Part shown: piece after piece, positions 1 through 42,173 of the stretch
Layout: each line of letters opens with the position of its first letter
How positions within the stretch are numbered: position 1 is the stretch's first letter
DNA from: Leptospiraceae bacterium
GTDB taxonomy: Bacteria; Spirochaetota; Leptospiria; Leptospirales; Leptospiraceae
Assembly (NCBI GenBank): GCA_947458405.1
Contig: CANGZW010000019.1
Span: forward strand, 1-42,173
Length of the DNA: 42,173 nucleotides
Direction of reading: 5' to 3'
Position numbers and translations under genes: made by a program
Notes under the pieces: model-generated
The model's database searches: none
The model's input: the letters and a program-made list of their open reading frames with translations, nothing else
Told to the model about the DNA's origin: nothing

Positions 1-51
1 ACATTGAGCCCTAAGGGTTATGATATTCATGATTTCGCCACTTGGGAGTAA
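1..51 (+). CDS. C-terminal end of an upstream gene (partial)
   Basis: Frame 1 is open from the window edge to a TAA at 49-51 and encodes the tail TLSPKGYDIHDFATWE. The stop is followed 3 nt later by the ATG of the PAP2 gene, so this is probably the preceding gene of the same operon. Too little is visible to name it. Confidence 0.6.
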   Translation, partial: TLSPKGYDIHDFATWE

Positions 52-54
52 TAG

Positions 55-1023
55 ATGGCTGATGTTTTAATTAATAACGATTATTTATTTGGGAATATAA
101 TTTTAGAAGCCATACCCCATCCGGGAGGATATTTAGGATTTATCCTTCGTTTTTTTTCAATTGTATGTCATTACTTTTCAAGTGTTACTTTCTTTGTAAT
201 ATCCATTCCCTTATTTTATTTTTTTTATAACAGTCGATTTGGAATTAAGCTGGCATTTGCAGTCATTTCAACTGGAATTATCAATGGATTTTTTAAATTT
301 ATCTCTTCTAGCCCGAGACCCCAAGGTTTATCAGCACAATTTCAAGAGTTTAGCTCAATTGTAAAAGAAAGTTCTTTTGGTTTTCCCTCAGGGCACTCAC
401 ATTTAAGTATCTTAGTTTGGGGCATCATATTTACAAATTTTAAGAATATATATATAAGAGTGATAGCTATGTTTTTTATCATATTTACTCCTTTTTCCAG
501 GATGTATGTCGGTGTGCATTATCCAGGAGATGTGTTAGGTGGATTGTTTATGGGAATGATTAGTTACTATTGTATTGAAAAATTATTCAAAAGATACCCA
601 TCATTTCCTAACGTGACCGAATGGAGGCTTCCAAATAAAAAAGTTCAATCCTCAATTTTAGGGGTAGTGGCATTTACTTTATTATTTTTACTCTTAGAGG
701 ATAATTTAAGTATAACAGCAAAGAGCTCATTATCACAGATTATAAATTCAGCTGGCTCATTGGCTGGTATGTGGATTGGAGTAACCCTTTGGAAATTAAA
801 ATATTCAAAATATGATTTAGAGGATTTAAAATTTTTTAAGACTCTTTTTTTATTGGTAATATCTATTATAATGTTATATGTAGGACTTGATCGAATCTCT
901 GAAGCCTTTTTTATAGAAAGCATGGTATTTAGATACTTTCGCTATGTACTTTTGAATTTTGCTGTGATATTCATAGTTCCCTATCTCTCTCTAGTGGCTA
1001 CCGGAGAAAAAGAGCAGTCATAA
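55..1023 (+). CDS. PAP2-family membrane phosphatase
   Basis: Integral membrane phosphatase of the type 2 phosphatidic acid phosphatase family, which dephosphorylates lipid phosphates such as undecaprenyl pyrophosphate or phosphatidate at the outer face of the inner membrane. The three family signatures are in order: K-x6-RP (KFISSSPRP), PSGH (FPSGHSH) and SR-x5-H-x3-D (SRMYVGVHYPGD), so all catalytic residues are present. Several hydrophobic helices flank them, and about 130 further hydrophobic residues follow the third motif, longer than a minimal PAP2 domain. GGGAG at 44-48 is a good ribosome binding site for the ATG. It lies 16 bp ahead of a flippase gene in a + strand operon, so a role in lipid-carrier recycling during surface glycan synthesis is plausible but inferred. 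The exact substrate cannot be told. Confidence 0.9.
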   Translation: MADVLINNDYLFGNIILEAIPHPGGYLGFILRFFSIVCHYFSSVTFFVISIPLFYFFYNSRFGIKLAFAVISTGIINGFFKFISSSPRPQGLSAQFQEFSSIVKESSFGFPSGHSHLSILVWGIIFTNFKNIYIRVIAMFFIIFTPFSRMYVGVHYPGDVLGGLFMGMISYYCIEKLFKRYPSFPNVTEWRLPNKKVQSSILGVVAFTLLFLLLEDNLSITAKSSLSQIINSAGSLAGMWIGVTLWKLKYSKYDLEDLKFFKTLFLLVISIIMLYVGLDRISEAFFIESMVFRYFRYVLLNFAVIFIVPYLSLVATGEKEQS

Positions 1024-1039
1024 GTAAAGAATGAATTAG

Positions 1040-2299
1040 ATGAAAATTATATTAAATAAACTTTTTTCATCAGGATTTTTAAAATCATCCTTAATTGTAA
1101 GCATATCAAAAGTTATTTCTTCATTATCTAATTTAGTTTTTATGGTGTATGCCGTAAATATCATATCAAAAACAGAAAATGGGTATCTTCAATATTATTT
1201 AGGATTTTTACCTGTAATACTAGCTGTAGCTGAATTGGGTATACCTTCGGCTATAGTGAAATATTTATCAGTAGCAAAATCAGATTTAAATAAAATTGGA
1301 ATTTTAATGGAGGCAACACTTCTTATTAAATTAATTTCATTTATTATTCTATTAATAGCGGGAATTGTATCCTACTTTATTTTTAATATGGATCCTCTAA
1401 TAATATTCGTCTTAGTAGTAGGGGGAACTGTTACCTCTTTTTTAACATATTTTGAAAGCATAATAGTCTCATACAGAGATTATAAAAATCTAGCTATATG
1501 GAATCCCATAGGAAATATTACAAAATTAATTTTACTTCATATTTGTAATACGTATAGTTCTAGTCCTCTTACATATATAGATATACTAGTTTTATTCTCT
1601 CTCTCGCCCTTGTTAATCATAGGATTTTACTTTTATTTATCACGTAAAATTGAATTCAAATGGACGGGGGATTTTCATGAGGTTATATTAAGAATAAAAG
1701 AGTTATCCTTCTTTAATCTGTGGGCATTTTTAGCTTCAATTTTTGCAATATTATCAGATAGGATGGAACTTTTCTTTTTGAAATTATACCATACTCCTGA
1801 TGCAGTAGCCATTTATGGTACTACACTTCAACTATTTAGTGGATTTGTGATTCTCTTTTCAACTTTAAATTCTTTGATTCTCCCCAGATTATCAGTTGCT
1901 GTGAATCAAAAGGAATTTAATAAACTACTCTTTAAATCAATGTTTACTAGTTTAATTGTTGCTATTATTTTGATTCCCGGTCTATTTTTAGCAGAGCCTA
2001 TTTTGACCTTTTTGTTTAAGAATAAATATTCCGAGTCTATTCCAGTCTTTAAAATACTTTATCCAAATTATTTGCTCCAATTATTATTTGCACCTTTGGG
2101 GATTGCTCTATTCGCTATGGGTAAACCAAAAATATTAGCTATGTTGGCATTTATAAGACTTTTATCTGGTGTGATACTTGATAATATTTTAATTCCTGAG
2201 TACAATGTAGGTGGAGCGGGAATATCTTTTTTTCTAGGGCAGATAATTTCATGGCTTGTGTTACTAGGATATTTTTGGGCAACAATCTGGAAGGAATAA
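1040..2299 (+). CDS. MOP-superfamily flippase (Wzx/polysaccharide export type)
   Basis: A 419-residue, almost wholly hydrophobic protein with about 12 membrane helices. The N-terminal pattern (SLIVSISKVISSLSNLVFM, then GYLQYYLG and ELGIPSAIVKYL) is that of oligosaccharide flippases of the polysaccharide_synt family, which move lipid-linked glycans or lipid II-like carriers across the inner membrane. Length is typical (about 400-500). It sits between a PAP2 phosphatase and folP with gaps of 16 bp and 1 bp, so it is almost certainly co-transcribed with them. No glycosyltransferases are in the window, so the carried glycan is unknown. Assignment to the superfamily is firm; assignment to Wzx rather than MurJ or another subfamily is less so. 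Confidence 0.85.
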   Translation: MKIILNKLFSSGFLKSSLIVSISKVISSLSNLVFMVYAVNIISKTENGYLQYYLGFLPVILAVAELGIPSAIVKYLSVAKSDLNKIGILMEATLLIKLISFIILLIAGIVSYFIFNMDPLIIFVLVVGGTVTSFLTYFESIIVSYRDYKNLAIWNPIGNITKLILLHICNTYSSSPLTYIDILVLFSLSPLLIIGFYFYLSRKIEFKWTGDFHEVILRIKELSFFNLWAFLASIFAILSDRMELFFLKLYHTPDAVAIYGTTLQLFSGFVILFSTLNSLILPRLSVAVNQKEFNKLLFKSMFTSLIVAIILIPGLFLAEPILTFLFKNKYSESIPVFKILYPNYLLQLLFAPLGIALFAMGKPKILAMLAFIRLLSGVILDNILIPEYNVGGAGISFFLGQIISWLVLLGYFWATIWKE

Positions 2300-2300
2300 A

Positions 2301-3113
2301 ATGGAAATCGCAGGAATTTTAAACGTAACAGAAGATTCTTTTTCGGATGGAGGAAAATTTCTAAAAGAAATAGATTATTTAAAACAGATTGATTATTTAA
2401 TTCAATCTGGCGCTAATGTGATAGACATTGGTGCACAATCTTCAAATATAAATGCAAAATTAATATCAGAAGAGGAAGAATGGAATAGAGTAAGTCCTAT
2501 ATGTAAGACATTAAAATCTAAAAATATTAAAATATCAGTAGATACCTTCAAGCCCAGTGTAATACGAAACTCTATTTTAGAAAGAGTAAATTTCATTAAT
2601 AATATAAATGCATTCGAAAATGAAGAATCCATGAATATTCTGAGTGAGTTTACTTCTGAATTGCCTAATTTAGTGTTGATGTTTTCGCATGATAAAACAG
2701 GAATTGCAAGGTTGGGCTCAACATTAAAACCTGAATCAATAGTTGATGAAATTTCAAGTTATTTTGATAAAAGAATTTCTGATTTATCCAAAATTGGTGT
2801 CCCGGAGGAGAAATTAATTTTTGATCCGGGAATGGGCTTTTTTTTGGGAGAGAATCCAGATTTAAGTATAAAAGTTTTAGCTAAAATTTCCATATTGAAA
2901 CAAAGATTTAAGAGAATATATATTTCTGTATCTCGAAAGTCTTTTTTAGGTAATATATTGGGTGGAATTCCCCCTATCGAAAGAAATTATGCTTCTCTTG
3001 CGGCTGAAATATATTTATTCAATAATAACATAGATTGGATTAGAACACATGAACCCAAAGCAATTTATCAATCCATGAAAATTTTAAATAAAATTAAAGA
3101 GATGGAGTTTTAA
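2301..3113 (+). CDS. folP: Dihydropteroate synthase, Sul-like
   Basis: Condenses 6-hydroxymethyl-7,8-dihydropterin pyrophosphate with p-aminobenzoate in folate synthesis; target of sulfonamides. The TIM-barrel signatures are all present: N8 in NVTEDSFSDGG, D42 in IDIG, D81 in VDTFKP, D175 in FDPGMGF, K213 in SRKSFLG and the R248-x-H250 pair in RTHEP. Length 270 is normal. The pABA loop, however, is AQSSNINAK (45-53) instead of the usual ESTRPG, and the DPGMGFFLG, SVSRKSFLG and RTHEP stretches match, from memory, the plasmid sulfonamide-resistance enzymes Sul1/Sul2 far better than E. coli FolP. The ATG starts 1 bp after the flippase stop, with AAGGA just upstream, and 1 bp separates its stop from the alpha-2-macroglobulin gene. 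No other folate gene is nearby, so folP is embedded in an envelope operon. Confidence 0.92.
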   Translation: MEIAGILNVTEDSFSDGGKFLKEIDYLKQIDYLIQSGANVIDIGAQSSNINAKLISEEEEWNRVSPICKTLKSKNIKISVDTFKPSVIRNSILERVNFINNINAFENEESMNILSEFTSELPNLVLMFSHDKTGIARLGSTLKPESIVDEISSYFDKRISDLSKIGVPEEKLIFDPGMGFFLGENPDLSIKVLAKISILKQRFKRIYISVSRKSFLGNILGGIPPIERNYASLAAEIYLFNNNIDWIRTHEPKAIYQSMKILNKIKEMEF

Positions 3114-3114
3114 A

Positions 3115-6100
3115 ATGATACCTAAAATAATTATAATATTTTTAATTTTAATTAATAATATATATTCCCAAAATCCTGTTACAATTGAATCTTTTTCACC
3201 TGAAGGAGAAGTTAAGGATATAAAACAGGTCGTGGTTCGATTTAGTGAATCGATGGTACCATTGAGCTCCCCAAAAATAAAAACGGATCAATTTATAATT
3301 AATTGTCCTTCTGAGGGTAAATCAAGATGGCTAGATGATAAGACTTATGTATATGAATTTTTAAAACCATTAGAATCAGGTATTTCCTGCACTTTTAAAG
3401 TTAGTGATCAAACTAAATCCTTAAATGGCAAACAAATAACAGGAAAGAAAACCTTCGAATTTACAACAGGAGGACCATATATAATTCAATCTGAGCCCAG
3501 AGATGGGGGTAGAATCGAGGAAAATCAGTACTTTTATTTTCAATCTAGCACTCCTATAAATGAAGAATCACTTATCGATAATTTATATTTTTCAATAGAT
3601 GGATATCGAGAGAAAGTGTATGTCAATCTCATCAAAGGTGAGGAAGAGAGTATAATTTTAAAAACATTATTCCCAAATAAAATATTAAAAAATTCTTATA
3701 TAATCAAATCCAAATTAAATTTTCCTAATGGAAAAAAAGTTTCTATGGTATTCGGGAAAGGTATTATTTCAAAGTCAGGTGTTGCCAGTTCCAGTGACCA
3801 GATTATGAATTTTGAAACTAGGGAACCATTTAATATTTCTTTTTATTGTAACCGAGAAAATGCAAATTCAGGTTGTATTCCACTTTTAGATATATATCTA
3901 AATTTTAGCTCTCCAGTTGATATACAATTGGCAAGAAAAATTAGGCTCAGTGGAGGAGGAAAGATATTTGTACCACAACAATTAAAAACAGATCCAATAG
4001 AAGGTTCAATTTCTTCTTTGACTTTCAGTGCACCCTTTCCTGAAAATACTAATCTATTAATAGAGGTTCCTGAAGATTTTAAAGATGATACTGCTAGAAA
4101 ACTCCCAAAAAATAAGAAAAATTCTATAAAAATATTTGTTGCTAAAAATCCAGCCCTTGCTAAATTTCCTGCAAAATTTGGAATTATGGAATTAGAAGGT
4201 GATACAAATTTACCATTGAGTATAAGAAATTTGGAAGTTGGACTAAGGGCTAGATCATTAACTCTCTCCCCTAACCCTGTTGCAGCAATGAATATTCCCG
4301 GAAAACGGATGAAAATATCATCCGATCAAATCTTATTGTACCTTAGAAAAATTTCTAGTCACGAAAGAGAAAAGTCTATCTTTGATAGTTCAAATTTGAC
4401 TTTTCCATTTGTGATTCCACAACCATTGGGCACAAACGTACTACAAAATGTAGCAATACCAATCAAAGAACCCGGATTTCATGTTGTAGAAGTAGAGAGT
4501 TCAATACTTGGAAGTTCATTGTTAGAAAAAAAAGGAAATATGTATGTCCCTACAACTGTTTTAGTTACAGGAATGGCTGTTCATTTTAAGCAAGGCAAAG
4601 AAAATTCTTTAGTTTGGGTAACTAATCTAAAAACAGCAAAACCTGTTAAGGAAGCTAATATTTCAGTGAGGGATTGTAAAAATAATTTAGTATCTAGCGG
4701 TAAAACTGATAATAATGGGTTATTATCAGTTAAATTACCTGATCCTATTTTTTGCACTTACTCAGAATACCAAAATGGGTTTTTGGTTATTGCCGAGAAA
4801 GAAAATGATTTATCTTTTGTTCATAGTTCATGGGATAATGGAATAGAATTATGGAGATACAATTTACCGGGGAATAATTCATATTCAGACAGTAAACAAT
4901 ATGTAGTACATACAATATTAGATAAAGCCTTATATAGAGCTGGTGAAACTGTAAATATGAAACATATATTTAGAAAACAGAATATGAGTGGATTTTCTTT
5001 ACCTTCATCTGAAAATAACCCTAAAAAAATAATAATTACTCATTTAGGAACTGATCAAAAATATACTTATAATATCACATGGAATTTAGGGAGCTCAGAA
5101 ACTAATTTTTCTATTCCAAAAGAAGCTAAATTAGGTACATATCAAATAACTTTGGAAAAAGATGCTTCTAATATATATTATACAGGGGAATTTCGAGTAG
5201 AAGAATTTAGACTCCCAATATTAAAAGGGAATATTGTATTACCAGAAAAGAAAATTATAAATAATAAAGAAATCCCAATTACATTATCAGTTGACTATCT
5301 TTCTGGAGGACCCGCTTCTAATCTGGATGTGAAATTTAAATATTTTTTTACAAATAATGATTTAAATGAAATATTGGGATATGAAGATTTATATTTTTAT
5401 TCCTTAGAAATAAAGGAAGGAAAAAATCAAAGGCAGGGATATAATTATTATCTTTATGATAATGAAGACATTCAAGAAGAATCTAATTATAATAATGAAA
5501 AAATAGCTAATGCAAATTATAAGCTAAATTCAAAAGGTACTACAAATATAATTATAGATAATAATTATAAACAAGAAACTATTTATAAATATAATTTTGA
5601 AATGGAGTACAGAGACCCAAATGGTGAAATACAAACAGTATCATCAAGTCTTCCTGTATATCCATCCAATTATAAAGTAGGGATGAGGATTCAATCCTAT
5701 AATCAAGAATCTAATTTACTTAAAACAAAAATAGTTGTTTTAGATATAAACAATAATCCAATATCCAATCATAATGTATTGGTGGAAGTTTTTAAGAAAA
5801 ATATTTATTCAAGTCGAAAAAGAATTGTGGGGGGTTTCTATACCTATGATGATATTGAGGAAGTAAATAAGATTGGTAAATTTTGTGAAGGAAAAACGGA
5901 TGAAAAAGGTATTCTATATTGCGAGTTAACACCTCCTGAGAAAGGCAGTTTAATACTCCAATCTGTAATACAAGACTCCTCAGATCTTAAAACATTTGCA
6001 ACTGAAGAAACCTATATACCTGATTCGGATGTATCCTATTGGACAAGTTATTCAAATACAGATAGAATAGATATTCTACCAAACAAAAAATTATATGAAA

Positions 6101-8694
6101 CAGGAGAAAATGCAAGAATTCAAATTAAATCCCCTTTTAGTAAAGCAACAGCTCTAGTAACTGTTGAGAGAGAGGGAATTTTAGACAAATTTATAGTCGA
6201 ATTAAATAATAAAGATCCCTATATTGATATTCCAGTTAAAAAAAATTATGCACCCAATATTTTTGTTTCGGTATTACTTGTAAGAGGTAGAATAGATACT
6301 ATCAAACCTACCTCAACTATTGATTTAGGAAGACCATCGTATAAATTAGGTATCACAAATTTGAATATTGGCTGGAATGAACATAAAATTGATGTTAAAA
6401 TAAACTCAGATAAAGAAATATATAAGATAAGGGATAAAGCAAAAATTCAAATTAAATTAGGAGTTGCAAATGGAACTCCTCTTCAGGAATCAGCTGAGAT
6501 AACTCTTATAGCAATTGATGAAGCCTTGAATCAACTCTTACCTAATAAAAGTTGGAATATTTTAGAGTCTTTAATGCAAACTCGGAAATTGGAAGTAAAT
6601 ACTTCTACTGCACAAATGCAAGTGATTGGAAGAAGGCATTTTGGACAAAAAGGTGTACCACAGGGTGGAGGAGGAGGTGGTTCAGAAATTACTCGAGAAT
6701 TATTTAATACCTTATTATTATGGAAAGGAACAATTGTTCCCGATAAAAATGGAGAAGCAGAAATAGTAATACCATTAAACGATTCATTGACATCTTTTAG
6801 AATTGTTGCCATTGCTACATCAGGAGCTAAATTATTTGGTACTGGATCCCATTTAATTAAAACAAGTCAGGATATAATGCTCTTATCGGGACTCCCTCCA
6901 GAGGTTAGAGAAGGAGATGAGATTGATTTAGAATTGACTGTAAGAAATAATACCACTAAGGATGACGATATATTAATTAGTGGTATAGCAGATGTTAATC
7001 AATTACTACTTCCAACTAAAAAAGTAATGATCCCTAAAGGTAGTTCAGAAATTGTAAGCTGGAAAATCAAAATCCCTGAAAATATAAGCTCAATTCAATA
7101 TGATTTTTCAGCAAAATCAAGTCTAAGTTCTGATAAAATAAAAGTATCACAAAAAGTCAATAAAGTCCTTTCTGTTTCAGTAAGGCAGGCTACATTATTT
7201 CAACTTGAAAATGAAAGTGTAATACCTGTTCAGCCTCCAAATATGGATAATTTATCTCAGGGTGGTTTAAATGTAATTCTCAAAAAATCTCTAATGGAGT
7301 CAACATCTTCAATAAAAGAATATATGAGAAAATACCCCTATACTTGTGTAGAACAACAAATAAGTAAAGCAATCGTACTAAAAGATAGAGATTCTTGGGA
7401 TAAAATAATGGAGAAATTACCATCCTATATGGATGAGAATGGTTTTGTAAAATATTTTCCTTCTATGCTTTATGGAAGTACTACATTAACATCCTATTTA
7501 TTAAGTATTTCAGAGGAATCAAAATTCCCTATTCCAGAAAATACTAAAAAAAATCTAGAAAGAGCCTTGAATAAATTCGTAACTGGTACTATACTTCAAA
7601 AGGGTGTATTGGAAACTGCCGATTTAAACATTAGAAAAATACAATCTCTTGAGGCTTTAACTAAAATTAATCCGGAATATTCTTCCCTAGTTTTAACTCT
7701 AAAACTAAATTTAAACCTATTACCAACGTCTAGTTTAATAGAGTACTGGTCAATTCTTGATTTATCTAAAGGTATTGCAGATAAGGATGATAAAATTAAA
7801 CAAATAGAAAATATTTTAAAAAGTCGATTAAATTATCAAGGAACCAAAATTAAATTTTCAACGGAAAAAAACGATAATCTCTATTGGTTGATGGTATCAG
7901 GAGATATGAATTCCATTCGATTTCTAAATCTAGTATTAAAAAAAGAAAAGTGGAAACAAGATATTGGGAAACTAATAAAAGGTGTAGTACATAGACAAAA
8001 AAATGGTATTTGGGATACAACTCTAGCAAATGCATGGGGAGTAATTACCCTGGAAAAATTTTCAAAAGAGTTTGAAAAAGAAACACTAACTGGAGAAACC
8101 AAGATTTCTTATTCTGAAAATTATATTCACAACTGGAGTACAAATTCCAAGGGAAGTGAAAAATTATTAAAATGGAATCCAAATATCCAAAATATTTCAA
8201 TTAACCATACAGGTAATGGTAAACCCTGGGTTACAGTAGAAAGTAAATCCATTGTAAATCCTGTAGATACCTCTAACGGTTACACAATAAAAAAAGAATT
8301 TTTAGATGAAAATGGTAATATTCAAAAATCATTTAAGCAGGGTGATATAGTAAAAGTAAGATTAAAAGTAAAAAGTGATACAGATATGACTTGGGTCGTA
8401 ATCAATGATCCTATCCCATCAGGATCAACTATCCTCTCTGGTGGATTACAAAATTCAGAAATGGCTAGATTATCTGAAAGGGGATCAACAATTTATTCTA
8501 CATTTGAAGAAAGGTCATTTTCTGCTTATAAACTTTATTATGAGTATATGTCCGAAGGTGAATATATAATTGAATATACTATTAGATTGAATCAAACTGG
8601 AGTTTTTAATTCTCCAGAGACCAGAATAGAAGCTATGTACTCACCGGATATGTATGGCGAATATCCAAATCCTATAATTAGAGTGGATAAATGA
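3115..8694 (+). CDS. Bacterial alpha-2-macroglobulin with thioester
   Basis: An 1859-residue exported protease trap. Residues 1-18 are a signal peptide without a lipobox Cys, so it is probably periplasmic and soluble, unlike the lipoprotein form in E. coli (1653 residues). A bacterial Ig-like domain comes first (about 20-120), then a string of macroglobulin domains (for example ALYRAGETVNMKH near 610), a low-complexity Asn/Tyr/Glu stretch near 770-830 that could include the bait region, a GGGGGG tract at about 1184-1189 opening the A2M core domain (LLLWKGTIVPDKNGEAEIVIPL), and the thioester domain with CVEQ at 1411-1414, so covalent trapping should work. GGAG at 3104-3107 gives a good start. 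Bacterial homologues are often paired with the peptidoglycan synthase pbpC; here the partner is instead an overlapping SGNH gene and an MBOAT acyltransferase. Confidence 0.93.
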   Translation: MIPKIIIIFLILINNIYSQNPVTIESFSPEGEVKDIKQVVVRFSESMVPLSSPKIKTDQFIINCPSEGKSRWLDDKTYVYEFLKPLESGISCTFKVSDQTKSLNGKQITGKKTFEFTTGGPYIIQSEPRDGGRIEENQYFYFQSSTPINEESLIDNLYFSIDGYREKVYVNLIKGEEESIILKTLFPNKILKNSYIIKSKLNFPNGKKVSMVFGKGIISKSGVASSSDQIMNFETREPFNISFYCNRENANSGCIPLLDIYLNFSSPVDIQLARKIRLSGGGKIFVPQQLKTDPIEGSISSLTFSAPFPENTNLLIEVPEDFKDDTARKLPKNKKNSIKIFVAKNPALAKFPAKFGIMELEGDTNLPLSIRNLEVGLRARSLTLSPNPVAAMNIPGKRMKISSDQILLYLRKISSHEREKSIFDSSNLTFPFVIPQPLGTNVLQNVAIPIKEPGFHVVEVESSILGSSLLEKKGNMYVPTTVLVTGMAVHFKQGKENSLVWVTNLKTAKPVKEANISVRDCKNNLVSSGKTDNNGLLSVKLPDPIFCTYSEYQNGFLVIAEKENDLSFVHSSWDNGIELWRYNLPGNNSYSDSKQYVVHTILDKALYRAGETVNMKHIFRKQNMSGFSLPSSENNPKKIIITHLGTDQKYTYNITWNLGSSETNFSIPKEAKLGTYQITLEKDASNIYYTGEFRVEEFRLPILKGNIVLPEKKIINNKEIPITLSVDYLSGGPASNLDVKFKYFFTNNDLNEILGYEDLYFYSLEIKEGKNQRQGYNYYLYDNEDIQEESNYNNEKIANANYKLNSKGTTNIIIDNNYKQETIYKYNFEMEYRDPNGEIQTVSSSLPVYPSNYKVGMRIQSYNQESNLLKTKIVVLDINNNPISNHNVLVEVFKKNIYSSRKRIVGGFYTYDDIEEVNKIGKFCEGKTDEKGILYCELTPPEKGSLILQSVIQDSSDLKTFATEETYIPDSDVSYWTSYSNTDRIDILPNKKLYETGENARIQIKSPFSKATALVTVEREGILDKFIVELNNKDPYIDIPVKKNYAPNIFVSVLLVRGRIDTIKPTSTIDLGRPSYKLGITNLNIGWNEHKIDVKINSDKEIYKIRDKAKIQIKLGVANGTPLQESAEITLIAIDEALNQLLPNKSWNILESLMQTRKLEVNTSTAQMQVIGRRHFGQKGVPQGGGGGGSEITRELFNTLLLWKGTIVPDKNGEAEIVIPLNDSLTSFRIVAIATSGAKLFGTGSHLIKTSQDIMLLSGLPPEVREGDEIDLELTVRNNTTKDDDILISGIADVNQLLLPTKKVMIPKGSSEIVSWKIKIPENISSIQYDFSAKSSLSSDKIKVSQKVNKVLSVSVRQATLFQLENESVIPVQPPNMDNLSQGGLNVILKKSLMESTSSIKEYMRKYPYTCVEQQISKAIVLKDRDSWDKIMEKLPSYMDENGFVKYFPSMLYGSTTLTSYLLSISEESKFPIPENTKKNLERALNKFVTGTILQKGVLETADLNIRKIQSLEALTKINPEYSSLVLTLKLNLNLLPTSSLIEYWSILDLSKGIADKDDKIKQIENILKSRLNYQGTKIKFSTEKNDNLYWLMVSGDMNSIRFLNLVLKKEKWKQDIGKLIKGVVHRQKNGIWDTTLANAWGVITLEKFSKEFEKETLTGETKISYSENYIHNWSTNSKGSEKLLKWNPNIQNISINHTGNGKPWVTVESKSIVNPVDTSNGYTIKKEFLDENGNIQKSFKQGDIVKVRLKVKSDTDMTWVVINDPIPSGSTILSGGLQNSEMARLSERGSTIYSTFEERSFSAYKLYYEYMSEGEYIIEYTIRLNQTGVFNSPETRIEAMYSPDMYGEYPNPIIRVDK

Positions 8695-9806
8695 AAGACT
8701 TACTAAAATTTTTCAAAGATAAATCTTTACTAACAGCTATACTAATCATAAGTATAGCAGAAATAAGTATGCAATTTGGTTGCTATAAAATATTTCAAAA
8801 AAAGAGTTCCTATGCTTGGAGTGTAAATCATATTACAGATAATGCAGTTAGATCTCTTGGTGAATTAAAGCCAAATATACTTATAATGGGAACCTCTATT
8901 GCATATGAAGGATTATCTCCAGAGTTATTAAATGAAAAATTATCAAAAGAGGGATATGTATTTCAATCAATAGCCATACCGGGTTCAGAGCTTGTAGTAC
9001 AAGAATTAGCTCTTAGAAAAATTCTAGAGGAGCCTAATGAAATTAAATATATCATTCATGTCAATGAATTACAGTTACCATGGGTTGATAGATTAGGTCT
9101 TTTAGATGCAACCTTATCGATGATAGCTGAATTTAATAAGAAGGACGGAATTCGCAGATTACATGATGATAATTATGATATTAAAGTAAATGATTATCTT
9201 TTTTTAATTCTTAAATGGGTAGCGTATAGGAGAGATATAGCTGATTTTATTTTATCTCCAGATAAAAGATTAAAAGATATAGGTAAAGAATTTAATAGGG
9301 ATAAAAATTCATTTTATTCTTATAAGAATGAGTATCTACCTGCTATGTCACTTTATGATTTTAAATCTATAGAGGAATGTATTACCAAATCCTCTCCAAT
9401 TTCAATTATTCCAACTTATTCAGACAAGTATCACAAAGATGCCTTGTATAGAACATGTATTTTGGCAAAAGAAACTAAATTACCAATAGTAAAAAATAAT
9501 CTTACAGATATTTATAAAATTAGAATAAAAAATTTATATAATTATATTAATTCCAAGAATATAAAAATAATTAATGTATATCCACCTGTACCAGAAATGT
9601 TAGATAAAGCTGATTATCAAGAGCGAATAAAATTTTGGAATAATGAATTTATTCATATATTAAGTGAAACTAAATATGATCTTTCGAATGCCATTCCAAA
9701 TGAAAATAATTCAGATTATTATTATGATATGATACATTTGAATAAAAAGGGAATGGAATTATTCACAAACGAATTAATAGATACCCTTTTAAAAAATAAA
9801 ATATAA
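8691..9806 (+). CDS. SGNH-like membrane-anchored protein (DUF1574/DltD-like)
   Basis: A 371-residue protein with one N-terminal membrane helix (about 12-32) and an extracytoplasmic domain. GTSIAYEG (about 67-74) resembles SGNH block I, and YDMIHLNKKG near the C-terminus gives the block V D-x-x-H, so an esterase/acetyltransferase fold is likely. Its ATG overlaps the alpha-2-macroglobulin stop (ATGA), indicating translational coupling, and the MBOAT gene starts 13 bp after its stop. Pairs of an MBOAT protein with an SGNH-like partner (AlgI/AlgX-AlgJ, DltB/DltD, PatA/PatB) move acyl groups across the membrane onto surface polymers; Leptospira has a lineage family, DUF1574, found in this setting. 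The family name is from memory and less certain than the fold. Confidence 0.75.
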   Translation: MKDLLKFFKDKSLLTAILIISIAEISMQFGCYKIFQKKSSYAWSVNHITDNAVRSLGELKPNILIMGTSIAYEGLSPELLNEKLSKEGYVFQSIAIPGSELVVQELALRKILEEPNEIKYIIHVNELQLPWVDRLGLLDATLSMIAEFNKKDGIRRLHDDNYDIKVNDYLFLILKWVAYRRDIADFILSPDKRLKDIGKEFNRDKNSFYSYKNEYLPAMSLYDFKSIEECITKSSPISIIPTYSDKYHKDALYRTCILAKETKLPIVKNNLTDIYKIRIKNLYNYINSKNIKIINVYPPVPEMLDKADYQERIKFWNNEFIHILSETKYDLSNAIPNENNSDYYYDMIHLNKKGMELFTNELIDTLLKNKI

Positions 9807-9819
9807 TTAAGGCTTTACG

Positions 9820-11220
9820 ATGTTATTTAATTCATTACACTTTTTGATATTTTTTCCTATTGTTTGGATAGCCTATCAGTATGCAGGAAAAAATAAAAGT
9901 CTTCTCTTGCTACTTGCCAGTTTTTACTTTTATATGGCATGGAATTATTATTTTATTCTTCTTTTATTATTTTCAATTGTAATAGACTACTATGCATCGA
10001 TTTCTATTTCAAAATTAGAACTTAATGATCCCAAACGTAAAGTCTATTTAATTTTATCTTTAGTTGTGAATTTAGGATTTTTAGCTTATTTTAAGTACAC
10101 CAACTTTTTGTTAGGTATATGGAATGATTTAAACTTATTCCCCTTCAAATTTTCGGAATATAGTATAATTTTACCTGTGGGTATCTCCTTTTATACATTT
10201 CAATCAATGAGTTATACTATAGATGTCTATAGAAATGTAATACCAGCTAGACAATCTTTTTTAGAGTTTTCACTCTATGTATCCTTTTTTCCTCAATTGG
10301 TGGCAGGCCCAATTGTGAGAGCAGGTACATTCTTTAGAGATTTAGAAAATAGATTGGATGTAGATCTAAATGTAATACGTATATCATTTGCTCAAATTTT
10401 ATTAGGCTTTACCAAGAAGATTGTTTTTGCAGATAATTTAGCTATCTGTGTAGACCAATCTTTTGCAAATCCCTCTCTCTTGGGGGGCATAGATACATGG
10501 ATAGCAGTCATGGCATTCATGTGGCAAATTTATTTTGATTTCTCTGGATATACTGATATCGCTATGGGTGTCGCAAGATTATTTGGCTTTCAATTTGATT
10601 CAAATTTTTATTTTCCATTTAATGTCACAAGTATTAGTGAGCACTGGTCACGATGGCATATTTCGTTTACTTCATGGATTCGTGATTATATTTATATTCC
10701 ATTGGGTGGTTCAAGAGGTTCGGAATGGATGATATGTAGGAATATATTTATAACTTTTCTTTTTGGAGGAGTATGGCATGGAGCGGCGTATCACTATGTT
10801 GCTTGGGGTATTTGGCATTCTTTCATGTTAATTACGGAAAGGCAATATGCGCGAACTAAAATCAGGGAAATATTGAATACTAAAGGGGGTTTTTTATATT
10901 CTCTTAGTTGCGGGATATTTACTATTTTTTGTATAGGCTTGGGATTACCATTATTTAGGGCTGATTCATTACCCTCGGCTTACATAATGTTAAATAAAAT
11001 GCTTAGTTTTCAATTATTATTTTCTGATCCTATTAAAAATTACGGGTATTTAAAATTAGTTGTGTTACTCTTTATAACTGGACAAATATTTGAAAAATAT
11101 AAAATGAAAAAAATGATGGAAAATAATAGGAGTTTTACTATTTTTATTTTGGTAAACTTTATACTATTATTATGTTTTAGTGTAAGTGAAGCAAAAAACT
11201 TTATCTATTTTGCATTTTAG
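9820..11220 (+). CDS. MBOAT-family O-acyltransferase (AlgI/DltB-like)
   Basis: A 466-residue polytopic membrane protein of the membrane-bound O-acyltransferase family. It opens with LFNSLHFLIFFPIVWIAY, the usual AlgI-type N-terminus, and carries FFPQLVAGPIVRA, the stretch DFSGYTDIAMGVARLFG, SEHWSRWHISFTSWIRDYIYIPLGG and FLFGGVWHGAAYHYVAWG, which holds the conserved catalytic His. Length is typical. These enzymes pass an acyl group (usually acetyl) through the membrane to a surface glycan via an SGNH partner, here most likely the gene just upstream. The polymer is unknown; the flippase earlier in the operon suggests a lipid-linked glycan. Intact and confidently assigned to family. Confidence 0.93.
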   Translation: MLFNSLHFLIFFPIVWIAYQYAGKNKSLLLLLASFYFYMAWNYYFILLLLFSIVIDYYASISISKLELNDPKRKVYLILSLVVNLGFLAYFKYTNFLLGIWNDLNLFPFKFSEYSIILPVGISFYTFQSMSYTIDVYRNVIPARQSFLEFSLYVSFFPQLVAGPIVRAGTFFRDLENRLDVDLNVIRISFAQILLGFTKKIVFADNLAICVDQSFANPSLLGGIDTWIAVMAFMWQIYFDFSGYTDIAMGVARLFGFQFDSNFYFPFNVTSISEHWSRWHISFTSWIRDYIYIPLGGSRGSEWMICRNIFITFLFGGVWHGAAYHYVAWGIWHSFMLITERQYARTKIREILNTKGGFLYSLSCGIFTIFCIGLGLPLFRADSLPSAYIMLNKMLSFQLLFSDPIKNYGYLKLVVLLFITGQIFEKYKMKKMMENNRSFTIFILVNFILLLCFSVSEAKNFIYFAF

Positions 11221-11229
11221 GATGAACGA

Positions 11230-12042
11230 ATGAACCACTCAACAATATTTAAATATAATACCTCCAATCCACAAAATGGAATAATTGAATTGGATCTGAC
11301 GAATAAAGAACTATTCATTTATGAGAATGCACTAACTAGGGAATCGAATGAAAATCCCGATAGAAGGGTATCTTTTTCGGAAGTACTTACAAATAGTTTA
11401 CTATTAGATGAAATAAAAGTTAGAATTGATATAATTAATTTTCAAGAATTAGTATTCATGATTGAAAATACTTTTCATAGTTCAGAGAAAATAGAAGGAA
11501 CAAAATTATTTTCTTTTCAGGCAGGTAAAAAATATCCACTTCCAAATCTTAGAATATTAATAGGTATAGGTATTAGTATATTATTGATATCATTATATAT
11601 ATCTTATATATATATACTTCCTCTTATTATGGAAGGTAGTGTTAGTATTAGTCAAAAAAATGGTGTAGTGATTGCTACAATGGGAAATATTCGTCCAATT
11701 ATGCCTATCCTACTTTTTTGTTCTATAACCTTATTGATAGGATTATACTTAATAATTATTAATTATAAAAAAATTCCCCAGAAAGGTGATTACTATCTAG
11801 GTACTGAGTTAGGTTTATATATTATAAAAGAAAAAAATATTTTTTTCTATAATTGGAAGAGCTTTAATGGTATTTATAGAATATTTAATAATTATAATAC
11901 ATTAATATTGGAAAATGTTGACCCGAAATTATCAAGCGAAGAAACATCAAATCCAAATTTAATTCAGGAAATTATGATTATTGAAATTCCAAACTTTGAA
12001 TCCAATTGGAAAATTATTAAAAGAAATATTATACCTGAATAA
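11230..12042 (+). CDS. Two-TM protein of unknown function
   Basis: Not recognised. A 270-residue protein with a soluble N-terminal part (about 1-110), two membrane helices (about 113-138 and 157-176) and a C-terminal cytosolic-type domain beginning PQKGDYYLGTELGLYIIKEKNIFFYNWKSF, which resembles small membrane-attached beta domains of the PH type, though I cannot make a firm match. It begins 9 bp after the MBOAT stop and is the last gene of the operon, so an accessory role in surface acylation is possible but only inferred from position. Composition (very rich in Ile, Asn, Lys) matches its neighbours, with no sign of recent transfer. Confidence 0.75.
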   Translation: MNHSTIFKYNTSNPQNGIIELDLTNKELFIYENALTRESNENPDRRVSFSEVLTNSLLLDEIKVRIDIINFQELVFMIENTFHSSEKIEGTKLFSFQAGKKYPLPNLRILIGIGISILLISLYISYIYILPLIMEGSVSISQKNGVVIATMGNIRPIMPILLFCSITLLIGLYLIIINYKKIPQKGDYYLGTELGLYIIKEKNIFFYNWKSFNGIYRIFNNYNTLILENVDPKLSSEETSNPNLIQEIMIIEIPNFESNWKIIKRNIIPE

Positions 12043-12044
12043 AA

Positions 12045-12340
12045 ATACTTATTCATAAATTATTTGCTATTTTATTTTTATTATTAGCATATAGAAGTTA
12101 TGGTTAGAATAGAAAAAGCAAATTTCATTTTACATAATCAATCAAATATTTTTATAGTTGATGATCATCAATTCACATACAGATGAATTTAAAGATTTTC
12201 CAAGTATTCTAGAGCAAATAAATAATGGTTATAGTTGTAATTCTCCATCCATAAAACAGTATGAAAATCCGACTAATAACGAACTTTCAGATAAAGAAAT
12301 ATCTATTTTAGATAATTTTTATTTTATAATCAGCTTTTGT
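12045..12340 (+). pseudogene. Possible decayed secreted-protein gene
   Basis: Protein-like reading jumps through three frames. Codons from 12045 give a signal-peptide-like stretch (ILIHKLFAILFLLLAYRSYG, TAG at 12105) but start with ATA; the next frame from 12103 reads RIEKANFILHNQSNIFIVDDHQF, stop near 12185; the third, open from about 12158, reads HTDEFKDFPSILEQINNGYS and on to about 12340, where it runs into the antisense 3' end of selD. The residue mix (Asp, Glu, Pro, Ser, Gly, Cys) is unlike random AT-rich DNA. I read this as a small exported-protein gene broken by two frameshifts; the family is unknown. It could still be ordinary intergenic sequence. Confidence 0.3.
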
Positions 12341-14581
12341 TATTTCACCAATAATTGAAGCAATATAGCCATTCTTTTTTAAATTCGTAATACAAATATC
12401 TGCATTTTCAGAAGGAATGAACCCCAAAAGTCCACCAGATGTTTGAGGATCAAATAGTATATCTAAATTTAAATTTACTTTTATTTTATCTAATAAAATA
12501 TTATGATAAAATGAACTCCAATTTTCATCAAAGAGAGAGCTTTTTATGAGTGGAAAGTCTTTTTGAATATTGTTAACCCCTTCAATCAATGGAATGTTAT
12601 TTAAATTTAGTATTGCAGAAAGGTTTGTTTTTTGTAATGCCTTAGCTAAATGGCCAATTAATCCAAATCCAGAAATGTCCGTTATTGCCCTGACTCTATT
12701 TTCCTTCATAATTTCCATTGCCCTTCTATTTGATTGTAACATATAAAAAATTGCGGAGTCAATCCACTTGGACTTTGCTTTATTTCGCATATCACATGCA
12801 AATATCAATCCTGTTCCTAAAGGTTTAGTTAAAATGAGTATATCTCCTTTTTTTATTGTATCCTTACGTAACTCTAAACCAGAGTCTACTAATCCGGTAC
12901 AACTGAGTCCAATTATAGTTTCAAGACCTTCATTTGTATGACCTCCAATTAATTTACAATTTTCCATATCTAAAACTGAAATAAGTCCCGCCATGTGTTG
13001 AAAAATTTCTTCTTCAGTTTCTCTTTCGTTCATCCGTGGAATTGTAATTAATGCCATCGCACTATCAGGTAAGGCTCCCAGTGAATAAATATCATTCAAG
13101 CAATGATTGGCTGTTATTTTTCCAGATATAAAATTATCTTTTAAGATTGGTTTAAAAAAATCTATGGTATTGACAGTATATTTTCCAAGTGGTAACGAAA
13201 GAACTGCAGAGTCGTCCCCATCATTTAAACCCACTATAATTTTACTAGAATTATTAGAAGTGATATTATCTTGTAAAATCCTGGAAATTCTATCTATGAA
13301 TTTATCTTCTTTTACTTCTTTTTTTTCTGAGTATAACTTTACTCGAGTGAGGGCATTATGTAGTACGTTTTCTCCAATCTTTGAGCCACAACCCATACAC
13401 CTCAAAGTACTATCTTTCTTTTCAAACATTCCACTATTCTTATTCATATTATAAGGAAGATTTTTAAATGAATTCATAAAATTTTTATCTATATAGTCTT
13501 TGATCTTCCATAAAAATTTTGATGGACCCATAGATAGAAAATTTCTTTTTGCTATAGCTCTATTATCTCCTGTAGATAACAAAGACAGAAAATATTTTTG
13601 AGGAATATAGTGTTTCAATTTCTGATTATGAGTCAATGCAAGTAAATTTGAAAATAGGAAAGAACCCTGTCTAACAGCATAAACTCCTGATTTTTCAAGA
13701 TTATAATTTTCAATATTCGCAATATCACCTGTAGCGAAAATTTCAGGATTTGAAATTGATTGTAAAAATGTATTGACTAAGATAAAACCATTCTTATCTT
13801 TTTTTAGTTTTACATTGGAAATCCATTTGGGTGGAGACGCTTGAGTAGTAAAAACAATAAAATTAGATTCATAGGAATTTCCCGATTCACATTGTATAAT
13901 TGATACATTCAAATTCTCAGGCTTCTCTTTTATATTTGAAACTTTCTCATTTAATATTACTTGAATATTTTTACTTTCGAGAGTTCTTAGAATTTTATTT
14001 CTAACTGATTTAGAGTAGGATTCAACAATCTTCTCACCTTTATGAATAATAGTAATTTCAACATCTTCTTTTGCTTTATTAAATTTATTTCGAAGGGAGA
14101 GTGCTATTTCAATTCCTCCCGCACCACCCCCAATAATACAAATTTTAGGATTAATAAACTTATGAATAGATTCACTAAAGGATTTTAATTTTTGGGTAAA
14201 TTCTGTAATAGGTTTTATGGGCGCAATATTTTTTGAAATAGCAATATTTTGAATATCAGGTGTAATACCAATATCAATTGATAAATAATCATAATATATT
14301 GGAGGAGTAGATTTACAGACTACATATTTATTCTCAATATCTATATTAAATACAAAATCTTTTATAAATTTACTACCCGAAAAGTTACACAAATGGCGTA
14401 GGTCAATATGACATTCTTCCTCGGTATAATCTCCCGAAATAAAACCTGGTATCATGCCAGAGTAAGGCGTGAGAGATTCTTTTGATATAAGTGTGATATT
14501 TAAATCCGAAATAGGATCCATCCCAAATTTTTTAAGAAATATTGAATGGGAATGCCCCCCTCCTATTAAAACTATATTCAT
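12308..14581 (-). CDS. selD: FAD-dependent oxidoreductase-selenophosphate synthase fusion
   Basis: Residues 1 to about 380 are a NDH-2-like pyridine nucleotide-disulfide oxidoreductase: FAD-binding IGGGHSHS at the very start (supporting this ATG), a second dinucleotide fold at ICIIGGGAGGIEIALSLR, and FATGDIANI. Residues from about 390 are SelD, which makes selenophosphate from selenide and ATP for selenocysteine and 2-selenouridine synthesis. The SelD active-site segment reads CMGCGSK, with Cys398 at the catalytic Cys/Sec position and Lys401; DGDDSAV, TIDFFKPI and ANHCLNDIYSLGA are the metal/ATP motifs. The fusion is a known architecture (TIGR03169 N-terminal to SelD). It is monocistronic here, convergent with the surface operon, and none of selA, selB, selC or selU is in the window, so its selenium end product is unresolved. 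Confidence 0.93.
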   Translation of the reverse strand: MNIVLIGGGHSHSIFLKKFGMDPISDLNITLISKESLTPYSGMIPGFISGDYTEEECHIDLRHLCNFSGSKFIKDFVFNIDIENKYVVCKSTPPIYYDYLSIDIGITPDIQNIAISKNIAPIKPITEFTQKLKSFSESIHKFINPKICIIGGGAGGIEIALSLRNKFNKAKEDVEITIIHKGEKIVESYSKSVRNKILRTLESKNIQVILNEKVSNIKEKPENLNVSIIQCESGNSYESNFIVFTTQASPPKWISNVKLKKDKNGFILVNTFLQSISNPEIFATGDIANIENYNLEKSGVYAVRQGSFLFSNLLALTHNQKLKHYIPQKYFLSLLSTGDNRAIAKRNFLSMGPSKFLWKIKDYIDKNFMNSFKNLPYNMNKNSGMFEKKDSTLRCMGCGSKIGENVLHNALTRVKLYSEKKEVKEDKFIDRISRILQDNITSNNSSKIIVGLNDGDDSAVLSLPLGKYTVNTIDFFKPILKDNFISGKITANHCLNDIYSLGALPDSAMALITIPRMNERETEEEIFQHMAGLISVLDMENCKLIGGHTNEGLETIIGLSCTGLVDSGLELRKDTIKKGDILILTKPLGTGLIFACDMRNKAKSKWIDSAIFYMLQSNRRAMEIMKENRVRAITDISGFGLIGHLAKALQKTNLSAILNLNNIPLIEGVNNIQKDFPLIKSSLFDENWSSFYHNILLDKIKVNLNLDILFDPQTSGGLLGFIPSENADICITNLKKNGYIASIIGEITKADYKIKII

Positions 14582-14829
14582 ATCTTATAGACTTATACGG
14601 AATAATACTTTTTATTCTGCAACTAATATTTGATTTTGAAATATTCTTTTTTTTATGATTTTATTTTTGAATTTTAAAAAAATTATATACAATTTAAAGA
14701 ATTATATTATTCTTATACGGGTAAATTCTCCTCAGATTCAAAATGGGAAGTTTTCATCTTTTTAAATTCTTTATATGGCAATTTGTAATCATTTATGATA
14801 GTATAATAAATTATAAAAGTGAATAATTA

Positions 14830-17667
14830 ATGGCAAATATTTTTAAATATATAATCGTAATCATTTTTATTTTATTTGTAAACTCCTGTAAATACAACGG
14901 TAAGGCTCCTCCTATTGCTATCAATGGTGAAATCGATTTAAAATATTGGAATATGGAAACTGATGGAATAATTCCTTTGAACGGAGATTGGAATTTTTAT
15001 TGGAATCGGTTTGTGTCTTATAATGATTTAATAGGGGAAGAAACTCCCAAGATTTCAGGGCTCATCCAAGTTCCCAAAGATTGGAATAATTTTGAGGTGG
15101 ATAATCATAAAATCAATAACTATGGTTATGGAACCTACTCATTGAAAGTTAAAAATAGTACATCCAAAGATATCTACCTTCAAATTTCTACAATTGGAAC
15201 AGCATATAAATTATATGTAAATGAAATTTTAGTAACTAGTATTGGTAATACAGGAAAAGACTTTGAAACACACAAACCAAAGTTTAAATTGTTTGTCCTC
15301 AAATTACCCGAAACAAAAGAGGAGTTTATAATTACCTTACAGGTATCTAATTTTTCTTTTGAATGGGGAGGTATTTATGAACCCATAAAGATAGGAAATT
15401 TCGAAAATATCAATTCCGATAAATCAAATGTTTCTATGGCAGAATCTTTTTTATGCGGAGTCTTATTTATAATGGGATTATATCATTTAGGTATATACCT
15501 ACATAGAAGAAAAAATAAGACAGCTCTTTATTTTGGATTGCTTTGTTTTGATGCCCTATTCCGTACCCTATCTGTGGGTCAGCATTTACTTATAAATTTA
15601 ATCCCTGATATACAATGGCATATAATGTTAAAAATAGAATTTGCTACTATGATATTTGCAATCTATTTTGTGTATATGTATATATATTCAATATATTATA
15701 AACATGGATTTAATTCAATAAATTCAATATTTATATTCCTTATTGTTATATTTTTATTATTTATCTTTCTCAATGAGCCATTGATTTTTTCTAAGCACTT
15801 AAGATTTATACAATTATTCTTAATAATTTCTATGATATATATAATATCTATTTTATTCAGAGCGTTTTACAATAAAGAAGAGTTTGCAGTACATATTCTT
15901 TTAGTATATATTTCTTTTTTTATTATAATAATATTTGATATTATTAAATCTAATTTAAATTTAATTTTTCCTCACTTGTCTTCATGGGGAATTATCTTTT
16001 TTATCTTAGCTCAATCCTATATTTTAAGTGTTCGTTCTTCAAGGGCATTTGATAAAATAAGGGAGCTTTCCATAGATTTAGAAAAGAGGAGTGAAGAATT
16101 AGAAATATCATACCAAAATATTAGTGATCTGAATACCTTATTAAATTCCTTGAATGAATCTCCAGATTTAGAGATAATCATGAGTAAAGTTATGAAATAT
16201 ATGGAAGAGCGTTATAATATGAATTACTTTCTCTTGGGGGTATTGAGAGAAGATGGTACTACAGCAAAAATCGAGCTTGCCAAACTCCCAGAGTATATTA
16301 CAAATGAAGATAAAGAAATTCTCTTTAAACAAACTCCCGTGATAAAAAAAGGAAAGGGTACACATTCCTATTCATTTCGATCGAGAGAGCCTCTTTTTAT
16401 AAATAAATTACAATTAAAGGATGCTCCAGATTCAGAAAAAACTATCTTTAAAATCATTGATCCCAAATCAATTATTATCATCCCTCTAACAATGCAAAAT
16501 CAAATCGTGGGATTTTTAGATTTCTGGAGAGATACAAACTTTACACTGAGTGGTCAGGAATTAACGAGACTTTCTATTTTGGGAGAGCAATTATCCGGAA
16601 TAATTTATAGTTCTAATTTGTTTAAAAACATCGAAGAAGAAAAAAATAAAGCCAAAAAAGCATATTTCGAATTAGAAGCCTCTCAAAAACAACTTGTGCA
16701 GTCAGATAGAATGATTACTTTGGGCACTCTTGTCGCTGGTGTTGCTCATGAAATCAATTCTCCCCTGGGAGCAATCAAAGCAACTTCAGAAAATATTTTA
16801 GAAGACATCAATGGTCTTGTTAATAAATTTCCAGAAGCCTTTCCAAAGATGGAAATGAGTGATTGGGCTTTAGTATTTGAGTTAACAGAAAAATCCAAGA
16901 ATTTGGGTAAGAATTATTCAACAAAAGAAAGTCGGGCGATACGTAAGACTATATCTACTAATTTAGTAGATTGGGGCGTAAAAGAAGCAGATCTATATTC
17001 AGAAAAAATATTCGATTTGGGTCTACAAGATTATTTAGAATATTTAAAACCTCATTTAAATTCAATATCCTTCAGTGATGTACTACAAACTGTCAGTATT
17101 ATCAATGGTATAAGAAAGAAAGCGGGTGTGATAGATACTTCTGCAAGTCGTGTATCTAAGATAGTAAAGTCTTTAAAATCTTTTATGCATTTTGATGATA
17201 AAGATGAAATGATTTTATCAGATCTAAGTGACGGATTAGAGACGGTTCTAACTATTTTACATAATCAGATTAAACAGGGAATAGACGTGATACGAAATTA
17301 TGAAAATATTCCCTCTATCTATTGTTATCCTGATGAGCTCAATCAGATATGGACAAACTTGATACACAATTCAATCCAGGCTATGAATGGAAAAGGAATC
17401 ATCATTTTAGAACTAAAGCAAATCGAATCTCAGGATGGAAACCATATTCAAGTCTCAGTAGAGGACAATGGACCCGGTATTCCTCCTGAAATACAGAAAA
17501 AGATTTTTGAACCCTTTTTTACAACCAAACCCGCTGGAGAAGGCTCAGGACTCGGACTTCATATCATTGGAAAAATATTAGAGAAGCACAATGGAAAAAT
17601 TTCATTGGAGAGTGAGGTGGGTCGTACTAAGTTTTCTATATTGATACCCGCAAAATTGGAGATATAA
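14830..17667 (+). CDS. 7TMR-DISM sensor histidine kinase with GAF domain
   Basis: A 945-residue membrane sensor. Residues 1-20 form a signal peptide ending FVNSC, a plausible spirochaete lipobox (Cys20). A jelly-roll extracellular domain of the 7TMR-DISM type (about 35-195, starting [15 protein letters not shown]) is followed by seven hydrophobic helices (about 200-400), a coiled coil, a GAF domain (about 435-590), the H-box [14 protein letters not shown] (His640) and an ATPase domain with the N-box ([10 protein letters not shown]), G1 (VEDNGPGIP), F (FEPFFTTKP) and G2 (GSGLGL). Between H-box and ATPase lies an unusually long insert (about 660-790) seen in some spirochaete and proteobacterial kinases. 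The next gene, 93 bp on, is a response regulator, probably its partner. A possible -10 TATAAT is at 14802-14807, without a clear -35. Confidence 0.92.
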
Positions 17668-17740
17668 GAGTTGGTGATTTATTTATTTTATACTCTTCAA
17701 ACTTTTAAACTAAGATTGACTTATTCTTTAAAACTTTTAA

Positions 17741-17753
17741 AAAGGTAGGTAGG
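17741..17753 (+). promoter_or_regulatory. Ribosome binding site fixing a TTG start
   Basis: AAAGGTAGGTAGG ends 7 nt before the TTG at 17761 but 22 nt before the next in-frame ATG at 17776. The spacing supports TTG initiation for the response regulator. Confidence 0.6.
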
Positions 17754-17760
17754 CTTCTCA

Positions 17761-19491
17761 TTGAGCGAAAAAAAAATGGACAATCTTGAATTTGATTTGG
17801 GTGAATTGCGTAACCAAACGGAATCCGCTCGAGTACTCTATGTGGAAGATGACCCTATTTCGGCTCATATTATGCAAAAGGTTTTAAGTGAGCTATTTAA
17901 AGAAGTTCTTTTCTATACTAATGGCAGAGAAGGACTAGATTCCTACAAAAATTTCAAAGAAAAAATAGATTTAATCATCACTGACATTGCTATGCCTCAG
18001 ATGAATGGCTTAGAGATGGTTAGCGAAATTAAAAAAATTCATCCCGATGTTCCAGTTGTGATTATGTCCGCCCACAATGACACAGATTTTTTCTTAAAAG
18101 CCATTGATCTAGGGGTTGAATTTTTTTTAGTCAAGCCCCTTGATATCAGTCAGGTTCGAGTGGTGCTATTTAAGGTGATGGATAAAATAAGACTCCGTCA
18201 TGAACTCCGAAAAATTCGAGAAATTTATACCGATCAGCTTACAGGGCTTCAAACCCGTGCCAAGTTTATAATGGATCTAACAGAGAAAAATTCAGGATCA
18301 CTTTTTCAGTTAAATATACATTCCTTTCATAATTTGAATAATTTTTATGGGCATGAGTTTGGTGATAAAGTTTTGACAACTTTAGCGAATTCGTTTTTAA
18401 AGCATTCTGAGGGATCGGAATGGGTGCCCTATTATTTTGGATCCGATCAATTTGGAATTTATAATCCAGCCCATCTTCCCACTCAGGAACTAAAGACTTA
18501 CGTAAAAAAAACGGTAACCATGCTTCAAACCTTACCCCTATTCATTGATGGGGTTGAAATTTATATTTCTGTATATAGTGGTATAGCCACTGTTGGGTTA
18601 GAAAAAACTACATCCGATGATTTGATCAACCATGCAACTTTAGCTCAAATGGAAGCCAAAAAAAGGCGTTTGTCTTCTTTTATTTTTGAAAGAAATTTAT
18701 TTGAAGAAGATATAGGTCTTAAAAATATATTTTGGATAAAAAGAATCAATGAGGCTATTTTAAATGATTTAGTTGTATTGTATTACCAACCATTGTATGA
18801 CATAAAAAATGATACAATAGATAAATTTGAGACCCTTATGAGAATGAAAACACCTCAAGGTGATATAATATCTCCTGATAGGTTTTTACCAGTAGCAAAA
18901 AAAACATCACTCTATAGTAAGTTAACTGTAATACTTCTTAATAAAATTTTTGATAAATTAAAAGAAGAAAAATATAATTTTTCAATTAATTTATCATTCT
19001 TAGATATTTCAAATAAAGATACCACAGAATACTTATTAGCTCTCATGAAGGAACATCCCGAAGAAAGCAAAAGATTAATTATTGAAATCACTGAGTCGGA
19101 GGGTATATTAAATTATCGAGAAGTAGTAGAATTCATGATAGAATCTAGAAAATTTGGGGTAAGATTTGCAATTGATGACTTTGGATCAGGATACTCAAAC
19201 TTTACCTATCTAATGGATTTGAATGTAGATTACATAAAGATAGATGGAAGTATAATTAGTTCCATTTTAAAAAATGATAAAGTTCATTATATTACTAAAA
19301 TGATTACTGAGTTTTGTAAGTATTGCGGATTAAAAACTGTTGCTGAATATGTTAGTAATCGGCAAATTTATGAAAGGCTAGTTGATTTAGAAATTGACTA
19401 TGCTCAAGGGTATTATATTGGAAAGCCTTCCGAAAATCTCATTACCATTCCCGAGTTTAAAATTCCTCCCGGTATAGATTCCGAACATTAA
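17761..19491 (+). CDS. Response regulator REC-GGDEF(degenerate)-EAL
   Basis: A 576-residue c-di-GMP regulator starting at TTG. The receiver (about 20-145) has VLYVEDDP, the phosphoacceptor Asp75 in LIITDIAMP and the Lys of LVKPLD. The diguanylate cyclase-like domain (about 155-310) has FGSDQF where GGDEF should be, so synthesis is unlikely; it may bind GTP or only transmit signal. The EAL domain (about 325-560) keeps the main phosphodiesterase residues: Glu of FETLMR, Asn of INLSFLD, Glu of IEITES, IDDFGSGYS, IKIDGS and QGYYIGKP; the AEGVE motif is AEYVS, losing the second Glu. Net prediction: c-di-GMP hydrolysis under control of phosphorylation, probably by the kinase just upstream. The gene ends convergently with the next one, sharing a TTAA that supplies both stop codons. 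Confidence 0.92.
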   Translation: MSEKKMDNLEFDLGELRNQTESARVLYVEDDPISAHIMQKVLSELFKEVLFYTNGREGLDSYKNFKEKIDLIITDIAMPQMNGLEMVSEIKKIHPDVPVVIMSAHNDTDFFLKAIDLGVEFFLVKPLDISQVRVVLFKVMDKIRLRHELRKIREIYTDQLTGLQTRAKFIMDLTEKNSGSLFQLNIHSFHNLNNFYGHEFGDKVLTTLANSFLKHSEGSEWVPYYFGSDQFGIYNPAHLPTQELKTYVKKTVTMLQTLPLFIDGVEIYISVYSGIATVGLEKTTSDDLINHATLAQMEAKKRRLSSFIFERNLFEEDIGLKNIFWIKRINEAILNDLVVLYYQPLYDIKNDTIDKFETLMRMKTPQGDIISPDRFLPVAKKTSLYSKLTVILLNKIFDKLKEEKYNFSINLSFLDISNKDTTEYLLALMKEHPEESKRLIIEITESEGILNYREVVEFMIESRKFGVRFAIDDFGSGYSNFTYLMDLNVDYIKIDGSIISSILKNDKVHYITKMITEFCKYCGLKTVAEYVSNRQIYERLVDLEIDYAQGYYIGKPSENLITIPEFKIPPGIDSEH

Positions 19492-22400
19492 AATAGCTTT
19501 TTAATTATTAAAAAAGTTGTATCATCTTTTGTTGTGTAACTCTCAAGTTTTTCTAAGATCTGATCTTTAATTTCTGTGGTACTATTTTCTTTACTGTTTT
19601 TTAAAATTTCTGAAAGTCCTTCTACGCCCAACATATTTCCTTCACTCTTTTCTTCACTTTCCGTAACACCATCTGTATATAGTAGTAGTGTATCACCTTT
19701 ATTCATTTGAAAAGTTTTATCCTGAATCAAATTTTTATTAGATTCATTTAACTTTCCGAGTCCTATCCATAATCCTTCTGTTGGTATTGATTCAATAGTT
19801 GAATTTTCACTTCGAAAAATCAGTAAATCCTGATGCTGACCCGCATGCACAAAATTTCCATTTTTATCATGACAGAAAATGGTTATTGTCATATATTTAT
19901 ACTGATACTTAGAAATTTTTCTTATGTTATCTTCAATTCCATTGATAATAATTCTCAATAATTCAGAGGGTGTGATTTCATCATTATTAGATAGTGTTAG
20001 ATGAATTGAAGTTTGAACCATCATCATGATCAGACCTGATAAAATTCCATGACCTGATACATCTCCAATTATTATCCAATCCTTTTTTGGAGTATTTATC
20101 ACATCATAATAATCACCACCGACAGATTCTGCAGGCTTCATATAACCAGTTACATCATACCCTTGTATTTCACTTTTTTCAGGTATGAGTGAATTTTGTA
20201 TTCCAGAAGTAATTTCCATTTCTTTTGATAATTTTGCTGAAATTTCTCTTTGGGCAAGGAGTAGGGCATTTTCAATAGAAATTGCAGCCTGTGAAGATAA
20301 AATGGATAATAATTCTAGTCTCTCTCTAGTGAATATGTTTGGAGAAAGATTATTTTCTAAATATAATATTCCAGACATATTTCCCTTTTGAATAATTGGG
20401 GCACAAAGTATAGATTTCATTTTCTTTTGGTATATATAAATATCATCGGTAAACATTCCTTTTTCGTAGGCATTTGGTAGTACAATACTCTGACCTGTTT
20501 TTCTTACATAATTAATAATAGAGAGAGGAATGTCTTTGTAGTCATCAAGAGAAATAGAAGTTATAATCTCTCCTCCTATGGCACTCGTTTCTGCTTCTAT
20601 ATAGAGCTTACCTTTTTTTGATAATATTAATATTCCTCTTTGAGCACCCGCGTTTTCAATTGAAACATTTAAGATTTTAATTAATAATTTTCCTAGTTCA
20701 ATTTCTCCAGAAAGAGCCTGGGAAGATTTTAATATAGTGGAAATATCTAAATTTGAACTACTATTTATTGTAAGACCAATTGTTCCCGGTAAAGATGAAG
20801 ATGATTCTCTTAAAAGATTGGCATATATGTTATCAATTTTATTAACCATAGCCACTGCTCCCCATCTCATATAAGTACTTCGGGAGAGTAGAAGCATATT
20901 TTTTGCATGATCTCTAAAATCTATACTTAAATAAAAACTTCCAGCTAATTCTAGTGCAAGAGCTTCTTCTTGTAGATAATTACTTTTTCGTGCTTCTCTT
21001 ATTGCTAATTCATAATGAATTATTGCTTGTTCTTTTTTATTTTCTAAACTATAATACTCAGCTTTAATCAGAAAAAATTTATGATCACAATTTGAAGGAG
21101 AGTGTTTTCTCCATTTATTGAGCATTTTTAAATTATTTTCAATATCATTGCGGTAATTATTTTCTTTACTCCCTTGTTTAAGTATTGCAATTTTTGTTAA
21201 TGAATCATAAAAATGATATACAACTAGCCCATATACACTAATACCATCTTCTATAACTTTTATAATTTTATCAGAAAATTCTATAGATTTAGAAAATCGA
21301 TTACTCAGATAAGAATGTATTAAGGAGCATAAATAAGTATGAAAAAGAGTTGCATAGTCTTTAGTCTCTTCATGAAGAGGAAGCATTAAATCAATATCAT
21401 AAAACGCACCTTTTAGCCTGGAAATATCTTTACTTCTACCTAGAAAATTTTCTAAAGATTGCCGATAAAGATTTATTATATTTAAATCTGATTGATATCT
21501 GAGATTTTTTTTATTATCTAAATATTTACTGATTATTTTTTGTAAATCTTCTATTTCAATTCCTGCACTGTAGCTATAGTAAACATCTACAACTGCTGAA
21601 TGTGATGCAAATTCTAAATCTCCAATTTCAAGGCATTTTTGATAAACATCTGCTAACGGTTTTAGAGTATCCCTCAAAGGTGAATTCCAGTGCCTAATAA
21701 ATGTGTTATATACAAAAATAGTCCGAGGATTTTGTTCTTGGTTATTTATTTTCTCAGCTAATTTTATAGCTATCTTTCCAATTGTGTTTCCAAAATCAAA
21801 TAACCCAATCGATGATAATATTAATCCTAATCCGTTTAAATTATAGGATGTATAAATAGTTGGTCCTTTCTGCAAGGAAAGTCTTACAACTTTTAAAATT
21901 AAAAGTGGTAATAAGTTTGGTTTTACCCAATAAGATACTGAATTTATACAAGAAATAATTCTAATTGAAGCTAGGGTATATGGATCTTCTGTTAGCTTAC
22001 TATTTAAAAAAAAGTTAACCCCTTTAATAGATAATAAAGCAAGGGTTTTAAGTAAGCTAAATATATGATGATACTTTTTAGGATTTTTTGGAAAATTGAT
22101 ATTAAGTTTATTTAATATTTCTAAACCATATTCTATACTTTTTAAATAGTTATTTTTAGATATTTCAGTTTTAATTTTTATTTCATAAATTTTAATAGTA
22201 TCTAGTAAATATTTTGAATTAAGTAGTACGATTTCAGAAAAATATTCCATCTCATCATATTTTAAGCATAAGTAACTAGTTTCGGCACAATATGTATATA
22301 TAGATAAAGTTAGGGAATAGTCCGATGTCCAATTTTCTGATTTATCTAGCTTTTCTAAAAGTGATACACTTATTTTCAGATAATGATAGGCTGGTTCATA

Positions 22401-24659
22401 AGCAGCTGAGGATAGAGCTTTTTTACCAGCATCATAGTTTAACTTCACTAAATCTTGAATAGATTTTTTATTTGAAAGTAACTCTTTTCCATGATTCAAA
22501 TGATCTACAATATAGAATATTTTCTCTGAAATTTCTATTGGATTTAGACCCCTCATAGTGAGTTCACCAATTTTTACATGGACTTTAACTTTTTCTTCAT
22601 TGGGAAGCATAGAATAAGCGGCTTCCTGAACTCTATCATGTATAAATCGGTATAAATTATTTGATAAATATATTAAACCTTCTGTGATATTTTCATTAAT
22701 TGCATTAACAGTTTCCTCGTAAGAGAGTTGGGCAAGAAAACTAACAGAGTCAATGGTAAATCTATTTCCAATGCAAGATCCATAAATAATTAATTTTTTA
22801 GCTGAATCAGAAAGTTTATTAATTTTAATAATCATTAATTCAATAACATTTTCAGTTACTTGAAATTGTTTTACCTTTTCAATTTCCCAAACCCATCCCT
22901 TTGATTTGGAAAAATGTATTACCTTATCATCATATAAATTCTTTACAAATTGATTTAAAAAAAATGGATTCCCTCTTGTTTTGTTATATACCTCTATGGC
23001 AAGGTCTTCAATTTCATTTTTCTTTTTTCCCATAAGGGTTTCTAAAAATATTTGGATATTATCTAACTGAAGTGGTTTTAAATGAATTTTATCAATTTTA
23101 GTTTTATTGCGTTTTAACTCTTCAATAAAAATGGAAAAAGGGTGGGTATTCGATATTATAGATTCTCTAAAAGAAAGAATTAATAAAAAATGATTAAGTA
23201 AATTATCACTTAAAATTGCTTTCAAAAGAGATAAACTAGGTGCATCAGCCCATTGAACATCATCTAAAAAAAGAACAAATGGATGTTCCTCTTTAGAAAA
23301 AACTTTTATTAAATTTGTAAAAATATGGTTAAATCTATTTTGAGATTCCTCAGGGTTTAATTGTAGTACTTGTGGTTGTTGACCAATAATTAATTCTAAT
23401 TCAGGGACAACATGTATTACAATTTGACCATTTTCGCCGACAGCAGATAGAATATTTCTTCTCCATCGTTGGATTTTATTTTCACTTTCAGTAAGTATCT
23501 GTTTGAATAGATTCTGGAATGCTTGAATAATTGAACTAAAAGGAACATCTTTTCGCATCTGATCGTATTTACCAGAAGCAAAATATCCTCTAGCATTTAT
23601 TATAGGCTTATTAACTTCTTTGATAATACTGGATTTTCCAATTCCCGGAACTCCTGAAACTAATACAACTCCCGACTTACCATGACTTATATAATTAAAT
23701 GCATCAAGAATTTTCTGTATTTCATTTTCTCTACCAATTAACTTTTGAGGCAATACAAATCTATCAATAATATCCAGTTCACCTGGATTTAGAGCATAGA
23801 TTCTTCCCGTATCACGAATTTGATCTAAGCATATCTCTAATTCAGATTTTAAACCACTAGCACTTTGGTATCTATCTTCAGGAGATTTAGAAAGTAACTT
23901 CTGTATAATATTTGAAAGAATAGTAGGCATTGATTTATCAATTTCATGAATAGGGGTAGGCATTTTAGCCAAATGAGAATGAATTATTTCTAATGGGTCA
24001 AGTGACTGGAAAGGAGGTTTTCTAGTCAACATTTCATAAAAAACAATACCCAGTGAATAAAAATCAGTTCTATAATCAGTAGCAACATTCATTCTTCCTG
24101 TTTGTTCTGGTGAAATGTAAGGTAAAACAGTCTCAATTACACTGGGGTTGTATAATTCCCCTAAACTATCATTAAGCAAAAATGAATATCCAAAATCACC
24201 CATATAAACATCTGTAATTTTATTTTTTAGGGTTTGGACATAAATATTTTGAGGCTTCAAATTTTTATGCGTTAAATTTTCTCCATGCAATTGAGAGAGA
24301 GTAGAGGAAATCTGTATTGCAATATTTAGAAAATCTATGTAGTTCAATGAAGATTTTAATAAATAGTTTTTAAGTGTGATACTATTGCTGTAATCACTTA
24401 TAAATATAATTTCAGATTCATGAATTATTAAATCTTGAATCTTTAAAAAACCTTTAATTTTAAGATTTTTTAAAATTTTATTATCCTGTTTTAGTAGTAC
24501 GATTTCGGATGCTGATTTAAAGTTCTTTTTAATTATTTTAATTATTACATATTCGTTTGTTCTAGAATGGATTCCTTTATAAATTACTGATTTATAACTT
24601 TCGGCAATTTGCTCTATAATAGAGTAATCCCCAATCTTTTGGTGTAATATACTTAACAT
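19488..24659 (-). CDS. Pseudokinase-AAA-GAF-SpoIIE phosphatase signalling giant
   Basis: A 1723-residue cytoplasmic protein. Residues 1-280 are a protein-kinase fold with Lys41 (VIIK), DFG at 155-157 and ISPEQTGRMN; but the catalytic loop reads HKNLKPQN, so the HRD Asp is Asn133, and there is no glycine loop. Residues about 305-600 are an AAA ATPase (Walker A GVPGIGKS at 336-343, Walker B LFLDDVQWAD). A long helical TPR-like region follows (about 650-1280), then a GAF domain (about 1300-1450) and a SpoIIE/PPM phosphatase (about 1480-1723) whose metal ligands look complete (GGDYYD, GDVSGHG, YTDGVTE, DDTT). The family resembles kinase-AAA-GAF proteins of cyanobacteria and spirochaetes, there usually ending in a histidine kinase. 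The likely output is dephosphorylation of an anti-sigma antagonist. It starts directly after the M20 stop, so both genes share an operon. Confidence 0.92.
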   Translation of the reverse strand: MLSILHQKIGDYSIIEQIAESYKSVIYKGIHSRTNEYVIIKIIKKNFKSASEIVLLKQDNKILKNLKIKGFLKIQDLIIHESEIIFISDYSNSITLKNYLLKSSLNYIDFLNIAIQISSTLSQLHGENLTHKNLKPQNIYVQTLKNKITDVYMGDFGYSFLLNDSLGELYNPSVIETVLPYISPEQTGRMNVATDYRTDFYSLGIVFYEMLTRKPPFQSLDPLEIIHSHLAKMPTPIHEIDKSMPTILSNIIQKLLSKSPEDRYQSASGLKSELEICLDQIRDTGRIYALNPGELDIIDRFVLPQKLIGRENEIQKILDAFNYISHGKSGVVLVSGVPGIGKSSIIKEVNKPIINARGYFASGKYDQMRKDVPFSSIIQAFQNLFKQILTESENKIQRWRRNILSAVGENGQIVIHVVPELELIIGQQPQVLQLNPEESQNRFNHIFTNLIKVFSKEEHPFVLFLDDVQWADAPSLSLLKAILSDNLLNHFLLILSFRESIISNTHPFSIFIEELKRNKTKIDKIHLKPLQLDNIQIFLETLMGKKKNEIEDLAIEVYNKTRGNPFFLNQFVKNLYDDKVIHFSKSKGWVWEIEKVKQFQVTENVIELMIIKINKLSDSAKKLIIYGSCIGNRFTIDSVSFLAQLSYEETVNAINENITEGLIYLSNNLYRFIHDRVQEAAYSMLPNEEKVKVHVKIGELTMRGLNPIEISEKIFYIVDHLNHGKELLSNKKSIQDLVKLNYDAGKKALSSAAYEPAYHYLKISVSLLEKLDKSENWTSDYSLTLSIYTYCAETSYLCLKYDEMEYFSEIVLLNSKYLLDTIKIYEIKIKTEISKNNYLKSIEYGLEILNKLNINFPKNPKKYHHIFSLLKTLALLSIKGVNFFLNSKLTEDPYTLASIRIISCINSVSYWVKPNLLPLLILKVVRLSLQKGPTIYTSYNLNGLGLILSSIGLFDFGNTIGKIAIKLAEKINNQEQNPRTIFVYNTFIRHWNSPLRDTLKPLADVYQKCLEIGDLEFASHSAVVDVYYSYSAGIEIEDLQKIISKYLDNKKNLRYQSDLNIINLYRQSLENFLGRSKDISRLKGAFYDIDLMLPLHEETKDYATLFHTYLCSLIHSYLSNRFSKSIEFSDKIIKVIEDGISVYGLVVYHFYDSLTKIAILKQGSKENNYRNDIENNLKMLNKWRKHSPSNCDHKFFLIKAEYYSLENKKEQAIIHYELAIREARKSNYLQEEALALELAGSFYLSIDFRDHAKNMLLLSRSTYMRWGAVAMVNKIDNIYANLLRESSSSLPGTIGLTINSSSNLDISTILKSSQALSGEIELGKLLIKILNVSIENAGAQRGILILSKKGKLYIEAETSAIGGEIITSISLDDYKDIPLSIINYVRKTGQSIVLPNAYEKGMFTDDIYIYQKKMKSILCAPIIQKGNMSGILYLENNLSPNIFTRERLELLSILSSQAAISIENALLLAQREISAKLSKEMEITSGIQNSLIPEKSEIQGYDVTGYMKPAESVGGDYYDVINTPKKDWIIIGDVSGHGILSGLIMMMVQTSIHLTLSNNDEITPSELLRIIINGIEDNIRKISKYQYKYMTITIFCHDKNGNFVHAGQHQDLLIFRSENSTIESIPTEGLWIGLGKLNESNKNLIQDKTFQMNKGDTLLLYTDGVTESEEKSEGNMLGVEGLSEILKNSKENSTTEIKDQILEKLESYTTKDDTTFLIIKKLF

Positions 24660-25835
24660 TTAGTTTTCGGAAAGATATAGTTTTATAGATTCTTTTAAAA
24701 CTTCTAATCCTATGGGAAGAGCAGTTTCATCAAAATCAAATTTAGAATTATGGTGGGGGTGGATAAAACCCTTATCGGGATTTCTAGATCCAACAAAAAA
24801 GTAGCATCCGGGAACCCTATCCAAAAAGGCAGAAAAGTCTTCTCCACCCATATTCTTTACATGCTCGGTTGTAATATTCCCAATTCCCAATATATTATCA
24901 GTAGCTTTTTTTACAATATTCACCATGCCTGTTTCATTGATAGTTGGCTTATTAATTCTTAAATACTCAATCTCTGCCTTAGCTCCAAATCCTTCACTAA
25001 TTCCATTGATAATATTTTTTAGTTTTTCGGGTATATCATTGTATAGCTCTTTGCTATAAGTCCTAACTGTTCCTTTTAAATAAGCAACTTCTGGTATTGC
25101 ATTAAATGCATCCCCAGAATGAAGACTTCCTACTGTGACAACACATGAATCCAATGGGTCTGCAAACCTGGATACAATTGTTTGTAATGCAGTAATGATA
25201 TGGGCAGATACGACAATTGGATCAATAGTATGTTGTGGCATGGCTCCATGTCCACTTTTACCAATCACTTTAATATTAAACTCATCAACTGCCGCCATCA
25301 TTGGACCTTCCACTACACCAATTTTGCCCAGAGGAACATGATTCCAAACATGCAGTGCTAATGCCGCAGATACATTGTACTTTTCTAATATACCTTCTTC
25401 GATCATTCTATCAGCTCCCCCTCCACCTTCTTCAGCAGGTTGAAAGGCTAGTAGTACACGACCTTTTGGTATAAAGTTTGAAATCTGTTCTTTTAAATCT
25501 CCTGCCAAACTCATTAGTATTGCGGTGTGCCCATCATGACCACAGGCATGCATAACTCCATTATTTCTGGATCTATACGAAACTTGATTTTCCTCGTGTA
25601 TGGGTAGAGCATCCATATCAGCCCTAACCAATAGTGTTTTCCCGGGGATGCCTGAATCTAAAAGGCAGGTGATTCCGGTTTTAGCTATTCCATTCTCAAA
25701 TTTCAAATTGAGTCTTGTGAGATGTTCGGATACTAACTCGGCTGTTTTTGTTTCTTGGAACATTAGCTCAGGATGGGTATGAATCATTCTTCTAAAATTA
25801 ATTAGTTCGTGTAGTTTAGATTCTGATATTTTCAT
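24660..25835 (-). CDS. M20-family amidohydrolase/carboxypeptidase
   Basis: A 391-residue cytoplasmic metallohydrolase of the M20D group (N-acyl-amino acid amidohydrolase, hippurate hydrolase, IAA-amino acid hydrolase type). Seen: [11 protein letters not shown], the metal-binding [20 protein letters not shown] with the catalytic Glu pair, [21 protein letters not shown] of the dimerisation lid domain, GGEDFSAFL and the final metal ligand in [13 protein letters not shown]. All key residues are present and length is typical. It is the first gene of a two-gene - strand operon; the 1723-residue signalling protein begins right after its stop. The substrate cannot be read from sequence. Divergent from the LytM gene across about 240 bp holding no recognisable gene. 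Confidence 0.93.
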
Positions 25836-26075
25836 TAGATTTCGCCTGCTTTATATCCATACGTTAGATTAAAAAGAATCAATAAAAATACTTTTTGTAA
25901 ATTAAAAATGAATGAAATACTAGTAGCAAGTTTTATTCTGTAAAATGAAACAATAGATTAGTCTAAAGAGGTTTTTCTCCCTCTGAAACTGAAATAGGAT
26001 ATGACATATTATCATCAAATTTGAAATTTATATTAATAATGCTAGTAAGAATACTTTTTGGCCATACATTTAAAA

Positions 26076-27341
26076 ATGAAAAAAATTAAATATTTAATTT
26101 TAATTCTAATTTCTACAATTTATCTGTTTATATTTAATTTAAACGCAAAAGAAAATAAAATTTATTATATAAATAAAGAATATATTCTTAAGGCAAAATC
26201 ATTTGAGTTAAATTCGGATAAAGTTGATATAGTTTATCCCGGGGATAAAGTAAGGCTATTGTTTTTAGAAGAAAATCTCAGTGCCACAGCTCCCGGGGAT
26301 GAATTTTGGGCGAAAATACAATTTAGAACAAAAGAAGGATTTATTCCTTTCAAATATCTTCAGAATAAGCCCCCAAAAAAAATTTCTAAGATTAGAAGAA
26401 GGGGAGTTGTAATTCCCAAGCCATACTATGTTTTTGTGAAGAATTTACCCGTTAGATTTGAACCGGATTTGAAAAGTATTCCAATCTTCTCTATTTCTCA
26501 AAATGCGGAAGTTATTGTAAATAAATTTAGCGATAATGATGAGGTCATCGATGGAATTGTGGGTAAATGGGCATTTATTGTTTATGGTAGATCGGAAGGT
26601 TGGGTCTTCAGTGGTTTTTTAGGAGAAGAAAAAAATCAGGAAATAGATGTAGTACCTGATCGTATTACAGTTGGAAAGGTATTATATGTAAATGTATCCG
26701 AATTACCCGTAAGGGATGAGCCAAGTAATTATGGAACTCCTATTTCGGTTTTAAGTCTTGGCGAATCTGTTGAAGTAATGGACAAAAAACGATTTTTGGA
26801 AGTGAACAATGGAATTAAATCATCTTGGGTAAAGATATCTATTGATAACACAGAAGGTTGGGTCTATGGAGGATTTTTATCTCCTCAAAAACCCGAAAAA
26901 CCTAAAAATGTAGTACAAAGTAGCACTTTTTTATATCCACTTGAATATGATAAAAGTAAAATGACCAGTAATTTTGGACCTAGAAAAGATCCTGTCACAG
27001 GTCGGATAGGAGCTAACCATACGGGAGTTGATTTATACCCGTTTAGTAGATTTGGAGCCCCTATTTTTTCTGCAGGGGACGGAAATGTAATACATCAAAG
27101 TAAAAATAGCGGGTATGGAAATTTAACCGTAGTTCAACATTCTAACGGATTAGTTACATATTACGCACATCAGCAAAAATTCATGGTCAAAGAAAATGAA
27201 AGAGTAAAGGCGGGAGATCTCATAGGTGAAGTAGGGAGTAGTGGAAAATCAACAGGACCCCACTTACATTTTGAGGTTAGAACAGGACTTTGGCAAGAAC
27301 AACTCAATCCGGAGAAGTTTATAAATGTCCCAAAAAATTAA
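26076..27341 (+). CDS. SH3-domain M23 (LytM) endopeptidase
   Basis: A secreted peptidoglycan peptidase of 421 residues. I place the start at ATG 26076, where a classical signal peptide begins (MKKIKYLILILISTIYLF), rather than at a TTG 18 nt upstream. Three SH3-like segments come first: one about 25-105, then two clear bacterial SH3b repeats each ending in a GWVFSGFLG/GWVYGGFLS signature. The C-terminal LytM domain has NHTGVDL (His and Asp zinc ligands), YYAHQ and GPHLHFEVR (His396 and His398), so it should be an active Zn endopeptidase cutting cross-links. The last 17 nt overlap the ankyrin-repeat gene, implying joint translation and perhaps a functional pair in the periplasm. Confidence 0.92.
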   Translation: MKKIKYLILILISTIYLFIFNLNAKENKIYYINKEYILKAKSFELNSDKVDIVYPGDKVRLLFLEENLSATAPGDEFWAKIQFRTKEGFIPFKYLQNKPPKKISKIRRRGVVIPKPYYVFVKNLPVRFEPDLKSIPIFSISQNAEVIVNKFSDNDEVIDGIVGKWAFIVYGRSEGWVFSGFLGEEKNQEIDVVPDRITVGKVLYVNVSELPVRDEPSNYGTPISVLSLGESVEVMDKKRFLEVNNGIKSSWVKISIDNTEGWVYGGFLSPQKPEKPKNVVQSSTFLYPLEYDKSKMTSNFGPRKDPVTGRIGANHTGVDLYPFSRFGAPIFSAGDGNVIHQSKNSGYGNLTVVQHSNGLVTYYAHQQKFMVKENERVKAGDLIGEVGSSGKSTGPHLHFEVRTGLWQEQLNPEKFINVPKN

Positions 27342-29883
27342 GATATTGTTTGTCTTACTCTTAAGTTTTAATTTAATTTATCCCCAGGGGAGTATGATAA
27401 TATTTTCTGCTATTGATTCGGAAAATATTAATTTAGTCAAAGATTCAATTCAAGCCGGAAGTGATATCAATGCAAAAAATGGAAATGGTTTAACTCCTTT
27501 TATGTATGCTATTAAAAAAAATAGTAACGCAATGATAAATTATTTTATAACACTTCCTATAAATTATGATATTGAAGACAATGAAGGAAATAATATACTG
27601 CATTATTTAAGCTCAAATGAAGATGATGTAGTACTAAATCATATATTTAAAAATGAAAAAGTTAAAAATTTAGTGAATAAAAGAAATCAAATGGGCATCT
27701 CCCCACTTTTTTTGGCTGTGGAAAATGCTAACTATCTATTAGTTAATAACTTATTAGTAAATGGATCTGATACAAATGAAATCAACAGTGAAGGTAAATC
27801 TGTTTTACTTTTATCCCATGAAAAAAATCTATCACTCAAATCAGTAAAATCCAAAAAGATTTTTTTTGGATTAATTGAAAACTCTGCAAATGTAAATATT
27901 CATACCACTAATACTATAAGAGAAAATTCAATTACTAAAAAGTCTCTAATTTATGAAGCAACCGAATTAGAAGATATAGATCTATGTAATTTACTTATCA
28001 AGAAAGGTGCAAATATCAAAGAAAAATTTGAAGGTAACTCCCTCCTTCATTTGTCTACTAAATTGGGGAATAAAAATCTTGTATCACTCTACTTGAGTTA
28101 CGCATTATTAGTTGATGAAAGAGGAGAAAATGGTGAGACACCTCTTATGATTGCACTAAAGAGTGGAAATTATAGTTTAGTTCAATTCTTGATTTCTAAA
28201 AAAGCTAACATAAATTTAGCAAATACGAATGGAGATACGCCACTATCATTGGCTGTAGCAAATGCAGAATTAAAAATTGTTCAACAGTTAATTCAATCTA
28301 AGGCTGATGTAAACCATTTAAATGAGTATGGGAACAATTTATTGATGGAATCTGTAAAAGGGGATATTAATAAAAAGAAAGAAATTTATGAAATAATATC
28401 CCTACTCGTAAAATCAGGCTTAAAAATAAATAGTAAAAATATATATGGTAATACAGCTTTGTCATATATGATTAATAAGAAAAATGTAAAACTTATTAAA
28501 CATTTAATTAAATTGGGAGCTGACATAAACATCATAGATAATCTAGGAAACACTCCTTTACATAAAGCTGTATTACTTTCACTCTTTGACAGGCTAAAAA
28601 ATAAAGAATTAGATGAAATCTTAGAAATTCTATTTCAAGCGGGATCAGATCCGAATATTAGAAATAATGAAGGTTTAACTCCCTTACATATAGCAGTAAA
28701 ACCTCATAACCAAAAAGATGAAAAAGCAGCAATTCAAGTAATACAAAAATTATTGGACTATAGTGCTGATCCGAGTATAGAGGATAGGTTGGGTGCAAAC
28801 TGCTTTGACTATTCTAAGGGTGAAATTCTTACCTTATTAAATATTTCTCGTGATAAAACTATACCTGATATAGAATTTAAAAGTATAACTAACACAGTTG
28901 CAAATGATAATTCATTGGGTATCGCAATAGAAAACGAAAAAGTTTATCATCTAGGTGACTTTGAAAATAAAAAGATAGCATCACAATTTTTATCTTCAGG
29001 AAAGCTCGAAAAACAGGTAATACTTGAGGGAGCAGTCAATTTTTATAATAATTCAAACGATGGGCTATACTTTGCAAAAGAGATTAAAGAAATCTCTAAA
29101 ACAGGTGTTTGCACTTCAAAATTATACCTACAAAAATTAAATTATAAATTAGAAGAGTATTGGAATACATTATTAGAAGAGCCTATTTTATGTAATAGGT
29201 CAGAAATGATTTCAGTGATAGGGGACAATAAGAATAGTGTTTATATTCAATATAAATATAATAATAAAATAAAATTAATTAAAATAAATTTACTGAATGG
29301 AACAAGAGTTTCTGAAATTACTCCTTTGGAAGTATTACTTAGAGTTTTTAATTTTCAAGATAAGAATTATTTTGTAGGAAAACAGGGTTTTTACATATAT
29401 TCAAATACTCTTCAATTGCAAAATAAAAGAAACTGGAATGAAAAAAAGAATTTAATCGTTTATTTTGATGATAAATATGTATATAGCGTACTACCTTTGA
29501 TTTCCAGACCGGGTTTTAGTATTACAAAGTCAGACTTTGAACTTGAAACAATTTGGAAAAAGAAATTTAGCTCATTATCGGAAGATACTCCAATATTTAT
29601 AGAAGTTATTGAAGGTGAAATTTATGTATCAGGAGAAACTAGGGGGAATTTACATGGAAATCGAAATTTCGGAAAGGATTCAAAAGATATATTTCTAATA
29701 AAATTAGATTCAAATGGTATGCGAAAAAGTACATACCAAATAGGGAGTAAAGTTGATGATAAATTATTGGGAATGAATATTGATAATGAAAAAAAAGTTT
29801 ATCTACATGGAGTATCTAAAGAAAAAATTTATGAACGAGATAGTATAGGAGGAGATGATATATATATTTTGAGGTTCAAATAG
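27325..29883 (+). CDS. Exported ankyrin-repeat protein with C-terminal beta-propeller-like domain
   Basis: An 852-residue protein with signal peptide (cut near IYPQG), about twelve ankyrin repeats (about 30-510; for example GNTPLHKAVLLS, GLTPLHIAVK) and a C-terminal part (about 530-852) with beta-propeller features: near the end, IYVSGETRGNLHGN followed by KDIFLIKLDSNGM looks like an SBBP-type repeat, a domain frequent in Leptospira. GGAGAAG at 27310-27316, inside the upstream gene, is its ribosome binding site. Exported ankyrin proteins usually mediate protein-protein contacts in the periplasm; coupling to a LytM peptidase suggests a scaffold or inhibitor for it, which is inference only. Many repeats are divergent, so the repeat count is approximate. 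Confidence 0.85.
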   Translation: MSQKIKILFVLLLSFNLIYPQGSMIIFSAIDSENINLVKDSIQAGSDINAKNGNGLTPFMYAIKKNSNAMINYFITLPINYDIEDNEGNNILHYLSSNEDDVVLNHIFKNEKVKNLVNKRNQMGISPLFLAVENANYLLVNNLLVNGSDTNEINSEGKSVLLLSHEKNLSLKSVKSKKIFFGLIENSANVNIHTTNTIRENSITKKSLIYEATELEDIDLCNLLIKKGANIKEKFEGNSLLHLSTKLGNKNLVSLYLSYALLVDERGENGETPLMIALKSGNYSLVQFLISKKANINLANTNGDTPLSLAVANAELKIVQQLIQSKADVNHLNEYGNNLLMESVKGDINKKKEIYEIISLLVKSGLKINSKNIYGNTALSYMINKKNVKLIKHLIKLGADINIIDNLGNTPLHKAVLLSLFDRLKNKELDEILEILFQAGSDPNIRNNEGLTPLHIAVKPHNQKDEKAAIQVIQKLLDYSADPSIEDRLGANCFDYSKGEILTLLNISRDKTIPDIEFKSITNTVANDNSLGIAIENEKVYHLGDFENKKIASQFLSSGKLEKQVILEGAVNFYNNSNDGLYFAKEIKEISKTGVCTSKLYLQKLNYKLEEYWNTLLEEPILCNRSEMISVIGDNKNSVYIQYKYNNKIKLIKINLLNGTRVSEITPLEVLLRVFNFQDKNYFVGKQGFYIYSNTLQLQNKRNWNEKKNLIVYFDDKYVYSVLPLISRPGFSITKSDFELETIWKKKFSSLSEDTPIFIEVIEGEIYVSGETRGNLHGNRNFGKDSKDIFLIKLDSNGMRKSTYQIGSKVDDKLLGMNIDNEKKVYLHGVSKEKIYERDSIGGDDIYILRFK

Positions 29884-29885
29884 TT

Positions 29886-30350
29886 TTATATTTCAAGTAA
29901 ATAAACTATACCATCCATTCCATCATTGTAGTACTTTTTTCTTTTGCCTATCATTTTAAATCCTATTTTTTCATACAGCCTAATACCTGAAAAATTGTCC
30001 CTTCTAACTTCTAAAAAAATTGATTTATTTTGATTTATCAAAGTTTGTATTAATGTAAGAGCAAATCCTTTATTTCGATAATTAGGTAGGACACCTATCC
30101 TCAAAAGTTCATTTGATTCTATCCCATCAAGATAAAGGAGGTAGGCTATAATTTTTTCATTGTATATATAAAGAATACCAGTATGGTTTAATAAATGATC
30201 CTCTAAATTTTTCTCTGTCCAAGAAGCGTCTTCAAAAATTTCTTTTTCGAGCTCCCATAAAACTGAGGATAAATATTTGTCATTTGACTTGGAAATTATT
30301 TTAATTTCATCCATTAAATTGTGTTTCTTCTGAGGTAAATCAATATACAC
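29886..30350 (-). CDS. RimI-like GNAT N-acetyltransferase
   Basis: A 154-residue GNAT acetyltransferase. The acetyl-CoA loop RIGVLPNYRNKGFA replaces the usual RxxGxG/A, and EVRRDNFSGIRLYEKIGFKMIGKRKKYY is the hallmark RimI segment, so N-terminal acetylation of ribosomal protein S18 or similar substrates is likely. Length fits (about 150). The ATG at 30350 could be replaced by one 12 codons in (30314), where the usual domain start lies. It is convergent with the ankyrin gene (2 bp gap) and divergent from the TPR lipoprotein. I leave the symbol blank because orthology to rimI cannot be proven here. Confidence 0.82.
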   Translation of the reverse strand: MYIDLPQKKHNLMDEIKIISKSNDKYLSSVLWELEKEIFEDASWTEKNLEDHLLNHTGILYIYNEKIIAYLLYLDGIESNELLRIGVLPNYRNKGFALTLIQTLINQNKSIFLEVRRDNFSGIRLYEKIGFKMIGKRKKYYNDGMDGIVYLLEI

Positions 30351-30473
30351 TAACTTTTAATCTAGGGTTAAAGTTCACCTTTTGATTAAAATGAAAAAAA
30401 AGCGAAAATTAAATAAAAAAATTAAAAAAAATAGGCATGTTCATACTAATTTTATACCTATTATAATAGAAGA

Positions 30474-30477
30474 GGAG
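30474..30477 (+). promoter_or_regulatory. Shine-Dalgarno GGAG for a TTG-started lipoprotein
   Basis: GGAG (in AGAGGAGAAA) lies 6 nt before TTG 30484. It decides the start of the TPR lipoprotein, since the in-frame ATG at 30382 would bury the signal peptide behind 34 basic residues. Confidence 0.65.
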
Positions 30478-30483
30478 AAAATT

Positions 30484-31395
30484 TTGAAAGTTTTAATAAT
30501 ACTTTTATCGGGAATACTTTTTTTTAGTAATTGCGAAAAGCTCAGAGAGATAGGCAGAGAAAACTCTAAGAGAAGATTGGGGGGCACACCCGTTAATGAC
30601 GCCGAGATTGAAAAGTGGAAAGAGAAGTTAAATCTTCAGGAGGCTGAAGTAATACAACTTGATGAAAGAATTCGTGATATGGTTAAGGCAACCAAGCAGG
30701 CGGGAGCACTCTCTTGGAAAATTGCTCAAGCCTATATGAAAGTGGGAAGTTATGACTATAGTTTAATGTACTACCAAAAAGCAATTGAGGAGCAGAATTC
30801 GGATCAATTTAGTACAGCAAATTCGAGGCCTGAGTTACACTCTTTTGAGAGTGCAATTGTATTTTTTGAGAAGGCTTTGAAATACAAAAATATTGATGAA
30901 AATTTACTCTATGAGACGGGGCTTGCTTATGGGAATGCTTCAAGAGATCGTGGTTGGGACAAAGAGAGAAGAACTGTAGCGGTAAATATATTTAAAGGTC
31001 TCATGAAGGTAAATTCGGGAGATATGAGATATCCCTATCAGTTAGCACTTATTTATTTTGATTCATCTATGACAGATGGATTGGTAGAGGGTGTAGATCC
31101 TGAAGGCTATAATGATGCGGATAGAGCTCTTAAAATATTATTTGGAATTGTAAGATTTCACGAAGAAAAAAATCAATTGGGAGAAACAATTCCAATACGA
31201 TTTACAATTGCTAACTTCTTGTATAGACAGGGAAGAAGCAATGAATCAGAAGAACAATATGAAAAAATCAAGGCAATGCTTGAAAAATTTAACCAGGAAG
31301 GCTCTATTCGGAATTTAGACAAAAATGAATCTTATCAGAGTGTGGTTAAAAATTTAAAGAAAATAAAAGAAGTAAAGAAAAGTGAAGATGAATAA
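30484..31395 (+). CDS. TPR-type lipoprotein
   Basis: With the TTG start the product is 303 residues: signal peptide MKVLIILLSGILFFSNC with lipid-bearing Cys17 (lipobox FSNC). The rest is helical, with TPR-like segments (WKIAQAYMKVGSYDYSLMYYQKAIE; FFEKALKYKNIDENLLYETGLAYGNA; IRFTIANFLYRQGRSNESEEQYEKI) and a central stretch on total counts per step (YQLALIYFDSS). Probably a periplasm- or surface-exposed adaptor of unknown partner. A longer frame from ATG 30382 adds a Lys/Arg-rich leader of 34 residues and is less likely. Its stop overlaps the start of dprA by 8-14 nt, so the two are co-translated although no functional link is obvious. Confidence 0.8.
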   Translation: MKVLIILLSGILFFSNCEKLREIGRENSKRRLGGTPVNDAEIEKWKEKLNLQEAEVIQLDERIRDMVKATKQAGALSWKIAQAYMKVGSYDYSLMYYQKAIEEQNSDQFSTANSRPELHSFESAIVFFEKALKYKNIDENLLYETGLAYGNASRDRGWDKERRTVAVNIFKGLMKVNSGDMRYPYQLALIYFDSSMTDGLVEGVDPEGYNDADRALKILFGIVRFHEEKNQLGETIPIRFTIANFLYRQGRSNESEEQYEKIKAMLEKFNQEGSIRNLDKNESYQSVVKNLKKIKEVKKSEDE

Positions 31396-32359
31396 TATAG
31401 AGAAGTTTTCTCCTCTTTTACTTCAGTCAAAAGAATATAGCTCTATAATTTATAAATATGATTTATTAAAATCATCAACATCATTTGAAGAGATTTATGA
31501 AAAAGTTTATAGACTTTTCCATAAATCAATTTTAGAAAACTCGATTTTAGAAGCAGAAAAAACAGAACAGTATTTAAGAAAGTTCAATTTTAACTATATA
31601 ACTTTTTATGATGAAATATATCCTTTTTTACTAAAGCAGATTTCGGATCCACCAATTATACTTTTTTATAAAGGAAATATTAATATATTAGAATATTCAT
31701 ATATAGGTGTTGTGGGAACTAGAAAACCAAGTTCATTTGCACTATCAGCCACTTCTTCTTTTATAGATATTGTATCGCAGAGAGCTAGATGTGGTATAGT
31801 TTCTGGATTGGCAAATGGAATTGATAGAGAGGCTATGCTAAGGGCTATACAGAAAAATATTCCCTTAATAGGAGTCATGGGAACATCCTTTGATAATGAA
31901 TACCCTTCAACAAACAAGGATTTATACCAACTAATGAAACAAAGAGAAAATTCATTAATCATCACTGAACTCAGGCCACTAGAAAAAATAGGAAAATGGT
32001 CATTTCCCAAAAGAAATCGAATTATTACCGGACTCTCTGAAAGTATAGTAATTATGGAAGCTCCATTAGATTCGGGAGCAATGTCTTCCGCTACTCATGC
32101 GATTAGTCAAAATAGAGACATTTTAGTATTTGATGATGAGTCTTTGAAATACAATTCGGGTGGGAGAAAGTTAATAGAAGAAGGTGCAAAGCGTATTACG
32201 AAAAATGATCTAATAAATCACTCACAAATGGTTCATATTTCAGATATTTTGCCGGATTCTCCAGAATCACTTTCAAATTCTATAGCCATACTTTCTAAAA
32301 TGGAACTCGAGGGGAAAGTAAGGGAAGTAGGAGGGGGATATTTTGAATTTTTCAAATGA
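31382..32359 (+). CDS. dprA: DNA-processing protein DprA
   Basis: Loads RecA on incoming single-stranded DNA in natural transformation. The Rossmann-like core is clear: GVVGTRKPSSFA, SGLANGIDREA, GVMGTSFDNEYPSTNKDL, SFPKRNRIITGLSESIVIMEA and SGAMSSATHAISQNRDILVF, then GGRKLIEEGAKRI. A short winged-helix-like tail (SIAILSKMELEGKVREVGGGYFEF) closes it. At 325 residues it is normal for the family. Start is GTG 31382 or ATG 31388 (MNNIEKF); both overlap the lipoprotein gene. Its 3' end overlaps that of the convergent cyclase gene by 8 nt. The usual neighbour topA is absent from the window. Confidence 0.92.
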   Translation: MKMNNIEKFSPLLLQSKEYSSIIYKYDLLKSSTSFEEIYEKVYRLFHKSILENSILEAEKTEQYLRKFNFNYITFYDEIYPFLLKQISDPPIILFYKGNINILEYSYIGVVGTRKPSSFALSATSSFIDIVSQRARCGIVSGLANGIDREAMLRAIQKNIPLIGVMGTSFDNEYPSTNKDLYQLMKQRENSLIITELRPLEKIGKWSFPKRNRIITGLSESIVIMEAPLDSGAMSSATHAISQNRDILVFDDESLKYNSGGRKLIEEGAKRITKNDLINHSQMVHISDILPDSPESLSNSIAILSKMELEGKVREVGGGYFEFFK

Positions 32360-34271
32360 CATGAAATAAAATATCTTTTGGAACAAGTCCCTCTTTATCC
32401 TGTGAATATTCAGGTTTTATTCTCTCAATGAAATACATTTTTATCTTTCCTTTATTTTTAGCTTCCACATCTCCGCGATACGTAAATTCAAAATATTCTT
32501 TGATTAGTTCATAAGTTGTGTCACTAATATTTACTTCCCCTGGGCTTCCAGAAGACTCCATTCGACTGGCTGTATTCACTGTATCACCCCAAACATCATA
32601 AGCAAACTTTTTTTCACCCACAACACCTGCCATCACAGGTCCACTGTGGATACCTATCCTAAGTTCCCAGTAAGGAATTCCAAGTGATTCTTTGATTGAT
32701 TTTACTTGATTCATCAAATTTTTTATTTCAATTCCAGCAAGTGCAATATTTATGGCATGTCGTTTTGTATCATTGTACAGACCCGATGCACACATATAAC
32801 TATCCCCAATAGTCTTTAGTTTTTCTAATTTATACTTTTCAGCAATCTTATCAAACTGTGAAAAACAGGAATCCAACTCTTTAATCAAATCTTGTGGGGA
32901 CATTTTTTGAGCGATTTGGGTAAAACCCTTAAAATCAGTAAATAGGATGGATACTTCATCGTAATACACTGGTGTTACAATGCCCTTTTCTTTAAGTTCA
33001 GTGGCAACTTTTTCTGGTAGAATATTGAGAAGTAATTTATCGGATTTTGCTTTTTCTATTTGCACTTCTTCATAGAGTTTTTCAATTTCTTTTTGTTGGG
33101 AAATATCTATGAATGTTCCCACGAGTCCACCGGGACTTCCATCATTTTTCTTAAAGCCTTTAATCCAATACAGCGTTTGGTGAACTTTCCCATCAGCAAA
33201 GGGAATTGGCATTTCTTTTTGTAGTTCAGCTAGATTTTGAATTGTCTCCTCATCTTCCTTTTGGTATATAAGTCGATCTTCCATTGGAAGGTATTCCAAA
33301 TCCAATACTCTTTTTCCAATGAGATCCCGTCGATTGACTTTAAAAGTATTTTCATAGGCTTTATTAAAACCCGTAAAACGAGTATCCGCATTTTTATAAA
33401 ATATAGGGTAGGGGATAATATCTATCAAGACAGAGACAAATCGAAATTGATCGAAAATCATTTCTTGGGCAATCATGGCACGATCTTCTTCGGCTTTTTT
33501 TAGTTCTCTTTCTATCTGTACATTCTTAAATAGCTTTGCGATTGATCTCGATAGCTCATTAAATTCAGATTCATCATTTTGATGACTGATATCAACGTAA
33601 GTACCATGAGCTAATAACTGTACATCCTTGGAGATATTATGAATAGGTTGTATCACTTTCTTTTGAATATAATTCAGGATTCCAAAAATTACTAAAATAG
33701 TATTGATTAAAATAAAAATTCCCATAGCTAAGAAACTTATATAAGTTCTCTGTCTTAGGGTTTGTTTGTTGATTGAATTATTTTCTTGGAACGATTTTGA
33801 TAAATCTGCATAAAGAGCGTTCATTTCTTTTGTTTTTGTATGATACTCTTTATTTATATAAAAACTGTTTTCTTTTTTAGAAGATTCTATCTTAGCTTCC
33901 TCAAAGGACTCTTTCTCTATTTTTCTAAGTTCATCCTGTATAGAGAGAATTTTATTGATTATAAGTATTCCTTCATCAAAACCACTCGAACTGATACTAC
34001 GAAAGGCTTCCCTTTCTTTTTCATACTCTTTTTCTTCGAGAGCATATTCTGTTACAAAATTAACATCTAAAGAATAGATATAAGAAATACTTAAAAAACT
34101 TAACTTTTCAGAGCTAGAGAAAAGCTTTTCTCCAATCCATTGAAACTCGTGGGCGTGAATATTATTTTCAGTTTCCTTCTCCATAAAATAGAGGGAAGCA
34201 TAAAAACTCACAAGCCCTAAAAGGGAGAGAAGAATAAAAATTGATAGAAGTCTTCGGAAATAAATTTTCAT
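32352..34271 (-). CDS. Membrane class III adenylate cyclase (HAMP-PAS-CYC)
   Basis: A 639-residue receptor: helix 1 (about 8-30), periplasmic sensor (30-175), helix 2 (about 175-197), HAMP (about 200-255), PAS (about 275-400, DIIPYPIFYKNADTRFTGFN) and a class III cyclase domain (about 430-620). Cyclase motifs are intact: metal-binding LFTDFKGFT and IGDSYM, Lys in EKLKTIGD and Asp in YDVWGDTVN, the Lys/Asp pair that selects ATP over GTP, plus NTASRMES with the transition-state Asn and Arg. It should therefore make cAMP in response to a periplasmic or PAS-sensed signal. About 45 bp upstream of its ATG begins the degenerate copy of the repeat that also precedes fic, so the promoter may respond to the same regulator. 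Confidence 0.93.
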   Translation of the reverse strand: MKIYFRRLLSIFILLSLLGLVSFYASLYFMEKETENNIHAHEFQWIGEKLFSSSEKLSFLSISYIYSLDVNFVTEYALEEKEYEKEREAFRSISSSGFDEGILIINKILSIQDELRKIEKESFEEAKIESSKKENSFYINKEYHTKTKEMNALYADLSKSFQENNSINKQTLRQRTYISFLAMGIFILINTILVIFGILNYIQKKVIQPIHNISKDVQLLAHGTYVDISHQNDESEFNELSRSIAKLFKNVQIERELKKAEEDRAMIAQEMIFDQFRFVSVLIDIIPYPIFYKNADTRFTGFNKAYENTFKVNRRDLIGKRVLDLEYLPMEDRLIYQKEDEETIQNLAELQKEMPIPFADGKVHQTLYWIKGFKKNDGSPGGLVGTFIDISQQKEIEKLYEEVQIEKAKSDKLLLNILPEKVATELKEKGIVTPVYYDEVSILFTDFKGFTQIAQKMSPQDLIKELDSCFSQFDKIAEKYKLEKLKTIGDSYMCASGLYNDTKRHAINIALAGIEIKNLMNQVKSIKESLGIPYWELRIGIHSGPVMAGVVGEKKFAYDVWGDTVNTASRMESSGSPGEVNISDTTYELIKEYFEFTYRGDVEAKNKGKIKMYFIERIKPEYSQDKEGLVPKDILFHVI

Positions 34272-34312
34272 CGCACTACCCTTAAATACGGAAGATATTG
34301 TTCTAAACTATT

Positions 34313-34435
34313 CTTTAAAATAAAATAACTATTACTCTTATTTCAATTTAAAGCCTAAAAGGAAAATAAGGAAATCTATAATTTACTTTCGTTACAAATT
34401 TGATTGCATAAAAGAGAGCATAAGAGACATAATAA
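34313..34435. repeat. Dispersed repeat, copy A (degenerate)
   Basis: About 123 bp closely matching 41381-41502, with the same spacing throughout (shared blocks include TTTAAAGCCTAAAAG and AAATCTATAATTTACTTTCG). It carries degenerate versions of the four 12-bp sites seen in copy B: one mismatch in sites 1 and 3 and two in site 2, against B's consensus; site 4 is the same in both. It lies just upstream of the adenylate cyclase gene. The rest of 34272-34582 holds no recognisable gene. Confidence 0.75.
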
Positions 34436-34582
34436 AGACAGATTCAATTCCGTTCAAAGCCAATGCGGAGGGTTGTGTTTTTATTAAATGAAAGGTGTCT
34501 GTTGAAAATTAAATGTAACTCCTAACTCAATTTATTTCCTCTTCTATATTCAAAAGTATATTCGTACTACATTTCTGCTTTA

Positions 34583-34693
34583 TCTACTAGTTCCTTCAGT
34601 TATTTTTAAAAGTTCAGCAAAGCAATATACAGCAGGTTTTCTACCACTCGGTTCTCGAGTTTGAATATTATGAGTTCTTATTGTGACTATACT
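34583..34693 (-). pseudogene. Fragment of an unidentified protein gene
   Basis: On the - strand a 37-codon stop-to-stop frame reads SIVTIRTHNIQTREPSGRKP and on through AVYCFAELLKITEGTSR. Its residue mix is clearly protein-like and unlike the AT-rich surroundings, and it ends at a natural TAA, so it looks like the C-terminus of a lost gene. I cannot name the family. It lies downstream of the HigA remnant on the same strand. Confidence 0.35.
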
Positions 34694-34742
34694 CTATTTT
34701 TCAAGAATCAAATGGCCTTGTGTAACCTAAATCCCATTTTAC

Positions 34743-34766
34743 GAGACACAAAAGATTTTGTGTCTC
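34743..34766. repeat. Perfect 24-bp palindrome
   Basis: GAGACACAAAA and TTTTGTGTCTC are exact 11-bp inverted arms around GA. No T-run follows on either strand, so it is not a simple terminator; a protein-binding site left over from a lost gene is more likely. It stands between the HigA remnant and the unidentified fragment. Confidence 0.6.
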
Positions 34767-34900
34767 ATAGACAGGAATCAAAAAGGCTAAAAAAGATACG
34801 AGGAAAAATTATTCCAGGCTCCTTTGCTTTTTTTAATTATCTCCTATAAAACATCTCTTTCAACTTTTTGAATTATAAAAGACTGAAAAGATCTAGAAGA

Positions 34901-35098
34901 TTAAGCAGATTTTTTTAATTTATGATAGGGGCGAATTTTTGAAATTTTTTCCCAATGCTCAATTTTTTCTTTTGTAATATCATAATGATTTTGGATTGAT
35001 AAAAAATATTCCTCATTCAATTGAAAAAATTTTCCTAAGAGGAGTGAGATATGTGCTGTGATACTTCTTTTCCCCTTAAGGATTTGACTCATGTTAGA
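34901..35098 (-). pseudogene. HigA-family antitoxin remnant (5' truncated)
   Basis: The frame SNMSQILKGKRSITAHISLLLGKFFQLNEEYFLSIQNHYDI (split here only by wording) is the C-terminal two thirds of the HigA Xre antitoxin family: the second half of the helix-turn-helix with the ILxGKRxIT signature, then the segment that normally reads FWLNLQxxYDL. The first 30-40 residues, including helices 1-2 of the HTH, are missing; a TAA at 35099-35101 stops the frame and the upstream DNA shows no matching sequence. No HigB toxin is recognisable upstream (35099-35389), a stretch in which I see only AT-rich sequence that must contain the cytochrome gene's promoter. Most likely an inactivated toxin-antitoxin locus. 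Confidence 0.65.
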
Positions 35099-35389
35099 TT
35101 AAAACTTATCAGCTTGATAAATTTTTGTCTACTTTTTTTCAAGTAAGATTTTTTCAAAATTAAGCTAAAAAGTCTGGTGACCTAAGTTGAATCCAGACCC
35201 ATCCAATATAGGAAAATTCATTTTAAATAAATACTAAAGATATAGTTGCTTAATAATATTATATATTTTTATTTAAAACGAAATTTCTCTCCTTAAAAAA
35301 ATAAAAATAACTTATCTAATAATATTTTTTAAATTGACTATAATATCTATAAATGTTTTATGATTTAATCTTAAAAATAAAACCAAAGT

Positions 35390-36514
35390 ATGCTAAACTT
35401 AAAATCACTTTATTTAATTCCATGTTTACTTGTAATCACCTCATGTCTAAAATCTGATCCATCCCCTTTAATATTTAATCAGGGTATTACATCACTTCCG
35501 CCTGATTCAGTTTCTAGCCAATACTTGTCCGCGAATTCCTGTAAAGAATGCCACTATAAACAGTATTCTGAATGGGAAAATTCTATGCACAAAAAATCGT
35601 ACTCAAATCGACTCTTTATAAGTGCTATAAAAAAGGAAAATCAGACTTGGTGTATTAATTGTCATACGCCTTTAAATGAACAATCCAAGCATTTTACAGA
35701 AACAGATACAGGACATGTGATTCCAAATTATAAAAACTCAGATCTTTTAGATGAGGGTATCAATTGTTCTGTATGTCATGTAAGAGGTGATATGATTTAC
35801 ACTTCTTCTTTTCCAGGTATTTCAGCTCGATTCAATTCTCCCCATAAATTATCGTATGATCCTTATTTGAAATCTCCAGAATTTTGTGCTGGGTGTCATG
35901 AATTTTCGTTTCCTGAGCAAATTAAACCCATCACACTTTCAAATTCACCCATGCAGTCCACATACACGGAATGGAAAAAATCAGGGGAAAAACGAACCTG
36001 TCAAAACTGTCACTTTTCGCATGGAAATCATACGCTCCCAGGACCCCACACAAAAGGATTTATTAAATCAAATCTAGATTTAGATTTTCGGATTATCAAT
36101 ACTCCTATGGAGACGTTTGCTGTAATAATAAATTTCTCTTTCGATAAAATAGGTCATAATTTTATGACTGGAGATCTTTTTCGCTCTGAGAGTATCAATA
36201 TTTTTGATAATGAAAAAAATGCACTACGTACTTATAGTTTAAATCGAAATGTTAATTTAATTACAAAGAAAATAACGAGTGATACAATCTTGAAAAATAG
36301 AAATTCAGATGGGAAATTAAAGGAAGAAGTTCGTATTCAGGTGGGTCAGAGTTTTCCTAGTTATTTTAAAATTATTTATCACTATCAGGGACACATAGAG
36401 AGTACTCTAGAAAAAGAAAACTTTCCTAAAAAAGAATTAAATTTCGTAATTTATGATGGCAATTGCGGAAAACTTGAAAGCATAAAAGGAAAAAAGACTA
36501 AATCTCATCTTTAA
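35390..36514 (+). CDS. Pentahaem cytochrome c lipoprotein (c554-like)
   Basis: A 374-residue exported lipoprotein: signal peptide ending VITSC (Cys19). Five CxxCH haem sites occur at 51-55, 88-92, 126-130, 166-170 and 204-208, all in the N-terminal 210 residues, with the CKECHYKQYSEWENSMHKKS segment typical of cytochrome c554/c' -type multihaem proteins. The C-terminal 150 residues have no haem motif and look beta-rich. Expected role: electron transfer at the outer face of a membrane. No partner quinol dehydrogenase or reductase lies in the window and its flanks are decayed genes, so its redox partner is unknown. Intact, unlike the next three genes. Confidence 0.88.
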   Translation: MLNLKSLYLIPCLLVITSCLKSDPSPLIFNQGITSLPPDSVSSQYLSANSCKECHYKQYSEWENSMHKKSYSNRLFISAIKKENQTWCINCHTPLNEQSKHFTETDTGHVIPNYKNSDLLDEGINCSVCHVRGDMIYTSSFPGISARFNSPHKLSYDPYLKSPEFCAGCHEFSFPEQIKPITLSNSPMQSTYTEWKKSGEKRTCQNCHFSHGNHTLPGPHTKGFIKSNLDLDFRIINTPMETFAVIINFSFDKIGHNFMTGDLFRSESINIFDNEKNALRTYSLNRNVNLITKKITSDTILKNRNSDGKLKEEVRIQVGQSFPSYFKIIYHYQGHIESTLEKENFPKKELNFVIYDGNCGKLESIKGKKTKSHL

Positions 36515-36559
36515 TTTAATAGGGAAGGCGTTCAATAGTAATAGGAATATTATTTTTAA

Positions 36560-36593
36560 TTTACTTAATAATAGTTAATATAGTTTAAGTAAA
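36560..36593. promoter_or_regulatory. Inverted repeat ahead of the SH3 gene
   Basis: TTTACTTAA and TTAAGTAAA form exact 9-bp arms 16 nt apart, 30 bp before the SH3 gene start. It could be an operator or the end of the cytochrome transcript; in such AT-rich sequence, chance cannot be excluded. Confidence 0.3.
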
Positions 36594-36622
36594 ATATAAT
36601 TATTAAAGTAGGAAGTACAAGT

Positions 36623-37414
36623 ATGTTTAACAAATTATTTTTTATGATCCTGTTATTTAGTTTTAACCATATTTTTTCAGTTGATAGAGCTGAGGGAGAA
36701 GTAGGAAAAAAATATAATATAAATGGTTCAACAGTGAATATTCGTAGTACACCTAGTCTTAATGGTAGCAAGATTGGAACTTTCACAAAGGGAAAAAAAG
36801 TAATATTTATAGAAGAAAAACAATATGAAGAAAGCGTAATTGATTTGGTTCAAGCTCCCTGGGTAAAAATTAAAACGGAGGATGGGAAATTAACTGGATG
36901 GATATTTGGGGGATATCTAGTAAAAAACCTCAGTGATACAAATCTTGCACTAGGGTATCATTGTATAGATTTTAATAAAACACCTCTTACTGAATTCAAA
37001 GGTGGCTGCGGAGATAAGAAGGCGATAGGTGGTTATGAAGGTGCAGGTGAATGTAATGTTGAGTTTGGAGAAGATAAAACTCTCTATCTTAGGCTTGGAT
37101 TGAGATCGACTGTCACTGGTAAATGGGAATTGCAGGGAAACAAAATAGTAGCTTCAATTTCGGAAAATAGTAAGGAGACAATTTGAAATGCTTGGGATCC
37201 AAATAGTGAAGAATGTATAAAAGAGCATATGAGTACATTTGGGAAGAAAGATGCTATTGTAATAAATTATAAGTTAGAATTCACAGTCAATCCTGCTAAA
37301 AATTCATTAATTTTAAAAGTTAATTCAGCCAAAGATCCAAAGCCTTTATTATTAAAGAAAACCTTCAAGTCAAGCGTAGAAAATAAAGAAATAAGTTGCA
37401 TTATAGCAAATTAG
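36623..37414 (+). pseudogene. Exported SH3-domain protein interrupted by in-frame TGA
   Basis: Signal peptide (MFNKLFFMILLFSFNHIFS), a bacterial SH3 domain (about 30-110: VNIRSTPSLNGSKIG, GWIFGGYLV), then a Cys-containing beta-rich domain. TGA at 37184-37186 (codon 188) interrupts that second domain; the same frame continues without gap as NAWDPNSEECIKEHMSTFGKK to TAA at 37412-37414, giving 263 codons in all. The continuation reads as the natural second half of the domain, so this is one gene with a nonsense codon, or conceivably a UGA decoded as selenocysteine, since selD is present in the window. I see no convincing SECIS-type hairpin just after it. Decay is the simpler reading because the two following genes carry TAG and TAA. 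Confidence 0.7.
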
Positions 37415-37538
37415 ATTAATTCATGATGATTAATGTACTACTTAAATATATGTGGTACATTATTATATATAAGGTTAAAGTCTGAATAATTGACTCTTTG
37501 ATATATAAATAAATTTATTTAATTAGAAAAAAACCATA

Positions 37539-39098
37539 TTATTTCCTCACTGCCCGCAAAATTTTGGGAAATCCTGCTGGTTCTAAAATCGCTGATGCGG
37601 TAACAACTCCTCCCATCATAGCTCCGATAAATCCGAGAGAAGAAGCATCCGTTCCGGTTAAATAGAAATTTTTTATTGGAGTTGTATGACAAAGCCATTT
37701 CAATTTGAATCTCTGTGGTACAGCAGGGATTCCATAAAATTCACCATTGGATCTTCCTCCTAACTCATAGGATAGGGGAGTGGATACTTCTTTGTACTCC
37801 ACAAGCTCGCGGAATCCCGGAAATTTAGATTCCACTAGGGAAAGTAGTCCTTCTGCTATTTTTTCTTTTAATTCGTTGTACTCTTCACCCCGTTTTTTCC
37901 ATTTTGTATCTTTCTACTTTTCAAATGAATCGTAATGAGTAAAACTGATAATTTCTGCTGTATGACCTTTGGGATTGGTTGTCTTTAAGGAAGGAAAGGA
38001 TAAAAAGCAGGAATCGGGTTTTCCATCCAGGATGGAATTTCTTGTTGTGAGTTCATCATGATTGAAATCACTGTAAATCCAATGATTTTCTCCTTTAAAT
38101 CCCAGTTTTCCCGGATGCTCCTTTAGTCCCAGATATAGAGTAGTGGCACTCATTCCTCCTCTCAGTTTCTTTAATTCCATTTCATAAATATCGGATACTT
38201 TATTTTTAAGTAATGTGCTATATGTATGACTTGCCCCAGTAGAGGATATCACAATAGGAGCGTAATACTTTTCTGTAATTTTTTCTCCTCTTTTTTGAAT
38301 TGCAATTACTCCCTTAACTTGATTGTCTTCAATAATTACTTCTTTTGCCTCAATAGAAGTTTTAACAATTCCTCCTTCTTTTTCTAAAACGGAGTTTAGC
38401 GACTTAAAGATTTCAGAAGCCCCGCCCTCCGGATAGACGGCTCCTCTGAGATAGTGATTGGCTATAATTGAGTGGATGAGAAAAGAACTTGTTCTGGGCG
38501 GAAGACCATAATCTCCCCATTGGCTAACTAAGAGAGAACGTAATACATGACTTTTAAATCTCTTTTCCATATAGTCTCCTGTTGTACATAAAGCAAGGGC
38601 TTCATTGACTTTATTAAATAAATTTATAAAAAAACCAATAAAAGGAGGGGTCATTTTCTCAGCGATGTAACCAATATACCATATGGCTACTTTGTTTATA
38701 TCTTTGAAATACTGTTTTATACTATTGCTTTCTTCCGGGAAAAGAGTAATTAACTTATTTTTGTAATCATCTTTGTCCGAAGGAACTGAAAAATCCAGAC
38801 CCGGATAATGAAATACATCATACATATATGGCATATCATTCCATTTGATTTCACCCTCTGAGATAAAGTCTAAAACCTGTGTATCCAAACTTCCGGGTTG
38901 AAGTTTCCCTACATAATGAATACCTACATCCCAGTGGAATTTTCCTTTTCGTTTAAATTCATGGGTCAATCCACCCGGTTCCCAATGTTGTTCTAAAACT
39001 AAAACTTTCTTTTTTCCAATTTTTGCTAAAAGATTGGCAGCAGTCATACCACCAATTCCCGATCCTATTATGATTACATCGTATTTATTGTCAGACAT
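37539..39098 (-). pseudogene. RetSat/CrtI-like FAD oxidoreductase interrupted by TAG
   Basis: FAD-dependent oxidoreductase of the phytoene desaturase/carotenoid isomerase/retinol saturase group. The N-terminal FAD site is DVIIIGSGIGGMTAANLLA with EQHWEPGGLTHEF; the C-terminal FAD site is FYLTGTDASSLGFIGAMMGG. The frame is open for 394 codons, meets TAG at 37914-37916, and continues in the same frame as KDTKWKKRGEEYNELKEK to the normal C-terminus. The TAG falls where homologues usually read FxKWKxxxWKKRG, so a TGG (Trp) to TAG change is the likely lesion. The C-terminal part holds FAD and substrate residues, so the truncated product would be inactive. It starts 4 bp after the DUF2141 gene and was probably controlled by the divergent TetR gene. 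Confidence 0.85.
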
Positions 39099-39102
39099 AC
39101 TC

Positions 39103-39417
39103 TTATCCTTCTACAGGTATTCCGATAAAATTTTTATCCATCCTGTTATTTCCATTTTCATCGTGATACACTGCTATTCCATACTCTCCTTCTGGAATAT
39201 TTTCAATAGCAATTTCAAATTCATTTTTTGCAGGGATTCTTCTCTTAAAAATAAAATTTTCCCTCTGAAAATCTGTATCACTTTTATATACTCCAACTTG
39301 TATGTAACCCTGAGTATTTTTAGTACCTTCAATTCTAAGGCTTACAGTACAGAGGTTTTCTGCAATTATTGAGAATGAAATTAAATAGGTTAAAATTATC
39401 AGTAGGCTTTTTTTCAT
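39103..39417 (-). CDS. DUF2141 secreted protein, C-terminally shortened
   Basis: A 104-residue exported protein with signal peptide (cut near IIAEN) and the DUF2141 core: VSLRIEGTKNTQGYIQVGVY, IPEGEYGIAVYHDENGNNRMDKNFIGIPVEG. DUF2141 proteins usually run about 25-35 residues further, starting with a YGFSNN-like stretch after this Gly; here TAA follows at once and the sequence beyond does not resemble the missing part, so a deletion is more likely than a point mutation. It leads the operon with the oxidoreductase, a pairing often seen in lipid/carotenoid-type gene sets, and reads away from tetR across the palindromic operator. Function of the family is unknown. Confidence 0.75.
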   Translation of the reverse strand: MKKSLLIILTYLISFSIIAENLCTVSLRIEGTKNTQGYIQVGVYKSDTDFQRENFIFKRRIPAKNEFEIAIENIPEGEYGIAVYHDENGNNRMDKNFIGIPVEG

Positions 39418-39443
39418 CCGCTATTCCTTAATAAACTAAGTAT

Positions 39444-39481
39444 AGTAACCAGTAGTAACTAATTAGTTAACACTGGTTACT
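39444..39481. promoter_or_regulatory. 38-bp near-perfect palindrome, probable TetR operator
   Basis: Outer arms AGTAACCAGT and ACTGGTTACT are exact inverted copies and the centre TAACTAATTAGTTA is itself a perfect palindrome; 17 of 19 base pairs match overall. It sits in the 109-bp divergent gap between the DUF2141 gene and tetR, the classical place for a TetR-family operator acting on both. Confidence 0.75.
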
Positions 39482-39526
39482 AAAAAATAAAATTATATAA
39501 AAATTTACACAAATAATATTGATTAA

Positions 39527-40204
39527 ATGATGAAAATCATGGTTAGAAAAAAAAATAACGCCTCTGAGAAAAACACTGTCCTTGGTGAGAAAAAAGAGAA
39601 TTTGCGAGATAAAATACTTGCGGAATGTATAAAAATCGTCTCAGAGTCGGGCTCTGTGGGTATTAATATGAGAGAAATATCCCGTCGGCTTAAAATTTCT
39701 CATACGGCTCCCTATAAGCATTTTAAATCTAAGGATTAAATTCTTTTAGAACTTAAAATTTTAGGCTTCAAGATGTTTAATCAGACTCTTGAAAAAAATC
39801 TTCCTCTTCCTCATTCCAGGGAGGCATTATTGGAAAGATTTGCAATGATGATGAAAAATTATGAAGAGTTTTTCAATACAAATCCTGAATTGTATCACAT
39901 AATATTTAGTTCTCCCCAAAATGGAACGGAAGAAAACTTGGAATTAAAGGAAGTCTCGAGCAGAGGATTTGCCCATCTATTAAATCAAATTGCATCCATG
40001 AAAGCGGCGGGCTTACTAAAGGATCCTAAAGTTTTTGAAACATCCCTTTTTACCTTTATTGTAGCACATGGATATTTCAGTTTAAAAAATAACAATATTA
40101 TTTATAATCTATTCCAACTTTTTTTGGGAACTCCACCCAATGAAGAATTTGTTAAGAAATATTTATTTCAGGCTTTGGAGTTGAAGTGGATAGAGGAGAA
40201 ATAA
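39527..40204 (+). pseudogene. TetR-family regulator interrupted by TAA
   Basis: The N-terminal helix-turn-helix is complete (ILAECIKIVSESGSVGINMREISRRLKIS, HTAPYKHFKSKD). TAA at 39737-39739 follows directly, and the frame continues as ILLELKILGFKMFNQTLEKNL to a normal ligand-domain C-terminus at 40204. Relatives read HFxxKxEIL at this point, so GAA (Glu) to TAA is the likely change. The product would be a DNA-binding domain with no dimerisation part, thus probably inactive. Start could be ATG 39527, 39530 or 39539. Its target is presumably the 38-bp palindrome and the divergent DUF2141-oxidoreductase pair. Confidence 0.85.
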
Positions 40205-40239
40205 AAACGCCAGAAGATAAAAAGGCATTGGGACTTGTT

Positions 40240-41370
40240 TTAAAACATCCTCAAATATTTTTCAAATATATAAGATTTGTTTCTGGAATTACCTGTCGAC
40301 TCAACTAAAATCCCCGCTTCCAAAAATTCCTGAATTAACGCATTACTTGTTTTTGGAGAAAGTTTGAGAATTGAGCATACCATTTTTCCATTTACAACCG
40401 GTCCAGAAAATAAATACTGCAAGAGTGCTGACCCTTTTGTGGCTCTTTTGCCCATTTTCATGATTTTATTTACTTCTAAATCTGATTTTAACTCTATTAT
40501 CTTTCTTAATGTAATACTTGATTTTTCAGCAGTTTCTAAAACACCCACCAAAAAAAACTTAATCCATTGAACCAGATCATTCTTTAGTCTTACATTAGTT
40601 AAATTATCGTAATACAGAGATTTATTCCTTTCAAAAAAATCGGAAAGATATAGAAGAGGTTTCTCCATCACTCCGTTTGATACTAAATACAGAGTTATTA
40701 AAAGCCTACCCATTCTTCCATTTCCATCTAAAAATGGGTGAATGGTTTCAAACTGATAATGAGCAATTGCAATACGTATCAAATGTGGGATTTTGATTTC
40801 TAGATTATTTAGAAAAAGTTCTAGGTCTGATAATAATTCTGGAAGCTCTGTATGAATGGGAGGGATAAATGTAGCATCTTTAATGGAAGCTCCCCCAATC
40901 CAATTTTGTGAAATTCTAAATTCTCCAGGAGCTCTATCTTTACCCCGTACACTAGAAAGTAATATCTTATGCGTACTACGAATGAGTCGATTGGAAAGTG
41001 GTAAATTTTCTAATTCCTTAATTGCATAATTCATCGCAATCACATAATTTTGAACCTCCTGCCAATCATCTCTTTTTTCAGGTTCTATTTCCATTTCTTC
41101 AAAGAAGGCATCTTCCATATTTGTTTGTGTCCCTTCAATTTTATTTGACACTACAGCTTCCTTTATCACATGCATTTTTATAAATAATTCTACATCAGGA
41201 ATCAATCGGGAAAAAGAATTGAGTTCTCCAAGTTTTAAAGCCGCTTCTTCGAGGAGTTCATTGATGGACGTAGATCTCCAATGATAAGAGTGATTGATTT
41301 TGTTGGGAAGAAAGTACTTATACTGAAACGCATTTCGATAGGATCCGGCTACAAAGTCTTCGATATTCAT
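40240..41370 (-). CDS. Fic-family AMPylase, class II, with winged-helix domain
   Basis: A 376-residue Fic protein that should transfer AMP (or another nucleotide part) to protein hydroxyl groups. The active site HPFLDGNGRMGR at 211-222 is canonical. The N-terminal inhibitory helix motif [ST]xxxEG is present as SNKIEG (75-80), so it is self-inhibited class II. The C-terminal 75 residues (ATKGSALLQYLFSGPVVNGK, then LSPKTSNALIQEFLEAGIL) form a winged helix, the arrangement of Fic proteins that bind DNA and may control their own promoter. An AAGGAG ribosome site lies just upstream, overlapping the first of four repeated 12-bp sites. It is the only undamaged gene between 36.6 and 42.1 kb apart from the shortened DUF2141 frame. 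Confidence 0.93.
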   Translation of the reverse strand: MNIEDFVAGSYRNAFQYKYFLPNKINHSYHWRSTSINELLEEAALKLGELNSFSRLIPDVELFIKMHVIKEAVVSNKIEGTQTNMEDAFFEEMEIEPEKRDDWQEVQNYVIAMNYAIKELENLPLSNRLIRSTHKILLSSVRGKDRAPGEFRISQNWIGGASIKDATFIPPIHTELPELLSDLELFLNNLEIKIPHLIRIAIAHYQFETIHPFLDGNGRMGRLLITLYLVSNGVMEKPLLYLSDFFERNKSLYYDNLTNVRLKNDLVQWIKFFLVGVLETAEKSSITLRKIIELKSDLEVNKIMKMGKRATKGSALLQYLFSGPVVNGKMVCSILKLSPKTSNALIQEFLEAGILVESTGNSRNKSYIFEKYLRMF

Positions 41371-41380
41371 CCTGAATCTC

Positions 41381-41502
41381 CTTTAAAGTAAAATAACGCA
41401 TATCCTTATTTTACTTTAAAGCCTAAAAGTAAAATAAGAAAATCTATAATTTACTTTCGGATGGAAATTATTTGCATTGAGGGAATATTAAGAGATATAA
41501 TT
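41381..41502. repeat. Dispersed repeat, copy B (intact)
   Basis: About 122 bp closely matching 34313-34435. It begins 10 bp upstream of the fic ATG and ends about 10 bp before the frame of the truncated Rpn gene opens, so its outer edge coincides with the Rpn breakpoint. It contains the four-site operator array. Nothing coding is visible in it. Confidence 0.75.
41385..41457. promoter_or_regulatory. Operator-like array upstream of fic
   Basis: The 12-mer AAAGTAAAATAA occurs at 41385-41396 (direct), 41406-41417 (inverted), 41426-41437 (direct) and, with two mismatches, 41446-41457 (inverted). Site starts are 20-21 bp apart, two helical turns, in alternating orientation. Sites 1-2 extend to exact 16-bp arms (41381-41396 and 41406-41421). 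Site 1 abuts the fic ribosome binding region. The arrangement suggests cooperative binding by a dimeric regulator, probably Fic's own winged helix. Confidence 0.65.
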
Positions 41503-41511
41503 CTATTTTAG

Positions 41512-42173
41512 GGATCAAATTCAAATGAGGAAAAGAGATTTGAGTTGTTGCGAATTAAATTACAAAAACCGATTGTATTTTATCATGGTGAACGAGGATG
41601 GGATTTAGGAGAGAGTTTCTTAGATAGCTTTCCTATCGATTCCATCCCGGAGGAATTTTCCAGATTCCTACCTAATTTTGCCATTCAGCTATTGGAGCTA
41701 AAGAGCAAAGGAAAAGCCTTCCAGACCAGAAATTTGGCTCTGCGGCTTTATATGAGAATGATCCAGATCATTCGGGAATTACCGGAAGAATTTAAGATCC
41801 ATTTAAAAGAAATCTATACTTACCTTCGGGAAGAAACGAACTATGCAAAAAGAATTGAAATTCTGAGGAATCTGTTAGAATATCTCCATAGAGCCAGAAA
41901 TGATGCGGAAAAGTATTCAGCAAAAGAAATCACACAAGTGATTGAGGAAGAGTATATGAATGTATTGGATAAAATCAGGGAAGAAGGTAAACTAGAGGGC
42001 AAATTAGAAGGCAAACTAGAGGGCAAACTAGAGGGCAAACTGGAAGGTAAATTGGAAGCCAAACTGGAAGCCAAACTGGAAACCGCCCGAAGAATGAAAG
42101 AATTTGGAGATAATTTAGAGAAAATTAAATTAATCACCGGGCTTTCAGAAGATCAGCTGAGAGAACATAGAAT
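41512..42173 (+). pseudogene. Rpn-family nuclease/transposase-like gene, 5' truncated and cut by window end
   Basis: The frame is open from 41512 to the window edge and reads FELLRIKLQKPIVFYHGERG, then WDLGESFLDSF, typical of the middle of Rpn (recombination-promoting nuclease, PD-(D/E)xK) proteins. The N-terminal nuclease half of about 100 residues, with the catalytic Asp and E-x-K, is missing; directly upstream is a TAG (41509-41511) and then repeat copy B. There is no ATG near the beginning (TTG at 41545 and 41548 only). The C-terminal part has the usual helical region and a GKLE-repeat tail. About 220 codons are visible and the stop lies beyond the window. Base composition is less AT-rich than the rest. 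Most likely a dead remnant whose front was lost when the fic/repeat segment arrived. Confidence 0.75.
41986..42081 (+). repeat. 12-bp tandem repeat encoding GKLE/AKLE
   Basis: Eight in-frame 12-bp units encode six GKLE then two AKLE. Such tails are common in Rpn proteins and probably form a charged helix; the unit number can change by slippage without breaking the frame. Confidence 0.8.

Follow-up and report, generated by a model that had tools for sequence, protein, structure and literature searches.

The closest described relatives of the gene analysed here are the Sul enzymes and the chromosomal dihydropteroate synthases (DHPS) that share their motif. The Sul motif is defined by a two-residue insertion in the region corresponding to E. 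coli R171–N211 (Sanchez-Osuna et al. 2019, PMC6335563), and the presence of this motif in Leptospiraceae folP (FolP*), together with resistance conferred by the L. interrogans gene, was already published in that work. Expression of L. interrogans folP in E. coli gave an SMX MIC of 512 mg/L, compared with 8 mg/L for the control, and L. interrogans and P. lavamentivorans are the only species whose FolP* has been demonstrated to confer sulfonamide resistance (PMC6335563). In the Sul structures, discrimination against sulfonamides is assigned to a phenylalanine of helix α6 (Venkatesan et al. 2023, PMC10328974); changing this residue to glycine in Sul1–3 restores sulfonamide sensitivity (PMC10328974).

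The window, a stretch of 42,173 nucleotides from the draft genome of a Leptospiraceae bacterium, contains an intact folP open reading frame with an ATG start, encoding 270 residues. The host represents an uncultured genus of the Leptospiraceae to which none of the compared genomes belongs. We regard the gene, with a probability of roughly 0.9, as a housekeeping DHPS of the Sul-motif FolP* type that is a distant cousin, and not the immediate source, of the mobile sul genes. Its features are as follows.

2301–3113, plus strand: folP, dihydropteroate synthase of the Sul-like (FolP*) type (profile and sequence searches, residue check)
2433–2459, plus strand: loop 2, AQSSNINAK, residues 45–53, Sul-like and not ESTRPG (alignment)
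2823–2849, plus strand: Sul motif DPGMGFFLG in helix α6, residues 175–183, with a two-residue insertion relative to ordinary DHPS (alignment; definition of PMC6335563)
2838–2840, plus strand: codon of Phe180, equivalent to Sul1 Phe178, Sul2 Phe179 and Sul3 Phe177, the published sulfonamide-excluding residue (alignment; PMC10328974)
2925–2951, plus strand: SVSRKSFLG, residues 209–217, with catalytic K213 and pABA-contacting S214 (alignment, residue check)

The protein matches the DHPS profile TIGR01496 with 209 bits against a cut-off of 162.6 (E-value of 7.8e-62). The NCBIfam models for Sul3, Sul2 and Sul1 rank next (E-values of 1e-57 to 1e-47), and none of their cut-offs is passed (195 of 475, 173 of 575 and 163 of 600 bits, respectively). 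The residues that serve catalysis and the binding of pterin and pABA (N8, D42, D81, D175, K213, R248 and H250) are all present, as the original prediction had stated, and its alignment of DPGMGFFLG, SVSRKSFLG and RTHEP with the Sul enzymes holds for Sul1–3. Loop 2 likewise differs from the ordinary type as described there, reading AQSSNINAK, compared with ESTRPGA in E. coli and AASSNPD in Sul3. The weight that was placed on this loop is nevertheless misplaced, because the published determinant is the α6 insertion with its phenylalanine, on which the prediction laid no emphasis, and the better evidence is therefore DPGMGFFLG. In the alignment this string stands opposite DPGFGF--G of E. coli, and Met178, Phe180 and Leu182 of the window protein align with Met176, Phe178 and Leu180 of Sul1, so that all three published α6 features are retained. 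Between positions 2595 and 2690 (residues 99–130), the window protein carries substitutions at otherwise conserved DHPS positions that are common to much of its family, including INN for IND (residues 99–102) and MFSH for MHS (residues 127–130), and the segment before loop 3 is longer. Judged from sequence, these family-specific changes could alter activity or drug binding.

The best sequence matches in the PDB are Sul3 (4e-54), Sul2 (1e-45) and Sul1 (9e-45), with every ordinary DHPS ranking lower. An AlphaFold2 model of the protein, built from 47 sequences comprising the window protein and its relatives, has a mean pLDDT of 95.8, and its closest PDB structure is Sul3 with the reaction intermediate (8scd; TM-score of 0.93 at 1.3 Å), followed by Sul2. 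Ordinary DHPS structures are more distant, with a TM-score of 0.89 and 1.9 Å for Y. pestis and TM-scores of 0.82–0.86 for E. coli.

The draft genome scanned for folP comprises 3.94 Mb in 198 contigs and is 96% complete. A PF00809 search of the whole draft identified the window copy as its sole folP; a second, ordinary folP was sought and not found, the other PF00809 match being a 1228-residue open frame read as MetH. HPPK (folK) is encoded elsewhere in the same genome, and since both folK and folP are present, the host likely has a de novo folate pathway. Three observations place the gene among FolP*: it carries the two-residue insertion, it is the only chromosomal folP, and its product groups with Sul1–3 when the motif columns are left out.

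The enzyme would make 7,8-dihydropteroate from DHPP and pABA. Its helix α6, which has two more residues than that of ordinary DHPS, would set Phe180 beside the pABA carboxylate. Its most likely function is that of a normal, essential DHPS with intrinsic insensitivity to sulfonamides. The analysis shows the sequence, the motif, the single copy, the fold and the kinship; we infer both the catalysis and the insensitivity, the latter because L. interrogans folP raises the SMX MIC and because of the results with the Sul mutants. By analogy with the L. interrogans measurement, the natural sulfonamide tolerance that had been anticipated for this gene is a fair expectation.

The insertion is present in all 25 folP genes found in the order of the window host, which span two families, and in 1 of 25 examined from the rest of the Spirochaetota, a count that leaves out two further weak matches (in genomes G054 and G057); this distribution marks it as an ancient feature of the lineage. 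The one carrier outside the order, L012 (genome G059), is the sole such Spirochaetota folP seen; it lies close to the window's family in one tree, and transfer is possible. The key position itself is more variable. Phenylalanine occupies it in 20 of the 25 genes of the order, leucine in four (all in the window's family, four of its six relatives) and histidine in one, so that the phenylalanine itself is not fixed in the lineage. Loci that keep the insertion with the phenylalanine replaced are L004, L005, L006 and L009 (DPGMGLFL), L021 and L152 (GHF), and L148, L150, L151 and L153 (GNF). Such natural F, L, H and N variants make the published phenylalanine mechanism testable. All 80 best relatives from species genomes also carry the insertion; to judge by their record titles, they belong to Alphaproteobacteria, Planctomycetota, Myxococcota, Bacteroidota, Ignavibacteria, Spirochaetota and a Chloroflexi bin, in addition to sul1 copies, and having been retrieved with motif-based patterns they indicate spread, not frequency.

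The variation at the key position bears on an alternative in which the motif is convergent or neutral, loop 2 and α6 serve pABA handling only, and the enzyme is as sensitive to sulfonamides as an ordinary DHPS. Relatives with the insertion have F, L, H or N at this position, which indicates that the residue is not strictly selected; however, the window protein retains Phe180 together with Met178 and Leu182, and the L. interrogans homologue is resistant on expression, which makes this alternative improbable.

The phylogeny was calculated from 98 proteins, five of them ordinary DHPS, and repeated with 12 motif columns removed. The Sul/FolP* group stands apart from ordinary DHPS (support of 100/100* with all columns and 100* without the motif columns), and the window protein branches within it, next to its own family (100/99* and 100*, respectively). 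Its membership of the same broad group as Sul is thus solid, and the branching with Sul and not with ordinary FolP that had been predicted is borne out. The deep position of the window's family is unstable, lying outside the Sul1–3 clade with all columns and inside it without the motif columns, and the approximately unbiased (AU) test does not reject a single clade made up of both families of the order (p = 0.21).

The proposal that Leptospiraceae and Rhodobiaceae folP are the origin of sul, to which the original prediction appealed, is genuine (PMC6335563), and in its 2019 form, with Leptospiraceae folP giving rise to sul3, it would make the window's lineage the true source of a mobile sul gene. 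The published Bayesian tree (PMC6335563) favours this, Sul3 is the best solved-structure match to the window protein, and a tree that joins the window's family and Sul3 is not rejected by the AU test (p = 0.23). Against it, the window protein is only 41% identical to Sul3, whereas the products of the sole folP of two Bacteroidales genomes (L038 and L040) reach 72% and 68%, and Sul3 sits with these two at 91–100% bootstrap with or without the motif columns. Another family of the window's order, its sister family, is also nearer to Sul3 (56%). Sul2 groups with Parvibaculum (L085; 81% identity) and Sul1 among alphaproteobacteria in both trees. Descent of sul3 from the window's lineage is accordingly rated unlikely: the claim of ancestry stands as far as grouping with Sul and fails on the much nearer chromosomal relatives that Sul2 and Sul3 have elsewhere, and the window FolP, from its sequence, looks unlikely as an ancestor of Sul.

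The two Bacteroidales loci (L038:5983–6783 and L040:6001–6804) are in metagenome-assembled genomes (MAGs) in which FolP* is the sole folP, and both adjoin a gene read as metG. Among the sequences compared, they are, by sequence, the nearest chromosomal relatives of Sul3, and the tree thereby places the closest chromosomal relatives known for sul3 outside the Leptospiraceae. A Victivallales protein termed Sul3 in PMC6416219 is absent from the trees, and sul3 may therefore have a nearer source than the Bacteroidales. Sul3-like FolP was found in 7 of 150 genomes around the Bacteroidales matches, and in some of them Asn or His replaces the phenylalanine. The name 'sul5' in PMC3899262 was considered and rejected as a gene name, being a clone label for a Veillonella folP.

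Two modules around FolP* genes, each near-identical between its own carriers, were observed in Bacteroidota and Ignavibacteria. The first spans approximately 1.3 kb with 98.7–99.8% DNA identity in Paenimyroides aquimaris, a Flavobacteriaceae isolate (L046:5782–7119), and in two Ignavibacteria MAGs (L047:5781–7112 and L107:5792–7119), with unrelated flanks. The second spans 2.2 kb with 98.3% identity in a Lewinella isolate (L051:5808–8009) and a Bacteroidia bin (L052:3292–5496); part of it matches catB carried by plasmids of Riemerella and Empedobacter, and a stretch of approximately 215 bp at its end is also present on several plasmids of Bacteroidota. The L046 module neighbours tet(X), aadS and erm(F), and L051 neighbours tet(X) and aadS. 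The hosts of L046, L047, L107, L051, L052 and L039 each encode a further DHPS that scores above the family cut-off and is of ordinary type by motif. The module proteins score 346–353 bits on the Sul3 model (cut-off of 475) and are unnamed in NCBIfam; a DNA-level search of PLSDB plasmids did not find the module gene, and no publication describing the modules was found in the open-access literature. The module in L046, L047 and L107 resembles a mobile sul gene that has not been named.

Taken together, we lean towards a picture in which the Sul motif represents an ancient, widespread state of chromosomal folP (in the whole Leptospirales, many Alphaproteobacteria, Planctomycetota, Myxococcota, a few Bacteroidales and a Chloroflexi bin) and not the speciality of two families; in which sul3 came from a rare Bacteroidales-type FolP* and not from Leptospiraceae; and in which a further sul-like gene without a name (about 60% identical to Sul3) is already being passed among Bacteroidota within resistance islands. 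As a lead on the source of sul3-type genes, this side result may matter more than the window gene.

The window folP lies in a run of envelope genes (PAP2, flippase and alpha-2-macroglobulin), its immediate neighbours being:

1040–2299, plus strand: polysaccharide flippase-like protein (PF01943), upstream, 1 bp before folP (domain search; spacing from sequence)
3115–8694, plus strand: bacterial alpha-2-macroglobulin of 1859 residues, downstream, 1 bp past the folP stop (domain search; spacing from sequence)

This placement had been called odd. The neighbours of folP vary by genus within the family, and no folate gene was seen among those scanned in the window's family and its sister family. Two relatives have a PD40-OmpA gene near folP and so come close to the published arrangement with Pal: in G001 this gene adjoins a histidine-phosphatase gene that folP follows, and in G002 it adjoins folP itself. 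The folP of G006, from the window's family, has M23-peptidase and MaoC genes beside it, and in two sister-family genomes folP is flanked by a TPR gene and a CMP-KDO synthetase-like cytidylyltransferase gene. The published Leptospiraceae neighbourhood of a Pal lipoprotein and a TPR protein is not matched at the window locus. Because the neighbours differ between the genera of the family, the operon placement is uninformative: folP is free-standing in this order, and it lies among envelope genes here by an accident of this lineage. Elsewhere in the window (12308–14581, minus strand), an NADH-dehydrogenase-like pyridine nucleotide oxidoreductase is fused to an AIR-synthase (SelD-like) domain.

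The GC content of folP (28.8%, compared with 30.2% for the window) is native and therefore gives no sign of recent arrival. Recent capture of folP, as a mobile resistance gene of the sul type, into the envelope cluster is highly improbable. One could cite for it a context unlike that of relatives, with the PD40-OmpA gene of G001 and G002 missing, but recent acquisition is rejected on the sole copy, the native GC content and the grouping with the folP of its own family (100*), with no plasmid match above 60% identity. Carriage on a plasmid, integron or transposon, the mark of a mobile Sul, is likewise not seen at this locus, where the gene stands among envelope genes with native GC content and all plasmid matches are below 60% identity.

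As a housekeeping FolP*, the window gene extends a known type of intrinsic resistance to another genus of the Leptospiraceae, with the trait being order-wide. With the Leptospiraceae FolP* of L. interrogans (PMC6335563), compared here by its published description, it shares a chromosomal DHPS, the two-residue Sul insertion and, by kinship, the family; it differs in genus and in having PAP2, flippase and alpha-2-macroglobulin neighbours in place of the published Pal-lipoprotein and TPR genes. Sul3 (PDB entries 7s2l, 7s2m and 8scd; PMC10328974) has the same fold, the α6 Phe, Met and Leu, and a Sul-like loop 2, but is 41% identical, plasmid-borne and nearer to the Bacteroidales FolP*. Sul1 and Sul2 share the motif and the fold at 34% and 38% identity, and both group with alphaproteobacterial FolP*. 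Ordinary DHPS, represented by E. coli FolP (32% identity) and other Spirochaetota folP, has the TIM barrel, the catalytic residues and presumably the same reaction in common with the window enzyme, and differs in lacking the α6 insertion and in its loop 2 (ESTRPG in E. coli).
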